Source: Candidatus Iainarchaeum sp. (GTDB lineage Archaea; B1Sed10-29; WALL01; JAGHAM01). Taken from it: DNA of 64,000 nt. The translations under genes were made by a program, and so were the position numbers. The notes under the pieces are model-generated. The model made no database searches and was not told the origin of the DNA. It worked only from the letters and a program-made list of their open reading frames with translations. The DNA lies in contig JAGHAM010000003.1 of assembly GCA_021161465.1 (NCBI GenBank), forward strand, positions 1 through 64,000. The letters run 5' to 3'. This document shows positions 1 to 64,000 of this stretch, piece by piece. Numbering within the stretch: the stretch's first letter is position 1; every line of letters begins with the position of its first letter.

Positions 1-547
1 AAAGAACGAATTCCCAATTCTTGTGTTAGACGAGAATTATATGAAAAAACTTGAGGAAACACATTCCGATGTTGAAAGTAAAATTTCAGATATGGAATTT
101 ACCTTGAGAAAGTATGTGCTAGTGGATGAGACCAGAACACCAATACAAGAATCCATTGCGGAGAAAGTTGAGAGGATACTCAGGCTTTGGAAGGAGCATA
201 AGTTAAGCAACCTTCAAGCTTACAAGAACTTGAAAAAGTTGGTTGGAGCGTTCAACAAAATCAAGAAGAGGCAAGAAGAACTTGGTCTTTCAGATGCTGA
301 ATACTATACTTTCTTGATTCTTGAGAACAGACTTAAGACGACTACTGACAAATTAATAAGTGATACAAAGGAGCTGATAACTGAAATCAAGCCAAAGATG
401 TTCAAAGGTTGGAGCTTACAAAAAAGCGTTGTTAAAGATATTGAGCGAATTGTTAGAAGGAAAATAAGAAAATATGGGTTAACTAAAGGGGAGAGGGATG
501 AGTTGCATGAAAAACTTATGGAGAACCTCAAAAGACTCGATAAATAA
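1..547 (+). CDS. hsdR: Type I restriction enzyme R subunit (HsdR), C-terminal fragment; open at left edge
   Basis: Frame is open upstream of the listed start (KNEFPILVLDENYMKKLEE...). ILRLWKEHKLSNLQAYKNLKKLV...ELGLSDAEYYTFLILE and VVKDIERIVRRKIRKYGL resemble the HsdR C-terminal helical domain. Confidence 0.75.
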   Translation, partial: KNEFPILVLDENYMKKLEETHSDVESKISDMEFTLRKYVLVDETRTPIQESIAEKVERILRLWKEHKLSNLQAYKNLKKLVGAFNKIKKRQEELGLSDAEYYTFLILENRLKTTTDKLISDTKELITEIKPKMFKGWSLQKSVVKDIERIVRRKIRKYGLTKGERDELHEKLMENLKRLDK

Positions 548-578
548 GAAAATAGGGAACTTAGAAGTTTCCTGTATA

Positions 579-1247
579 ATGGAGCGTAGAAACGTAAAGT
601 ATCCCAGACTTGAATTCAAGTCAGATAAACACTTGCTAGTTATCTTGCCCTATGGTTTCGTCAGTGAGGAAGATATTCTGAAAAGAAAGGAGGGGTGGAT
701 ATACAGAAAACTGAATAAAATAAAGGCCAGCCTAGAGCGCATCAATGGTTATAAAAAGATAGCCAATGGCCGAAGTTTGGTTTTTGGTAGGTTCTATAAG
801 ATTAAAACCCTAAAGGGAAGGTACTCTTTACGATGGAGTAATGATGCGGTTCTAGTTTTTGGTCCAAATAAAGAGCTTGCCTTAAAGTATTTCAAGAATT
901 ATTTACGAGAGAAACTTAGAAAGAAAGTAGAGACATACATTGATGAGTTTTCCAAGAAATTGAAAGTCAAATATAATAAGGTGTTCATAAAATCTCAAAC
1001 CACAAAATGGGCCAGTTGTTCTTCTAGAAAAAACTTAAATTTCAACATAAAGCTTGTGGCTCTACCAGATAAGGTACTTAAGTATGTGGTCCTTCATGAG
1101 GTAGCTCACCTGAAAGAAATTAATCATAGTAACGAATTTTGGGAGCTAGTCGAAAGGTATGAACCAAATTATAAAGAAACAGAGGAATTGTTGACAGGAT
1201 TTTGGTTTTTGCTAGGGGATGACCCCTTTTGGAAAAACGACATCTAA
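579..1247 (+). CDS. YgjP-like (DUF45) zinc metallopeptidase
   Basis: HEVAH motif in VVLHEVAHLKEINHSNEFWELVERYEPNY plus TKWASCSSRKNLNFNIKLVALP, typical of the YgjP/DUF45 family. ATG at 579 preferred over the listed 498 start, which overlaps hsdR. Confidence 0.88.
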   Translation: MERRNVKYPRLEFKSDKHLLVILPYGFVSEEDILKRKEGWIYRKLNKIKASLERINGYKKIANGRSLVFGRFYKIKTLKGRYSLRWSNDAVLVFGPNKELALKYFKNYLREKLRKKVETYIDEFSKKLKVKYNKVFIKSQTTKWASCSSRKNLNFNIKLVALPDKVLKYVVLHEVAHLKEINHSNEFWELVERYEPNYKETEELLTGFWFLLGDDPFWKNDI

Positions 1248-1260
1248 GTTGGGGAGTTAA

Positions 1261-1935
1261 ATGTCAAATCTTTATTTCGGGGCCGCCATAACTCTCATAA
1301 GGATATTCCTTCTTTTACCTATATTCATTCCATTACTTCCTAGAAAAATAACAAAACCAAGGACCAAGGACATCGGAATAGGTCTTCTTTCTGGTGTTTT
1401 TCTTTTCTTCTTTCTGAAGTTGTTTTGGCGTGTTAGCCCCCCAGCAGATCCTATTATTGAAGTGATCCTGATTACCTTACTCTTTGCCCCTATAGCAGAA
1501 GAATTACTTTACAGGAAAATAGTGTTTGGTTATATGATAAAAACAATGAGAGCAGGATTATCTCATGAAACTGTTTTATCGCTTATTTACATGGGGGCCA
1601 TACTTACTCTTTCAGAGTTGATTTTGTCTACTGATTGGTTAATTCTGATTTTACTTCTTTCGGCTATGCTCATAGTTTTTCCTTTAGTTTATCTATTTAA
1701 AAGACTGCCACCTAGAGCTTATCCTTATTCTGCGTGGATCTGGGTGATCCCTTTGGTAATCCTACAGGCGTTTATCTTTGTATCCCTCCATGGCATGAAT
1801 AAGAATTGGCCCTTGGTTGTTAGTGCCTTGGTCTATGGTGCACTTTATTATAGGATGAAAAGCATCTATCCAGCAATTGCAGCTCACTTTTCATATAATC
1901 TCTCATTTCTCTTATGGTTAATATCTATTGTTTAA
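1261..1935 (+). CDS. CPBP family intramembrane glutamic endopeptidase
   Basis: Multi-TM; EELLYRKIVFG (EExxxR), FVSLHG and HFSYN motifs of the CPBP/Abi family. Confidence 0.85.
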   Translation: MSNLYFGAAITLIRIFLLLPIFIPLLPRKITKPRTKDIGIGLLSGVFLFFFLKLFWRVSPPADPIIEVILITLLFAPIAEELLYRKIVFGYMIKTMRAGLSHETVLSLIYMGAILTLSELILSTDWLILILLLSAMLIVFPLVYLFKRLPPRAYPYSAWIWVIPLVILQAFIFVSLHGMNKNWPLVVSALVYGALYYRMKSIYPAIAAHFSYNLSFLLWLISIV

Positions 1936-1965
1936 ATCCCAATAACAGCAACCTTTAAATATATT

Positions 1966-1981
1966 ATGAATTATAATTCAT
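1966..1981. promoter_or_regulatory. Perfect 16-bp palindrome ATGAATTATAATTCAT in the DUF134 promoter
   Basis: Self-complementary sequence just downstream of TATA-like CTTTAAATAT and 20 bp before the DUF134 ATG. Confidence 0.6.
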
Positions 1982-2000
1982 TATAATAAGTGAGATTGAT

Positions 2001-2306
2001 ATGCCTAGACCAAGGAAGTTTAGAAGAGTTGGCTTTGAGCCAGGGGTTACATACTTCAAGCCCAGGGGAGTGCCGATGTTTAACCTTGGGGAGATACGGC
2101 TCGAGTTCAGTGAGGTTGAGGCCCTAAGGCTGGTTGATTTGGAAGGCCACTCTCAGGGAGAAACTGCGAAAAAGATGGGGATATCCCAACCAACTTTGAA
2201 CAGGCTATTGAAGGTTGCAAGGCAGAAGATTGCAGACGCCTTGGTCAATGGCAAGGCAATCAGAATTGAGAAAGATGTTTTTTACAAAAACCAAGGAGGT
2301 GATTAA
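2001..2306 (+). CDS. DUF134/UPF0251 HTH DNA-binding protein
   Basis: MPRPRKFRRV...FKPRGVPM...LEFSEVEALRLVDLEGHSQGETAKKMGISQPTLNRLL is characteristic of UPF0251. Confidence 0.92.
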   Translation: MPRPRKFRRVGFEPGVTYFKPRGVPMFNLGEIRLEFSEVEALRLVDLEGHSQGETAKKMGISQPTLNRLLKVARQKIADALVNGKAIRIEKDVFYKNQGGD

Positions 2307-2585
2307 ATGCCATTCGGAAGAGGATTTGGATATGGAGCAGGCTATGGAGGAGGCTGGTCCGGTCGCTGCTGGAGGTACCCATGGATGCCACGTGGGTGGG
2401 CCTCGGGTGCCTATGGCCCATTTAGATGGACATCAGAAGGACCAGAACCTATCGGGACTAATACAGAAGAGCAGGTGTCTGTGCTGAAGGCAGAGAAGCA
2501 ATCACTTGAAACAGAGATGGAGTTTATGAAAAAGGCTTTAAGTGAGCTTGAGGAGAAAATAAAAAAACTGGAGGAGAGCAAATGA
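2307..2585 (+). CDS. DUF5320-type protein (Gly-rich N-terminus, C-terminal coiled coil)
   Basis: MPFGRGFGYGAGYGGGW... then EEQVSVLKAEKQSLETEMEFMKKALSELEEKIKKLEESK; directly follows DUF134. Confidence 0.75.
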   Translation: MPFGRGFGYGAGYGGGWSGRCWRYPWMPRGWASGAYGPFRWTSEGPEPIGTNTEEQVSVLKAEKQSLETEMEFMKKALSELEEKIKKLEESK

Positions 2586-2734
2586 ACGGAAGAGGACGTA
2601 TGGGCGGATTTGGTCTTGGTCCTGGTGGGGACTGTGTGTGCCCAAAATGCGGCTACCGCATGCCCCACCAGCGCGGTGCTCCATGCTATACGTTGACGTG
2701 CCCTAAGTGCGGGGCAAAGATGACGAGGGGATAA
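2582..2734 (+). CDS. Small (50 aa) two-CxxC zinc-ribbon-like protein
   Basis: ATG at 2582 to TAA at 2732-2734: MNGRGRMGGFGLGPGGDCVCPKCGYRMPHQRGAPCYTLTCPKCGAKMTRG. Below the ORF track cutoff. Confidence 0.8.
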   Translation: MNGRGRMGGFGLGPGGDCVCPKCGYRMPHQRGAPCYTLTCPKCGAKMTRG

Positions 2735-2735
2735 A

Positions 2736-3155
2736 ATGATAGTTGCAGTTCCATCAACAAACGAAACACTGGAGTCTCAGGTCAGCCCTATTTTTGGCAG
2801 GAGCCCGTATTTCATCATAGCTGAGCTTGAGAATAGCGAGATAAAGGAGTCAAGGGCGATTCAAAATAAAGCCATAACGCAGCCATCGGGTATTGGGATA
2901 GCCACTGCCCAGCTAATAGCTACTAACAAAGCTGAAGCCGTGATTGCAAACTCCATAGGCCCAAAGGCATTCTCAATCCTGCAACAGTTTGAGGTAAAGC
3001 CTTATCAAGCTGTTCCCGGCTCTATTAAAGACAATCTGCTGAAGTTTGGTCAGGGGCAGTTGCAGGAAATGGCTATTGGCACTGGTGTCGGGCCGGGCTT
3101 TGGAGGCCGCGGTTTCAGAGGAAGAAGATGGGGTCCACCGGGGATGGTTCCATAA
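2736..3155 (+). CDS. NifX/ORP-like dinitrogenase Fe-Mo cofactor family protein
   Basis: MIVAVPSTNETLESQVSPIFGRSPYFIIAE...AVIANSIGPKAFSILQQ; PF02579-like, Gly-rich C-terminus. Confidence 0.9.
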   Translation: MIVAVPSTNETLESQVSPIFGRSPYFIIAELENSEIKESRAIQNKAITQPSGIGIATAQLIATNKAEAVIANSIGPKAFSILQQFEVKPYQAVPGSIKDNLLKFGQGQLQEMAIGTGVGPGFGGRGFRGRRWGPPGMVP

Positions 3156-4375
3156 GAGATGGAGAAAAAGCAGCAGCAGTCGCATCTGCCATAGCGCTAG
3201 GCTTGGCTTTGCTCAAGGGAGTAATTGGTATCTTATCAGGAAGCCTTGCGTTGGTCTCAGATGCGCTGCACAGCCTGACAGACTTAGTTAGCTCCTTAGC
3301 ATCCTGGTTCGCAATCAGGCTGGCGCACAAAAAACCAGATAAGAGATTCCCATATGGTTACTACAAGGCGGAGAATCTGGCTACGCTAGTCATAGCAGCA
3401 TTCATAATCTACGCTGCGGTTGAGCTTTTGCTAAGGGGAGCAGAGGCACTGCACACGATTGTGATACTGAAGATACCCATATATGCCATGGGGACAGCTG
3501 CTCTATCAGTTTTGGTATCCTATCTGATTTCTGCTTACCTGGCCAGGGCCGGGAAAAAGCAAAACTCACCTTCGCTTCTTGCTGCATCCAGTGAGAGAAG
3601 AGTCGATGCACTCTCATCAGCTGCAGTATTCCTTGCCATCCTGCTAACCTACTACAAAGTGCCATACGCTGACGCTGCTATATCCATACTGGTTTCACTC
3701 TTGGTGCTGAGAGTAGGCCTAATCATCCTGAAGGACGCTGTTTTTGCTTTAATGGACGTCAGCCCAAGCAGGGAATTAGAGGAAAGCGTGAGAAAGCTGA
3801 TAGCAAAGGTTCGCGGAGTAGAAAAAGTTTCTGAGTTGAGGTTAAGGAAGTCGGGGGCAGTGGTTTTTGGTGAGGTTGTGATAAAGGTAGAGTCGTCAAT
3901 TGATGTCTATCGCGCGCATGCCATAGCAGACGAGATAGAGGGTAAGATTAAACGAGAGTTTAAGGAGATAGGGTTTTTTACTGTGCATGTTGAACCCTTT
4001 AAGAGAACCAAACAGCTTCTGGTTGTCCCTGTTGGGGAGGGCAGCCTGGACTCGAAGGTTACAAACAATTTCGCCAGAGCCAGTTATTTTGTTTTTGCTG
4101 AGGTCAAGAAGAACAAGCTTGTGAAAACCTGGGTTAAGGAAAACAAGTTCAAACAAAAGGAAGTTCGTGCCGGCTTGTCAGTCTCGCACTGGCTGCTTGA
4201 GAAGAGGGTAACAGCCATAGTGACCAAGCAAATCGGGGAGATATCCTTCCACACCCTAAGGGACCATCTTGTGGAAGTATACGAAGTTAATGGAGATACA
4301 GCACGCGAGGTTATCAATAATTTTATCTCAGGGAAGGTTAAGCCGCTTGAAAAACCAACCATGGAGAAGGAGTAA
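3128..4375 (+). CDS. Cation diffusion facilitator transporter fused to a C-terminal NifX-like domain
   Basis: CDF signature GSLALVSDALHSLTDLVSS, cytoplasmic CDF domain, then LLVVPVGEGSLDSKVTNNFARASYFVFAE...AIVTKQIGEISFHTLRDHLVEVYEV resembling NifX. Confidence 0.88.
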   Translation: MGSTGDGSIRDGEKAAAVASAIALGLALLKGVIGILSGSLALVSDALHSLTDLVSSLASWFAIRLAHKKPDKRFPYGYYKAENLATLVIAAFIIYAAVELLLRGAEALHTIVILKIPIYAMGTAALSVLVSYLISAYLARAGKKQNSPSLLAASSERRVDALSSAAVFLAILLTYYKVPYADAAISILVSLLVLRVGLIILKDAVFALMDVSPSRELEESVRKLIAKVRGVEKVSELRLRKSGAVVFGEVVIKVESSIDVYRAHAIADEIEGKIKREFKEIGFFTVHVEPFKRTKQLLVVPVGEGSLDSKVTNNFARASYFVFAEVKKNKLVKTWVKENKFKQKEVRAGLSVSHWLLEKRVTAIVTKQIGEISFHTLRDHLVEVYEVNGDTAREVINNFISGKVKPLEKPTMEKE

Positions 4376-4376
4376 T

Positions 4377-5225
4377 ATGATAATAGCTGTTACTGGAGGC
4401 AAGGGCGGCACCGGTAAGTCAACGGTGGCTACAGGATTGGCACATGTGCTTTCAAAGTCTCACAAGGTACTTCTTGTGGATGCCGACGTTGGTTGCCCTG
4501 ATGACCATTTGCTGCTCTCGGCCAAGCTGAAGAGAGAGAAGGAGGTCACCACCTTTGTTCCTGAAATCCATAAGGACAAATGCATAAAGTGTGGCCAGTG
4601 TGCTAAAGCTTGCAGGGAAAGTGCAATAGTCTTCGTTGAGGGAAAATACCCCTTCCTGGTTCCAGACCAATGCATTGGCTGCAAGGCCTGTATGTACTCC
4701 TGTCCAGTTGGAGCAATAACTGAACGCAGGGAAGCAGTTGGTGGAATTTATACTGGAGGAAACCATGGGATAAAGCTGGTTACAGGTGAGCTGCTGAGCG
4801 GGAAGAAAGACTCTTCCATACTGGTGGCTGAGCTTCTGGAATATGTTCATTCCATCCAGAAGAACTATGATATTGTCATCATTGATACAGCAGCAGGAAC
4901 CTCCTGTGAGGTGGTGCGCGCCCTCATGGAAAGCGATTTAGCCTTGGCAGTTACTGAACCAACACCATTTGGAGCCCATGATTTGAGAGTCATACTGGAT
5001 TTAGTTGAGAAGTTGAAAGTCCCTGCACAAGTAGTCTTGAATAAGGCAGGTGTAGCGCCTGGTGATGGTATCAGGGAGATAGCGGATAAGCATAAAACCA
5101 AGGTGGTAGCGGAAGTGCCATACAGCAAGGGTTTCCAGGAGAGCTATTCAAGAGGAGAACCACTCAAAGGCAAAATGTTTGATGAGCTGGCTGAAAAACT
5201 GTTGAACTCTGGTGGTGCTAGGTGA
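4377..5225 (+). CDS. MinD/Mrp superfamily P-loop ATPase with inserted ferredoxin domain
   Basis: GGKGGTGKST Walker A; CIKCGQCAKAC and CIGCKACMYSCPVGAI 4Fe-4S motifs. ATG at 4377 preferred to 4269. Confidence 0.92.
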   Translation: MIIAVTGGKGGTGKSTVATGLAHVLSKSHKVLLVDADVGCPDDHLLLSAKLKREKEVTTFVPEIHKDKCIKCGQCAKACRESAIVFVEGKYPFLVPDQCIGCKACMYSCPVGAITERREAVGGIYTGGNHGIKLVTGELLSGKKDSSILVAELLEYVHSIQKNYDIVIIDTAAGTSCEVVRALMESDLALAVTEPTPFGAHDLRVILDLVEKLKVPAQVVLNKAGVAPGDGIREIADKHKTKVVAEVPYSKGFQESYSRGEPLKGKMFDELAEKLLNSGGAR

Positions 5226-5620
5226 AAGGAGTGTACGTGCTGGAAATGGAACTAACTGGCAGCGTTATCAAAGTCGGCGCGCTTGGTGAGATTGCATTTG
5301 GGACAGGCAGCTACGCTTACGTAGGCTCAGCTCAGAATGGTCTGAAACAGAGAATAGAGCGGCATATGAGGGACAGAAAGAAAATGCACTGGCATATCGA
5401 CTACCTACTTACGAGTCCCAAAGTAAAGCTGGCGAGGATATGGGCTAAGGAAGCTGACAAAAAGGAGGAATGTGGCACAGCAAGACTATTGGCTAAACAT
5501 TTCGATGGGATACCTCACTTTGGCTCCTCTGACTGCAGCTGTGATTCACATATGTTCAGGACAGATAGTAGTCTCAGGAAGCTACTGATATCTGCTGGCT
5601 TCAGGGAGTGGAAGACATGA
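5222..5620 (+). CDS. DUF123 (GIY-YIG-like) nuclease-domain protein
   Basis: GVYVLEMEL...FGTGSYAYVGSAQNGLKQRIERHMRDRKKMHWHIDYLL...SDCSCDSHMF. Confidence 0.85.
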   Translation: MKGVYVLEMELTGSVIKVGALGEIAFGTGSYAYVGSAQNGLKQRIERHMRDRKKMHWHIDYLLTSPKVKLARIWAKEADKKEECGTARLLAKHFDGIPHFGSSDCSCDSHMFRTDSSLRKLLISAGFREWKT

Positions 5621-6504
5621 AAAGTATCACTGTGTTATCAGGGAAAGGCGGAACTGGCAAGACCACCATACTAGCAGCTTTAGTTAGCTTGCTTGCCAGA
5701 GAGCATAAATTGGTTGCAGTGGACTGTGATGTGGAGACGTCAAACCTTGCATTGTTTTTTGGTCTCGAAGAAAAGGATTTCAAGAAAAAGGAGGTTAGTG
5801 CAACCAGCAAGGCTGTGCTAGTTGATGAGAGATGCACTCGTTGCAGGAAGTGCCTCGACTCATGCGCTTTTTCTGCAATCTCGTGGGACGGAAAGCCTGT
5901 GTTTGATAAGTTTCTATGCACGGGCTGCGGCGCTTGTGCCATAGTTTGCCCGGAGGATGCAATAAAGCTGGAGCCAACGACCAATGCATGGATTGGAAAA
6001 AGAATATCCCCACACAGCAACAACCTAGGCATCGTGACGGGTCAGCTTTACCCCGGAGAAAGTGGCTCAGGCGAGATAGTCGCCTTGCTCAAGGAAGAAG
6101 CTGAGACTCTTGCCTCTAAAATAGGTGCTGAAATGACTTTTTTAGATGCTCCTGCTGGTGTTGGATGCCCAGTGATAGCGTCCGTCACTGGAGCTGACTA
6201 CGTGATAGCAGTAACCGAGCCAACACCCCCTGCCTTCCGGGACCTGCAAAAGGCTCTTGCCGTGGTTGAGCACTTCCGCATACCCTATGGACTAGTGATA
6301 AACAAGGCAGATTTGAATGAAGCTTTCACCAAGAAGATAAGAGAGTTTGCAGATTCCCATGGAATTCAGGTAATTGGTGAACTTCCTTACGATAGAGCTT
6401 TCGTCGACGCTCTTGTTAACTTAAAACCTGTGGTTGACTACGATAAAAGGTTAGAACCGCAATTTAAAAGAATTCTGGATGCTATAAACATTATGGGGCG
6501 ATAG
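5617..6504 (+). CDS. Second MinD superfamily ATPase with inserted ferredoxin domain
   Basis: LSGKGGTGKTT Walker A; CTRCRKCLDSCAF and CTGCGACAIVCPEDAI motifs. Confidence 0.92.
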   Translation: MKSITVLSGKGGTGKTTILAALVSLLAREHKLVAVDCDVETSNLALFFGLEEKDFKKKEVSATSKAVLVDERCTRCRKCLDSCAFSAISWDGKPVFDKFLCTGCGACAIVCPEDAIKLEPTTNAWIGKRISPHSNNLGIVTGQLYPGESGSGEIVALLKEEAETLASKIGAEMTFLDAPAGVGCPVIASVTGADYVIAVTEPTPPAFRDLQKALAVVEHFRIPYGLVINKADLNEAFTKKIREFADSHGIQVIGELPYDRAFVDALVNLKPVVDYDKRLEPQFKRILDAINIMGR

Positions 6505-6505
6505 T

Positions 6506-6997
6506 ATGAATTTCATCGCGGACACAGCCAGGGTAATAGGTGACGTCAAGCTTGGTAAGAGTTCAAGCGTTTGGTTCAGTGCAGTAATAAGAGCTGACTC
6601 TGCGCCAGTGACCATAGGTGACTACTCAAATGTTCAGGATAGCTGTGTCATACATGTTTCTCATGGGAAGGGTGTCAAAGTTGGCGATTATGTGACTATT
6701 GGCCATGGTGCAGTCTTGCACACATGTGATGTGGGCAACAACGTACTTATTGGGATGAATGCCACGGTGCTCCACAACGCAAAAATCGGTGATAACTGCA
6801 TAATCGCTGCCGGGTCTGTTGTCCCGCCAGGGATGGAGGTACCACCCGGTAGCATGGTTATGGGAGTGCCAGGAAAGGTTACCAGGACCATAACAGACAA
6901 GGAGAAGAAAACCATACACGAGAATGCAGAGCTGTATACACGAATTTCAAAAGATTATTTGGCAAAAAAATTTAAACACAGGGAACAGCAATTATAG
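6506..6997 (+). CDS. Gamma carbonic anhydrase family protein (left-handed beta-helix)
   Basis: VWFSAVIRAD...IGDYSNVQDSCVIHV...VTIGHGAVLHTCDVGNNVLIGMNATVLHNAKIGDNCIIAAGSVV. Confidence 0.92.
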   Translation: MNFIADTARVIGDVKLGKSSSVWFSAVIRADSAPVTIGDYSNVQDSCVIHVSHGKGVKVGDYVTIGHGAVLHTCDVGNNVLIGMNATVLHNAKIGDNCIIAAGSVVPPGMEVPPGSMVMGVPGKVTRTITDKEKKTIHENAELYTRISKDYLAKKFKHREQQL

Positions 6998-7007
6998 TGG
7001 TGCTGTT

Positions 7008-7775
7008 TTGATACCTGGGGAAATTCCCAAAAGTCAGCGCGAGGTTGCTGTCAGCAGGGCGAAGACCATAGTAACCCTGAACCTGCTGCATGACCTAACC
7101 AGGAGAGAGTTTTCAAATAAATTAGTCGATATAGCTGCCCATTCGGGTGATATCTCAAAAGAATTTAAGTCGAGGCTAAGGAAGAGGTTGCCCAAAAAAT
7201 CACAAGAAGTTTCTTTGAATGAGTTGAGAAGGTTTTTTTACGAGAATCCGCAGGAAGCTTCCCATGTCATCGATAATTTTGAGCAGGAGCTGTTAAAAAC
7301 AAGGAAAGGCGCAGATGTCCGCATTCCATTTTACAAAGACTTGAAGCAGCTGAGGCGAGGCTTGCTTCATATGGATAGAATCCAGCTTAGGGGGAATAGG
7401 ATGATTGAAAATCTGATAAAGATGGAGGAGGAGATGGCTGGAAGGCGTTTTACGGCCGCTGAGAGAAAGAAGAAAAAACAAAGCATCCTGCAGTTTGTAA
7501 AGGTATACGCAAGGGGAATAAACCCATCTGAGAAGGAAGCAGCAGAAAATGCCAAGTCACGGCTTTTGGGGAGAGTAGCTTCAAGCAGGTTTGGTAGTTT
7601 GCTTGATGCGCCTGCCTTTGAGAACCCTTCTAGTATCCTAAGTGAGTTGAATCATACGTGGTCTCCCCTGAATGGGGACACGGATAAGAGCATACGTAAA
7701 CACCTGGAAGGAATTCTCTCATACACTTTTAAATCTCCTGCCACAAACAAAAAAGCCAGGGAAACAAGGTCCTGA
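7008..7775 (+). CDS. Hypothetical protein (helical, basic)
   Basis: Long ORF; TTG at 7008 (LIPGEIPKSQREVAV...) preferred to 6924, which overlaps gammaCA; TATA-like ATTTAAA about 35 bp upstream. Confidence 0.55.
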   Translation: MIPGEIPKSQREVAVSRAKTIVTLNLLHDLTRREFSNKLVDIAAHSGDISKEFKSRLRKRLPKKSQEVSLNELRRFFYENPQEASHVIDNFEQELLKTRKGADVRIPFYKDLKQLRRGLLHMDRIQLRGNRMIENLIKMEEEMAGRRFTAAERKKKKQSILQFVKVYARGINPSEKEAAENAKSRLLGRVASSRFGSLLDAPAFENPSSILSELNHTWSPLNGDTDKSIRKHLEGILSYTFKSPATNKKARETRS

Positions 7776-8465
7776 TTTTTCACCAGTGATGACATGCCTC
7801 TTTAGGTTTAGGTCTACCACTTCTATATCAACAAGCCTTTTCTCCTTCATAGCCTCAACGACACCGTCCACCTTGGCCTCAACAGGGCAGTAAACACACA
7901 TAAACCTGCCAGGCTTAAGCGCGCTCACGGTTTTCTTCACGGCTTCAACTTCCTCCAACAAGTCCAGGAAAACAGCATCGAAGGAGTTTTCTTCAAGAGC
8001 TGCCATGAATAAATTCTCGTGGTGCAGTTCAACGTTCGTGACAACGGCATCAGCTAACTTCCTCTTTGCAAGTTCATAGAATCGCTCGTCCTTCTCGAAC
8101 GAGATTACTTTTCCAGGGTGAACCATTTGCGCGAACATAAGAGTCGCGCAGGCAGAGCCAGTTCCAGCTTCCAGCACAACCATGCCGTTTTGCAGTGACA
8201 TGAGCGCGCCTGCTATCCCTGCGTCATACTCATACAGGGGTCTTGCGCCCCGCTCCCCTTTTTGTATGATGTCCCTAAGCAGCGGTTTTATGGCCAGGAA
8301 GTGCTCCCCTTTGCTTGTTGTTATTGGCACTGCTTTGTTGCTTTCCTTGACTTTCCCTATTTCAGAGCCTAGGACCTCTCCCCACGACGTCTGGATATCC
8401 TCCCCTCTCCAGTCGCGCATGAGTGTTTTTCCAGATGAGTGGATAAGCAATATTTTCATGTGCAA
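7719..8465 (-). CDS. trmI: tRNA (adenine-N1)-methyltransferase, TrmI family
   Basis: VVLEAGTGSACATLMFAQMVHPGKVISFEKDERFYELAKRKL...FDAVFLDL; Rossmann MTase of the TrmI type. ATG at 8459 is an alternative start. Confidence 0.85.
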   Translation of the reverse strand: MHMKILLIHSSGKTLMRDWRGEDIQTSWGEVLGSEIGKVKESNKAVPITTSKGEHFLAIKPLLRDIIQKGERGARPLYEYDAGIAGALMSLQNGMVVLEAGTGSACATLMFAQMVHPGKVISFEKDERFYELAKRKLADAVVTNVELHHENLFMAALEENSFDAVFLDLLEEVEAVKKTVSALKPGRFMCVYCPVEAKVDGVVEAMKEKRLVDIEVVDLNLKRHVITGEKSGPCFPGFFVCGRRFKSV

Positions 8466-8520
8466 AACCTAATTGTTATAAATACTTGCTTCCATAAATA
8501 AAAAACACTCTTGTGATTTT

Positions 8521-9510
8521 ATGGAATTACCAAATCCTTACGAGACGCCTTATTACAAGTATTACATACTGATAGCTCTGGTGATATTTGCGGCGATGGC
8601 GTTCCTGGCACTGCAAGGTACAAGACCCGGGATAGACTTGACTGGCGGAACCGCAATGACCGCCCCACTGAACAAGACAATAACACACGATGAGGTAGAG
8701 TCATTTATGCATGCGCAGGGTGTTGAGGATGTTATAGTAAGGATAACAGAGGACCCCCTTACGGGGAAAAAAGGTATAATAGTCGAGTTTACAGGCAACA
8801 AGGATATAATAAAAGCTGAAAACTTGCTTAAAACAGACCCTGGCAAGGCAGAGAGTATAGTTTCGGAATTCCTTCCTAATACAACATCCAATCTGACTGC
8901 AGCAGAGAAGGTGCAGTTGGCTGCGGAGCACTTCAAGGACAACTTGAGGCTTGAATTCGCTAAATTCATTGACGTCGATGCAAATGACATAAGTGTCACT
9001 TCTGTGGGCTCATCCATTGGGAAGATGTTTTGGGAAAGCTCTGAAAGGGCTTTGCTCCTGGCGTTTATCCTGGTAGCTGCCATTGTCTTCGTTCTTTTCA
9101 GGCAGCCTGTCCCTTCTATAGCAGTTATCCAGGCAATAATCTTTGACATGGTAACAGCTCTGGCGGGTATCTCCATACTGCAAATTCCGGTAACCCTCCC
9201 AACTATAGCTGCCCTACTGATGATTCTTGGTTATTCCATTGACTCAGACATAATGGTCACAGACAAGATAATGAAAAGGTCATATGGAAGCACGGCAGAC
9301 AGGGCTTTTGAAGCCATGAAAACCGGTTTGACCATGACTGGAACCACTTTAGTGGTTTTAGGTGTTCTTGTTTTCTTCTCTTATTTCAGCCAGATGACAG
9401 CACTCTTCCAGATTTCTGCTGTGTTGTTCTTTGGTCTGCTTGGTGACCTGCCCTCAACTTATCTGATTAACGTGGTGATTGTTAAATGGTGGACAGACAA
9501 GAAGCAATGA
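8521..9510 (+). CDS. secF: Protein translocase subunit SecF
   Basis: GIDLTGGTAMT, ALAGISILQIPVTLPTIAALLMILGYSIDSDIMVTDKI; archaeal secF-secD order. Confidence 0.95.
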   Translation: MELPNPYETPYYKYYILIALVIFAAMAFLALQGTRPGIDLTGGTAMTAPLNKTITHDEVESFMHAQGVEDVIVRITEDPLTGKKGIIVEFTGNKDIIKAENLLKTDPGKAESIVSEFLPNTTSNLTAAEKVQLAAEHFKDNLRLEFAKFIDVDANDISVTSVGSSIGKMFWESSERALLLAFILVAAIVFVLFRQPVPSIAVIQAIIFDMVTALAGISILQIPVTLPTIAALLMILGYSIDSDIMVTDKIMKRSYGSTADRAFEAMKTGLTMTGTTLVVLGVLVFFSYFSQMTALFQISAVLFFGLLGDLPSTYLINVVIVKWWTDKKQ

Positions 9511-11102
9511 GGGTCCTTAAGGACTGGAGGGTGCAGCTTTGGATAGTGACATTCATAATCATCGGCCTTTTGCCTTTGCTGGTTGGGCCTTATTTCAATA
9601 GGGGCTTACAGTTCGGTATGGATTTCAAAGGAGGGACTTTAATCCAGCTCCAGCTTGAAAAGGATGTCGATTCTGGGACAATGTCAACAATCACAACGAT
9701 ACTGCAGGATAGATTAAACAAATATGGCTTGAAGGATATATCTGTCAAGCCTTATGGCACGCAGTTTATAACAGTTGCTGTTTCTGCGACAGACCCAGCG
9801 TCGGTTCAGCAGGTTAAAGGCGTCCTGTCCCAACAGGGGAGGTTCGAGGCCATAATAGATGGACAGGTAGTCCTGCACTCGAGTGATCTTGTTAAGATAA
9901 TTACTGACCCCCAGAAGGGGTATGGCTACATAAGCTCAACTGGCCAGTGGAGGGTGCCTTTTGTTTTGTCCAAGGAGGGTAGCGAGAGGTTCGCTAAGAT
10001 TGCAGCAGGCAGGTGCACGAAAGTTGGAGGGGAAACAAAGTGTGATAAGATATACATGTACATTGACAGGCCGGAAAACGCTGTTGCGATAGCACCCGAC
10101 TGGGTTTTAGATAATGAGTCTGTTATGTCCATGAACCCCGCTAACCCTGCTGGGAAACCAATAAAACTTGAGGACCTTGAGAACAATTCTCTCACCAAGT
10201 TTGTTAAAGCCCGTGCGCTTACGCCAGATTTAGTAAGGGGTTTCGAGAATTACACAATGTTCATACTTCACCCAGAAGTTAATCTATCAGCAATCCTGAA
10301 CAACACGGAGTTTAATGTCACAGGCAGTCTGGAGGAAGGCCAATTCTGGATAACGGATAAACTTACGAATAAGACCATAAAAGTTAGGGTAGTACCAAAA
10401 CCAAATTCAGGCTACTGGTCTTGGGGAGCCGTTAACCTGGAAAGTATCCTTAACTTAACACCCGGAGTTACGTCTGGCAGGCCGATAAGAGAGGCTGTGA
10501 TTGAAGGTTATGCCCCAGACTGGATGACAGCAAGCCAGGAGCTAAACAGGATGGTTGTTGTGCTAAAATCCGGGAAATTACCAGTCAGCATATCATTGGC
10601 AAGCACAAACACAGTCTCCCCCACCCTTGGTGAGTCATTCATTGGTGATATAGTAAAGATGGCTTTGATAGCATGGGTTATGGTCGCGCTTGTAACGTTC
10701 CTCAGGTACAGGGAACCAAAGATAACTCTTCTCATGATGGCGGCTAACGTGTCCGAAGTCTTGATAATACTGGGAATTGCCGCTTTGATAGGATGGCAAA
10801 TAGATATTGCCTCTGTTGCTGGTGTTATAGCTGTTGTTGGAACTGGTGTTGACCAGTTCATCATAATCACAGATGAGATAGAGATGAAGGGCGTATTTGA
10901 GGAAACAATAGTTGAGAAGGTAAAGAAAGCCTTCAGGATTATAATGGGCTCTGCCATGACGACCTTGGCAGCTATGCTGCCGTTGCTCACACTTGGCCTT
11001 GGCTTGCTAAAAGGGTTTGCGATAACAACTATTGTGGGGCTGTTTGTAGGCATTGTTATAGTCAGGCCCGCCTTCGCAAGGGTTATTGAGAAGATACTTT
11101 AG
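9486..11102 (+). CDS. secD: Protein translocase subunit SecD
   Basis: GLQFGMDFKGGTLIQLQLEK; IDIASVAGVIAVVGTGVDQFIIITDEI. Confidence 0.95.
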   Translation: MVDRQEAMRVLKDWRVQLWIVTFIIIGLLPLLVGPYFNRGLQFGMDFKGGTLIQLQLEKDVDSGTMSTITTILQDRLNKYGLKDISVKPYGTQFITVAVSATDPASVQQVKGVLSQQGRFEAIIDGQVVLHSSDLVKIITDPQKGYGYISSTGQWRVPFVLSKEGSERFAKIAAGRCTKVGGETKCDKIYMYIDRPENAVAIAPDWVLDNESVMSMNPANPAGKPIKLEDLENNSLTKFVKARALTPDLVRGFENYTMFILHPEVNLSAILNNTEFNVTGSLEEGQFWITDKLTNKTIKVRVVPKPNSGYWSWGAVNLESILNLTPGVTSGRPIREAVIEGYAPDWMTASQELNRMVVVLKSGKLPVSISLASTNTVSPTLGESFIGDIVKMALIAWVMVALVTFLRYREPKITLLMMAANVSEVLIILGIAALIGWQIDIASVAGVIAVVGTGVDQFIIITDEIEMKGVFEETIVEKVKKAFRIIMGSAMTTLAAMLPLLTLGLGLLKGFAITTIVGLFVGIVIVRPAFARVIEKIL

Positions 11103-11150
11103 TTGCCTTAACAAACTTTTAAATATTACCTCTCCCTTGTTTAGTTTAGT

Positions 11151-12065
11151 ATGGATAACATCAGTGGCGTAATAAATAAATCTTTTAGGATTTACAGAGA
11201 GAAATGGAAAGACCTCGTCCTTGGTTCTTTTGTTTACCTTGCTCTCTCTATGTTAACATTTTCAATCTTGGTTGGTTTACCTGCTCTAGTTTTAGTGGTT
11301 CTAGGTATAGTTGGAGGCATCTCATACTCCAATTTAGTCCTACCAACGGTCATCGGCTCGTTTGTTATGCTCCTCATATTGATGGCTTTGGCCGTGGCTG
11401 TTGTAGGTATCTTTATGGGAGGATTTCTCATATTCTGCAATGATATCATTGACGGTAAGAAGCCAAAGTGGAGCGAGATGTTATCTCCACCAAGAAGAGC
11501 CTCATTTGCTGCGGCGCCCTTTGTTCAAATTATCCCAATGGCCACATTGTTTTTATTATTTATTGGTGCAGTTGTCGCGTTCCTGTTTCTGTCTGGGTTC
11601 TCCATGGATGCTTTGGTTAGCAACCCAATGCAAGCCCTGTCTATAACCATGATTCTTATAATTGGCTTCGTTGTTTGCGTGATACTCTCTTTGGTCATAT
11701 CTTTCTTCCTCATACTGACAACTTATGCTATCGCACTTGAGGGGACAGGGGCTATTGATGGAGCAAAGAGGTCAATTTATCTGGTAAGGAATAATATCGT
11801 TGATTTTTTTGTTTTCATGCTCTTGATAGCAGCTATAATGTTTGGTCTTTCATTAGCTTTTTCTATAGTTACCATGCCAATTTCGCTGGTTGCTTCCTTC
11901 GTGCCAGGACTTTCTCTGGTGTCTAACCTACTTGGTTTTATTTTTAACGTATTTGTCATGCCAATCCCTGTTGTTGCATGGATACTTTTCTACAAGCGAT
12001 TGATTGGCAAAGAAAATGCGCGCGCGGAACCCATACACTTACAACAGCCTTCTGCCCCGGTGTGA
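11151..12065 (+). CDS. Hypothetical multi-TM membrane protein
   Basis: About 6 hydrophobic segments; TATA-like CTTTTAAATATT upstream. Confidence 0.6.
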   Translation: MDNISGVINKSFRIYREKWKDLVLGSFVYLALSMLTFSILVGLPALVLVVLGIVGGISYSNLVLPTVIGSFVMLLILMALAVAVVGIFMGGFLIFCNDIIDGKKPKWSEMLSPPRRASFAAAPFVQIIPMATLFLLFIGAVVAFLFLSGFSMDALVSNPMQALSITMILIIGFVVCVILSLVISFFLILTTYAIALEGTGAIDGAKRSIYLVRNNIVDFFVFMLLIAAIMFGLSLAFSIVTMPISLVASFVPGLSLVSNLLGFIFNVFVMPIPVVAWILFYKRLIGKENARAEPIHLQQPSAPV

Positions 12066-12079
12066 GGAGGGAACTCCCC

Positions 12080-12814
12080 CTAAACAAGGAGCTTTACAGC
12101 AGCGGCCAGTGCCACTAGAATGAGCAGTTTTTCAACGAATTCATTTCCTTTTTTCACAGCAGTCTGAGTCCCAAGGAACGCGCCAATCGAGCAGCCAGCG
12201 CTCATTGCCAGCCAGTGAGGCCAGCTTATTATACCATCCATTATGAAATATGCACTTCCAGTAATCACTGAAAATAATATCAGGAAAGACGCTGCTGCAC
12301 TTGCTTCTATTGCTCCCATGCCAGAACCGGCTGCCAGTATCATAATTGTTAGTGTCTTTGCTGATGCCCCAAATATTGATTTGTATGCACCCACAGCTGT
12401 TAGTACTAGCGATTCCAGCGCACGGTTCTTACCGATGAAAGAAAGGTTGATGTGCTCTCTCAGTAGCATCAGAATTACACCAAGAAACAGGAAAGTAGCA
12501 ATAGCCAGGCGAAGGATGGTGTCGTCTAGGGAAACAATGACATATGCCCCTATGAGCGCGCCCACTATGAATGGAACAAGCAAGTAGAGAACTGGCCCGA
12601 TTTTAAGCTTTCCGTGTTTGTTGTAGCTCAAAACTGCTACCAGCCCTGGGGCTATTTGCACAACAAGGTTTGTGGCGATTGCAGTCAATGGGCTCAAACC
12701 CGTGAACAGGAGTGCGGGTATGGATATCAGACTTAACCCGCCAACCATAGAGCCATAGAATGAGCCAACGAGGCCAACGAGGAACAACAGGACATACTGG
12801 AGATAGATGAACAT
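12080..12814 (-). CDS. TauE/SafE (DUF81) family transporter
   Basis: LVGSFYGSMVGGLSLISIPALLFTGLSPLTAIATNLV...SMDGII SWPHWLAMSAGCSIGAFLGT-type pattern. Confidence 0.85.
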   Translation of the reverse strand: MFIYLQYVLLFLVGLVGSFYGSMVGGLSLISIPALLFTGLSPLTAIATNLVVQIAPGLVAVLSYNKHGKLKIGPVLYLLVPFIVGALIGAYVIVSLDDTILRLAIATFLFLGVILMLLREHINLSFIGKNRALESLVLTAVGAYKSIFGASAKTLTIMILAAGSGMGAIEASAAASFLILFSVITGSAYFIMDGIISWPHWLAMSAGCSIGAFLGTQTAVKKGNEFVEKLLILVALAAAVKLLV

Positions 12815-12885
12815 GCATTAACTATCTGTTATTCGCTATATAACTATTACTAAGCTCTTATCGGATGAGCTTCATCTACTTGCCA

Positions 12886-12910
12886 AGCTGTTATCTGATA
12901 TATAGCAGCT
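12886..12910. other. Small inverted repeat AGCTG...CAGCT between glmS and TauE
   Basis: Read directly; a second one (AAGCTC...GAGCTT) lies at 12852-12872. Terminator or leader hairpin possible. Confidence 0.3.
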
Positions 12911-12947
12911 AGAAGTTATCATTAATGGCTGCAATCTCAACAGTTGC

Positions 12948-14711
12948 CTACTTCACAGTCACAGATTTGGCGAGGTTTCTTGGGGTGTCAACTGGCCTTC
13001 CCTTGGCCACCGCTGTGTAATATGCTAACAGCTGGCATGGGATGTTGGCAAGTAGTGGGTAGAATATATAGTCTATCTTTGGAATCTTAAGCCATTCGTC
13101 GAACATATTGCTGTTCTCATCGCTTATACCAATGACATAGGCACCTCTTGCTTTTGCCTCATGCACGTTTGCCATGGTTTCTTCATATGTGTGGTCCTTT
13201 GGGCATATTGCAATTATTGGGGTGCCCTCCTCTATAAGCGCTAGAGTCCCGTGCTTAAGTTCACCGGCAGGCATACCCTCAGCGTGGATGTAAGATAACT
13301 CTTTCATCTTAAGCGCACCTTCAGTAGCAACAGCGAAGTTCTCACCGCGAGCTATGAAGTAAGTATCATCCCTCTTTTTCATGTATTCTGCAATCTTCTT
13401 GGTTTTCTCCTCGTTTAATGAAATGGTTTCCTCAATCATTTCCGGGATGCTCATAAGCTTCTTCAAGCCAGCTTCAAACTGGTAGATCATAGTGTAAGCT
13501 ATGAGATAAAACATAGTCACCTGGGAGGTAAATGTTTTGGTTGCAGCTACACCTATCTCAGGGCCAGTGTTGAGGTAAAGGGAAACATCACTCACCCTAT
13601 CAAGGGATGAGCCAACGACATTAACTATTGAAACCACCTTGCAGCCGTGCTCTTTTGCCTGTTTCACTGGCAGTAGCACATCAGCTGTTTCACCAGATTG
13701 CGAAACAGCTATGATAAGGGTGTCCTTTCCAAGCTTCTCAACAAAATACTGGAACTCAGAAGCCATGTAAACCTCACAATATTTTTTTGTGAGTTCGGCT
13801 ATAACATACCTCCCAACCAGCGAGGCGTGTCTTGATGTGCCCGCGCCAACTATGCACACCCTCGGAGCTGAATTGACCATCCTGGCAACTTGCTCAAGCT
13901 TCTCCTTGTTTTGCCTTAAAGTTTCCTTCAGAACTAATGGTTGTTCGTGTATCTCCTTGAGCGTAAAGTGGGTGTAATCTCCCTTTTCAGCCTGGTTTAG
14001 TTTCCACTTTATAGTATCCATGGGCTTACCGACCTCTTCACCAGTGCTTATCTTTTTTACCACTGGCTTTGAGCCTATTACAACCATCTCACCATCGTCT
14101 ATTGGCACTGTCTTGTTTGTGTATTCTAGAAATGCAGGAACATCACTTGCTAAGAAGTACTCCCCACCATTCAGCCCTAGGACAAGCGGCGATTCTTTTT
14201 TTGCTCCAACAAGCTCATTTGCATTTTTGTTTATGGCCAGCATGGCATAGCTGCCTTTTAGCTGCTTTGCAGCAGCCCTAACGGCTTCAGGGAACCCCTT
14301 GCTTTTGGAATGCTCTTCTATCAAATGAGCTATGACCTCTGTGTCGCAGTCGCTTTTAAATTTGTGACCTTTCTTCTCAAGGTCAGTTTTCAATTCATCA
14401 TAATTTTCAATTATGCCATTGTGAACTACGGCTATGCTTCCATCGCAGGAAACATGCGGGTGAGCATTTTCTTTGCTAACACCTCCATGGGTTGCCCAAC
14501 GTGTGTGGCTTATGGCAAGGTGTGTTTCTGTGTTGGATAGCTCATCAGGGATACCATCTATCTTCCCAACGTCTTTAGCTATATGCAAGCCGTCTTCATC
14601 AATACAGGCTATTCCCCAGGAGTCATATCCACGGTATTCTAGCCGCTTAAGCCCTGAATATACCCGATCCACAGCGTTTTTATCCCCACTGTAACCAATT
14701 ATACCACACAT
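12948..14711 (-). CDS. glmS: Glutamine--fructose-6-phosphate aminotransferase (isomerizing)
   Basis: MCGIIGYSGDKNAVDRVYSGLKRLEYRGYDSWGIA; two SIS domains; C-terminal DTPRNLAKSVTVK. Confidence 0.97.
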   Translation of the reverse strand: MCGIIGYSGDKNAVDRVYSGLKRLEYRGYDSWGIACIDEDGLHIAKDVGKIDGIPDELSNTETHLAISHTRWATHGGVSKENAHPHVSCDGSIAVVHNGIIENYDELKTDLEKKGHKFKSDCDTEVIAHLIEEHSKSKGFPEAVRAAAKQLKGSYAMLAINKNANELVGAKKESPLVLGLNGGEYFLASDVPAFLEYTNKTVPIDDGEMVVIGSKPVVKKISTGEEVGKPMDTIKWKLNQAEKGDYTHFTLKEIHEQPLVLKETLRQNKEKLEQVARMVNSAPRVCIVGAGTSRHASLVGRYVIAELTKKYCEVYMASEFQYFVEKLGKDTLIIAVSQSGETADVLLPVKQAKEHGCKVVSIVNVVGSSLDRVSDVSLYLNTGPEIGVAATKTFTSQVTMFYLIAYTMIYQFEAGLKKLMSIPEMIEETISLNEEKTKKIAEYMKKRDDTYFIARGENFAVATEGALKMKELSYIHAEGMPAGELKHGTLALIEEGTPIIAICPKDHTYEETMANVHEAKARGAYVIGISDENSNMFDEWLKIPKIDYIFYPLLANIPCQLLAYYTAVAKGRPVDTPRNLAKSVTVK

Positions 14712-14876
14712 TCATTGCACCAGTTCATTAGATTGACCTGTGATTTTTGAACTTTTAATTAAAAACTTTTAGTAAAAGAAATATCATAATATTAAAGTAA
14801 TTATGTTATCTTTATTTATAAATGAAAAGCTTTTTATACTTTTTATTATAAAATATATTTTGGTATTGGTGATTGT

Positions 14877-15761
14877 GTGAAACTAGTTGACGGTAATAAG
14901 GAAATGCCCGTGAAACGGCTGCCGCCCGAGAAGCTTAAATATGCTTTGCAGGGGTTCCGCTGGAAGATTCTTCAGGAGCTTGCCAAGGAGCCACGATATC
15001 CCGCAGAGATTGCCAAGAAGTTTGGCATTCAAGAGCAAAAAGTATACTACCATTTCAAAAAACTGAAAGAAGCTGGTTTGGTCAGCCTGGTCAGGACTGA
15101 GGGAAAGCGTGGCGCTACTGCAGCTTATATGAAGGCGACTGATAGGGCTTATGCTGTTTTGCTTGATGAGTCATGGTCACCAAGGAAGAGCCAGCCGGGC
15201 GAGGTCCCGGATTTCCTTGTGGATTTTTACTCGAAGGGCATGTTCAACGCGCTTGTTGTGGTTGGGAGCCCTGACCCTCATGGGCCGCATGAAGCCAGGG
15301 CGAGGGATACTCATTACATCGGCGATTTGTGCTTGTTTTTGGGAAGTTTTTCCTCTGCGGTGGAGCCATGTGTTAGAACTGACACTGAGATAAGGGAGAC
15401 TGAGCTTGAGGAGAACAACCTAGTGCTAATCGGTGGCCCAGTGGTGAACATGATTACTGCAAGAATCAACGATGATTTGCCCATTCGGATGAAGATAGGT
15501 GAGCGGTGGGGCATTTATTCTACTAATACAGGCGAAACCTACTACGAAAATGTTGCTTTCATAGTTAAGATAGACAGCCCCTGGGCTAGCGACAAAAAAG
15601 CCCTTGTTATCGCAGGTGCCTCACGCGGTGGAACAAAGGCAGCCATACTCGCCTTGCTGAGAAGGACTAAGGATATAGGAAAAGAGCCAGTCTACCGGAT
15701 AGTTAAGGGCCTTGACAGGGATGGAGATGGCGTGATAGATTCTGTTAAGATTTTGGAGTAG
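14877..15761 (+). CDS. HTH (ArsR/MarR-like) domain fused to an S-layer C-terminal-like domain
   Basis: N-terminal RWKILQELAKEPRYPAEIAKKFGIQEQKVYYHFKKLKEAGLV; C-terminal NLVLIGGPVVNMITARINDDLPI and DRDGDGVIDSVKILE resembling archaeal S-layer C domains. Confidence 0.75.
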   Translation: MKLVDGNKEMPVKRLPPEKLKYALQGFRWKILQELAKEPRYPAEIAKKFGIQEQKVYYHFKKLKEAGLVSLVRTEGKRGATAAYMKATDRAYAVLLDESWSPRKSQPGEVPDFLVDFYSKGMFNALVVVGSPDPHGPHEARARDTHYIGDLCLFLGSFSSAVEPCVRTDTEIRETELEENNLVLIGGPVVNMITARINDDLPIRMKIGERWGIYSTNTGETYYENVAFIVKIDSPWASDKKALVIAGASRGGTKAAILALLRRTKDIGKEPVYRIVKGLDRDGDGVIDSVKILE

Positions 15762-15975
15762 CTTCTTTAGCAGGCTTGCTCAGCAACTCGTTTAGCACCA
15801 TGAACACTAAAACGATGACCAGTAACCACCACGGATACCAAAAACCATCAGTACCAGCGCCGATGCCATAGAGCTCCCCAAGTATAAACGTTATAAGCAA
15901 TATCGCAGCTATAGAAGATAACTGGCTTTTAGATTTGTCTATCGAGTCCTTAATGAAATCCCAGATGCTTCCCAT
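15745..15975 (-). CDS. Small two-TM membrane protein
   Basis: 76 aa with two hydrophobic stretches; ATG in a promoter-bearing divergent gap. Confidence 0.5.
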   Translation of the reverse strand: MGSIWDFIKDSIDKSKSQLSSIAAILLITFILGELYGIGAGTDGFWYPWWLLVIVLVFMVLNELLSKPAKEATPKS

Positions 15976-16052
15976 GCAACAATTTTTGAACTTAAAAGTT
16001 TAAAAATCTGACACATAAAAAACCATTAAATACACAGCATACCTTGTAGCTA

Positions 16053-16565
16053 GTGGTTGATAAAGTGTTAGTAATCACAGGAACACCGGGAACAGGCAAA
16101 ACAACCCTTGCTGACAACCTTGGTGAGTTGCTTGACTTATCGGTGGTTCACACCAACGACATTGTCAAAAAGAAGAAGCTGTTCACTGGAGTTGAGGACG
16201 GCAGCCTTATCGTTAAGCTGCCTGCCTTGAAGCGCGAACTAAAAAACTTCAAAGGCATAGCTGAGGGACTCGTTCTATGTGAGATGAAGCTGGATGGCGT
16301 TGCACTGGTCCTGCGCACCAGACCAGAAGTACTTGAAGAACGGCTCAAGGCTAGAGGTTACCACGAGGGAAAAATCCGAGAGAATGTTGAGGCAGAGGCA
16401 CTCGATTACTGCGCAATCAAGGCAAGGCAAAACTATAAGAGGGTCTTTGAGGTTGACACGAGTGATAGAACACCAGCTGATACAGTAGAGCATGTGCTAC
16501 TTATACTGGCCGGTATGCCGGATGACCACGTTGACTGGAGCAGCTACTTTTTGGAGGGGCACTAG
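16053..16565 (+). CDS. Adenylate kinase, Fap7/hCINAP-like (AK6)
   Basis: VLVITGTPGTGKTTLADNLGELL...VVHTNDIVKKKKL; RPEVLEERLKARGYHEGKIRENVEAEALDYC. GTG start. Confidence 0.9.
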   Translation: MVDKVLVITGTPGTGKTTLADNLGELLDLSVVHTNDIVKKKKLFTGVEDGSLIVKLPALKRELKNFKGIAEGLVLCEMKLDGVALVLRTRPEVLEERLKARGYHEGKIRENVEAEALDYCAIKARQNYKRVFEVDTSDRTPADTVEHVLLILAGMPDDHVDWSSYFLEGH

Positions 16566-19432
16566 TTTATTCTCTCCAGGGCTTTTTGGAATTTGGTTTT
16601 CTTTCTCCTTCTAAATGTCACCACTGCAGCAACTGTTACTGCACCAAAAGCGGAGAGCATAGCAGCGTCTGTATAGTTGAACATCATAGCTTCCTCAGTT
16701 GTTGGCTCTGGTAGCTGCTGTTCTTTAGCGTATCTAGAGTATGCGATTGCCCTGTTGAAAAATCCTTGGTTGTACTCACTCCTGGCTTTAGCCAACCATT
16801 TGGTGTTCCCTTGCTTGCCAGCTTCTACCTCTCTTTTTGCGTCGTGCATGAGGTTGTTCCAGATTTCAGAAAGCTCTACTTCCAGTGAGCTAAGCTCTCC
16901 ATGGGTTTCAGCTTTTTCAGCCAGGCGCCTATAGTAGGAGACATCTTTTTCAGTGTATTCAAAAGGCACTGTTATGTTTACTTCAACGTTGGTATCAGCA
17001 GCCTTCTCCATAGCGCCAATGAGTTGGTTAATCCTGGTGTAGTCTAAGGTTCTGTCAGATACCTGCCCATCCTGTGCCTCCTCTACCAATGGGTGTCTCT
17101 CTTGTCTGGAACTCTCATCAATGCCTGTTGCAATTTGCCATGAGTTGTTTGCAATGCCTTTGGCTGTAACCTCTCCAACAGGTTTGTTGTTATCAAGCAG
17201 ATAGACAGTGAGCGTCCGCTTTCCTTTTTTCAGATAGTATAGCTCTATACTTTTGTTTAGGACTTTTCCTTCACTTGAGTTTATAATTTTGCTTGTGAAG
17301 CTCACAGTTGCATTTGGCAAGTCAGTGAGTGCGTTTAGTTCTATTTTTTCTGAGAAAATTTGGTAGTTACCCATTGTTTCAGATAGTTCTTTTCCTAGCT
17401 TTCTACATTCAAGTGGTCTGGTTCTTGCAGTTATGTGTATCTCAGTTGAGTTCTCAGCGGGTATCTCTGGGATAATCACACTTAGTTTCCCCCCATCGTA
17501 ACTAATATTTGAGCCAGCTAGGGTAGGAATGGCATCCAGCTCAACTGTAGACTTTCTGCTTTCTTCAGGGAATGGGTTCTCTGCTTTTACTGCTATGGTT
17601 GTGGCAACCCACCTGTTGCATTCTGGGCTCTCGTGAAAGCGGTAACTTATCCCGACAAAGGATGCTGGCAGTTTTTGCATTCTCATGCTGTAATGCTTTT
17701 GCATCTCCGAGAGCCGCCCTATATTATCTGCTATGCCTGCTGGAAGCTGTGAGTACCTGTCATCAGGGAACAAGCTTCTGGTTTCAGGCAGGTTATAATA
17801 TTTTATATTTGCCTTCTCGATTATATCCTCGCGCAACTGTATGGCTTTTTCGTTAATTTCTACTAGCTCTGGCAACAACTCCCCAACAGGGAGCTGCCTT
17901 GCGCTGTCGAACCTGCTTACCAGAAGCTTGAAAGTGCTCTCCTCAACCGAAACATTAAGGTCATTTCGTGCTTTCTCTATAAGCACCTCAAGCTCATCAA
18001 GAACGCGCCTCGTGTCGTCGATAGGTGTTTCGCTTTTTGCAAGTTCGTAATCTTTTATCCCGTTTATGTAGTATCCTAGCGATTCTATCAATGGTTTTGA
18101 GTCTCCCTCTTTGCAGTGGCTTTTTATCTTTGCGTTTATCATGCGGCTTACCCAGCTGTTGCTATCTAAGCTTGAGTTCCAGCAGCGTTCTCTTGCAGTA
18201 GCTTTCAGGTCATTAAGCTCTAATTTTAGCTGTTGTAGTGTTGCTGATGCACGTCGCGCTTCTGCGTAGGCAGACTGGATATTCTCTGTTGCAAGGGCTA
18301 GATAGTTATCCATATGGCTCTCGTCTTTCAGAAGCGTTGCATTCTCCTCCCGCAGTTCTGCTTTCCTGAGTTCGCTGAGGGCGTACCAGAAATCACTGAG
18401 GACTTTTTCCTTCCCAAAGAACCCAAGCTCATCGCGTGAAACGTGTTTGAGCCCGTCAAGTCCCTCTTCAAGCTTGCTTGCTGTGTCTTCTTCTTTCTGC
18501 GTCTTCGCTAGCCACTCACTGTAGTACTCATCCATGGAGTTTATAGCATCAACCAACCCCTGCTTGAACTCAAGCATTTCCTTTATCCCGGTCTTACCCT
18601 TATAGCCAACCAGCTTGTTATAGGGCTCGTGAAAGCTCATAGGGCTTTCTATGACTGCCTTCAAGTGTATTCCCAGCAGCCTTTGTAGTGCGTTTCCCTC
18701 TTCAGGTATTGCCCAAGCAACACGCGCTTTGCCGTGCAGTAGCCTCTCATTAATGCCAGAGTAAAACAGCATAGCATCGTAGAATTTCTTAAGCCGTTTT
18801 TTCTCCTTAAGCTCGACAGCGGCGTTGTAGTATGTCCTGTAAGCTGGACCATGGTAGTAAAATTCGTTGGCACCTCTGTGTTCTAGTTCCCTTAGGTCAC
18901 CCATGGCAAGTTCATTCAGGGCTTGCCCCGCACTTGCTGCTTCCTTGTTCCCTTGGGTTATATGTTTAATCATCCTGTTGGTTAACTGTATGCAGGAATC
19001 CGCTTTCTCGATGAATGGACAGACCCTCTCAGCTGCTGCTCTTTCTTCCTTGGCCAGCTTTATGTATTGCCAGGCCCTGAGTACGTCATCTTGGACTTCT
19101 GGCAAGTTTCCAGAATACCCTGAAAAATATTCCTTTACGTTGGTTTCTGGGTTTGCAGGCTCCTCATATCTCCACAGAGAATGGCTATCAAGCAGCGCGC
19201 GTGCCTCTGCGACATCTGTAATCAGGACAAGGCCTTCCATGAATTTTATGGCTGCGCTGAATACATCCTTCCCATCGTTTGCTATTGACTTTACTTCCTT
19301 CATCTCGCCAGATATGTCTATCCCAGTTGCAGCGACCTGGCCAAGAAGGACAATCAAGACCAGAAATAAAAAAATCTGGTTCACACTAACTACTTTATAC
19401 TCTATCTTCTCTCTCCCCATTTTTCTCCCCAA
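16562..19432 (-). CDS. Large (956 aa) secreted, C-terminally membrane-anchored helical protein of unknown function
   Basis: N-terminal hydrophobic signal; long helical segments; C-terminal TM plus RRRKKTKFQKALERIN stop-transfer. Confidence 0.75.
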   Translation of the reverse strand: MGRKMGREKIEYKVVSVNQIFLFLVLIVLLGQVAATGIDISGEMKEVKSIANDGKDVFSAAIKFMEGLVLITDVAEARALLDSHSLWRYEEPANPETNVKEYFSGYSGNLPEVQDDVLRAWQYIKLAKEERAAAERVCPFIEKADSCIQLTNRMIKHITQGNKEAASAGQALNELAMGDLRELEHRGANEFYYHGPAYRTYYNAAVELKEKKRLKKFYDAMLFYSGINERLLHGKARVAWAIPEEGNALQRLLGIHLKAVIESPMSFHEPYNKLVGYKGKTGIKEMLEFKQGLVDAINSMDEYYSEWLAKTQKEEDTASKLEEGLDGLKHVSRDELGFFGKEKVLSDFWYALSELRKAELREENATLLKDESHMDNYLALATENIQSAYAEARRASATLQQLKLELNDLKATARERCWNSSLDSNSWVSRMINAKIKSHCKEGDSKPLIESLGYYINGIKDYELAKSETPIDDTRRVLDELEVLIEKARNDLNVSVEESTFKLLVSRFDSARQLPVGELLPELVEINEKAIQLREDIIEKANIKYYNLPETRSLFPDDRYSQLPAGIADNIGRLSEMQKHYSMRMQKLPASFVGISYRFHESPECNRWVATTIAVKAENPFPEESRKSTVELDAIPTLAGSNISYDGGKLSVIIPEIPAENSTEIHITARTRPLECRKLGKELSETMGNYQIFSEKIELNALTDLPNATVSFTSKIINSSEGKVLNKSIELYYLKKGKRTLTVYLLDNNKPVGEVTAKGIANNSWQIATGIDESSRQERHPLVEEAQDGQVSDRTLDYTRINQLIGAMEKAADTNVEVNITVPFEYTEKDVSYYRRLAEKAETHGELSSLEVELSEIWNNLMHDAKREVEAGKQGNTKWLAKARSEYNQGFFNRAIAYSRYAKEQQLPEPTTEEAMMFNYTDAAMLSAFGAVTVAAVVTFRRRKKTKFQKALERIN

Positions 19433-19482
19433 GATTATTTTATGGATTATCCTTTTTAAGACTTTTCTAAAGGGAGGGATTC

Positions 19483-20406
19483 TTACTCAGTTTCTATCTT
19501 TATGCCTCCAACCACATCAGCAAACGCATTGTATAGGAAAGAAACAATCGCTATAATTATAGACATAATGATAGGGTACCCTATGGCCACTATAACACTA
19601 AATATTATTCCAAATAGTATGGAACCACCTGCCAGAGATGAACCAACCAGAGGCATATAGGCAAACATACCACCCATAGCAACAGCCATTACTAAGAATA
19701 ACACACCGGCGCATATACCAAATATTAACCCAATTATAAAGAATATTTTTGTTGTGGGTATTATCCCAATACGCTTTATCTCTCCCTTTAGGTCGGAGGT
19801 GTTTGTCTCAATTTTAATGCCGCCTATCTTGGAAGCTAAAAACGAATATATTGGTGCAATGATCAATCCAAATGTGAACCCAGGGCCCGTTCCTGCAATG
19901 ATACCATAGACTAGGAGCATGGCCCACATAATAATCAGATACATGAACCCCATAGCCCCGCCGAGTGCTACAAAACCACCAATAGGAATGAAAGATGTAA
20001 GAGCTGCCATACCAACAATCATAAACACAGAGTAGATGATTCCAAGACTGACTGCTGCAATGATACCATATATTAATCCATAGGTTGCTGAGAAGTCAGC
20101 AAGGAATAAAGCCTCAATTTTTTTAATCTCCCCGTTATCAACTTCTATCCCACCAATCCGCTTTGCAACGAAATTATATGAGACGGCAGTGACAACGCCA
20201 CTGACAGCACCAGAAAGGACACCAATTACTACATAGATGACCAAAATCAAGAGACCACCAATCAGAGCACCCACTATTTGCCCTCTCAGAGCGCCACTGA
20301 TAAACACAAGCAAGAATACGAGCAATCCCACAATCAACCCAAGTGTTGTTCCCAACAAGGTAAACATTTTTGTATTTGATGGGATGCCCACTTGTTTTAT
20401 CTGCAT
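19483..20406 (-). CDS. Multi-TM protein with internal triplication
   Basis: Recurring YNFVAKRIGGIEVDNGEIKKI / YSFLASKIGGIKIETNTSDLKGEIKRI / YNAFADVVGGIKIETE. ATG at 20406 (MQIKQVG) preferred to 20610. Confidence 0.65.
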   Translation of the reverse strand: MQIKQVGIPSNTKMFTLLGTTLGLIVGLLVFLLVFISGALRGQIVGALIGGLLILVIYVVIGVLSGAVSGVVTAVSYNFVAKRIGGIEVDNGEIKKIEALFLADFSATYGLIYGIIAAVSLGIIYSVFMIVGMAALTSFIPIGGFVALGGAMGFMYLIIMWAMLLVYGIIAGTGPGFTFGLIIAPIYSFLASKIGGIKIETNTSDLKGEIKRIGIIPTTKIFFIIGLIFGICAGVLFLVMAVAMGGMFAYMPLVGSSLAGGSILFGIIFSVIVAIGYPIIMSIIIAIVSFLYNAFADVVGGIKIETE

Positions 20407-20515
20407 TTCAATCGCCACTAACCATAAATGGAATCTATATTTATATCTTTTGGTTATTGGAGGAATTTTATGAAATGTTAAATAGTTCCATGTGCATAGA
20501 ATACAGGGGATTCGT

Positions 20516-21427
20516 ATGAAACTCGTGCTTTGTGTTCCTAATTTTAGTGAGGGAAGGAGCCAGGATATAATCAATGCAATTCGCGCTGAGATAGAGAAGG
20601 TCCCTAACACAAAAGTGATTTACTGTAAGGCTGATTCCGACCATAACAGGCTTGACTTAGCTTTTGTTGCCCCAATAAAAGAAGCTAAAGAGGCCGCTTT
20701 TAGAGCAACGAGAAAGGCGGCTGGTTTGATAGATATGGACAAACACAAGGGGGAGCATCCACGCATGGGAGCAACAGATGTCATACCTTTTGTGCCTATG
20801 GGCAACACAACTATGGAAGAGTGTGTCGAGGCTGCAAGGGGTCTAGGCAAGCGCATAGGCGAGGAATTGAAAATACCTGTTTATCTCTACGAGGAGGCAG
20901 CAACAAGGCCAGACAGGAAAAATCTAGCAGATGTCAGAAGAGGCGAGTATGAGGGATTGAAGGAAGAAGTTGGAAAAAACCCTGATAGGAAACCTGACTT
21001 CGGGCCCGAAAAGCTTGGCAAGGCTGGAGCTACTGCAGTTGGCGCGAGGATGCCATTGATTGCATTCAACGTCAACCTGGGAACCAGCGACTTAACTGTC
21101 GCCAAAAAGATAGCCAGGGCAGTTCGACACTCCAGTGGCGGGCTTCGGTATGTCAAGGCAATGGGTTTTGAGCTGAAGGAAAGAGGAATAGTCCAAGTTT
21201 CGATGAACCTCACTAACTATAAGAAGACACCAATATTTAGAGTCTTCGAGCTAGTCCGGCGCGAGGCGAAACGCTATGGCATCCCAGTTATCGGGAGCGA
21301 GATAGTTGGCGTGGTTCCTATGGACGCGCTTGTTAGTTGTGCTGATTTTTATTTGCAGTTAGAGAAGTTTAAGAAAGACCAAATACTTGAGAATAAGCTT
21401 TGGGGTGAGAAAAATGAAGGTAGTTGA
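20516..21427 (+). CDS. ftcD: Glutamate formiminotransferase
   Basis: MKLVLCVPNFSEGRSQDIINAI...DHNRLDLAFVAP...HPRMGATDVIPFVP. Confidence 0.95.
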   Translation: MKLVLCVPNFSEGRSQDIINAIRAEIEKVPNTKVIYCKADSDHNRLDLAFVAPIKEAKEAAFRATRKAAGLIDMDKHKGEHPRMGATDVIPFVPMGNTTMEECVEAARGLGKRIGEELKIPVYLYEEAATRPDRKNLADVRRGEYEGLKEEVGKNPDRKPDFGPEKLGKAGATAVGARMPLIAFNVNLGTSDLTVAKKIARAVRHSSGGLRYVKAMGFELKERGIVQVSMNLTNYKKTPIFRVFELVRREAKRYGIPVIGSEIVGVVPMDALVSCADFYLQLEKFKKDQILENKLWGEKNEGS

Positions 21428-22031
21428 TTTTCTTGATGAATTGGCATCCTGCCTGCCTACACCAGGTGGTGGTAGTGTTTCCGCTCTTAATGGGGCTTTA
21501 AGCGCCGGGTTAATTGAGATGGTTTGCCGTCTGACAGTCCAGAACAAGCGTTACGCATCAGTTAGGGATGAGATGACGGACATCCTTGAGCGCGCAGAGG
21601 TGCTCAGGGAAAGATTAATTGATTTAGTTGATGATGATGCTGACGCCTTTGATGGCGTTATGGCAGCATTGTCTATGCCAAAAACTACTCCAGAGGAGAA
21701 AGAGAAGAGAAAAGCAACCCTACAGGCAGCATTGAAAGAGGCGACTGAGGTCCCGGTGGAGATAGCTGAGCGATGTCTTGAGCTGATTAAGCTGTCATCG
21801 GTTGTGGCAGAAAAAGGCAACAAGAATGCTATAACAGATGCAGGAGTTGCAGCCCTTGCAGCCAAGGCAGGCCTGGAAGGAGCCATTCTGAATGCCAGGA
21901 TAAATTTAGCTTCAATAAAGGATGCGGATTATCTGAATAAAATGACGGTAAAATACAAAGAGCTGGAAACAGCTGCTGAAGTGCTTGCTAGCAAGACCTT
22001 GGGAATAGTTGATTCTGAGCTTAAAGCGTGA
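21414..22031 (+). CDS. Formimidoyltetrahydrofolate cyclodeaminase family protein
   Basis: FLDELASCLPTPGGGSVSALNGALSAGLIEMVCRLT; KGNKNAITDAGVAALAAKAGLEGAILNARIN. Confidence 0.93.
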   Translation: MKVVDFLDELASCLPTPGGGSVSALNGALSAGLIEMVCRLTVQNKRYASVRDEMTDILERAEVLRERLIDLVDDDADAFDGVMAALSMPKTTPEEKEKRKATLQAALKEATEVPVEIAERCLELIKLSSVVAEKGNKNAITDAGVAALAAKAGLEGAILNARINLASIKDADYLNKMTVKYKELETAAEVLASKTLGIVDSELKA

Positions 22032-22076
22032 GTTGCAAAAACTGTTGTTTGGTTTCCTAACTAATTTATTTAAGTT

Positions 22077-22127
22077 ACGTTAGATAATCAAACAAAAACT
22101 TATATAAATAAGTTTGACGTTAGTTAA
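22077..22127. promoter_or_regulatory. Candidate nrdJ promoter/operator: 20-bp inverted repeat over the TATA box, flanked by ACGTTAG(A/T)TAA direct repeats
   Basis: AAACTTAT-ATAA-ATAAGTTT (22096-22115) contains TTATATAAAT; ACGTTAGATAA at 22077-22087 and ACGTTAGTTAA at 22117-22127, exactly 40 bp apart. Confidence 0.6.
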
Positions 22128-22202
22128 AGCACAATTTATCATTAGAAAATCAAAGTATTATTGCATAGAAGGGTTAAAAAGTAAACTTTTAGGGGGATTT
22201 AG

Positions 22203-24296
22203 ATGGTTATTGAGAAGGTAAAGAAGAGAGACGGACGTGTTGCTGATTTTGAGAAAGTAAGGATAACTAATGCAATCTTCGCAGCGGCTGAGGCAGTTGG
22301 GGGCAAGGATTACAAAGAAGCTGAACGCCTGGCAGATGTTGTTACGGACTTACTAAGCAAGAAATTTAGGAGAACTATACCAACCGTTGAACAGATACAG
22401 GATGTAGTGGAGAAGGTCTTAATAGAGGAGGGCCACGCTAGGACAGCTAAGGCCTATATCCTGTACAGGCAGAAGAGAAAAATACTTAGAGAACTCAAAG
22501 CAGAGCTTCTTGACAAACCTGTTGATGATGTTGACCGTAAGTTGTCAGTTAATGCTTTGAAGGTTTTAGAGAGAAGATATTTGAAGAGAGACAGGAATGG
22601 AAAGGTAGTTGAAACACCAAAACAAATGTTTAGAAGGGTGGCTCATGCAGTCGCCCTTGCAGATACTTTCTACAATGGGGGCATGAAGGATACCGAAAAA
22701 GAATTTTATGAGATGATGACTAAGTTGGACTTTGTTCCGAACTCACCGACTCTGATGAATGCTGGAACAGAGCTTGGTCAGCTTTCTGCATGTTTTGTGC
22801 TTCCTGTTGAGGATTCAATGGAAGGGATATTTGAAACCCTCAAACACACAGCCTTGATACATCAATCAGGCGGTGGAACGGGCTTCAGCTTCTCGAGACT
22901 CAGGCCTTATGGCGATGTTGTAAAAAGTTCAGGCGGCATAGCCTCTGGTCCAGTTTCATTCATGAAAGTGTTTGACGCTGCCACAGACGTTATCAATCAG
23001 GGAGGCAAGAGAAGAGGAGCAAATATGGGAATACTCCGGGTGGACCACCCAGATATAGTGGATTTTATCACAGCGAAAGAGGATACAACGCAACTAACCA
23101 ACTTTAACATATCCGTTGCAGTCACGAACGAGTTCATGGAGGCCTCGCTTAAGAACAAAAACTATAAGCTGGTAAACCCCCACTCGAAGAAAGTTGTTAA
23201 GGAGTTACCTGCGAGAAAAATCTTTGACTTGATAATCACGATGGCGTGGAAGAATGGGGAACCAGGAATAATATTCCTAGACAAGATAAATAAGGATAAC
23301 CCAACTCCATCTATCGGTGAGATAGAGAGCACAAACCCGTGTGGCGAACAGCCATTGCTACCCTATGAGTCGTGTAACTTAGGTTCTGTAAATCTTGGCA
23401 ACATGGTGGAGGATGGTAAGATAAATTGGAAAAAACTGAAGGATACTGTCTGGAAAGCTGTTCATTTCCTTGATAATGTCATAGATGTAAACAATTTCCC
23501 CCTGCCGCAGATAGAGCAGATGACTAAGGGTAATAGGAAAATTGGCCTTGGCATAATGGGGTTTGCCGATATGCTGATTGCGTTGGGCATACCCTATAAC
23601 TCAGAGCAGGGTTTGGAGACAGCCAGGAAGGTTATGAAATTTGTTCAAACAGAGGGCAGGAAAGCCTCGCGACAGTTGGCCAAGGAAAGAGGGCCTTTCC
23701 CGAATTGCAGTAAGAGCGTGTACAAGAAGAACCCAATTAGGAATGCTACCGTTACAACTATAGCTCCAACTGGAACTATAAGTCTAATAGCAGGCGCGTC
23801 CAGTGGTATAGAGCCGTTATTTGCCATATCTTTCATAAGGAACGTGATGGACAACACAGAGCTGCTTGAGGTGCATCCTCTGTTTGAGAAGATAGCCAGG
23901 GATAGGGGTTTTTACTCACCTGCTTTGATGAAGAAAATAGCCCGTGTTGGCTCCATACAAAATCTGAAGGAAATCCCAAGAGACGTTAGGAGGATATTCG
24001 TAACAGCTTTGGATATATCACCAGAGTGGCATGTTAAGATGCAGGCAGCGTTCCAGGAGTACACAGACAATGCTGTATCGAAGACCATCAACTTTCCAAC
24101 TGATGCAACACCTAAGGATGTCGAGAAGGCATATATCCTTGCATATAAGCTTGCCTGCAAGGGTATAACAGTGTACAGGTATGGTAGCAGGAAAGGACAG
24201 GTCCTTAATATAGGCAAGGTTGAGAGGGATGGGGATGTCACAGTAGACGCTGACTTTTCAGGCAAGTTGGGGGAGTGCACGAACTGCAACACTTAG
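22203..24296 (+). CDS. nrdJ: Adenosylcobalamin-dependent (class II) ribonucleoside-diphosphate reductase
   Basis: N-terminal ATP cone; FVPNSPTLMNAGTELGQLSACFVLPV; ESTNPCGEQPLLPYESCNLGSVNLG; C-terminal GECTNCNT. Confidence 0.96.
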   Translation: MVIEKVKKRDGRVADFEKVRITNAIFAAAEAVGGKDYKEAERLADVVTDLLSKKFRRTIPTVEQIQDVVEKVLIEEGHARTAKAYILYRQKRKILRELKAELLDKPVDDVDRKLSVNALKVLERRYLKRDRNGKVVETPKQMFRRVAHAVALADTFYNGGMKDTEKEFYEMMTKLDFVPNSPTLMNAGTELGQLSACFVLPVEDSMEGIFETLKHTALIHQSGGGTGFSFSRLRPYGDVVKSSGGIASGPVSFMKVFDAATDVINQGGKRRGANMGILRVDHPDIVDFITAKEDTTQLTNFNISVAVTNEFMEASLKNKNYKLVNPHSKKVVKELPARKIFDLIITMAWKNGEPGIIFLDKINKDNPTPSIGEIESTNPCGEQPLLPYESCNLGSVNLGNMVEDGKINWKKLKDTVWKAVHFLDNVIDVNNFPLPQIEQMTKGNRKIGLGIMGFADMLIALGIPYNSEQGLETARKVMKFVQTEGRKASRQLAKERGPFPNCSKSVYKKNPIRNATVTTIAPTGTISLIAGASSGIEPLFAISFIRNVMDNTELLEVHPLFEKIARDRGFYSPALMKKIARVGSIQNLKEIPRDVRRIFVTALDISPEWHVKMQAAFQEYTDNAVSKTINFPTDATPKDVEKAYILAYKLACKGITVYRYGSRKGQVLNIGKVERDGDVTVDADFSGKLGECTNCNT

Positions 24297-24304
24297 TGAG
24301 AGAG

Positions 24305-24796
24305 ATGATAATCCTTTATACCGGCAATGGAAAAGGCAAGACCACGGCAGCACTTGGGCTTGCCTTAAGGAATGTTGGGCACGGCAGAAAAGTTGCTTTT
24401 ATCCAGTTCATGAAGCAATCCAAGAGTGGCGAGTCAAAGGTTAGCTTGACTGGTTTCGAGCTGAAGCAGTTTGGTAGGGACAAGCTGCTGACGAGAGACA
24501 CAGTTGAACAGGTTGACAAGGAGCTTGCGAATGAGGCTTTGGACTACGCGCGTTCAGTAAAATGTGACCTGCTGGTGCTTGATGAGGTGAATGTTGCCTT
24601 GTATTTTGGGTTGATAACTCTCGAAGATGTGCTGAAGCTTATAGACGAGAAAGAGCGCGAGGGAGTCCTTGTAGTGCTGACAGGCAGATACGCGCCAGAT
24701 GAGCTGGTTGAGCGCGCTGACATAGTGACGGAGATGAAGGAAGTTAAGCACGCCTTCAATGAAGGCGTTCCCGCACAGGAGGGTGTGGAATGGTGA
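24305..24796 (+). CDS. cobO: Cob(I)yrinic acid a,c-diamide adenosyltransferase (BtuR/CobA type)
   Basis: MIILYTGNGKGKTTAALGLALRNVGHGRKVAFIQFMK...LLVLDEVNVALYFGL. Confidence 0.93.
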   Translation: MIILYTGNGKGKTTAALGLALRNVGHGRKVAFIQFMKQSKSGESKVSLTGFELKQFGRDKLLTRDTVEQVDKELANEALDYARSVKCDLLVLDEVNVALYFGLITLEDVLKLIDEKEREGVLVVLTGRYAPDELVERADIVTEMKEVKHAFNEGVPAQEGVEW

Positions 24797-25242
24797 CAAA
24801 AACTGATAAACTATTGCTGGTTGCGGGAGTTGTTGTGGTTGCCCTAGTAGCCTTTATTCTTGGTGTTTACTACGGTTCTGGGTCTCCTGAGGTTCCTGTA
24901 GGTGTTGCGCGTGCTAACTCAACGGTGCACCTTATGATTGATTATGGTAACGGAACCGTGTCCAGCTACCATTTTACCCTTAAAGGTGCCAACGCAACGA
25001 ACACCAGCGCGTATGCTCTTCTGGTCGCAGCTAGCAGGGAGGATGGGTTCAAGATAGAGCAGGAGAAATATGATTTTGGTTTCCTCGTCACAGGGATAAA
25101 TGGGGTGCATGGCGGGGACAAGCCGAAACACTACTGGCTTTACTGGGTTAATGCTGAATCACCAGACAAGGCCTCGAATGTGTATCTAGTCTCGCCTGGG
25201 GATGTCGTAGAATTCAAATATGGTTATGTTTCATGGTCATAA
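24790..25242 (+). CDS. DUF4430 (transcobalamin-like C-terminal domain) membrane-anchored protein
   Basis: N-terminal TM; TSAYALLVAASREDGFKIEQEKYDFGFLVTGINGVHGGDKPKHYWLYWVN. Confidence 0.85.
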   Translation: MVTKTDKLLLVAGVVVVALVAFILGVYYGSGSPEVPVGVARANSTVHLMIDYGNGTVSSYHFTLKGANATNTSAYALLVAASREDGFKIEQEKYDFGFLVTGINGVHGGDKPKHYWLYWVNAESPDKASNVYLVSPGDVVEFKYGYVSWS

Positions 25243-25822
25243 GGTGATTGTTGTGAGAATTAGAAAGGAGGATTTTTTCATCGGCGTCGTCTTGGTAGCG
25301 ATAGCACTCTTTGGGAGGACTGTATTTCACATAGCTCCTAACGTTGAGTTTGTCACTGCAAGTGCACTCTTAGCCGGTGTCTTCATAAAGTCAAGATACT
25401 ATTGGTTGGTCCCACTCACAACGATGGTCCTGTCAGATGCCATTATAGGAAACACATTGATATTCGTCTTCACGTGGAGCGCATTCCTGCTCCCAGCTTT
25501 CCTTGGCAGGTACATCAAGCAGTGGAAGGAATCGCCATTTAAGCTTATGTTCTCAGCAACCACTGGCGGGGTTTTTTTCTCACTACTATTTTTCCTCTGG
25601 ACAAACTTTGGAGTTTGGCTCCTTGGGTGGTACCCACCAACTCTAGCAGGCCTCCTCCAGTCCTACATAATGGCCTTGCCATTCCTAAGGCTTAATCTCT
25701 TGGGCAACCTTGTGATAGTGCCATCGATGTTCTTGATAGTTCTTTGCACTCGATCGCTTGTCGTGTCCATCGCTAGATCAGTACAGCATACTAGCTGGGT
25801 ATCACCTTTCCTTGCTAAGTAA
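25220..25822 (+). CDS. ECF transporter S-component-like / DUF6580-like membrane protein
   Basis: About 6 TM; FFIGVVLVAIALFGRTVFHIAPNVEFVTASALLAGVFIKSRYYWLVPLTTMVLSDAIIG. An internal start is likely. Confidence 0.7.
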   Translation: MVMFHGHKVIVVRIRKEDFFIGVVLVAIALFGRTVFHIAPNVEFVTASALLAGVFIKSRYYWLVPLTTMVLSDAIIGNTLIFVFTWSAFLLPAFLGRYIKQWKESPFKLMFSATTGGVFFSLLFFLWTNFGVWLLGWYPPTLAGLLQSYIMALPFLRLNLLGNLVIVPSMFLIVLCTRSLVVSIARSVQHTSWVSPFLAK

Positions 25823-25948
25823 TCTCTCTATCCTTTCGAGTCTGGCATCTAATTCCCGTATAGCCTCAAGTATCTCTCTATGAGTAGGTTCAGCTGCTTC
25901 CATCGGCCCAAGAGGCTCGGGAGGTGTATGTCTTGGTGGTAGTGGCAT
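25802..25948 (-). CDS. Unlisted 48-aa ORF with strong Shine-Dalgarno
   Basis: Minus strand AAAGGAGGTGAGAAAAGT-ATG; MPLPPRHTPPEPLGPMEAAEPTHREILEAIRELDARLERIERLLSKER*. Confidence 0.6.
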   Translation of the reverse strand: MPLPPRHTPPEPLGPMEAAEPTHREILEAIRELDARLERIERLLSKER

Positions 25949-25975
25949 ACTTTTCTCACCTCCTTTAATAATCCT

Positions 25976-26000
25976 AACACGTGTTGTGTCAGAATATTCT
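25976..26000. promoter_or_regulatory. Two perfect 10-bp palindromes in divergent intergenic region
   Basis: AACACGTGTT (25976-25985) and AGAATATTCT (25991-26000), between the 48-aa ORF and the ArsR gene. Confidence 0.45.
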
Positions 26001-26080
26001 ATGAAATTCTATACAATTAGATATTTATATACTTTTCGGTAAGTTTTTATATGCATAATCTCATAATTAGATTGAACTAC

Positions 26081-26434
26081 ATGGATATCCATCGGGCACT
26101 CTCTAGCAGGATAAGACAGGCGGTTATCTTGTCACTTGCCGAGAAAAACAAGTACCTAACTGAACTCTCAAACGAGATGGATAAAGCACCACAGACTCTC
26201 GATTTTCACCTTAGTATCCTGGAGGACGCAGGGATAGTTGAGGTTAAATGGGAACATGGGAAGAAATTTTATTCTTTGAAAGACAGAAAGATCTTAAAAT
26301 ACCTACGAGAAGGGGAACCATTACCTTATCTAATTCACCCAAAACCACCACATGAGATAGTCGTGGAGGCTTGGGAAGATATATCTGAGAGACTGGATAG
26401 AATTGAAGCCAAGTTGGATAAACTTCTGAAGTAG
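26081..26434 (+). CDS. ArsR-like HTH transcriptional regulator
   Basis: RIRQAVILSLAEKNKYLTELSNEMDKAPQTLDFHLSILEDAGIVEVKWEHGKKFYSL. ATG at 26081 preferred because the listed 26051 start overlaps the TATA-like TTTTTATAT. Confidence 0.8.
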   Translation: MDIHRALSSRIRQAVILSLAEKNKYLTELSNEMDKAPQTLDFHLSILEDAGIVEVKWEHGKKFYSLKDRKILKYLREGEPLPYLIHPKPPHEIVVEAWEDISERLDRIEAKLDKLLK

Positions 26435-26458
26435 AAAGGAAAACAGTGATCTCTTACT

Positions 26459-26713
26459 TTAAACTTTCCCGTTTATCTTTATCTTGTACTTTTTGTATCT
26501 GTAGAACCCAAAGAGAAACACAAATGCGCCAAACAACACAGAGGTTCCACCTATCACCACGACATAGATATTTCCCTCAAAAATCTTTGCCAGCGCTATG
26601 CCAAATAGAAGTGATGCTAGCGATGTCCGCAAATAAGCCAGCAAAGTCCGTTCATTTGCTAGCAGTGTTCTTTGCCTTGCGAGTACGTTGTTTTGGTTTT
26701 CTTTTCCTGCCAT
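26459..26713 (-). CDS. DUF202 family membrane protein
   Basis: LARQRTLLANERTLLAYLRTSLASLLFGIALAKIF. Confidence 0.92.
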   Translation of the reverse strand: MAGKENQNNVLARQRTLLANERTLLAYLRTSLASLLFGIALAKIFEGNIYVVVIGGTSVLFGAFVFLFGFYRYKKYKIKINGKV

Positions 26714-27527
26714 TTTTAGTCTTCTCCTTGGTTTGCTTTTTTATCTTCGCATGCTCGAAGAAGCTTCTTTTAACAAGTTTTACATCCCTTGCCTCAAGCC
26801 ATAGCTCAAGGCCATCGAGATAATCGAACCAGTAGACCACCATTCCAGGGCCCCACATTTCTACATATTTGCTTAGCTGTTCCCTGTAGTCACGGCGGAT
26901 TTGCCTGGTATCACCAAAAGAGCCCTTGCTTTCAATCCAATATACCAACCTTGGCTTATCCGGGTGGGTCTGGAACTTCACCTTGAATGGCTTGTCCAGT
27001 AAGAAGTCCACGGTTTTTGGAAATTTGCCGCGCAGGTCTTTTTCTGTTCTGTATGTGATGCCCTGTGCATCCAGCCATTTCTGGATGTTCGCTTCACCCT
27101 GCTTTCCGCGTTCTCTTTGCAGGGCATTCCCAACTGTTGAGTATACCATGTCCTTTTCGATGGCATCTTTAATTTCCGTTTTAAGCCGCCTGTCTTTGCA
27201 GTTCTCATAGTCTCTCATTATGCTGAGAGCTTCCTTTTTGGTTAATCCCTTGGCTTTGAGTAGTATCTGAGTCATCATCACAGGCGAGAATTTGTGCTCT
27301 CTGGCGAGCTGGGTGAAAGATTTGCCTTTCTTCCATTCACTGAGCAACTTCTGGCTCTGGTTGCCGACCTGGTAATATTTTCTTTTCACCTCGCGAATGT
27401 GCTTCTGTGTGAATATGACAAATAGCAGTTCCTCGTCGTATTTGCCCTTGTATTTTTTGACCAGGCGCTTCACATCATCATAACAGTCCAGTTCCCTGTA
27501 GAGTTTCTTGTATTCTTCAATATCCAT
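26652..27527 (-). CDS. CDIN1/C15orf41-like TPD-domain predicted nuclease
   Basis: QGITYRTEKDLRGKFPKTVDFLLDKPFKV...VYWIESKGSFGDTRQIRRDYREQLSKYVEMWGPGMVVYWFDYLDGL; Lys/Arg-rich tail. Confidence 0.75.
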   Translation of the reverse strand: MDIEEYKKLYRELDCYDDVKRLVKKYKGKYDEELLFVIFTQKHIREVKRKYYQVGNQSQKLLSEWKKGKSFTQLAREHKFSPVMMTQILLKAKGLTKKEALSIMRDYENCKDRRLKTEIKDAIEKDMVYSTVGNALQRERGKQGEANIQKWLDAQGITYRTEKDLRGKFPKTVDFLLDKPFKVKFQTHPDKPRLVYWIESKGSFGDTRQIRRDYREQLSKYVEMWGPGMVVYWFDYLDGLELWLEARDVKLVKRSFFEHAKIKKQTKEKTKNGRKRKPKQRTRKAKNTASK

Positions 27528-27593
27528 TTTGAATCACTATCTAGGCATAAAATTACGAAGAGGTTTTATTAATTGTTTTTCATAAAAAACCAT

Positions 27594-28196
27594 ATGGAAC
27601 TGCTTTCTCTAGAACAAGGTGAGTTTTTGGTCAAACTCGCGCGAAACGCCATCGCAGTATATCTGGCCAAGGGCGAGACCCTCAAGCCACCAGAGCATAG
27701 TGCACTTCTGGACGAGAAACGCGGCGTGTTTTGCACCTTGAAAACTACTGATGATGAGTTGCGTGGGTGTATAGGACTACCTTATCCAGTGAAACCCCTG
27801 GCAGAGGCTGTAATCGACGCTGCGGTTTCCTCCGCTACACGGGACCCAAGGTTTCCACCTGTGGAAGCTCCAGAGCTGGACAATTTAATAGTCGAGCTGA
27901 CGGTTCTTACGAAGCCTGAAAAAATTGAAGGTCCGCGCGAGGAGCTACCCAAAAAAGTTGTAGTTGGAAAGCATGGTTTGATAGTGCAGTATGGGTTCAC
28001 ATCAGGATTGCTTCTCCCACAGGTGGCGACTGAGAACAATTGGGACTCAAGAGAATTCCTTGATATGACCTGCTGGAAGGCAGGACTGCCAAAAAGCTGC
28101 TGGCAGCGCGATGATGTTGAAGTCCTTGCATTTGAGGGTCAAGTCTTCAAAGAGGAAACTCCCGGTGGGAAGGTTATTGAAGAGAAAATCAGCTAG
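27594..28196 (+). CDS. AMMECR1 domain protein
   Basis: GVFCTLKTTDDELRGCIGLPYPVKPLAEAVIDAAVSSATRDPRFPPV...LLLPQVATENNWDSREFLDMTCWKAGLP. Confidence 0.95.
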   Translation: MELLSLEQGEFLVKLARNAIAVYLAKGETLKPPEHSALLDEKRGVFCTLKTTDDELRGCIGLPYPVKPLAEAVIDAAVSSATRDPRFPPVEAPELDNLIVELTVLTKPEKIEGPREELPKKVVVGKHGLIVQYGFTSGLLLPQVATENNWDSREFLDMTCWKAGLPKSCWQRDDVEVLAFEGQVFKEETPGGKVIEEKIS

Positions 28197-28242
28197 TTCT
28201 CAGCTCTTACACTGGACAGGCAAACCAAAAAGAAAAGTTTAA

Positions 28243-28277
28243 GTGGGGGCATAGGGGAGAGGAAAATACGCCCCCAC
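28243..28277. other. GC-rich hairpin GTGGGGGC-19 nt-GCCCCCAC in convergent intergenic region
   Basis: Perfect 8-bp inverted repeat preceded by TATA-like AAAAGTTTAAG; ncRNA or terminator. Confidence 0.5.
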
Positions 28278-28371
28278 TGGCGCCTCAAAGAAGCACCGAG
28301 TTATTATATGAGCAGTAATTTATAAATTTTCCTATCTGTTTTGGTGCTTATATCCTTGATAGTCCAGCGGT

Positions 28372-29340
28372 TTAAAACCCCAATAGCAGCAGGACAGCGC
28401 CTATGCTTAAGCCAAACACAAGATTGAATGCCTTGATTAAAAGGGAGTCGTTAAGTGTGTATGAAAAGAGAGGTAACATGCCATGCCCGTCCTGGACGAT
28501 TGAGCTCGTCAGTAAAACTGAGAAGGGTATCAAGCCGCTTGCAAACATGGTGACAAATGCCATGTGTGGCCCTGATTCTGGAATCAACCCAACCAACGCG
28601 CTTATGACGAGAACCAGCCAAATGTTTGCCCTGATAGTTTGGCTGAAGTTCCAGTATTGAAGGCCAAACCCAACAAAAATCAATGCAAACAAGGTCCAGA
28701 GGAATACTCTCCATATGTGCTTCTTAATGATGTGGTTCAGTATGTGCTCTTCCAGATAATGCTCCGAAGCAGTTGCAGTCATAACTATTGCAATAGTTGA
28801 CAGGGACAATAAGATGATTCTATCAGGCTCGTCCCAGCTCTGTGGCCCCCAGGCACCAATGAGGTTCAATGCAATGATTGCAACAAAGGCGAGAACTAGC
28901 GCATACCTTGCAGGTGATAACTTTGGGAACTCCAGCAGGACAGATGGCTTGAAAGGATTTCTCCCCTTGACTTTGTGCATCTTTTGTAGTCTGCACTCCT
29001 TGCATGGTGAGATTTTGAGGAAATTTGCTAGTTTGTCAGCTAACCAGGCACCGATGATACCTAAACCAAACAAGATTGCAAATAGCATCAATGCTTCCTT
29101 TGGGAACATAGCTAGCATGACAAAGGACTCATCGCCTGAGGTAGCAATCATCCCTCCAACTATGGCACCAAATGTTATGAGACCATGAACATAGAGGGAT
29201 ACATTCATAAATGCCCCCAAACAACCAGGAGTGGCACCCAGGAACGAGGCTATGGAATATTGTCGCAGTTTACCTCCCCGTATGGCTTTCTCAAGTTTGC
29301 CCCTTGTGACAACATCAAAATAATCGATGAGGAGCATCAT
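28372..29340 (-). CDS. Putative 10TM heavy-metal exporter (ArsP_2-like); N-terminus probably extends upstream through a frameshift
   Basis: DYFDVVTRGKLEKAIRGGKLRQYSIASFLGATPGCLGAFMNVSLYVHGLITFGAIVGGMIATSGDESFVMLAMFPKEAL. Confidence 0.78.
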   Translation of the reverse strand: MMLLIDYFDVVTRGKLEKAIRGGKLRQYSIASFLGATPGCLGAFMNVSLYVHGLITFGAIVGGMIATSGDESFVMLAMFPKEALMLFAILFGLGIIGAWLADKLANFLKISPCKECRLQKMHKVKGRNPFKPSVLLEFPKLSPARYALVLAFVAIIALNLIGAWGPQSWDEPDRIILLSLSTIAIVMTATASEHYLEEHILNHIIKKHIWRVFLWTLFALIFVGFGLQYWNFSQTIRANIWLVLVISALVGLIPESGPHMAFVTMFASGLIPFSVLLTSSIVQDGHGMLPLFSYTLNDSLLIKAFNLVFGLSIGAVLLLLGF

Positions 29341-29589
29341 GACGAATACGAAAACCGTTATTATGATGGAGCGGTTGATTATAGAAACTAGCTCAAACGT
29401 CCATCCACACCTCCTTGATGAAATCTTCCACTGTGCTCAAAACCATCGGGAACATGAGTTGACTGTGTCGCCATTTCCAGAATACCAGAGTGATAGAAAT
29501 ATGCCTATCCTAGTTTAATAACCTTTTTTCGCGATGCACAACAGAGCCAATACAAAAGCATAGGGGGTGTTTTAGTTTCTTTTGTTGCC

Positions 29590-31557
29590 CTATCTAGCTT
29601 TCAAAGTGAAGGCTACAAGGTCCTCCTTTTCCAGAAGGTCATATATGGTGTCTATTGGCTTTTCCCATTCAGGAAGAATGAGCTTGGCCGCGCCGTTGCA
29701 GTATTGCTGCAGTTTTATCTCAGTGTCAATCCATTTTTCAGTGTCTGGGTAGTTGTGGGTGAAACCATTTGCTGGATAAACCTCCTTAACTCCAAATCTG
29801 CTCTCATTCATCTTCCTGAACCTCTCTGATGCCCGCCTTGCCTCTAGACAACCAAACAACAGGAATACATCACCGGCCTCATTGAAGCTTTCAAGTTTCC
29901 TGTTTACGTAGGCTAACACTTTGTCTGCAAAAGCGAACGCGTCTGGGCTCTTGTTTATCTCTCTACCAGTGTACTCCTTGACGGCGTTGTCCAGCCCTAT
30001 GACATTGACAACAGTTGGCGCGTTTTCAAGCGAGTAATACTCCTCCGCGCCAAAGCTTTGTGTCAGGAAGGAGAGTATCTTATCCTTGTGGAGCCTTGTT
30101 TCGATTATTTTCTTCTTGGTTTCATGTGTTTTCCTGCCAGCCTCAAGGGCAGTATCCAGCTGGTTGAAGAATTGTGGGTCTTCTTTGCTAGTCATTGCTA
30201 TCTTTGGAAGGTTTATTGAAATCTCCTGCAGAACACCACTCCTTATTGTAGTGAACCATTTTTTGTCTTTTCCCGGCATCAGCTGGTTCGGGAAAATCAT
30301 ATTAAGATTCTGTCCAAACCTTTTGTTCCTCAAATTCAGGAACGTCAGGTCGTTCTTCTGTAGGAATCTTTTTATTGGCTCTTCAAGTGCGTGGGGTATT
30401 GGGCCATCCCTAATTTTTAGAACAACCCGTGGTATATGGAAAGGCTTGCCATGCATGTCCCCCTCAGCCATCACTTCCAGGAACAAGCTTAAGAACCGTA
30501 TGCTCTCCCTTTCATAGTCATAATATGTATCCTGTCCTGTTATGCCTTTTGGCAGTATTGCTTTTTCTTTTTTAAGGAAAGCCGGCGTTTCAAGCTCAAA
30601 GTTTAGGGTAGGCCTGGCAAGGACGCCTTTTGCAGCATATATCTGGTTAAGCTCGTAAAGGAATGTCTGCATGATTTGTTTCACGCCGGCTTCATCCTCG
30701 TTTATGATATATGGTGAGAGAAAGCTGTTGAAGAAGTCGAATCCCTGGCCACCCGATAGATGGGTTTCACCGGTGATTAAAACGCGCAATGCGTGGCTCA
30801 TCGCTACACCGGGCTTCTTTGCTGGTTTGGATGCTATGCTTACCTCACGGTTTCCATCAGGGACAAAACCATTCTTAAGGAACCACCGCATGTCATTCTG
30901 CAGGCTGGTTGGCCTTGTTGCAAAGCAGGATAAATCATGTATGTGGATGAGTCCAACTAAATGATATTTTGAGACTTCCTGGGGGAGAAGTTTAACCAGC
31001 GCGTACTCTTCAGCTATTGAGTCACCAAACTTCTGGTGAAGCACTTCAGGGTTTGATGGATTCTCCCTTATCACTCTAGCAACATCATATATCGGTAAGC
31101 CCAAACGTGTATACTCTTTCTTTGCCTGCATGTATTTTCGCTCTAACAGCTTTGAGTTCACCATCTCTCTTATCAATGGAGCTGAGATATGCCTGAGTTC
31201 AAGTCTCCGTATATCAGACTCAACTTCACCAGCTATCTCCTCGCAAACACTTTTTGCCAATGTTGTTTCCCTTAACAGGCTCTCAACAATTTTCTCCTTG
31301 CTGAAGGATGTCAAAATTCCCTCAGATGTTCTAACGTAAACCCGGTGGTAGTTCTCAAACTTGTTTGCAGATTCCTCATCCCTTTCTCTTAGCTTCTGTA
31401 TTATAAGGTCGTTTATTTCCTCTTCTGACATAGCTGGGGTAACTTGGTCTTGTAGGCCAAGCGCCACCTCGGTTGCGAGCCAGAAACTCACGCCGGCCTT
31501 GGTGCACTTGTCCTGAATCACTTTTGGGTTGAACTTTTGAGCAGGAGTAGAAGCCAT
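29590..31557 (-). CDS. NrdD-like (anaerobic RNR family) protein without a recognizable glycyl-radical C-terminus
   Basis: ATP-cone-like N-terminus; HIHDLSCFATRPTSLQNDMRWFLKNG; LSGGQGFDFFNSFLSPYI; ISINLPKIA. ORF ends ...EKEDLVAFTLKAR without CxxC pairs or RVxGY. Confidence 0.8.
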   Translation of the reverse strand: MASTPAQKFNPKVIQDKCTKAGVSFWLATEVALGLQDQVTPAMSEEEINDLIIQKLRERDEESANKFENYHRVYVRTSEGILTSFSKEKIVESLLRETTLAKSVCEEIAGEVESDIRRLELRHISAPLIREMVNSKLLERKYMQAKKEYTRLGLPIYDVARVIRENPSNPEVLHQKFGDSIAEEYALVKLLPQEVSKYHLVGLIHIHDLSCFATRPTSLQNDMRWFLKNGFVPDGNREVSIASKPAKKPGVAMSHALRVLITGETHLSGGQGFDFFNSFLSPYIINEDEAGVKQIMQTFLYELNQIYAAKGVLARPTLNFELETPAFLKKEKAILPKGITGQDTYYDYERESIRFLSLFLEVMAEGDMHGKPFHIPRVVLKIRDGPIPHALEEPIKRFLQKNDLTFLNLRNKRFGQNLNMIFPNQLMPGKDKKWFTTIRSGVLQEISINLPKIAMTSKEDPQFFNQLDTALEAGRKTHETKKKIIETRLHKDKILSFLTQSFGAEEYYSLENAPTVVNVIGLDNAVKEYTGREINKSPDAFAFADKVLAYVNRKLESFNEAGDVFLLFGCLEARRASERFRKMNESRFGVKEVYPANGFTHNYPDTEKWIDTEIKLQQYCNGAAKLILPEWEKPIDTIYDLLEKEDLVAFTLKAR

Positions 31558-31615
31558 GATGATTTTTTATAGTTGAAAGTTTATAATCATAACAGCAAGA
31601 GCCTCTCTGGTTCGG

Positions 31616-32068
31616 ATGTTTAACCGTGGTTTCATGGAACTAGATGAAATAGATTTGAAGATACTTGACCTGCTTTCAAAGAATTCAAGGATGTCATACT
31701 CAGACCTAGCTAGGCATTTCGGCTTTTCGGATGTTGCCATAAGAAAGAGGATAGACAAGCTGGTCGAGAGTAAGGTCATAAAGCGGTTCACGACCGAGGT
31801 AGACCACAAGAAGCTCGGGAAAAATGTGTCTGCATTTATCTTCTTTAAAACGCGCTCTGATAAGACTCAGGAGATAGCACAGCAACTCCTGCAGCTGGAT
31901 GGAATCAGCGAAGTATTTATATCCCTTGGGGTTTACGATATAATTGCAAGAGCGTATTGCGGGGATGTTGCCGAGCTGAAAGACCTTACAGAACGAAAGC
32001 TGAACGAAATTAATGGCATTCTTGAAGTCAGGCCTTCGATAGTATTCAGCGAGTTGAGGGGTGCTTAG
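31616..32068 (+). CDS. Lrp/AsnC family transcriptional regulator
   Basis: LDEIDLKILDLLSKNSRMSYSDLARHFGFSDVAIRKRIDKLVESKVIKRFT plus RAM-like C-terminus. Confidence 0.93.
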   Translation: MFNRGFMELDEIDLKILDLLSKNSRMSYSDLARHFGFSDVAIRKRIDKLVESKVIKRFTTEVDHKKLGKNVSAFIFFKTRSDKTQEIAQQLLQLDGISEVFISLGVYDIIARAYCGDVAELKDLTERKLNEINGILEVRPSIVFSELRGA

Positions 32069-32418
32069 TGGAAGTTAAGGTGGCTGTTACATTGAACCCA
32101 ACTGAGAGTAGGGATAAAGTTTCTAAAGCAGTGGAAATGCTTTTCCCTGGTGTTAAGTTGAGTGGTGATGAACTGTTGGAGGGGGAAATACAGGACATAA
32201 CCCGGTTCCGTGAGTTGTTAGCCCAGCGTAAAGTCAGGAACACCTTCGAGTCAATACTGGCTAAGAACTACTGTGCTGGCTCGACTTACCTGCTTTTGAA
32301 CAAGCAGGCAGCTTTCATGGGGAAACCAAATGTATTTGCAGGCCAGGAGCTCGGGCCGATAAAGCTTGAAATAAGCTGCAAAGAGGGTGAAATTCATAAG
32401 ATAATATGGGGAATCTAG
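32068..32418 (+). CDS. UPF0201 (DUF54) family protein
   Basis: VKVAVTLNPTESRDKVSKAVEMLFPGVKL...TYLLLNKQAAFMGKPNV. Confidence 0.9.
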   Translation: MEVKVAVTLNPTESRDKVSKAVEMLFPGVKLSGDELLEGEIQDITRFRELLAQRKVRNTFESILAKNYCAGSTYLLLNKQAAFMGKPNVFAGQELGPIKLEISCKEGEIHKIIWGI

Positions 32419-33210
32419 ATGAAAGTTAGTCTTTTATTGGTTATGTTGTTGATGTTCTCAGGCGCGTATGGTTTGATTAGGCTAGTCAGCCCCGTTGATG
32501 TTGCTTTTGAGTCACTAAATGGCACATACATATCTCCAGTTGGTCCCGGTAACGAAATCGCACTGAAGTTTAAGAGGGAAACCAGTGAGGGAATCTACTG
32601 GGATGAATTGAAGTTGTTGAATAAAATAGAGCCAGGCTGGAAAGTTTCAACAAGCTCTGATGACAAATACATATACTACAATATAACAGTCCCAGCTGGT
32701 GCAAAGTCTGGCGAATACCCATTCAGGCTTATGATTGTGGATTATGAAGGCCTGATGCGGTCAGAGGAGGCGGTGGTCAAGCTGTTTGTTACCAATGACC
32801 CATCCAAGCTGGTTGAAGTAAAGCCTTTCAGCCAAAAGCCTGCGGTCTTTGCCGATGAGGATGGGACAGTAACACTTGAGATAACAAACAAAGCCCTGTC
32901 AGTTGCCCCCTACAAAGTGGTATGGTCTATTGATGGCATGCCTTTCCTTGAGAGGACAAAGACAGTAAAAGTTTGGCCAAATGAAACCGTTGACGTGCCA
33001 TTGGCGTTTAAAATACCGACAGAGGGGAAGTACACACTGAGGGCTCTTGTGCTCAGCCCAGGGAACTTGAAGATACACGAATCAGAGAGAACTACTGTTT
33101 TTGTTAAGCCAACAATAACTTCAAAGTTAAGGAGTATCGGGCAAGGGTTCCCGTTCATCCCTATGACAATGGCGCCGTTCTATGCTGTGCTTGGCTTATT
33201 TAGTTTTTAG
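32419..33210 (+). CDS. Secreted protein with CARDB/NEW3-like beta domains and C-terminal TM
   Basis: Signal peptide MKVSLLLVMLLMFSGAYG; GTVTLEITNKALSVAPYKVVWSIDG. Confidence 0.6.
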   Translation: MKVSLLLVMLLMFSGAYGLIRLVSPVDVAFESLNGTYISPVGPGNEIALKFKRETSEGIYWDELKLLNKIEPGWKVSTSSDDKYIYYNITVPAGAKSGEYPFRLMIVDYEGLMRSEEAVVKLFVTNDPSKLVEVKPFSQKPAVFADEDGTVTLEITNKALSVAPYKVVWSIDGMPFLERTKTVKVWPNETVDVPLAFKIPTEGKYTLRALVLSPGNLKIHESERTTVFVKPTITSKLRSIGQGFPFIPMTMAPFYAVLGLFSF

Positions 33211-33219
33211 GAGAGGCTG

Positions 33220-34767
33220 ATGGTTTTTGAAGAGCTTAAGAGAGAGATTTTATCCGGTAAGATACGGACTCGTGCCCAGCTTGAAAGGAGAAAGAAGCAG
33301 CTGTGCAAAGAGTATGGCATCAAGAGAGTGCCTCAGAGTGCGGAGATACTCGAAAAGATAGGGGTTAAAAGTGACTTACTCTTGACGAAGCCATCCAGGA
33401 GCCTTTCTGGTGTGAGCGTCATAGCCATAATGACAAAGCCACAGCCATGCCCAGGAGAATGTATATACTGCCCAAAAGGCGATGCAGCGCAGTCATATAC
33501 TGGGATGGAACCAGCCGCTCTAAGAGCTAGGAGGGCTAAATTCAGCGCATTTAAGCAGACACAGGACAGGCTTAAGCAGCTGGATAAAATCGGCCACCCA
33601 ACAAGCAAGATAGAGCTTATCATCATGGGTGGGACTTTTACTGCCATGCCAAAAAACTATCAGGAGAACTTTGTCTTGAATGCGTTTAATGCTTTAAATG
33701 GGAAGGAGTCCAACACAATAGCAGAAGCGCACAAGCTTAACGAACAAGCAGACCATAGGTGCATTGGGCTTACATTTGAGGTCAGGCCAGACTACTCCAA
33801 GGAGGGCGAGATAAACTCGATGCTTTCCTTTGGTGCTACCCGGGTTGAGCTTGGTGTCCAGACAATCTACAACGACATATACAGAAAGATAAAGCGTGGC
33901 CACACAGTGGAGGATGTTGTTGAGGCAACACAGTTGTTGAAAGATAGCTTCCTGAAGGTTGGCTACCACATAATGCCAGGGTTGCCTTTCTCCTCGAAAG
34001 AGAAAGACCTCAAGGTGTTCCAGACCATCTTCTCAGACGATAAGTTCAAGCCGGATATGCTTAAGGTATATCCATGTCTCCTGGCAAAAAAAGAATTCTA
34101 CGATGAAAAAAGGCGTAAGGAGATATTTGGCCTTTATGAGAGTGGGGATTGGAAGCCCTTATCCAATGATGAGGCAGTTGAGCTGCTGGCTGATGCTGAG
34201 AGGTATTTCCCAAAATGGGTTAGGGTTATGCGCATACAGAGGGATATCCCAAAACCTTACATAGAGGCTGGGGTGACTGCAGGGAACCTCCGTGAGCTGG
34301 TGCATAGGCGCGCCAAGGAGCTTGGCATTCGTTGTAAATGCATCCGCTGCAGGGAGATAAAAGATAAAAAGCCTGAAAAGGTGAAGCTCCTGCGTGAGGA
34401 TTATGAAGCTTCGGGGGGAACTGAGATTTTCCTTAGCTTTGAGGATGTGAAGAATGACTGGCTTGTAGCGCTGCTTCGGCTTAGAGTTCCTTACAAGCCA
34501 TTCAGGCCCGAGATAACTGAGGGCACCCTTGGTGTGCGGGAGTTGCACGTATATGGGCCTGAGGTTGCCCTAGGGGAAGAGGCAGAGGAGAGTCAGCAGC
34601 ATAAGGGTTATGGCAAGTGGCTGTTGGACGAGGCCGAGAGAATTGCGCGGGAGGAATTCAACGCGAAAAAGCTCTTGGTGATGAGCGGCATTGGCGCGAG
34701 AGAGTATTACAGGCATTTAGGTTATGTGCTTGAGGGAGCGTATATGGGTAAGGACCTCAAGGATTAA
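33220..34767 (+). CDS. elp3: Elp3-like tRNA uridine(34) acetyltransferase (radical SAM + GNAT)
   Basis: CPGECIYCPKG, PSRSLSGVSVIAIMTKPQPCPG, GTFTAMP, RVELGVQTIYNDIYRKIKRGHTVEDV, C-terminal GNAT. Confidence 0.96.
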   Translation: MVFEELKREILSGKIRTRAQLERRKKQLCKEYGIKRVPQSAEILEKIGVKSDLLLTKPSRSLSGVSVIAIMTKPQPCPGECIYCPKGDAAQSYTGMEPAALRARRAKFSAFKQTQDRLKQLDKIGHPTSKIELIIMGGTFTAMPKNYQENFVLNAFNALNGKESNTIAEAHKLNEQADHRCIGLTFEVRPDYSKEGEINSMLSFGATRVELGVQTIYNDIYRKIKRGHTVEDVVEATQLLKDSFLKVGYHIMPGLPFSSKEKDLKVFQTIFSDDKFKPDMLKVYPCLLAKKEFYDEKRRKEIFGLYESGDWKPLSNDEAVELLADAERYFPKWVRVMRIQRDIPKPYIEAGVTAGNLRELVHRRAKELGIRCKCIRCREIKDKKPEKVKLLREDYEASGGTEIFLSFEDVKNDWLVALLRLRVPYKPFRPEITEGTLGVRELHVYGPEVALGEEAEESQQHKGYGKWLLDEAERIAREEFNAKKLLVMSGIGAREYYRHLGYVLEGAYMGKDLKD

Positions 34768-34844
34768 TGCGCCATCACTGCTGTAAGCTGATAATGACAG
34801 TTAAAAGCGATAATGCTTTAAATTCTAGTATCCCCTAATATAGC

Positions 34845-35039
34845 ATGCCTCTACAGAAATCACAGCTGGATACCATAGAAATTTACCTGAGGACGATGGT
34901 TTCTAAGGAAAAGGCAGCTGATTTGATGAAGAAGGTTATAGACCTGGATGAAGAAAAAGCTGAAGAAATGATAGTGTTCTTTGAGAAAAGGGCCAACCCG
35001 CGCCTTCAGGATGTCGAGAGATTCCTGAAGAAGCAGTGA
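34845..35039 (+). CDS. Small conserved-looking protein of unknown function (64 aa)
   Basis: ATG downstream of a TATA-like element; charged helical composition. Confidence 0.5.
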   Translation: MPLQKSQLDTIEIYLRTMVSKEKAADLMKKVIDLDEEKAEEMIVFFEKRANPRLQDVERFLKKQ

Positions 35040-35236
35040 ATTTACTCTAGAACTATGCGTTGTTTACACTTGGCTACCCTCAGCTTTCTTTAGAAATAAT
35101 TACTCTAAATATTGTTTATACTCTGGGCTATAAACAAGATAGCAAGTCCAGAACTGCCAGTCGCGTTAGTATTTAGCAATACATATAAATTATGAAAGTC
35201 TAATAGAAACGGGCGCGTAGCATCGGGAGTGCAACC

Positions 35237-37114
35237 ATGAAGATACTAACAATCCATAGTGATTTCATAGAAGTTGAGCCGAAGAAGAAGGCCATAAAGG
35301 ATGCAGAAGAAGTTGAAAAAGAGAAGAAGAGGATAGAGGAGTGCCTCGTTGTTTTCTCTGCGGTTGAGGCAGGTGATGAGGGTAACCAAGAAGAAGTGTC
35401 TGAAAAGACCGTTGGGGAGATAGCAAAAGTTGCCAGTGAAGTGAAAACAAAGCGAATTGTCCTGTACCCCTTTGTGCATCTAACATCGAAACCATCGAAG
35501 CCAGCTGTTGCTATAAGCGTGCTTGATGATGTAACTAAACTCCTCTCAAAGCAGGGTTTTGAGGTTTATAAGGCTCCTTTCGGGTGGTACAAGGCTTTTA
35601 ACCTAAAATGCAAGGGCCACCCTCTCGCAGAGCTGAGCAGGGAGATACGGCTAGGAGATGTGAAGGGGGAAGAATCCAGGGCGCTGAAGGCTGAAAGGAA
35701 GCTTAGCTCCCATTGGTTTATTCTTGATACTGATGGCAAGATGCATGAGCTGTCTATGAAGGATGGGAAAGTCAGTGGCTACGAATTTGAGGGGAATGCC
35801 AAACTGGAGAAACTTGCTGCCTATGAAATGGCGAAGAGCAGGTTGGTTAAGATGGAGCCGCCGCATGTGCAGATAATGAAGAAGTTAGAGCTTGTTGACT
35901 ATGAGGAGGGCTCAGACCCAGGAAACCTTCGTTTCCTCCCAAAAGGGAAGCTAATCAAGTCACTGCTTGAGGATTGGATTTCAGAGAGTATGGGCAACTA
36001 TGGTGCTATGGAGGTTGAAACACCTATAATGTATGATTACGAACATCCAGCGCTTAAAAACTACCTGCAGAGGTTCCCTGCCAGACAGTATGTGGTGCAG
36101 TCCCCAAACAAGAGGCTTTTCCTAAGATTCAGCGCTTGCTTTGGCCAGTTCCTGCTGGCGAAGGATGCCACTATATCTTACAAGGATATGCCTGTAAGGG
36201 TTTATGAGCTTGCCAAGAGCTTCAGAGCTGAGAAAAGGGGTGAGTTGACAGGGCTCAGGAGGTTAAGGGCCTTCACCATGCCAGATTGCCACGCGCTTTG
36301 CATAGACTTCAAGCAAGCACGGGAGGAGCTGTTGAAACGATTCGAGCTTGCGCGGAATATTGAAAGCGGTATCGGATTTGGTGTTCCAGATGATTTTGAG
36401 CTTGCCATCCGCGTGGTCAAGAGCTTTTTCGAGGAAAATGAGGACTATGTTAAGGGTTTGGTTAAGAGATGGGGTAAGCCAGCGTTGATAGAATTATGGG
36501 ACAAGCAATTCTTCTATTTCGTCATGAAGCATGAGTGGAACTTTGTGGATGCCCTCGGCAAGGCCTCCGCGCTTACAACGGACCAAATCGACGTTGAGAA
36601 TGCTGAGCGCTACGGTCTTTCTTTCGTCAATAAGGCAGGCAAGAAGGAGCACCCCCTAATCCTCCACTTCTCCCCCGGAGCAGTTGAAAGAATAATGTAT
36701 GCCCTTCTGGAGAAAGCACACATGCAGCAGGAAAAGGGAATAAAGCCTTCACTTCCTGTTTGGCTGTGCCCCACACAGGTTAGGATATGCCCGGTGTCAG
36801 AAGGCTATCTAAAGCCGGCTGTCAAGTTGCTAAAGAAGATTAAAAGTGCAGGTATACGCGTAGACATTGACGACCGTGAGCTGACCATAGGGAAAAAGGT
36901 AAGGGACGCTGAGAAGGAATGGATACCCTTCATACTGGTCTTTGGAGAGAAGGAGAAGAACGGGTCGCTCTCTGTGAGGACAAGAAATGGCAGTCAGGAA
37001 AAGTACAGTGTTGAGGGACTGGTGGACAAGATAAAACATGAGACTAAGGATATGCCATTCAGGCAATTACCCCTTCCAGAGACGCTGAGTAGAAGGCCTG
37101 TTTTTATTGGTTAG
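35237..37114 (+). CDS. thrS: Threonine--tRNA ligase, archaeal type with N-terminal editing domain
   Basis: MKILTIHSDFIEVEPKKKAI...VLYPFVHL; GAMEVETPIMYDYEHPALKNYLQRFPARQY; anticodon-binding C-terminus. Confidence 0.96.
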   Translation: MKILTIHSDFIEVEPKKKAIKDAEEVEKEKKRIEECLVVFSAVEAGDEGNQEEVSEKTVGEIAKVASEVKTKRIVLYPFVHLTSKPSKPAVAISVLDDVTKLLSKQGFEVYKAPFGWYKAFNLKCKGHPLAELSREIRLGDVKGEESRALKAERKLSSHWFILDTDGKMHELSMKDGKVSGYEFEGNAKLEKLAAYEMAKSRLVKMEPPHVQIMKKLELVDYEEGSDPGNLRFLPKGKLIKSLLEDWISESMGNYGAMEVETPIMYDYEHPALKNYLQRFPARQYVVQSPNKRLFLRFSACFGQFLLAKDATISYKDMPVRVYELAKSFRAEKRGELTGLRRLRAFTMPDCHALCIDFKQAREELLKRFELARNIESGIGFGVPDDFELAIRVVKSFFEENEDYVKGLVKRWGKPALIELWDKQFFYFVMKHEWNFVDALGKASALTTDQIDVENAERYGLSFVNKAGKKEHPLILHFSPGAVERIMYALLEKAHMQQEKGIKPSLPVWLCPTQVRICPVSEGYLKPAVKLLKKIKSAGIRVDIDDRELTIGKKVRDAEKEWIPFILVFGEKEKNGSLSVRTRNGSQEKYSVEGLVDKIKHETKDMPFRQLPLPETLSRRPVFIG

Positions 37115-37168
37115 CCTTCCTATGGTTGGGCATAGGAACTTTTTTAAATAACCTTATCTTATCATTAT

Positions 37169-39226
37169 TTGATTGTTATGGGATATTTGGATGGTCTTCT
37201 CCACAGGGCTAAAAAACCTTCACCCGATGAAAAAGGGGTACCAGCACCAGAAGTTGAACCATCACCGCAGCCATTACCAGAACCAACAGCTGCTGCACCT
37301 AAAGTCCCTCCGCCTGTTAGCCAGCCACCAAAACCCCCAAGACTGGCTAAGCCACAAGCCCTATCACCTATAGGCCCACCACCAAAACCTGCACCAGAGG
37401 CCCCCATAGCTCCTCCCACAGTTAAGCTTAACGTTGAGAAGGTCGTCCCACCAAAACCAAAAGGCCAACCAGTGCTCTCAGAGAAACCAGCAGGGTTTAT
37501 AGAGAAAATTGAGGTGCCAAAGGCTGAGGAGAAGACATTGCCAGCTAAGCAACCCTTACCCCCTGCTAACAAGCCACCAGTGAAGGAGCAAGAGGCAAGG
37601 CTTAAAGAATTACCTGAGCCAAAAGCAGCGCCTGTGCCAGCTCTGGAGAAAGAGCCACCTACACTAGTTCAGAAGGAAGCAGCACCACCCAAACAGCCTG
37701 TTGCTACAAAGAAACGAAGAGCGCCAACCCCGCCACCAAGCTTTAAGCCCGAGGATGTTCCAGAGGAAATAAAACGTGGGATGAAGGGGGACCTGCCCTC
37801 CGGCAGAAAACTGCTCGCGGCCTATGGGGTTTGTGAGATATATGAGCTGCCAGGCCACAAGAGATTATATGCTATTCCAGTTCCAAAGCCACATGGTCCG
37901 GAAAGGGAGATAATAAACACTGTAAAGGAAGCAGCGACTAGGCTCATAACCATATCCCCTGATGAGATAAAGGACCCTGAGAAGCGGTGGTCATTTTTCA
38001 AGAAAAGAGTTCTTGAGATTATGGAGTCTTCACCAGAGCTAGGTATCCCAGCGGCAAAGCTTGATTTCTATGCCGAGACGGTTGTCAGGGAGATGATAGG
38101 GTACGGCGCGTTGGATTTGTTGCTCCAAGACGACAAGCTTGAAGATATAATGGTTAATGGTCCAGACAAGCCCGCATATGTTTTCCATAGGGATTTTGAG
38201 ATGCTCCCGACAAACTTAATCTTTGGCAAGGATGAGGAGATACAAGGGGTAATTGATAGGATTGCCAGAGATGTTGGGAGGAGGATTGACATTAGGGAGC
38301 CATTGCTTGATGCAAGGTTGCCAGATGGGTCCAGAGTGAATGCAACGATACCGCCCATCTCGCTTGCAGGCTCTACAATAACTATAAGGAAGTTTAGGCA
38401 GGATCCCTTTACTGTTGTGGATTTGGTGAAGATGGGAACAATAAGCACAGAGTTGGCAGCATTCTTATGGGTTGCCGTTGAAGGGGCGTCCGCGAAGCCA
38501 GCCAACATACTTGTGGCAGGTGGGACAGCTTCAGGTAAGACCACAACACTGAACGTGTTGGCATCGTTTATACCAAGGAACGAAAGGATAATAACTATCG
38601 AGGACACTGCTGAAATACAGTTACCGATGGAGCATTGGGTCAGGTTTGAAACCAGGCCCCCAGGCATAGAAGGCCAGGGCGAGATAAACATGGATACCCT
38701 TTTGAAAAATTCCCTGAGAATGCGTCCAGATAGGGTTGTAGTTGGAGAAGTTAGGGGTGGTGAAGCTTTCTCGCTTTTCACAGCCATGAATACAGGACAC
38801 GATGGTTCCATGGGTACAGTCCACGCAAACAATGCACAGGAAACTGTTGTTAGGCTGAAGAGCCCACCAATGAACGTTCCTGAAACGATGCTTTCAGCCC
38901 TTGACATAATAATAATACAAAAAAGGATACACGACAGAAGAAAGGGCGTGATAAGGAGAGTTTCCGAAGTTGCCGAATTGTCTGGCGTTCTGGAAGGTGA
39001 ACCCAAGTTCAATTATCTCTTTGAATGGGATGCCGCTACAGATACCATAAAGGCCTCTTATGACACAAGTCAATACTTACATGAGTTAAGCAGATTCACA
39101 GGCATGTCACATACCGCCCTGCGGCAGGAGATAAGCAGGAGAGAGGAGTTTATAAAGGACATGATAAGGAGAAACGTACGGGGCATAGGTGCTGTCTGTG
39201 ATGAGGTACATAACCTAGTGGAATAA
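37169..39226 (+). CDS. Type II/IV secretion (pilus assembly) ATPase with Pro-rich N-terminal extension
   Basis: GGTASGKTTTLNVLASFIPRNERIITIEDTAEIQLP; RMRPDRVVVGEVRGGEAFSLFTAMNTGHDGSMGTVHANN; about 190 aa of Pro-rich N-terminus. Confidence 0.93.
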   Translation: MIVMGYLDGLLHRAKKPSPDEKGVPAPEVEPSPQPLPEPTAAAPKVPPPVSQPPKPPRLAKPQALSPIGPPPKPAPEAPIAPPTVKLNVEKVVPPKPKGQPVLSEKPAGFIEKIEVPKAEEKTLPAKQPLPPANKPPVKEQEARLKELPEPKAAPVPALEKEPPTLVQKEAAPPKQPVATKKRRAPTPPPSFKPEDVPEEIKRGMKGDLPSGRKLLAAYGVCEIYELPGHKRLYAIPVPKPHGPEREIINTVKEAATRLITISPDEIKDPEKRWSFFKKRVLEIMESSPELGIPAAKLDFYAETVVREMIGYGALDLLLQDDKLEDIMVNGPDKPAYVFHRDFEMLPTNLIFGKDEEIQGVIDRIARDVGRRIDIREPLLDARLPDGSRVNATIPPISLAGSTITIRKFRQDPFTVVDLVKMGTISTELAAFLWVAVEGASAKPANILVAGGTASGKTTTLNVLASFIPRNERIITIEDTAEIQLPMEHWVRFETRPPGIEGQGEINMDTLLKNSLRMRPDRVVVGEVRGGEAFSLFTAMNTGHDGSMGTVHANNAQETVVRLKSPPMNVPETMLSALDIIIIQKRIHDRRKGVIRRVSEVAELSGVLEGEPKFNYLFEWDAATDTIKASYDTSQYLHELSRFTGMSHTALRQEISRREEFIKDMIRRNVRGIGAVCDEVHNLVE

Positions 39227-39237
39227 TGTGAGTTAAA

Positions 39238-40464
39238 ATGGTCACGGATGATGAGAAGAAAGATAAGAAGCTTATAAAGCTAATAGCTGGTGAGAAGAAG
39301 ACAGAGCCAAAAGGAATAAGGAGGATAGGAACATCATCTGGGATAACTCCAACCTACAAAGAAACCAGTGTTGAAGATATAGTCAGTAGAATGGAGAAGA
39401 AGTACAAAGAAAGAGGGATACTCGAAGAAGGCGGAGTGGAACTAACCAAGGGAGAAGAGCTTAAAGAAATGGTAGTTGGTGTAACCCCTCTCCAACTTGA
39501 TAGGAGAACCCCAGATTTGCTGGTCCACGAGAGTTCGCCGTTTTTAAGATTTGTTGGTTCTCTCTACTCGACTATCAAGCCACTCAATTCTCTCAATAAT
39601 GACATATTGACTATGAGCATTTCTGAGTCTTTGCCTGTAGACCTGAATAAAGCTAACATACCCTATAGCAGCAAGCAATTTGCTTCAGTAGCTCTAGTGG
39701 TCACTATAATTGCAACTGTCTTCATGTTTTTTCTGACCACCATACTCTCACTTACTCTGTTATCCCCTATCATAGACATTTCAATTGGGGCTCTGCCACA
39801 GCCAGTTCCCATCCTGCTTAAGATAACGCTCTCTGGTCTTTTCTCGTTTGTATCTGGCGCGATGGTGCTAGTCATAGCGCTTAAATACCCGGTCATAGTT
39901 GCTGGCAAAAGAAAAACAGATATAGAACGCATATTACCTTTCGCTTTGAGGCAGATGGCAACTGAGATAAAATCAGGGATTGGGATACACGGCAGCCTTA
40001 AGTCAATAGTGCGATCTAACTATGGGGCATTATCAGAAGAGTTCGAAAGGGTGTTGAAGGACATAGAGAAGGGGAAGTCAACTGAGGATGCTCTTGATGA
40101 ACTGGTTCTCCGTTCTCCCTCAGAGAGTTTGGCCACAGCGGGTATACACATGATTAGAGCCATAAGGACTGGGGGTAACTTATCTGATGTTATATATGCC
40201 ATAGCTGATGAAGTTGCATTTAGGCTTAGGATGAAGATGCAGGAGTTTGTGAGCAAACTAAACCTAGTGAGTTTAATCTATATGATGGTTGGGGTTATCT
40301 TCCCTGTGCTAGTTGCTGTCCTGGCCTCGGTTTTCACAGCAGTTCCCACTCTTGGCCTTGGGTCAGCAATTGGGCCTGAAATGCTGTTCATGTTATATTT
40401 TGTACTTATACCAGCAGTGCTTGGTGTCATACTTTATTTCATAAAAGCTTTCCAGCCGATGTGA
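39238..40464 (+). CDS. Type II secretion F-domain (TadB/TadC/FlaJ-like) membrane protein 1
   Basis: RILPFALRQMATEIKSGIGIHGSLKSIVRSNYGALSEEFERVLKDIEKGKSTEDALDELVLR...GGNLSDVIYAIADEV. Confidence 0.88.
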   Translation: MVTDDEKKDKKLIKLIAGEKKTEPKGIRRIGTSSGITPTYKETSVEDIVSRMEKKYKERGILEEGGVELTKGEELKEMVVGVTPLQLDRRTPDLLVHESSPFLRFVGSLYSTIKPLNSLNNDILTMSISESLPVDLNKANIPYSSKQFASVALVVTIIATVFMFFLTTILSLTLLSPIIDISIGALPQPVPILLKITLSGLFSFVSGAMVLVIALKYPVIVAGKRKTDIERILPFALRQMATEIKSGIGIHGSLKSIVRSNYGALSEEFERVLKDIEKGKSTEDALDELVLRSPSESLATAGIHMIRAIRTGGNLSDVIYAIADEVAFRLRMKMQEFVSKLNLVSLIYMMVGVIFPVLVAVLASVFTAVPTLGLGSAIGPEMLFMLYFVLIPAVLGVILYFIKAFQPM

Positions 40465-40468
40465 TAAG

Positions 40469-41329
40469 ATGGAGTTATATAACTCATATGTGCGTTCCGT
40501 GAAGTTTGCGTTGGGCGATGTAGAGCCCGACTACTTGCTACTCGGCGCGCTTTTTGCATCGTCTTTAGCGCTGACCTACATTGGTGTTTTCGTTGATATG
40601 ATATTCGGTGGTTTGATAGCTGTATTTTGCTTGGATTTGGCAGTCGGTTATCCCTTGTACAAACGTTCCAAAAGGATTGCACAGATGGAGAGGGCATTAC
40701 CAGATGTAATGACCAGCATGGCAGCTACGCTTCAGGCAGGGGGTACCATAGAGAGCTCGCTTAAGGATGCAAGCCGTGGCAGATACGGGCCAATAAGCGA
40801 GGAGTTAAGGCGGATGTTGAGGGAAGTCAAGCGTGGGAAAACTTTTGAGGCGGCTTTCTCAGACTTTGCCAGGAGAACGGAGTCGGTGAACATTCAGAGG
40901 AGTGTGGATGTCATAATCTCCGCTAAGAGAACTGGTGGTGGCCTGGTGCAGGCCTTGAGGAGCATCGCTGACGACCTGAAAAACAACCAGAGGCTCATTG
41001 AGGAGAGGAAATCTATAACCCTGCTCCAGATAATCTTCATAATTGTAGCTGCTGATATCATTGGACCAGCGATTCTTGGCTTGGTTTCCGGGATTACTGT
41101 GTTTTTAGCTAGTATTGGAGGAAATGAATCTAATCCTGTCTTGGGAACAGTTGTGTTCTACCTTAAGGGATATATAGTAGTTTCAGCAATTTTCTCAGCT
41201 CTTGCAGCAGCTGTCATAAGAGAGGGAGATGTGACTAAGTCGGTTTTATATTTACCAATACTGTTAACGTTAGCATACACAATTTATGTGGGAGTTGGTA
41301 TAGTTGCAAAAATGTGGTTTGGCTTCTGA
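40469..41329 (+). CDS. Type II secretion F-domain membrane protein 2
   Basis: RALPDVMTSMAATLQAGGTIESSLKDASRGRYGPISEELRRMLREVKRGKTFEAAFSDFARR...GGGLVQALRSIADDL. Confidence 0.88.
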   Translation: MELYNSYVRSVKFALGDVEPDYLLLGALFASSLALTYIGVFVDMIFGGLIAVFCLDLAVGYPLYKRSKRIAQMERALPDVMTSMAATLQAGGTIESSLKDASRGRYGPISEELRRMLREVKRGKTFEAAFSDFARRTESVNIQRSVDVIISAKRTGGGLVQALRSIADDLKNNQRLIEERKSITLLQIIFIIVAADIIGPAILGLVSGITVFLASIGGNESNPVLGTVVFYLKGYIVVSAIFSALAAAVIREGDVTKSVLYLPILLTLAYTIYVGVGIVAKMWFGF

Positions 41330-41486
41330 GGAGAAAGCGCAGGTGTCAATAGAATACCTGGTAATAATAGGTGCAGCGATAACACTGGTGGTCCTAATCA
41401 GTCTTTTGATTAAGAACTCTTTCCTAAGGAACTGGTTGCATCTCGGTGGGGAGAACGTTAACAGAACATTGGGTAACACCACTTAG
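41304..41486 (+). CDS. Class III signal peptide-containing small pilin-like protein
   Basis: EEKAQVSIEYLVIIGAAITLVVLISLLI (DUF361-type QxSxEYL). Confidence 0.8.
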   Translation: MQKCGLASEEKAQVSIEYLVIIGAAITLVVLISLLIKNSFLRNWLHLGGENVNRTLGNTT

Positions 41487-41506
41487 ACAGGTATTCATGT
41501 GCACTC

Positions 41507-41665
41507 TGCTGTATCCACCAATTAATCCTCTAGAGTTGGTTTAGGGGCGTATTCCTAGAGTGTGTTCTCTGCTGTGCAGTCCACTAGTAAGTTCCCACTA
41601 GCTGGAACTCTTGTAGAAGGGGGCTCCATCAGTCCTGCTATGCGGTCCAATAGTAGGTTCCCACC
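41507..41665 (+). repeat. Degenerate ~65-bp-spaced noncoding direct repeats between pilin genes
   Basis: TGCTGTGCAGTCCACTAGTAAGTTCCCAC (41570) and TGCTATGCGGTCCAATAGTAGGTTCCCAC (41636), 25/29 identical; weaker copy TGCTGTATCCACCA at 41507. Confidence 0.55.
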
Positions 41666-41730
41666 TAAAACAGTGATTTGAGAACCGAGATGGCATTCTG
41701 TATATCTTAGATTACTGGCACTCAGTAAAG

Positions 41731-41738
41731 TTTATAAA
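41731..41738 (+). promoter_or_regulatory. TATA-like box TTTATAAA upstream of pilin 41782
   Basis: About 50 bp before the ATG; CTGGAGG ribosome-binding-like site follows. Confidence 0.5.
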
Positions 41739-41766
41739 TCAGAACCACATATTTTAAAGTGGATAT

Positions 41767-41836
41767 CTGGAGGCGTCAAATATGTTTAAATTAAAGGGCC
41801 AAAGAGGTCAGGGTTCCATTGAGTACTTAATGATTT
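41767..41836 (+). repeat. 70-bp near-identical direct repeat, copy 1 (RBS plus pilin N-terminus)
   Basis: CTGGAGGCGTCAAATATGTTTAAATTAAAGGGCC...GAGTACTTAATGATT; 69/70 identical to 42230-42299. Confidence 0.95.
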
Positions 41837-42186
41837 TAGCTGCAGTGCTTGCCATTGCAGTAGTGGTAGTTGTGCTTGCTACTACCTTCTTCACAAGATA
41901 CCAGGAGCCTGCGCAGGTTTCGAGCGACAAAAGTGTTTGTGGTGCCGCTCAGATACAGTTGATGAACTACTTCCAAAGATATGAAAACGCAACAGATGCA
42001 GGGGACAAGCTGAAGATAAAGTATCTGGGCAAGGTTGCAAATTGTTCGTATGTAGCTGACACTAGCAGCTTGGGTATGACTGCATCTACCTCATGTAAGA
42101 TAGGGACAACTAAGAATACACAAATAGTTGTCTTTGCTGGTATGGATGGTGGAGATGCAGTTTGTAAGGTAGCAGATGTACCTTAG
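41782..42186 (+). CDS. Class III signal peptide pilin 1
   Basis: MFKLKGQRGQGSIEYLMILAAVLAIAVVVVVLA. Confidence 0.88.
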   Translation: MFKLKGQRGQGSIEYLMILAAVLAIAVVVVVLATTFFTRYQEPAQVSSDKSVCGAAQIQLMNYFQRYENATDAGDKLKIKYLGKVANCSYVADTSSLGMTASTSCKIGTTKNTQIVVFAGMDGGDAVCKVADVP

Positions 42187-42229
42187 GGTTGCATTGGTGG
42201 TGTCATACCGAGAGTGAAAGGTCAGGTTC

Positions 42230-42299
42230 CTGGAGGCGTCAAATATGTTTAAATTAAAAGGCCAAAGAGGTCAGGGTTCCATTGAGTACTTAATGATTC
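42230..42299 (+). repeat. 70-bp near-identical direct repeat, copy 2
   Basis: Single substitution (AAAGG to AAAAG) relative to 41767-41836. Confidence 0.95.
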
Positions 42300-42616
42300 T
42301 TGCAGCAGTGGTAGCTATAGCAGCTGTGGTGATTGCTATCATGATGGGGATTCTTGATACAAAAGGGCCAGTCATCAAGAGCCAGAAGGCAAGGTGTAGC
42401 ACTAATGGAATAGAGTTGCCAAACTATAATGATTTTCCCCAAAATGCAACAGATGCGGCGAATGCTCTTTTGGTGAATTATGGTGGCAATCAGATGACAT
42501 GTGATACTACTAGTGAGCATTTAGATAGCTTAAAGGCATCATGCGAGATAGGGAATCCAGACAAGCCTTTGATAACACTTGAGGTTAATGCCACGAACTG
42601 TAGATTCCTTGAGTAA
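42245..42616 (+). CDS. Class III signal peptide pilin 2
   Basis: MFKLKGQRGQGSIEYLMILAAVVAIAAVVIAIM. Confidence 0.88.
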   Translation: MFKLKGQRGQGSIEYLMILAAVVAIAAVVIAIMMGILDTKGPVIKSQKARCSTNGIELPNYNDFPQNATDAANALLVNYGGNQMTCDTTSEHLDSLKASCEIGNPDKPLITLEVNATNCRFLE

Positions 42617-42631
42617 CCCTATGAGTATTGA

Positions 42632-42644
42632 AGCCCTTCGGGCT
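42632..42644 (+). terminator. Hairpin AGCCC-TTC-GGGCT just after pilin 2
   Basis: Perfect 5-bp stem, 15 bp downstream of the pilin 2 stop. Confidence 0.4.
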
Positions 42645-42845
42645 GATGATAGTAGATTGGTAGGTTGAACTCCCACCAAGAGAAGCGAGTTTCTTGATCA
42701 TAATAGAAAATAACTGAGCCTTAGGTTGTTGCTATTAACTCATCTGGCTAGTAACGTTGACACCTAGGGTGCTATGGTAACCTATATTATACTGGCAGCT
42801 CCACCAGGGTAAACTATTTTATACCTCTTACCCGTAAGTTAGAAC

Positions 42846-43046
42846 ATGCCTTCAATGTTGGAGTTAGTTTCGGAGGAGAAATCTCAGTCATCTCTGGAAT
42901 ACTTATACTTAACAGCGTTTGCTGTTGGCATAGTGGCGGTTGTTGCAATACTTCTGAACGATATACTATCAATCCAGGAAAGGGCAAAGAACAAGGTCAT
43001 TGCATATAAGGAAGACGTCTTTCGAATGATAAATGTAACCGGCTAG
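42846..43046 (+). CDS. Class III signal peptide small pilin-like protein
   Basis: SEEKSQSSLEYLYLTAFAVGIVAVVAILL. Confidence 0.8.
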   Translation: MPSMLELVSEEKSQSSLEYLYLTAFAVGIVAVVAILLNDILSIQERAKNKVIAYKEDVFRMINVTG

Positions 43047-43052
43047 ATTTAA

Positions 43053-43613
43053 ATGAACATCTTTTTTATGGTTAGTGCGACTATTACAGTTGCTGGTTTA
43101 TTGATTGCTAGTTATACAGACTTAAAGGAGCGATTAGTTTCTAACAAATTGAATTATTCCTTACTGCTGGCCGGCCTGCTTTTGTATGGAGTTGAATCCA
43201 TGTATACTGGTTCTATACTGCCATTTGCCTATTCACTTGGTGGTGCAACTATAGCGTTTGTCTTCTCTTTGTTCCTTTACAAAGTTGGGGCCTGGGCTGG
43301 CGGTGATGTTAAATTATTCACCGCTTTAGGGGCGTTGCTGCCCATGGCGCCAGAGCACCTCATAGGTTCCAGAGTGCCAAGCTTCTATGCTAGCTACCCT
43401 TTATTCCCTTTTTTGATAGTTGAGGACAGTGTTTTAATTGCATTCCCTTTCATAATGGCATACATCTTCTGGAAAACTTTTAGGAAGAGGGCACTTAGGG
43501 ATGATTTCAAGAAGATGGGTATAGGAGTTGTTGTAAAATCTCTTGTGCTGTCCGCGAACGCCTATGGTATCTTGGCTCTGTTGCCTCTCGCTGGTCTCCC
43601 CACCTGTTCATAA
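43053..43613 (+). CDS. Archaeal A24 prepilin/preflagellin peptidase, catalytic part
   Basis: ASYTDLKERLVSNKLNY and GAWAGGDVKLFTALGALLP (two Asp, GGD motif). Confidence 0.88.
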   Translation: MNIFFMVSATITVAGLLIASYTDLKERLVSNKLNYSLLLAGLLLYGVESMYTGSILPFAYSLGGATIAFVFSLFLYKVGAWAGGDVKLFTALGALLPMAPEHLIGSRVPSFYASYPLFPFLIVEDSVLIAFPFIMAYIFWKTFRKRALRDDFKKMGIGVVVKSLVLSANAYGILALLPLAGLPTCS

Positions 43614-43616
43614 GTA

Positions 43617-44108
43617 TTGTTCTTAATCCTCCTGGCTTTCCTGCCGAGGCAATTGTGGTATCCATCAGCAGTGATTTTGTTTGCTACTGGCTTGTTGTGT
43701 GGAAGCAACTTAACCGTGTTTATATCTCTTCTGGTTACTAGTATTTTTGGTTTCGGGTTCTTTGAAGCTATAACCCATGGGAGAAAGGCACTTCAGAAAA
43801 GGGTCCCCACAGGTAAGCTTAAGGAAGGCATGATTTCAGCTGAGTTGGTTTTTGTTGAGAACGGAAAACTAAAAAGGCTTTCTCGCTCATGGTTAGAGAG
43901 AATTCACCTTTTTGAGCCGCCGGGAACGATTGTGTCTGACCTAAGCGCAGCTGGATTAACGCCCGAGCAAATAAAAAAGCTTAAGGAGCTTAATGTCAAG
44001 AGTTTGTTAATCAAAGAATCAGTTCCGATGATACCAATACTTTTATTAGGATGTATTACATCATTAGTTCTTGGTGATTTGGTTTGGCTAATTATGGGCT
44101 TGTTGTGA
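43617..44108 (+). CDS. Archaeal A24 peptidase C-terminal-like domain (Arc_PepC-like), separated by an in-frame TAA
   Basis: Same frame as 43053 ORF; KLKEGMISAELVFVENGKLKRLS...AAGLTPEQIKKLKELNVKSLLIKESVPMIPILLLG. Confidence 0.7.
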   Translation: MFLILLAFLPRQLWYPSAVILFATGLLCGSNLTVFISLLVTSIFGFGFFEAITHGRKALQKRVPTGKLKEGMISAELVFVENGKLKRLSRSWLERIHLFEPPGTIVSDLSAAGLTPEQIKKLKELNVKSLLIKESVPMIPILLLGCITSLVLGDLVWLIMGLL

Positions 44109-44569
44109 ACGCAAAGGGCCAGATAACCATAGAATATATACTTATAATAGTCATTGCTCTTGCGATTCTTGGCTCGGTTACATTCCCTGCAGTGAATGAT
44201 ATGACAGATGCCGCTAAGGATACTTCTATGGCGGTTTTGCTCGCCTCAGCTCAGCAGAGGATAATAAACACAGCAGAGGAAGTTTCAATGGCAAGTTGCG
44301 GCTCGTTCAAGAACATATACATCTACATACCCCCGAAGTACATACAAGCGCCGAATGTCTTATGGGATAAAGATTATGTATGGGGCAATTTCGCAAATTC
44401 AAGCGGAGATGTAAATTCCATAGGCAAGCTTGGTTTCCCGGATTACATAAAAATAACTGGGAGTTGTCCCTCTGCTGTGAACAACACCTTTAAGGTTACA
44501 ATAACCAAGGACTGCACTAACTCGCGGCCGACGGCCTCTGGTGGGGTAGGGGTTGATGTTTGTACATGA
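44084..44569 (+). CDS. Class III-type pilin
   Basis: NAKGQITIEYILIIVIALAILGSVTFPAV. Confidence 0.82.
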   Translation: MANYGLVVNAKGQITIEYILIIVIALAILGSVTFPAVNDMTDAAKDTSMAVLLASAQQRIINTAEEVSMASCGSFKNIYIYIPPKYIQAPNVLWDKDYVWGNFANSSGDVNSIGKLGFPDYIKITGSCPSAVNNTFKVTITKDCTNSRPTASGGVGVDVCT

Positions 44570-44964
44570 GAAAGGGGCAAATTTCAGCTGAATATATACT
44601 CATCGCAATAATGATTTTAGGAAGCTCTTTTATTGCGTTTAAATACTTCCAGGCAGAGGGGTTCAATTTAGTTACAGATTCATTGTTGAAGACGAGTGTT
44701 GACTGGGAGCTTGCCAGCTCGGCTTTAGAGCACCCAAAGTGTGACATATTCCTTGGTGGTATATACGCTAATAGGACCAAATACACAAGCACGTTCCAGG
44801 TACAGGCGAGTAACTCAACGGGGGCAGACCCGTATTGCACCAGTGTGGTGCTAAGCCGCTCTGTGAGGAACAGGATACAAGGCTTGATTTCTTCAGCTCT
44901 TGGCTGTGACCCCTCTACAAATGGCTCATGTAAGGGCCATATATACACTATTGGCACCAGATAG
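44560..44964 (+). CDS. Class III-type pilin
   Basis: MRKGQISAEYILIAIMILGSSFIAFKYF. Confidence 0.82.
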   Translation: MYMRKGQISAEYILIAIMILGSSFIAFKYFQAEGFNLVTDSLLKTSVDWELASSALEHPKCDIFLGGIYANRTKYTSTFQVQASNSTGADPYCTSVVLSRSVRNRIQGLISSALGCDPSTNGSCKGHIYTIGTR

Positions 44965-45003
44965 CTGTTAGTTTAATATTCTTAAATTTCCACAAGGAAA
45001 CTT

Positions 45004-45570
45004 ATGGGGTTTAATTTTTTCAGGGATAGGATAAAAGAGCAAGGTGGGAGTGAAGCTGAATATATAATTCTAAGAACACAGCTGGCGACCCTAACCCTAT
45101 TCATATTTGCGATTTTCACAGTATTCTCCCAGTCGTACATCCTACTCTCCGCTGTGGTCTTGCTGTTCTTGCTTAACGTTTACTCGGTTATCAAACAGCT
45201 GAAGACTAGGGACAAGCGTGCCTATGAGTACTTCTTCATCGGCTTGAATGTTTTGGGTGTTTTACTGGCAGCGTTCAACTTTGTCTTTCCGGGATTTCAT
45301 CCCATATATGCTTTAGCTTATCTCGGAATTTTTTTCATATTCCTGATAGTCTTTCATGTGTTTTTCAAAAGGAACTTCACGTATGGGGAAGTTTTGGTTT
45401 CTGATGGCGAGTGGGCGGTTGTTAAGGCGCATTATGATTTGTGCTCCGGAGTGAAAAATGGCTTTTATGCTGTCAGGAGCAAGAAAGGTATAAAAAAGGG
45501 AAAAGAGGTAAAAATAAGCGTTAAAGGATTCTTAGGGGAGAGGAGAATGCCTTGGAAGGTAATAGGGTAG
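45004..45570 (+). CDS. DUF2101-like membrane protein
   Basis: 4 TM; GEVLVSDGEWAVVKAHYDLCSGVKNGFYAVRSKKGIKKGKEVKISVKG. Confidence 0.7.
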   Translation: MGFNFFRDRIKEQGGSEAEYIILRTQLATLTLFIFAIFTVFSQSYILLSAVVLLFLLNVYSVIKQLKTRDKRAYEYFFIGLNVLGVLLAAFNFVFPGFHPIYALAYLGIFFIFLIVFHVFFKRNFTYGEVLVSDGEWAVVKAHYDLCSGVKNGFYAVRSKKGIKKGKEVKISVKGFLGERRMPWKVIG

Positions 45571-45884
45571 TATTTTGGGTATGTCTAATAGTTTCAGTTC
45601 TAGGTGTAGTCTTAGCTAGCTTAGGGGTTCCTAGAGAGGTGACTGCACTATCACCAGAGCTCGTTGGCCAGGATGTTGTTCTTATAGGAACCATAAACAC
45701 TATTCGCATGCACAATGGCAATGCTTTTCTTTCAGTTAATGGATTCAGAGTGGTTATCTTCAGCAAGGATGCCCATAGGCTTGGTGTAACAAGTTTGACC
45801 ACCGGAACCAGAGTGGCCCTCCTAGGTTCTGTTAGGGAATATCATGGCGAGATAGAGCTGGTTGTGAGGGATTTAGTTGATTGA
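45552..45884 (+). CDS. OB-fold-like protein with N-terminal TM
   Basis: Hydrophobic N-terminus then VGQDVVLIGTINTIRMHNGNAFLSVNGFRVVIFS...RVALLGSVREYHGEIELVV. Confidence 0.65.
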   Translation: MEGNRVVFWVCLIVSVLGVVLASLGVPREVTALSPELVGQDVVLIGTINTIRMHNGNAFLSVNGFRVVIFSKDAHRLGVTSLTTGTRVALLGSVREYHGEIELVVRDLVD

Positions 45885-46992
45885 GCTGGTTATTGCTATC
45901 TTGGCAGGTGTTTTGTGTGGTGTTTTGACTGGTTTGGTTCCAGGACTGCACATAAACACGTTCATACCCTTCCTCTTTTTGCTGAGGGGTAGCTGGCTGA
46001 CTGGCTTCGTGCTTGGGGTTGTGGTATCTCATTCGCTGTTTGACTTCTTCCCAGCGATTTTTCTTGGTGTGCCCGAGGAGTCTACGGCATTATCCATACT
46101 CCCAGCGCATAAGATGGTTCTAAGGGGGAAGGCTCTAAAAGCGTTCCAACTTTCTTTGTTTGGTGGGCTGTTTTCTTCACTCTTCGCGGTTGCTTCGGTG
46201 CCTTTTTTAATTCCTTTAAGCAAGCTCGACTTGAGAATCCCTGTGCTGGCAGTACTGGTGGCCACCATTCTTTTTATGCTCCTGTCATCCAGCAGGAAGA
46301 TTCTCACCGCGGCAATCTTTGTTCTTGCTGGTATACTCGGCCTAAATACCCTTGGTGAACCCAACTCATTCTTAGCGCTGTTCTCTGGCTTTTTTGGGGC
46401 AAGTACAATTATAAATTCCCTTATGTCAAATCCAGAAGTTCCAAAGCAGAAGTTAGTTGAGGCTAGGGTGCCTGCGTTCAAGCCAGTCTTCCTTGGTAGC
46501 CTTGCAGGGCTATTTTCAGGACTTACTCCAGGGATAAGTTCTTCAATATCAGGACTGGCTGTTAAGAAGCTTGGAAAGGTTAGTGATGAAGACTTTCTGG
46601 TGGTGTTGGGTGGCGCCAATACAGTTTATGCTTTCATGGCGATAGCTGCTATCTTTATCATAGGTAGGCCAAGAAGTGGTGCAGGGCTCCTGCTGGGTGA
46701 TAGTGCTGGCATGTTCATGCTTGTTGGGGGGTTCCTCCTTGCTCTTGGCTTGGCTTCGTTCCTTGCGTGGAAGCTTGCTCCAATGGTTGTATTGGTTTTC
46801 AACACGCTGCCAACAAAGGGATTGAACATAGTAGCACTTGGCTTTCTGGTCGCGCTTACCCTCTGGTTTGGGGTTTTTCCCTTATTCATTGTGAGCACTT
46901 CTCTCGGGCTAGTTTGCTTGCTCTCTGGTGTTAGAAGGAATACATGCATGGCAAGTATTTTATTACCGGCGGTTCTATACTACCTTCCGTGA
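45877..46992 (+). CDS. TctA-like (archaeal DUF112) permease family protein
   Basis: LAGVLCGVLTGLVPGLHINTFIPFLFLL; second half SLAGLFSGLTPGISSSISGL. Confidence 0.8.
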   Translation: MIELVIAILAGVLCGVLTGLVPGLHINTFIPFLFLLRGSWLTGFVLGVVVSHSLFDFFPAIFLGVPEESTALSILPAHKMVLRGKALKAFQLSLFGGLFSSLFAVASVPFLIPLSKLDLRIPVLAVLVATILFMLLSSSRKILTAAIFVLAGILGLNTLGEPNSFLALFSGFFGASTIINSLMSNPEVPKQKLVEARVPAFKPVFLGSLAGLFSGLTPGISSSISGLAVKKLGKVSDEDFLVVLGGANTVYAFMAIAAIFIIGRPRSGAGLLLGDSAGMFMLVGGFLLALGLASFLAWKLAPMVVLVFNTLPTKGLNIVALGFLVALTLWFGVFPLFIVSTSLGLVCLLSGVRRNTCMASILLPAVLYYLP

Positions 46993-46996
46993 GTTT

Positions 46997-47344
46997 ATGA
47001 AGATAAAAGAAGACACCTTGGATTTCATACTGGAGGCTTGCCGGAATACCTATCCAAACGAGTTCTTAGGTCTCCTCAGGGCAAAAGGAGGCACCATAAC
47101 TGAGGTTTTGCTGATTCCAGGGAGCAAGTTTGAGCACACAAGCTCAACTTTAAGGAGGGATATGGTTCCATTGGACCCAACTATAGTCGGTTCAGTTCAC
47201 TCGCACCCTGGCAGGCCGATACCCTCCAAAGCAGACCTTAACTTCTTCTCTAAGTTTGGGAAAATACATCTAATTGTGGGTTATCCTTTCACAAGGGATA
47301 CCATTGCTGTGTTCGGCCCTGAACGGTTGGAAATAGTTAAATAG
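46997..47344 (+). CDS. JAMM/MPN+ metallopeptidase (Mov34/JAB1 family)
   Basis: E...VGSVHSHPGRPIPSKADLNFFSKFG: HxHPx(6)SxxD JAMM-type motif. ATG at 46997. Confidence 0.88.
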   Translation: MKIKEDTLDFILEACRNTYPNEFLGLLRAKGGTITEVLLIPGSKFEHTSSTLRRDMVPLDPTIVGSVHSHPGRPIPSKADLNFFSKFGKIHLIVGYPFTRDTIAVFGPERLEIVK

Positions 47345-47366
47345 AACAATAGGTTAATAGTGATTA

Positions 47367-47870
47367 ATGGAAAAGGCAATGTTGTCTCTGGACCTGTTAG
47401 TTAGCCTAATTGGTTTAGTTATGGTTGGAGGGGCATTGGCTTCTCTTGGCTTCATCCAGGCGGAGAGCGCGGTCTCGAATTCATTGCAGTTCAAGGCAGA
47501 GTCCATGGCAATGGCAGTAGGTTCTGCTATAAATAATTTTGATGCCATAAACCCAGAAACAGGCTCAAACTTGACACTTAACCTATCCGACCCTGAGCCA
47601 ATTTCAAGCAATACCTTGTCTTCGGGCTGGCCGCCAGTCGGCAGGGTCAGCTTTGACTCCTGTAAGGTCAGCTTCGAATCCTCTGGTTCAGCACGGTTTG
47701 TCGTAGTGAATATCAGTTTTTACAGGTGGGATTCCAACATGGAAGAGTCCGTGGTTGGAAAATATCCAATTGTGAATACAGTTCAGGTTATTGGTGGGAC
47801 AAATCCAATGAACTGCAATGGGACCATATTTGTTAATAAAGATATGAACGTGAGGTTGTATGACTATTAA
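47367..47870 (+). CDS. Pilin-like secreted protein
   Basis: Short N-terminus then hydrophobic segment MLSLDLLVSLIGLVMVGGALASLGFIQ; located in the pilus locus. Confidence 0.6.
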   Translation: MEKAMLSLDLLVSLIGLVMVGGALASLGFIQAESAVSNSLQFKAESMAMAVGSAINNFDAINPETGSNLTLNLSDPEPISSNTLSSGWPPVGRVSFDSCKVSFESSGSARFVVVNISFYRWDSNMEESVVGKYPIVNTVQVIGGTNPMNCNGTIFVNKDMNVRLYDY

Positions 47871-48219
47871 AGTTTGCAAAACAAATGAGAGGGCACAAGT
47901 CATCTCAACAGATTTGCTGGTGTCTTTGATAGTTGTTACGTTGGCTATGGGTTTGAGTGTACAGGCACTCGGGGAGCATTACAGGCAGGCCGCGTCCACA
48001 TTTGAGGGTGCGAAGATGCACCAGATAGCCTTGGATGCAGCGGCAATAAACTATTACAAGGGCATGGATGGTGAGGCAGCCGGTTACGATGGCTTGGATG
48101 TTTCAGCTGAGAAACTGGGCTACACCTTAGCTGACCATCAGGCCCCCTTATCAAGTTCATGTGTTGTTAGTTCACGTGGAACAGGTGCCCACCCCACTGT
48201 GGTTTACGTTTGCAGGTGA
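47860..48219 (+). CDS. Pilin-like secreted protein
   Basis: NERAQVISTDLLVSLIVVTLAMGLSVQAL. Confidence 0.6.
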   Translation: MTIKVCKTNERAQVISTDLLVSLIVVTLAMGLSVQALGEHYRQAASTFEGAKMHQIALDAAAINYYKGMDGEAAGYDGLDVSAEKLGYTLADHQAPLSSSCVVSSRGTGAHPTVVYVCR

Positions 48220-48523
48220 TGATTTGAGGAAAGGAATTTTCTTTTCAATGGAGGCTACCTACCTGTTGATTGCTACGTTCGTGGTAGTTGAGGCCATGAT
48301 TATGTTCCTCCCAAATGTAAACCAGCCAAACTATGACATGATTTCAGCTCTTAAGGTGGCACATGACATGGGGCAGAACAACACTTCTTCACCACCGGAA
48401 ATATCACCAGCTCTCAAAAGCAACTACGATTTTGGTGTTGCATGTGGAAACAGAAACGACACCATCAAGATTGCGTACTATGATTATGGGGCTGCAACAG
48501 ACGAGAGGGTGTGCACAAAATGA
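48161..48523 (+). CDS. Pilin-like protein (start probably internal, at the TTG of MRKGIFFSMEATYLLIATFVVVEA)
   Basis: RKG + hydrophobic segment; overlap with upstream ORF argues for the internal start. Confidence 0.55.
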   Translation: MLLVHVEQVPTPLWFTFAGDDLRKGIFFSMEATYLLIATFVVVEAMIMFLPNVNQPNYDMISALKVAHDMGQNNTSSPPEISPALKSNYDFGVACGNRNDTIKIAYYDYGAATDERVCTK

Positions 48524-49767
48524 GGAAAGGGTTTATAATATCGTCAGCAGTGATGGTCTTTGTATTTGCAGTGATGGTAGCCCTTTTCATGTTTGTCCTG
48601 AGCGAGAATGAACTTCATAATACAGCCATGACTGGTCTTGCAGTTGAGAAAACCCGTTGGATATCCGATGCTGATGATTATTTTTGTAAGAAAGATATTA
48701 CCGATACTTCAGATTGGGATGTCAATGATTACAACTCCTTTTCAGATAAGGGCCCGACAGAGTATCTAAACGTATTTAAAGATGCCTATTCTAGAAATGG
48801 AAACAAATCTCACTTCGTTCCTTTCGCCACGTCAGGTTCCCTATCTTTTGACTTTTTTGAACCTTATGGTGGATTTCAAGTCAATTATGTCCATGACAAC
48901 CCTCCCCATATAGCTCTCGTAGACCCTAAACCAGGTGACGTTATTGAGATATCTGCAACCAGCCATCCCGATGGATTATATGATTTCAACTACGATGTAT
49001 GCGATGCAGAGTCACCAATTTCAGATTTGAGGTTTTGGATTTATTATCGCCCCAACTCTGGAGGAAGTTGGACGCCTGTAGTAGACGAGTCTGGCAATAG
49101 GATAGCTAACGTCCCATGGACCAACTCACAGTCTTTCAAAGTTAACTTGAGTGAAACTCCCGGAGTTACAGGCGATAGGTGGTGTTTCAAAATAGTTGTT
49201 CAGGACCCCTATGGATTGAACAACACAGAGAATGCAACTAGCTGTTATGTGAATGTTTCTACTAGTGGTTGCAAGAGCGCTGCTGATTGCGATGATGGCA
49301 ACGAATGCACAACAGATACCTGCAATACTGCTGATGGAACATGTTCACATTCACCAGAACTTGACAATACTCCATGTAGTGGAGGTATATGTTGTAGTGG
49401 AAGCTGCACCACACCCACATGCTACAGCAACTCTGAGTGCGATTCTGGCAATCCAGACACTTACTGCTATCAATCAGTGTGCAATAATGCTGGTAAGTGT
49501 AATGCAGACTGTTCATATTCCCCAATAAATCGTTGTGGTGACGGAGTCAAAAACTGTGGAGAAGCATGTGATCCTAATGCCAGCCCAACAGGTTGTCTTT
49601 TAGGGACTTGCACACCTGACTGTACCTGTATTGACCCTTGTGAAGGAGCCACATGCTCATGGGGACTACCTTACAAGTGTACTAGATGCCCAGATGGTTC
49701 TATTGAGGGTTGGTGCTGTCATAGTGCCTCAGGAGTAGAGACTTGTAGCTTCAACGCTTGCCATTAA
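48520..49767 (+). CDS. Pilin-like/secreted protein with Cys-rich C-terminal repeats
   Basis: MRKGFIISSAVMVFVFAVMVALFMF; C-terminal DCDDGNECTTDTCNTADGTCSHSPELDNTPCSGGICCSGSC... Confidence 0.75.
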   Translation: MRKGFIISSAVMVFVFAVMVALFMFVLSENELHNTAMTGLAVEKTRWISDADDYFCKKDITDTSDWDVNDYNSFSDKGPTEYLNVFKDAYSRNGNKSHFVPFATSGSLSFDFFEPYGGFQVNYVHDNPPHIALVDPKPGDVIEISATSHPDGLYDFNYDVCDAESPISDLRFWIYYRPNSGGSWTPVVDESGNRIANVPWTNSQSFKVNLSETPGVTGDRWCFKIVVQDPYGLNNTENATSCYVNVSTSGCKSAADCDDGNECTTDTCNTADGTCSHSPELDNTPCSGGICCSGSCTTPTCYSNSECDSGNPDTYCYQSVCNNAGKCNADCSYSPINRCGDGVKNCGEACDPNASPTGCLLGTCTPDCTCIDPCEGATCSWGLPYKCTRCPDGSIEGWCCHSASGVETCSFNACH

Positions 49768-50638
49768 TGTGCGTCTTAAAATGTTTTTCTTTCTCGGATT
49801 TCTTCATGAGCAGTGCAGTTTTGTTTAGATTACGCCGACTGATTGTCATTACTTTTCTTATTACTTTATCAACTCCAGAACCATATTGCGCGGCTTTTTT
49901 GGGTCTCCAGGCAACTTCCTTGGGAACGCCCAGCTCCAGAGCGATTTCTCTTAAAACAAGTTTCTTAACAGGTGGCTCCAGTTTTATCTTCCTCTCAGCG
50001 GGGATTCCAAGCGAAACGGCAATAACTTTCTCATCAAGGAATGGCACGCGAAGGCCTTTGTTGAACGCCTTGGCCACCGCCGTGTCGCGGGTGATGTCCC
50101 TTTCCCACATACTCTTCAAGCCTTTGACTATCTCTTCTTCAACGGTTCTGTATCCTCCTTGCCTTAGCGCGTTCTCATGCCTATGGTAGCCAGCGAATAA
50201 CTCTTCCGTCCCCAATCCAGAGAAAAATACCTTTTCCTTAGCCTCGCGCATGCAGAAGTAAAATGGTGTCGCAACACCAACTTTCATAATATTTGGACCA
50301 ACAAGTTTGACGATTTTGGGAAGCTCCTGCTCAAGCTCTTCTTTTGTTATTATTATGGTTTTTAGGTTTAGACCAAGTTCCTTTGCAACACGCTTGGACC
50401 ACTCTAAATCCTGACTACCTTGAATTCCAGCACAGTAGCAGTGCAGGTTAAGGCGGTCGCGTAGCAGCACTGCCAGCAGCGTGGAATCAACCCCGCCAGA
50501 GAAAAGCAGGCCGGCTTCTTTAAGGCCTTTACAGTTTTTGTCGATGGATGCGACTATTGATTTTTTAAGTTCTCCCTTCCCTCCTTTAGCTGGCTTTGGT
50601 GGGTTATCCAGCAAGTAGTGCAACTCTTCAGCTATCAT
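49751..50638 (-). CDS. Asparagine synthase-like (ATP-pyrophosphatase) protein without glutaminase domain
   Basis: GLLFSGGVDSTLLAVLL; FFSGLGTEELFAGYHRH; VPFLDEKVIAVSLGIP. Confidence 0.88.
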   Translation of the reverse strand: MIAEELHYLLDNPPKPAKGGKGELKKSIVASIDKNCKGLKEAGLLFSGGVDSTLLAVLLRDRLNLHCYCAGIQGSQDLEWSKRVAKELGLNLKTIIITKEELEQELPKIVKLVGPNIMKVGVATPFYFCMREAKEKVFFSGLGTEELFAGYHRHENALRQGGYRTVEEEIVKGLKSMWERDITRDTAVAKAFNKGLRVPFLDEKVIAVSLGIPAERKIKLEPPVKKLVLREIALELGVPKEVAWRPKKAAQYGSGVDKVIRKVMTISRRNLNKTALLMKKSEKEKHFKTHINGKR

Positions 50639-50925
50639 TTCTTCCCGCGTTTTCTCTTAGGTTTGCGCGCTTTCTCTATTGGCTTTATCCCATGTTTTAT
50701 TTCATCCAGTGTTCTCCTGAGGACTATGACTTCAGAAATGCTTGCAACATCATCCATCTTAATTTCATCTTTTTTGCGGGCCAGGATACGCATAACGCCT
50801 TTAGGCATAACTAGTATTCTAGTTACCTCGCCCCTTTCACCAATGTCAACATCCTCGACGACGCCAATAGTAGTTCCATCTCGGTCTATTACCTCTTTGC
50901 CTCGAATTTCCTTCCTGAATAGCAT
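50635..50925 (-). CDS. PRC-barrel domain protein
   Basis: MLFRKEIRGKEVIDRDGTTIGVVEDVDIGERGEVTRILVMP; basic C-terminus. Confidence 0.85.
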   Translation of the reverse strand: MLFRKEIRGKEVIDRDGTTIGVVEDVDIGERGEVTRILVMPKGVMRILARKKDEIKMDDVASISEVIVLRRTLDEIKHGIKPIEKARKPKRKRGKK

Positions 50926-50968
50926 AAGGTATTTATGACATAGCAATATAAAAATTAATTGTGTTTGT

Positions 50969-51736
50969 ATGGTTAGTCACAAATCTCTTGATGGGCTTGT
51001 GAGGGCAATCAATGAGAGAGGGTTTGAGGAAGTCCTAGGGGAACAGAAGGTTCCGGACCTTGAGAAAATCGTTAAGCAGGCCATGCGCTTGGGAACTACC
51101 CGTAATAGTGGAGGAACTTACGAGCGAGTTGATAAGAAAAGAACTCTTGATGTTGGGGATTTGGATGAGATGTACTTGAAGGTTGGCTTGCTCCACGATG
51201 TGGTTGCGGAGCTGTTGTCCAGGCACGAAGGCAGGCAGCCGAAGGACGAGAAAGTGCTAACAACTCTCAGGAAGCTCGATGAGGGCTTAAGTTCGAAGAA
51301 GGAGAGTATAAAACGGTTGTACCCTTCTGCTGGAAAGCTCAAGATAAACACCATAAAACAGCTTAGGGAATTAGCGAATGAGGGCTACATACCAGAGGAG
51401 TTGCACAGTAACATACCAGTATCTGACCTCAGGGATATGTTAATGGAAGTTACCCGTTCGCCAGAGCCAGCTCTCGTATCAGATAAGTTCCACCATAGCG
51501 AATGGCCGAAAGATATGGACAAAGAGAGAGCGCTTAGGATATGTTCTGATATAGGCATGCTCAAAAAACTTTATGAAGGCAAGATTAACTACCTCAAAAA
51601 ATACTCTCCAGATGTCTCAAAGCCTTTTATTGACTTGATGAAGAGGGATTTAGGGACACTTGAATCAGTGAAAAAGAGGGTTGAAAAGAGATACCTTCAT
51701 GGCAGTTTTGGCCGAAGAATGGTAGAGCTAAAATGA
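50969..51736 (+). CDS. Hypothetical protein (helical)
   Basis: 255-aa ORF filling the gap between opposing genes; TATA-like sequence upstream. Confidence 0.55.
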   Translation: MVSHKSLDGLVRAINERGFEEVLGEQKVPDLEKIVKQAMRLGTTRNSGGTYERVDKKRTLDVGDLDEMYLKVGLLHDVVAELLSRHEGRQPKDEKVLTTLRKLDEGLSSKKESIKRLYPSAGKLKINTIKQLRELANEGYIPEELHSNIPVSDLRDMLMEVTRSPEPALVSDKFHHSEWPKDMDKERALRICSDIGMLKKLYEGKINYLKKYSPDVSKPFIDLMKRDLGTLESVKKRVEKRYLHGSFGRRMVELK

Positions 51737-53467
51737 GTAGTAATACTCACCCTCTTGCTTTTGCTCTATGTCCTTCTGGCTTTTCGGCTTGTTCGCGCGT
51801 GGCCTTCCTGTTTCCGGGTCTCTCCTGTATGTGATTTCCATTTTTTTCAGGAATTTGTTCATGCCGGAGTGCATCGATTCCGGCGAATGAGCTCTACCTT
51901 CCTTCCCCGGCACTCCTTCAAAAACCATCAATCTGTTTGAAACATAGTCCTGGAAAACTATATCATGGTCAACAACCATTGTGGCGCTTCTTCGCTTCTC
52001 AGTGATTTTCTTTGTGATTTCAGCGAAGCGTATCCTCTGCTCAACATCAAGGAAGGCGCTTGGCTCATCCAGGAGGTAAAGGTCAGCGTCACGCGAAAGT
52101 GCCAGTGCGACAGCAACTCGCTGTATCTCCCCACCACTCAGTTCGTTGACGTTCTTATCATACAAGTCTATAATCTCTTTCTTCAGGAAGTACTCGAACA
52201 GCTCTTTGTTCATCTCTGTTTTCGTGATTAGCTGTTTCACAGTCCCATCAAAATCAGCACTTACATATTGCGGCTTGTAGGATATCTTGTATGTGTCTTT
52301 TATCTCCCCTTCTGTAGGTTTCTCAACCCCAGCCAGAACCCTCATAAACGTAGACTTGCCTATTGCATTTGGCCCAACTATACCAATGACCTCCCCTTCC
52401 ACAAGCTCTCCCCCATCTACCTTCAACACAAACCCCTCATATTTTTTGATGAATTTCGGGATGGTAGCGTAGGGCTTGCCTTTCCATTCCTCTGCTGGTG
52501 GCTTTAGCTCAAATTTCATGGCGTGGTCTCTAAATCTCATATTCTCTGCTCTTAGATAACCTTCCAAGAACTCATTGATGCCAACCCTGACACTCTTTAA
52601 GGAGGAGACTATGCCATAAACACCGCCCTTGCCATACATTACGTGCACGTAATCGCTTAGGTAGTCAAGTACAGCCAGGTCATGTTCAACGAGTATAACT
52701 TTTCTATTCTCGGATAATTTCCTTATGACTTTGGCGATGGATAACCTCTGCCTGGCATCGAGATAGCTGCTTGGTTCATCAAAGAAGTACAAATCAGCCT
52801 TTTTCTGGAGTGTTGCTGCGATAGCCACTCTTTGCAGTTCCCCACCGCTTATATCACTTATATCTCTGTCCAGAATTTCATCCAGTTCAAGTGGCGCTAA
52901 ATCCACATTCCTCTCGTGTGTTTCTTCAAGCAGCCCTTTGACTGTGCCATTGAAGTTTTTCTGTATCAAGTCAACATTCTGCGGCTTGAAGGCAACTCTT
53001 AGCTCTCCCTTGCTGAGCGCCTCAAGATGAGTTTGTATCTCTTGACCTCTAAACAGTTCTATGAGCTCATCCCAGGATACCTTTTTGTTTGGGTTTCCTA
53101 GGTTTGGGACCAGCCTGCCAGCAACTATCGACATAACAGTAGTCTTACCTATCCCGTTTGGTCCAATGATACCAACCACTCCTTTTTTTGGCACGGGCAG
53201 GCCGAAAACCCTAAAAGCATTCACACCGAAAGTGTGAATAGGTTTACCCAGTTCTTCTGGGAGATTGACTATTGAGATTGCATGGAATGGGCACTTCTTG
53301 ACGCATATGCCGCAGCCGGTGCATAAAGTTTCAGATATGACTGGTCTGCCCTGCTCGTCTTTGGTTATGGTTTCATCACCCATTCGGACTCCAGGGCAGT
53401 ATTTTATGCATTCATATGCACAGCGTTTTGGCTGGCATTTGTCCCTGTCTATAACTGCTACCCTCAT
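51728..53467 (-). CDS. ABCE1/Rli1 ribosome recycling ATPase
   Basis: CTGCGICVKKCPFHAISIVNLP Fe-S domain; two ABC cassettes GPNGIGKTT and GPNAIGKST; LSGGEIQRV. Confidence 0.97.
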   Translation of the reverse strand: MRVAVIDRDKCQPKRCAYECIKYCPGVRMGDETITKDEQGRPVISETLCTGCGICVKKCPFHAISIVNLPEELGKPIHTFGVNAFRVFGLPVPKKGVVGIIGPNGIGKTTVMSIVAGRLVPNLGNPNKKVSWDELIELFRGQEIQTHLEALSKGELRVAFKPQNVDLIQKNFNGTVKGLLEETHERNVDLAPLELDEILDRDISDISGGELQRVAIAATLQKKADLYFFDEPSSYLDARQRLSIAKVIRKLSENRKVILVEHDLAVLDYLSDYVHVMYGKGGVYGIVSSLKSVRVGINEFLEGYLRAENMRFRDHAMKFELKPPAEEWKGKPYATIPKFIKKYEGFVLKVDGGELVEGEVIGIVGPNAIGKSTFMRVLAGVEKPTEGEIKDTYKISYKPQYVSADFDGTVKQLITKTEMNKELFEYFLKKEIIDLYDKNVNELSGGEIQRVAVALALSRDADLYLLDEPSAFLDVEQRIRFAEITKKITEKRRSATMVVDHDIVFQDYVSNRLMVFEGVPGKEGRAHSPESMHSGMNKFLKKMEITYRRDPETGRPRANKPKSQKDIEQKQEGEYYYSF

Positions 53468-53538
53468 GAAGACATCACAAAATCCTTAGGTTTTAACCTT
53501 AGAGTTAGTAACTTATTTAAATAAATGGACGTTATTAA

Positions 53539-55449
53539 GTGTTATGGGTGCTAAACATGAAAAAATTATTCTTCCTGCTGTTCATGCTTTCAACTGCAGT
53601 GGCGCTGTCGTGCTCCTTTAACGATACGTCACTAAAGTACTCTTTCAATGAGGTTTCATTCAAAGTTGATGGGGCTGGCAGTTTTACACTGGATGCCTCT
53701 TTCAATATCCTGCCTGATGCCAACCTGACCAGAGTTTATCTAATCAGCGCGAACAAAAATATGTTTGTAAGTTATTCCAGCATGCCGATTTATTTCGATG
53801 GAAATGGTTATTTCATATATCTTAACGAAAGCGGGAATATTACAGTTAGAGGCAGAATCGACTACGCGCGTTCAACCAAGATAACCTTCCCGTCGCCAAT
53901 AATGCGCTTGAAGATTGCTACCCCAACATATTCAGGTGAGTTCTATTCGGTGATAGGAAAGGAAATAACACTTAACAAATATCAAGCCGAGCCAGAGGAG
54001 CAAAGGATTACTCCCACCTACAACATCTTTATAGGGAGGCACAATTCTGATTTTGCTTATACCCTTGACTTAAGTGTCGTAACACAGGAAATCAAATTGC
54101 CTTTGTACAACAATGAAATCATAGATTCAGTTTCGGGTGTCGAGAACCATAAGATTTCTGGCAATACTCTCATACTTTACCCAAACAAAAATAGGGTAAC
54201 CGTTTATGGGCACTTCCCTGGCAACCTGACCTTTTTCAAGCCTGGATTATCCCTACCAGGTTATGTTACAATCCAGTACCCAGGTGAGCTGGAGGTGAAA
54301 GTTTCCACCAGTGCAACTCAGGTGGATGAATCCAAAGTGTCTGGCATAGAGGTAAGATATGCCAACAGACGTTCCTACGAAGTTTACCCATCACACACCT
54401 TCTCAATCACAGCGGCAAAACTTGAAACCTTCCCCAGCTTGGTATTCGCTGTTGACAATGTTAACAACAAGCTCTCAATATCAGAGAATGGTGTTATCCT
54501 TCAGAACACGAAGGTCTACTTTGATAATACAGGGCTGGATTATGTTTCTCTGTACGCGACAGATTTGAAGCCGCTTTATGCAGGCATCAATGGCGCGCCT
54601 ACTTTCCTGACGAAGAAGGGGGACGATATGTATTTTGCAGTGCAGAAAAGGAGAAACCAGAACCTTGAGCTGATTACACTTGATAAGAAGCCGGATTTAG
54701 GCTTGTTCAGCATGATTGATTTCGATGTTCCTAAAATCGACTATCCTATAACAACTTTCTCGAATACTATATACTATCCAAAAGACTACCAGCTTGTATA
54801 CTCCTCAGAGGGCATGCACTTCAACTGGGAGTCCTGGCTGGTCCTTCTTGTTGTCTTTACAGGAGTGTTGTACATTGTGATACCAGGAAAGACAAAGAAG
54901 AGGAGGCTCATTTTATCCTTCCTAGCAACACTTGCGTTGATAGCACTGGCTGAAGCGTCAGGCGTGTTTATCTTCTTTGGCATAATAGGATACGCCTATG
55001 CCCTGGCTAAGAAATACAAGGACCAGGTTAACAAGAGCAAGAAAGTACTTGCCATAGTGCTTCTCTTGATTGGGGCGCTGGCTGCAGTTGTGGTAGTCTT
55101 AGCGCTGGCTGGAACATTCCTAGCAGGATTTGCTTCACCAAGGTATTCTGCTCCTGCCATGGTGAATGAAGGGATATCAAGGGCAGCAGTTGCGAAGGAC
55201 CTTGCGGTTGAAAAGGCATCTCCAACAGCAGAGATGGGGCTTGTGACTAAGCCTGAGATATTGCCTGTAAAGATTAGCCTGCCAACGTACTCAAAAAGCC
55301 TTTCGATAACTTCAAAAATGGTGACCAAGGATAAGCCGTTGCATGTTAGCTTGCTTTTGGTTAAAGGCTGGCTGGTAAAGCTGATATGGTTGCTGGTTGG
55401 GAGTCTGCTCATCGTCATTGCCTGGTGGAAGGCTGCAAGGAGCAGCTAA
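53539..55449 (+). CDS. Secreted/membrane protein of unknown function (beta-rich ectodomain, C-terminal multi-TM)
   Basis: Signal peptide MKKLFFLLFMLSTAVALSC; hydrophobic cluster in the last 200 aa. Confidence 0.65.
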   Translation: MLWVLNMKKLFFLLFMLSTAVALSCSFNDTSLKYSFNEVSFKVDGAGSFTLDASFNILPDANLTRVYLISANKNMFVSYSSMPIYFDGNGYFIYLNESGNITVRGRIDYARSTKITFPSPIMRLKIATPTYSGEFYSVIGKEITLNKYQAEPEEQRITPTYNIFIGRHNSDFAYTLDLSVVTQEIKLPLYNNEIIDSVSGVENHKISGNTLILYPNKNRVTVYGHFPGNLTFFKPGLSLPGYVTIQYPGELEVKVSTSATQVDESKVSGIEVRYANRRSYEVYPSHTFSITAAKLETFPSLVFAVDNVNNKLSISENGVILQNTKVYFDNTGLDYVSLYATDLKPLYAGINGAPTFLTKKGDDMYFAVQKRRNQNLELITLDKKPDLGLFSMIDFDVPKIDYPITTFSNTIYYPKDYQLVYSSEGMHFNWESWLVLLVVFTGVLYIVIPGKTKKRRLILSFLATLALIALAEASGVFIFFGIIGYAYALAKKYKDQVNKSKKVLAIVLLLIGALAAVVVVLALAGTFLAGFASPRYSAPAMVNEGISRAAVAKDLAVEKASPTAEMGLVTKPEILPVKISLPTYSKSLSITSKMVTKDKPLHVSLLLVKGWLVKLIWLLVGSLLIVIAWWKAARSS

Positions 55450-55489
55450 ATCCAGCAAGTTTTTTTAGCGCGGGAGCCTTAATAGATGC

Positions 55490-56527
55490 ATGAAGGTTTT
55501 GAAAAAGGATTTAAGGCAGGGTCTGGTTGTAGTGGTACCAGAGTCGCTGGATGACCTCTGGGTGTTAGATAAAGTTCTAGAGAAAGGCGATTTGGTCAGT
55601 GCAAAGACTACACGTAAGTTTGTCAGTGACAGCGGAAAGACAGATAGAAAAGAAATCAAAGTCAAACTTACTCTTGAGGACATACAGTTCAAGTCATCAC
55701 CGGGGAGGCTTCACCTGCTTGGAACCATAGTTGAGGGCTATCCGGAGAAGTTTGTTAGCATAGGGTCACACCATTCGTTTGAAGTTGAGCCCGGCGTGTC
55801 CATAGGCGTGCAAAAGGAATGGAAGAGATACCAGCTTGAAAAGATTGATGAGGCGGTTAGGGCGACCAGGAAGCCAAATATCGTGCTGGTTGCCATGGAT
55901 GACGACGAGGCTGAGATAGCCCTGCTTTCGCATTTTAACATCAGGACAAAAGCTACCATCCAATCAGGTAAATCTGGCAAACAATTCAAAAGCGAGGACA
56001 AAAAAGGCAGTTACTTCTCGGAAATCGCGAATATACTGAAGGAAACTGGGGTTAACAAGTTTATAGTTGCCGGCCCTGGTTTTGCAAAAGACGAGTTTAA
56101 GAAATATTGTAGCGAGAAGTTCCCAGAATTGGCATCACAGATGCTGGTTGAAGGCATTGGTCATACTGGCTCTACAGGCATTCAGGAAATCTTAAAACGG
56201 GGTATAGCTGACAAAGTGGCGAATGAGTCAAGGCTGGCAAGCGAAGCAGCCCTTGTGGAGGAAGTCTTGACTGAACTCGCGCAGGATGGGCCCGTAACTT
56301 ATGGGCATAAGGAAGTCGAGAAGGCTATTTCCTACAAAGCTGTCAGCAAGCTGATTTTGACAGACAAGTTCTTCCAGGAGAACAGGGATTCAGTTGAAGC
56401 CATGCTAAACAAGGCTAGCAAGACGAGAGCAGAAGTGCATATAATCAATAGCGAGCAGGAGGCAGGGAAAAAACTTGATTCCCTTGGCGGGATAGTGGCT
56501 CTCCTTCGTTTTAAAGTTGATAGTTAG
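55490..56527 (+). CDS. pelA: Pelota (aPelota) mRNA surveillance protein
   Basis: GVSIGVQKEWKRYQLEKIDEAVRATRKPNIVLVAMDDDEAEIALL; HIINSEQEAGKKLDSLGGIVALLRF. Confidence 0.95.
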   Translation: MKVLKKDLRQGLVVVVPESLDDLWVLDKVLEKGDLVSAKTTRKFVSDSGKTDRKEIKVKLTLEDIQFKSSPGRLHLLGTIVEGYPEKFVSIGSHHSFEVEPGVSIGVQKEWKRYQLEKIDEAVRATRKPNIVLVAMDDDEAEIALLSHFNIRTKATIQSGKSGKQFKSEDKKGSYFSEIANILKETGVNKFIVAGPGFAKDEFKKYCSEKFPELASQMLVEGIGHTGSTGIQEILKRGIADKVANESRLASEAALVEEVLTELAQDGPVTYGHKEVEKAISYKAVSKLILTDKFFQENRDSVEAMLNKASKTRAEVHIINSEQEAGKKLDSLGGIVALLRFKVDS

Positions 56528-56534
56528 CTGTTGC

Positions 56535-56569
56535 AACCTAACATATGTGGAAATCATGCCAGTTAGGTT
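56535..56569. terminator. Inverted repeat AACCTAAC...GTTAGGTT in convergent intergenic region
   Basis: Perfect 8-bp arms, 19-nt loop, right after pelota. Confidence 0.45.
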
Positions 56570-56578
56570 CAAAATAGC

Positions 56579-56608
56579 GGGTTAGTTATTGCTGTTGTAA
56601 TCTAACCC
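56579..56608. terminator. Inverted repeat GGGTTAG...CTAACCC overlapping the stop of the minus-strand gene
   Basis: Perfect 7-bp arms; arm includes the TAG stop of 56602 ORF. Confidence 0.4.
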
Positions 56609-57453
56609 CAGAACCCAGGTTTCTTTGGTTTTTGGGATTTGAAGCCACCAGGTTTAGAGGTATTCCAGTTTTTGGTGGTGCCTGCTGTTTTGACAGCTTT
56701 CCATACTATCATGATAATGACTATGAAGATGATTAATGGGATGAGCAGAGGGAGGAGCATAAACAGTATGGAGAATAGGATGAGGAATATGATTGACCCA
56801 GCGTCTGCGTCTTTACTTGGTCTACGTGCTCCAACCGCGCCGGATTTCGTTGCTGGTTCCACTTTAACTTCCGACCAGTCTACGTGACAGCCCATCAGGT
56901 CCAACTTTCTATAATCATAAATACCAGGTGAAGAAGCATTTAAGAATTTGCCTGTTGCATAGCAGTCATCTATCTCTACCCTAACCAGCCTAACTTCTCT
57001 GGTTTCGGATGGGAGGTATGCAGTGTAATCACACACTCTACCACTCTTACATTCTATGGAACCTAGTGGGTGTGTTTTTTCCCCACCCCAAACGTTTATC
57101 TTAACCTTGGCTCTGCTGTTGTAAACCCTTGATGGTGGCTGGCTGTTGGATATGCCTTTTATCTCACTGAATGGTATAACCTCATTGTACTCCTCTGGCA
57201 CTGAAACGTTGACTTTAACCGTTAGTTTGATTTGGCTAGAAGTGTTAAATTTAGCGTTAACCTCGTGAACGTGTGTTTCTTGCCCATAACAACAGTCAAC
57301 TTTGGTGCAATTTTCGTTGTATGGACCTGGTGCAGAATAGCCAATGCCGTTATCACATACATCATAATAAAACCCGCCAGTCGAGTTGTAGAGAGAGCTG
57401 GCTAGCGGAACAATCAAAAGGACAAGCAGAAGAGACAAAGCTCTTTTTTCCAT
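56602..57453 (-). CDS. Secreted hypothetical protein with C-terminal TM and basic tail
   Basis: MEKRALSLLLVLLIVPLASSLYNSTGGFYYD signal; C-terminal TM; ATG at 57453 preferred. Confidence 0.6.
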   Translation of the reverse strand: MEKRALSLLLVLLIVPLASSLYNSTGGFYYDVCDNGIGYSAPGPYNENCTKVDCCYGQETHVHEVNAKFNTSSQIKLTVKVNVSVPEEYNEVIPFSEIKGISNSQPPSRVYNSRAKVKINVWGGEKTHPLGSIECKSGRVCDYTAYLPSETREVRLVRVEIDDCYATGKFLNASSPGIYDYRKLDLMGCHVDWSEVKVEPATKSGAVGARRPSKDADAGSIIFLILFSILFMLLPLLIPLIIFIVIIMIVWKAVKTAGTTKNWNTSKPGGFKSQKPKKPGFWG

Positions 57454-57478
57454 GTTTAGAGATACTTCTTTTTGGTAT

Positions 57479-58096
57479 TTAACTCTTGCCAAGGATTTTC
57501 GCCCTGCCATCATCAAGCTTTATCCTTCCGTCTGCGAACCAGTTGATTGCTTTTAGGATTATCTCCTGCTCAGCTGCTTGCACCTTAGGTTTGAGAGTTT
57601 CAACGGTTTCATCTTCACTGATTGGAACGCATTTTTGGGCGATTATTGGCCCAGAGTCGACTTCTTCCGTTACAAAATGAAGTGTGCAGCCAGTGACTTT
57701 GCAGCCGAAGTCAAGCACGGCCTGGTGCACATCCTTATCCATGGCTCCACCAAAGGCAGGCAACAGGCTTGGGTGGATATTCATGGCTTTCCCATACCAC
57801 TTTTTCACGAACCAGCCCGATATTATCTTCATGTAGCCAATGAGTAGCACCAGCTCAACACCATGCTTCTCAAGCTCTGCATCCACCTCCCGGTCAAACT
57901 CTTCGCGCGTCTTTCCCTTTGGATTTATGAAGACTGACAGTATACCCTGCTTACTGGCACGCTCCAGTATATACGCGTTTTCTTTGTTGCTTATCACCAC
58001 AGCTACTTCGGCGTCCAGTTTTTTGTTCTTTGTGGCATCTATTATGGCTTGCAGGTCTGTGCCGCTGGTTGAGCCAAGCACCCCCAGTTTAATCAT
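57479..58096 (-). CDS. purN: Phosphoribosylglycinamide formyltransferase
   Basis: LGVLGSTSGTDLQAIIDA; AMNIHPSLLPAFGG; GCTLHFVTEEVDSGPIIAQ. Confidence 0.94.
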   Translation of the reverse strand: MIKLGVLGSTSGTDLQAIIDATKNKKLDAEVAVVISNKENAYILERASKQGILSVFINPKGKTREEFDREVDAELEKHGVELVLLIGYMKIISGWFVKKWYGKAMNIHPSLLPAFGGAMDKDVHQAVLDFGCKVTGCTLHFVTEEVDSGPIIAQKCVPISEDETVETLKPKVQAAEQEIILKAINWFADGRIKLDDGRAKILGKS

Positions 58097-58940
58097 GGTT
58101 GTTCGCCCTCCAGTTCTTGCTTCTCCTCGCGCATTCAACTGTATTTTTCAGCAGCATAGCCACAGTCATTGGCCCCACGCCACCAGGAACAGGCGTTATG
58201 GCAGATACTTTCTCATTAACTGCATCAAACACGACATCACCCAGAAGCTCACCACCTACTTTTGTGATTCCGATATCCACGACTATCGCGCCATCTTTAA
58301 CCATATCAGCGGTTATTAGCCCCGGCTTGCCAACTGCACTTATCAAAACGTCTGCTTCTTTGGTATGTTTGGACAGGTTTTGCGTCTTGATATGGCACAC
58401 AGTAACTGTGGACCATTCCTTTAACAGCAGTAGTGCCATGGGCTTTCCAACTATCGCACTGTGCCCAACTACAACAGCGTTTTTCCCATCTAAGCTTATG
58501 TTATAATATTTCAGCAGTTCAATAACACCTGAGGGGGTGCATGGTGCTATGCCTGCTCTTTCCGTAACCAGCCTGCCTAAGTTCAATGGGTGAAGCCCCT
58601 CAACATCCTTGGAGGGGTAAACAAATTCTGTAATCCCATTAGCATCAAGGTGAGCTGGGAGCGGAAGCTGTATAAGAATTGCGTGGATGTCTTTCTCCCT
58701 GTTGAGTTCCTCTATAGTTGATATCAGGACAGACCTTTTTGCATCTATAGGTAGCTCTCTGGTTATGGTGTTTATACCAACCCTTTTACAGGCCTTATCT
58801 TTTGCCTGAACATAGACTTTTGATGCTGGGTCTTCACCAACAATAATCGTGGCCAGAGTTGGAGTGAAATCTAGCTTGTCGATTTCCTGCTTTACACGTT
58901 CCTCAATCAACTTGGCTGGTTTCCTGCCATCAAGAATCAA
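58089..58940 (-). CDS. folD: Bifunctional methylenetetrahydrofolate dehydrogenase/methenyl-THF cyclohydrolase
   Basis: [65 protein letters not shown]. Confidence 0.97.
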
Positions 58941-60196
58941 CCCTGCACCTCCATATCAGGATAAAGCGGAAACTTTGAGCAAAGTTCCTTTACATCTTCC
59001 CTTATGCCTGCTTTTACAAGGGAATTCTCTGGATTATCAAGCGCTTTGACTATGAGCTCAGCTAGGTACTCCATTTCGCTTTCTTCCATCCCTCTGCTTG
59101 TAAGGGCTGGCGTGCCTAGCCGTATACCACTTGGGTCAAATGGTTTCCTTGGGTCAAATGGAATCATATTCTTGTTTACAGTTATGCCAACTTCCTCAAG
59201 CAACTCTTCTGCCTGCTTTCCTGAGAGCCCTTTTGAGGTCACATCTGCAAGCACCAGATGATTGTCAGTTCCACCAGTGATTATATCCAATCCATTCTCC
59301 ATCAACCTATCAGCAAGCACTTTACAGTTCTTAACTATCTGTTTGGCGTACTTCTTGAAGTCTTCTCCCATGGCCTCCTTGAAACATATGGCCTTTCCAG
59401 CAATTACATGCTCATGTGGCCCTCCTTGGAGTGAGGGGAATACTGCATGGTCTATAGCTTTTGCATATTCCCTCTTTGACAGTATCAATCCACCTCTTGG
59501 CCCCCTCAATGTTTTGTGTGTGGTTGAGGTAACAACATCAGCATGTGGAAACGCGTTTGGGTGAACGCCACCAGCTATCAACCCTGCTATGTGAGCCATG
59601 TCCACTAATAAATATGCTTCTGCCTCCTGAGCTATCTCTCCAAAGGCTTTGAAGTCGTACTTTCTTGGGTATGCTGTGGCACCAGCGATAATTAGCTTCG
59701 GTTTCTCCTGTAGCGCAATCTTCTTAACCTCATCATAATCTATTAGATGGCTCTCTTTGTCTACACCATAGTGAACAGCTTTGTAGTACTTTGAGGAGAA
59801 ACTCACTCTATGGCCATGCGTTAGGTGCCCACCGTGTGCAAGGCTCATACCCATTATTTTATCCCCTGGCTCGAGGAGCGCGTAATAGACAGCCATGTTT
59901 GCAGGGCTCCCTGAGTATGGCTGAACATTGGCATGTTCGGCACCAAATAGTTGCTTTGCCCTTTCTATTGCCAGGTTTTCAACAGCGTCTACAAATTCCT
60001 GCCCGCCGTAATACCTTTTACCTGGATAACCTTCGGAGTATTTTGAGTTGAATATGGAGGCCATCGCCTTGAGCACTGCAGTGCTGCAGTAATTCTCTGA
60101 GGGAATCATCTCCAGTGTACTCCTCTGTCTCTCAAGTTCACCGTGTATTGCATCAAAAACTTCCCGGTCAGCTTTTTTTATCTCATTGTAATCCAT
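58937..60196 (-). CDS. glyA: Serine hydroxymethyltransferase
   Basis: [51 protein letters not shown]. Confidence 0.97.
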
Positions 60197-60292
60197 CCAG
60201 TTACCCCCATATTTTTTAAGAATGAGATTGTTTAAAACGGTTTCTAAGGCCTAGGCAAAACTTTAATATTCATATAAGCCCTAACTAAAAGC

Positions 60293-60958
60293 ATGCCCGA
60301 GAAAGAAGTCAGCAAGATGAATTTTGATGAGTTTGAGGAGCATATAAAGAAGCTAAGTCCAGGGAAGCGTGGTTTCAAGAAACGTGCGTTTAATCATTTT
60401 GATGAACTTTTTGAGAAAAAATTTGGGTTTAAAGACAGCGAGCACAGGAAGAAAGTAATTCACCAAATATTGGATAGGCTTAATGTTGGGGATTCCCTGT
60501 ACACAGCTATGAACGAAACTGCTGTTGTTCCACTTTCTTTGAAGGAAAAAGAGCTCAAGTATTACGGCAATATCGAAAGAGATTGGGTTGGAGAGCATAT
60601 AGAAAGGATAAGATTCTCAAAAGACGGGATAGTGAAATATCCTAGGGAATCGCTGAGAGAAGCTTACACGCCAGCAGAACTCAAAAAACAAATCAAAGCA
60701 TATCTCGATACAAGTGCAGGTCCAGAGCACGGATATCATATAGAAGATACTATGGCAAAGGCATTGGCAAGCTTGGCATGTGAAGGAATAACAACAAGTT
60801 TTGATGAATTGAAGCATTACCTAAATGTCCCAGGGGTACCACAGGAAAGCAGAAAGAAAATTGAAAAATGGCTTGAAACGTCTAGGTATCACAGGGAAGC
60901 AGAGTCATTGAGAGGACGGAGAGAAGCAAGGTCACATTCCAGGGGGAGCAGGCAATAG
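60293..60958 (+). CDS. Hypothetical protein
   Basis: 221-aa ORF with TATA-like CTTTAATATTC upstream. Confidence 0.55.
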   Translation: MPEKEVSKMNFDEFEEHIKKLSPGKRGFKKRAFNHFDELFEKKFGFKDSEHRKKVIHQILDRLNVGDSLYTAMNETAVVPLSLKEKELKYYGNIERDWVGEHIERIRFSKDGIVKYPRESLREAYTPAELKKQIKAYLDTSAGPEHGYHIEDTMAKALASLACEGITTSFDELKHYLNVPGVPQESRKKIEKWLETSRYHREAESLRGRREARSHSRGSRQ

Positions 60959-61007
60959 TTATTTAACCCATAGATTATAAATTAATAAGATTCTCTAGGT
61001 AATATTT

Positions 61008-62369
61008 ATGTGTGGTATAATCGGAATTAGTGACGGGGATTCAACACAGGTTTATGCTGGTCTATATGCACTGCAGCATCGTGGGCAGGACAGCTGTGGC
61101 ATATTAACTTATGATAAAGAGGAGTTCTACCTTAAGAAGGCGCCAGGCCTAGTTACCGAGGCTTTCACGGAGAATAGCTTGCGGGAACTTAAGGGCAACA
61201 TGGGGATTGGCCAGGTTAGGTACCCTACTGTAGGCGGTGATTTCTCGAGGGATGCGCAACCATTCTTTTCAACATCGCCAGTTAGCATTGGTATAGCCCA
61301 CAATGGAAACATAGCTAACTATGCGAAGATACGGAAAAAGGTTGGTAAACTAACTTCGTGGTGCGATGTTGAAGTTATCCTAAATATCCTGGCAAATGAG
61401 TTATCAGCAGAGAAGGACATTTTTGCTGCAGTTGCCAGTGTTATGAGCCAGGTTAACGGCGCTTATTCTGTGGTTAGCATTGTGGACAAGGTAGGCATGG
61501 TTGTTTTCAGGGACCCATTCGCAATAAGGCCTCTGGTTGAGGGTGAGGGCGTGTTCGCCTCAGAGAGTGTCGCGCTTGATATAATTGGCAAGAAGCTTGA
61601 GGGCGATGTCAAACCAGGCGAGTGTATAGTGATAAACGATGGTTCTGTTGAGAGGAGAAGGCTGGTTAAGGAGAAACCAAGGCATTGCATGTTTGAGTAT
61701 GTTTATTTTAGCAGGCCTGATTCCATAGTTGAGGGCAAGAGTGTTTATGAGGTAAGGGTAAACATGGGTAGGGAGCTTGCCAAGAAGTGGGATAAAGATG
61801 CAGATGTTGTTGTTCCTGTCCCGGATACTGCAAGGGCCGCTGCTTTTGGATTCTCTGAGGAAACTGGAATACCCTATAGGGAAGGTTTGATAAAGAACAG
61901 GTATGTTGGGAGGACTTTTATAATGCCAAGCCAGTCAAGCAGGGAGAATGCCGTTAGGATAAAATTAAACCCGATAAAAAACGTCCTGAAAGGGAAAAAG
62001 GTAGTTCTGGTGGAGGATTCTGTTGTAAGAGGCACTACATCAAAGAACCTGATAGACCTTGTGAGGAGTGCAGGCGCAAAGGAGGTGCACTTTGCAGTTT
62101 CCTGCCCGCCAATCCGTTGGCCATGTTTCTACGGGATAGACATGACGCGCAAGGGAGAACTGTTCGCAGCTAATGTTGAAGACGCTGAAAAAGAACTAGC
62201 TAAAAAGATAGGTGCAGACTCAGTGATTTACCAAACACTGGATGGCCTGAAGAAGGCGATAGGCATACCAAACCTTTGCACTGCCTGTATCGATGGGAAC
62301 TACCCAACGGATGTTTCGTTCCTGCTGAATAATCATAAGGAGGGCAAGCGACCTTACGAGGAGGACTAA
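61008..62369 (+). CDS. purF: Amidophosphoribosyltransferase
   Basis: MCGIIGISDGDSTQVYAGLYALQHRGQDSCGI; VVLVEDSVVRGTTSKNLIDLVRSAGAKEVH. Confidence 0.97.
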   Translation: MCGIIGISDGDSTQVYAGLYALQHRGQDSCGILTYDKEEFYLKKAPGLVTEAFTENSLRELKGNMGIGQVRYPTVGGDFSRDAQPFFSTSPVSIGIAHNGNIANYAKIRKKVGKLTSWCDVEVILNILANELSAEKDIFAAVASVMSQVNGAYSVVSIVDKVGMVVFRDPFAIRPLVEGEGVFASESVALDIIGKKLEGDVKPGECIVINDGSVERRRLVKEKPRHCMFEYVYFSRPDSIVEGKSVYEVRVNMGRELAKKWDKDADVVVPVPDTARAAAFGFSEETGIPYREGLIKNRYVGRTFIMPSQSSRENAVRIKLNPIKNVLKGKKVVLVEDSVVRGTTSKNLIDLVRSAGAKEVHFAVSCPPIRWPCFYGIDMTRKGELFAANVEDAEKELAKKIGADSVIYQTLDGLKKAIGIPNLCTACIDGNYPTDVSFLLNNHKEGKRPYEED

Positions 62370-63767
62370 ATGAGGGCTTTGTTAGTCGGGAACGGTGCGA
62401 GAGAGCACTCAATTGCGGAAGCTCTTGCAAGAGACAGCGATGTTTATGCTTTTATGAAGGCAAAGAACCCAGGGATTGCACGAATAGCAAAGGAGCATAC
62501 TTTGGGTGACTTAAATGACAATTCAGCCATAGCTAGCTTTGCAGAGGAAGTCAATCCTGATTTTGTGATAGTCGGTCCGGAAAATCCACTTGCAAATGGG
62601 GTTACGGATGTATTAGAAGAGAAAGGTTTTAAGGTGGTTGGCCCGGACAAGCAGCTTGCAAAGCTTGAGTCAGACAAAAGCTTCACCCGCGAGTTCATGA
62701 AAAGGCAGAATGTCTTTGGCGCGCCTGATTTTCAGGTCTGCAGGTCGTATGATGAAGCAGTCGATGCTATAGACCGCATACAGAATGTGGTTGTCAAGGC
62801 AGCTGGTCTTGTTGGCGGGAAGGGAGTTAAGGTTCTTGGTGACCAATTGAAGAGCCTGGATGAAGCAAAGGCTTATGCAAAAGATGTGCTTGACTGCAAA
62901 ATCGGCCCAATTCCACGTGTTGTCATAGAAGAGAAGTTAGAGGGTGAGGAGTTTTCACTACAGGCTTTTGTGGATGGGAAGCACGTCATACCAATGCCAC
63001 TAGCTCAGGACCACAAGCGCGCATACGACGATGATAAAGGTCCAATGACCGGTGGTATGGGCTCTTATTCGGATTCAGACCACCTATTGCCGTTTGTTAC
63101 TGAGGAAGACAGGGCGAAGGCTTTAAGGATAATGCAGGAGACAGTTGAGGCGCTGTATAAGGAAACTTGGAAGTATTACAAAGGCGTTCTGTATGGTGGA
63201 TTCATGCTAACAGCTGATGGGCCGCGGCTGCTTGAATACAATGTTCGTTTCGGTGACCCAGAGGCAATGAACGTGCTCCCAATAATGGAAAACCCGCTTA
63301 CGGAAGTCTGCCAGCAAATAGTGGATGGGACTTTAACCAGTGTTGATTTTCAGGAAAAGGCAACTGTCTGCAAATATGTGGTGCCAAAAGGCTACCCAAC
63401 AAGCCCTGTTGGCGGAGCTAAGATAGAGGTTACACCAGTGGAAGGTGTCCGGACTTATTATTCCTCGGTTGATGAGCGCGAGGATGGCCTCTATATGACT
63501 TCATCACGCGCTGTCGCCTTTCTGGGAATAGCCGATATGATTGAGGAAGCTGAAAAGCAAGCCAGGCGCGCACTTTCAGGAGTTAGCGGGCCCGTGTTCT
63601 ACAGGGATGACATAGGGACGCGCGAGCTTATACAAAAGCGCATTGAGCATATGCAGAAGTTAAGGTCAGCTGGTACAGCAGCCCAGCAGGCTACAGATTC
63701 AACCCCATCGGAGACCAAGTCAGTTTCTCAGCAACCAACAAGCAAAATCAATACAGAAGAGCTATGA
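62370..63767 (+). CDS. purD: Phosphoribosylamine--glycine ligase
   Basis: LLVGNGAREHSIAEAL; VVKAAGLVGGKGVKVL; GPMTGGMGSYSDSDHLLPFV; Q/S/T-rich C-terminal tail. Confidence 0.97.
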   Translation: MRALLVGNGAREHSIAEALARDSDVYAFMKAKNPGIARIAKEHTLGDLNDNSAIASFAEEVNPDFVIVGPENPLANGVTDVLEEKGFKVVGPDKQLAKLESDKSFTREFMKRQNVFGAPDFQVCRSYDEAVDAIDRIQNVVVKAAGLVGGKGVKVLGDQLKSLDEAKAYAKDVLDCKIGPIPRVVIEEKLEGEEFSLQAFVDGKHVIPMPLAQDHKRAYDDDKGPMTGGMGSYSDSDHLLPFVTEEDRAKALRIMQETVEALYKETWKYYKGVLYGGFMLTADGPRLLEYNVRFGDPEAMNVLPIMENPLTEVCQQIVDGTLTSVDFQEKATVCKYVVPKGYPTSPVGGAKIEVTPVEGVRTYYSSVDEREDGLYMTSSRAVAFLGIADMIEEAEKQARRALSGVSGPVFYRDDIGTRELIQKRIEHMQKLRSAGTAAQQATDSTPSETKSVSQQPTSKINTEEL

Positions 63768-63840
63768 TAGCAACTGCACAACTTAGCTTTGTAGATGGTG
63801 TGTTAATGGCTGATTGATGGTTTGCTACATAACGCCGTAC

Positions 63841-64000
63841 TCATCCTGTGAAATTCTCCGTCCACTCTGGCTCACCGGGCGGGCTGGTTTTCAGGAGGTC
63901 GCGCCACTTCTCGTCTGTTAACCTTTCCTCCATTGGATGCTTGAATTCATAGTAGCTGAACGCAGGCCCAGCTCCCATAAGGACGCGCCCGTCCGGAACC
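63841..64000 (-). CDS. C-terminal fragment of a DUF3160-like protein (open at right edge)
   Basis: Minus-strand reading VPDGRVLMGAGPAFSYYEFKHPMEERLTDEKWRDLLKTSPPGEPEWTENFTG*; not in ORF track. Confidence 0.65.
   Translation of the reverse strand, partial: VPDGRVLMGAGPAFSYYEFKHPMEERLTDEKWRDLLKTSPPGEPEWTENFTG

Follow-up and report, generated by a model that had tools for sequence, protein, structure and literature searches.

To our knowledge, little is known about how transcription of ribonucleotide reductase (RNR) genes is controlled in most archaea. In the class III enzyme NrdD, the roles of the two active-site cysteines, the glycyl radical, the flap, the triphosphate loop, loop 2 and the HxHD motif have been described for the P. 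copri protein (PMC11226230). Archaeal Lrp proteins bind palindromes with a spacing of two or three helical turns, in many cases immediately upstream of a promoter (PMC2995911), and the boxes of NrdR are likewise spaced by whole helical turns (PMC12051234). Here we analysed a 64,000-nucleotide stretch of a Candidatus Iainarchaeum sp. genome (the window), in which a gene of the NrdD type, here called NrdD', is divergent from a gene of the Lrp family.

Results

An intact gene with an NrdD fold

The gene and its N-terminal domains are as follows.

29590..31557, minus strand: NrdD', a very probable pseudoenzyme with an NrdD fold; 655 aa plus stop, intact ORF
31345..31557, minus strand: N-terminal helical domain, residues 1-71, from DSSP of the model; no beta-hairpin lid
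31078..31344, minus strand: ATP-cone, residues 72-160; PF03477 match at residues 74-148

NrdD' matched the Pfam profile NRDD (PF13597) with 198.5 bits over profile positions 6-470 of 562, and scored 197 bits against the NrdD equivalog TIGR02487, which is below the cut-off of 326. The ATP-cone passed its threshold (39.4 bits versus 25.8), and the Pfam search returned these two domains alone, with no Zn-ribbon DNA-binding domain of the NrdR type. The top PDB fold matches of the AlphaFold2 model (mean pLDDT 87.7, pTM 0.78) were class III RNRs, with P. copri NrdD (8p2c) found by Foldseek at an E value of 3e-25 and a TM score of about 0.6-0.74, and the barrel is of the NrdD type by Pfam, model and fold search alike. 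Short, weak phmmer matches to cytochrome b5 were discarded. The lid of the ATP-cone reads RT (VRTS) where KR is usual; because working archaeal NrdDs also have VRTS, this substitution is no sign of lost binding. Judging from the model, residues 1-71 may form a further, cone-like domain.

Catalytic parts are missing from NrdD'

We compared the motifs of 14 aligned members of the NrdD' clade with those of 20 canonical archaeal NrdDs, and mapped the P. copri roles onto NrdD' columns by motif and order, partly via an alignment with T4. Four sites were of particular interest.

30238..30360, minus strand: finger-loop region, residues 400-440; no Cys, N417-L418 replaces CC/GC in the alignment
30904..30906, minus strand: Ser218, replacing the second active-site Cys (position of P. 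copri Cys171 and T4 Cys79)
30934..30945, minus strand: HIHD 205-208, the triphosphate-binding HxHD motif, kept in the alignment across the order
30211..30213, minus strand: Asn449, equivalent of the P. copri NrdD active-site Asn435, kept in the alignment

The preliminary description of this DNA had proposed an NrdD-like pseudoenzyme whose reading frame ends without CxxC zinc pairs and RVxGY, whose finger-loop region has no Cys and whose tail is not restored by any other frame, and our analysis bears this out. The two finger-loop columns hold Cys in 18/20 and 20/20 canonical NrdDs, and no thiyl-radical Cys was found there in any of the 14 clade members, so that no Cys of NrdD' aligns with the canonical thiyl residue. 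The first barrel strand carries the second active-site Cys in 20/20 canonical NrdDs; this residue is Ser or Ala in 14/14 members of the clade, across which the NxN flap, the TPAE triphosphate loop, the loop-2 GGQ and the TNS motif have also been lost. In the alignment, NrdD' stops at the point where the barrel of canonical NrdDs is followed by the Zn cysteines and, as the NRDD profile match stops at position 470 of 562, the C-terminal Zn/glycyl-radical part is absent. Orthologues share this truncation, since none of the 14 keeps the RVxGY glycyl-radical loop. Regular-expression matches to RVLAY or RVMAY in some members lie within a helix (ERVLAYAxxKL) and were discarded. Downstream frames of NrdD' restore neither RVxGY nor Zn cysteines, and the motif occurs nowhere else in the window; no separate glycyl-radical-domain ORF follows NrdD' in this genome, and a tail probe of the remaining genome, a search run without a positive control, gave no match.

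HIHD 205-208 and Asn449 are invariant across the order, and HxHD has decayed in class-level members. Given the missing parts, established RNR chemistry makes ribonucleotide reduction by the known mechanism impossible for NrdD', which on this evidence is almost certainly a pseudoenzyme.

The working RNR belongs to either class

The window carries a class II RNR, the NrdJ gene that had been pointed out at the outset, followed by an overlapping cobalamin gene.

22203..24296, plus strand: NrdJ, class II RNR with its own ATP-cone, above the NCBIfam cut-off (PRK08665)
24275..24796, plus strand: cob(I)alamin adenosyltransferase (CobA-type), overlapping the end of nrdJ

NrdJ is the working RNR of this genome, and a genome-wide check for a full NrdD returned a single PF13597 match, NrdD' itself. 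Among the relatives, NrdJ was found in G003, G006, G008, G011, G013, G014 and G018, and working NrdDs in G001, G002, G004, G005, G007, G009, G010 and G012 and also in G006 and G013. A working RNR normally accompanies NrdD' and, being NrdJ or NrdD depending on the relative, indicates that NrdD' is kept with either class. In the working NrdDs of these archaea, the glycyl-radical domain is often encoded separately by a small ORF downstream (L038, L039, L041, L046, L047, L044, L045, L035, L037 and L056) and is sometimes fused to a glutaredoxin-like domain.

A divergent Lrp gene and shared palindromic boxes

The Lrp gene and the boxes lie at the following positions.

31616..32068, plus strand: Lrp/AsnC-family regulator, divergent from NrdD'; probable start 31634 (MELDEID)
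31609..31625: 17-bp palindrome GGTTCGGATGTTTAACC between NrdD' and Lrp, a putative Lrp operator
22046..22062: box TGTTTGGTTTCCTAACT upstream of NrdJ, matrix score 14.6
22078..22094: second box CGTTAGATAATCAAACA upstream of NrdJ, 32 bp from the first

The Lrp protein has an AsnC-type HTH (PF13404) and a RAM ligand domain (PF01037), both above cut-off, and its gene is divergent from NrdD' in almost every complete neighbourhood of the order, as well as in several at class level. On the other side of NrdD', a putative 10-TM heavy-metal (arsenic-type) exporter is encoded downstream at 28372-29340, where it was not seen in relatives.

The Lrp-NrdD' gap contains a 17-bp palindrome with the pattern RGTT[C/A]G-N5-C[G/T]AACY, both here and in G001, G005, G007 and G010, with a variant in G002. 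We built a matrix from seven training sites, five in Lrp-NrdD' gaps and two ahead of NrdG-like genes (G002 and G004), with no site from the upstream region of any working RNR gene, and scanned 300 bp upstream of genes at a threshold score of 11 or more. Boxes were found upstream of 8/12 working RNR genes in the order, compared with 1.3% of 376 other upstream regions. For each of these eight genes, no more than 0.7% of order-1 Markov-resampled sequences reached the observed score, and the mean best score at working RNR genes was 12.2, compared with 2.1 +/- 1.5 (maximum 10.3) for 500 column-permuted matrices. The same palindrome stands ahead of NrdG-like genes in G002 and G004 (L051:7143 and L057:10766).

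Boxes are spaced by 31, 32 or 63 bp, and CGTTAGATAATCAAACA directly precedes a TATA-like element (about 22100-22111) upstream of nrdJ. This spacing and promoter-proximal position match archaeal Lrp sites, making the neighbouring Lrp the natural candidate binder; by analogy, we infer that Lrp binds the boxes. The matrix scan found no box upstream of NrdJ in G006, G011, G013 and G014, or around the Lrp-NrdD' pair in several class-level genomes, indicating that not all of these genomes have the operator, or have it with this sequence. A whole-genome search with the box pattern gave 6 matches per strand versus 3-4 for a reversed control, so the loose consensus alone cannot list a regulon.

Catalytic loss across a phylum, and elsewhere

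NrdD' orthologues were found in 17 of the 19 genomes examined for the phylum, and the catalytic parts are missing in all of them where sequenced; the two genomes without NrdD' are 78-81% complete. The orthologues form one clade with support of 100/100 in two trees. Judged from these sequences, the catalytic loss is phylum-wide and not a local truncation.

Outside the phylum, an Lrp-NrdD pair was found in three genomes. G259 has an intact NrdD paired with an Lrp that is 47% identical. The Lrp-linked NrdD of G040 is without both Cys and keeps RTSGY. In G122 (L156), the finger CC has become YY, TPAE has become APDI and the glycyl loop has decayed (NKIGY, then an early stop), apparently a further, independent pseudoenzyme. 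The G259/G122 pair has tree support of 100/99, and the placement of G040 differs between the two trees. An intact Lrp-linked NrdD together with degraded forms indicates that the Lrp link came first and catalytic loss afterwards, and loss in Lrp-linked NrdDs probably occurred more than once. If the regulatory model discussed below holds, the stages of this change would be visible in living lineages, from an intact enzyme with Lrp (G259), through loss of Cys with the glycyl domain kept (G040) and decay of the finger and glycyl loops (G122), to the loss of everything in the NrdD' phylum.

Three genomes of another archaeal phylum (G050, G063 and G064; loci L068, L092 and L093) encode a pseudo-NrdD without the finger Cys and the glycyl-radical domain. 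Its gene is divergent from a TrmB-like regulator and runs straight into two tandem NrdJ-type genes, then cobA, and its position in the tree is that of a distinct origin. One NrdJ-type gene at these loci is about 840 aa, with no ATP-cone detected.

Discussion

The preliminary description had offered a nucleotide sensor, a scaffold or a new enzyme as possible roles. The Lrp linkage, the shared putative operator and the conserved ATP-cone fit a regulatory or sensor role better than the other two. We therefore propose, with a probability of roughly 55% on these sequence comparisons, that NrdD' is a dead NrdD paralogue retained as the nucleotide-binding part of an Lrp-type control of the working RNR. 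Other links with dNTP metabolism also count for this regulatory reading: a dCMP deaminase gene and an NrdG-like gene adjoin NrdD' in G004, and the pseudo-NrdD of G050-type genomes is next to NrdJs. NrdD' thus probably helps to control the supply of DNA precursors.

In the proposed mechanism, Lrp would occupy the boxes upstream of the working RNR gene as well as those of the Lrp-NrdD' pair. The ATP-cone of NrdD', perhaps together with the old effector site, might read ATP/dATP or dNTP levels, which is the least certain step. The signal would then go either to Lrp, in which case the system would do the work of bacterial NrdR, or directly to the RNR. More tentative, and less likely than not, is the specific form in which NrdD' senses dNTPs directly and acts through Lrp as DNA binder, an archaeal NrdR counterpart assembled from a dead RNR and an Lrp, the two together governing the transcription of the cell's RNR, of whichever class.

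The distribution of conservation within NrdD' bears on these ideas. The ATP-cone is the best conserved region in the NrdD' clade (0.72) and the finger loop scores 0.49, whereas in working NrdDs of the same phylum the values are 0.34 and 0.73. More broadly, the ATP-cone and the dimer half are the best conserved parts of NrdD', and the catalytic half is the least conserved. This reversal indicates that constraint has moved from catalysis to the regulatory half. A conserved ATP-cone and dimer half would also suit a direct RNR partner, which would leave transcription alone and, in hetero-oligomers with NrdJ or NrdD, alter the activity or specificity of the RNR, and the independent pseudo-NrdD that directly precedes two NrdJ-type genes in G050-type archaea fits such an arrangement. 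However, NrdD' persists alongside RNRs of either class, between which there is little common sequence surface, and its constant neighbour is Lrp, not an RNR. We consider a direct partner unlikely.

Less likely again is a new enzyme, in which the old barrel would bind a nucleotide and work with an NrdG-like radical-SAM protein or by other chemistry. The invariance of HIHD 205-208 and Asn449 within the order would suit it, as would the NrdG-like genes. The earlier remark that no NrdG is nearby is correct for the window; it does not extend to the genome (976 kb, 93% complete), which has NrdG-like radical-SAM genes elsewhere. One of these (C30:54463-55152) sits on contig C30 with genes for a dCMP deaminase and LigT and is a member of the block that adjoins NrdD' in related genomes, the order in G004 being NrdD', dCMP deaminase, NrdG-like and LigT. 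An NrdG-like gene with an intact CX3CX2C is beside or near NrdD' in G002, G003, G004 and G006. However, CX3CX2C has been lost in G005 and G007, G011 and G018 gave no NrdG-like match, and in G009 the NrdG-like gene comes after a working NrdD; the idea of a strict NrdD' partner was rejected on these grounds. The decay of HxHD at the class level and the weak conservation of the catalytic half also argue against a new enzyme. Two NrdG-like genes, L038:2257-2814 and L039:1777-2364, are without CX3CX2C; each of the two genomes concerned further carries a full NrdD/NrdG set beside NrdD'.

That NrdD' is a functionless, decaying relic or an assembly artefact is very improbable. It is shorter than NrdD, and the genomes are small draft assemblies, one of them named as a metagenome-assembled genome. 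Nevertheless, ten order-level frames are open, with dN of 0.18-0.47 and dS of 1.2 or higher or saturated; because dS is saturated in most pairs, we state selection qualitatively. Between this genome (G000) and its nearest relative (G001), identity is 72% for NrdD', compared with 65% for ThrRS and 67% for Elp3, and 78% for Lrp. Across ten genomes, 154 residues of NrdD' are invariant, and a similar C-terminal ending recurs in many independent assemblies. Open frames, the dN and dS values and conservation at least equal to that of ThrRS and Elp3 indicate that NrdD' is functional and not decaying.

Least probable of all is a still active class III RNR with its Cys and glycyl radical supplied by another polypeptide: split glycyl-radical ORFs do occur with working NrdDs in these archaea, but NrdD' has none after it, the genome probe (without positive control) was empty, and the losses reach beyond the glycyl domain to the thiyl Cys, the second Cys, the flap and the phosphate loop.

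If the regulatory model is true, an enzyme has been converted into a sensor of its own product. Genome annotation can also attribute an anaerobic RNR to these archaea on account of NrdD', which does not supply one. In the open-access PMC papers that we searched, we found no RNR turned conserved non-enzyme and no archaeal Lrp/AsnC protein with a connection to either RNR genes or a dead RNR.

Comparison with known systems

Compared with the class III RNR structures of P. copri, T4 and T. maritima, NrdD' shares the fold, the ATP-cone, HxHD and the active-site Asn, and differs in having no thiyl Cys, second Cys, NxN flap, TPAE, GGQ, Zn site or glycyl radical. The pseudo-NrdD of G050, G063 and G064 resembles NrdD' in keeping the ATP-cone without the finger Cys or glycyl-radical domain; unlike NrdD', it is of independent origin, keeps the second Cys and lies beside NrdJ and a TrmB-like regulator rather than Lrp. 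The likeness to archaeal Lrp/AsnC systems (Ss-LrpB, LysM and FL11) lies in a neighbour with HTH and RAM domains and in palindromes about three helical turns apart, just upstream of a promoter. Finally, NrdD' would, like bacterial NrdR, be a protein that has an ATP-cone and is connected with the transcription of RNR genes, and in both systems paired boxes lie whole helical turns from each other upstream of RNR genes and near the gene for the ATP-cone protein. Unlike NrdR, NrdD' has neither a Zn-ribbon nor any other DNA-binding domain; DNA binding would fall to a separate protein, for which Lrp is the candidate, and the boxes differ in sequence.
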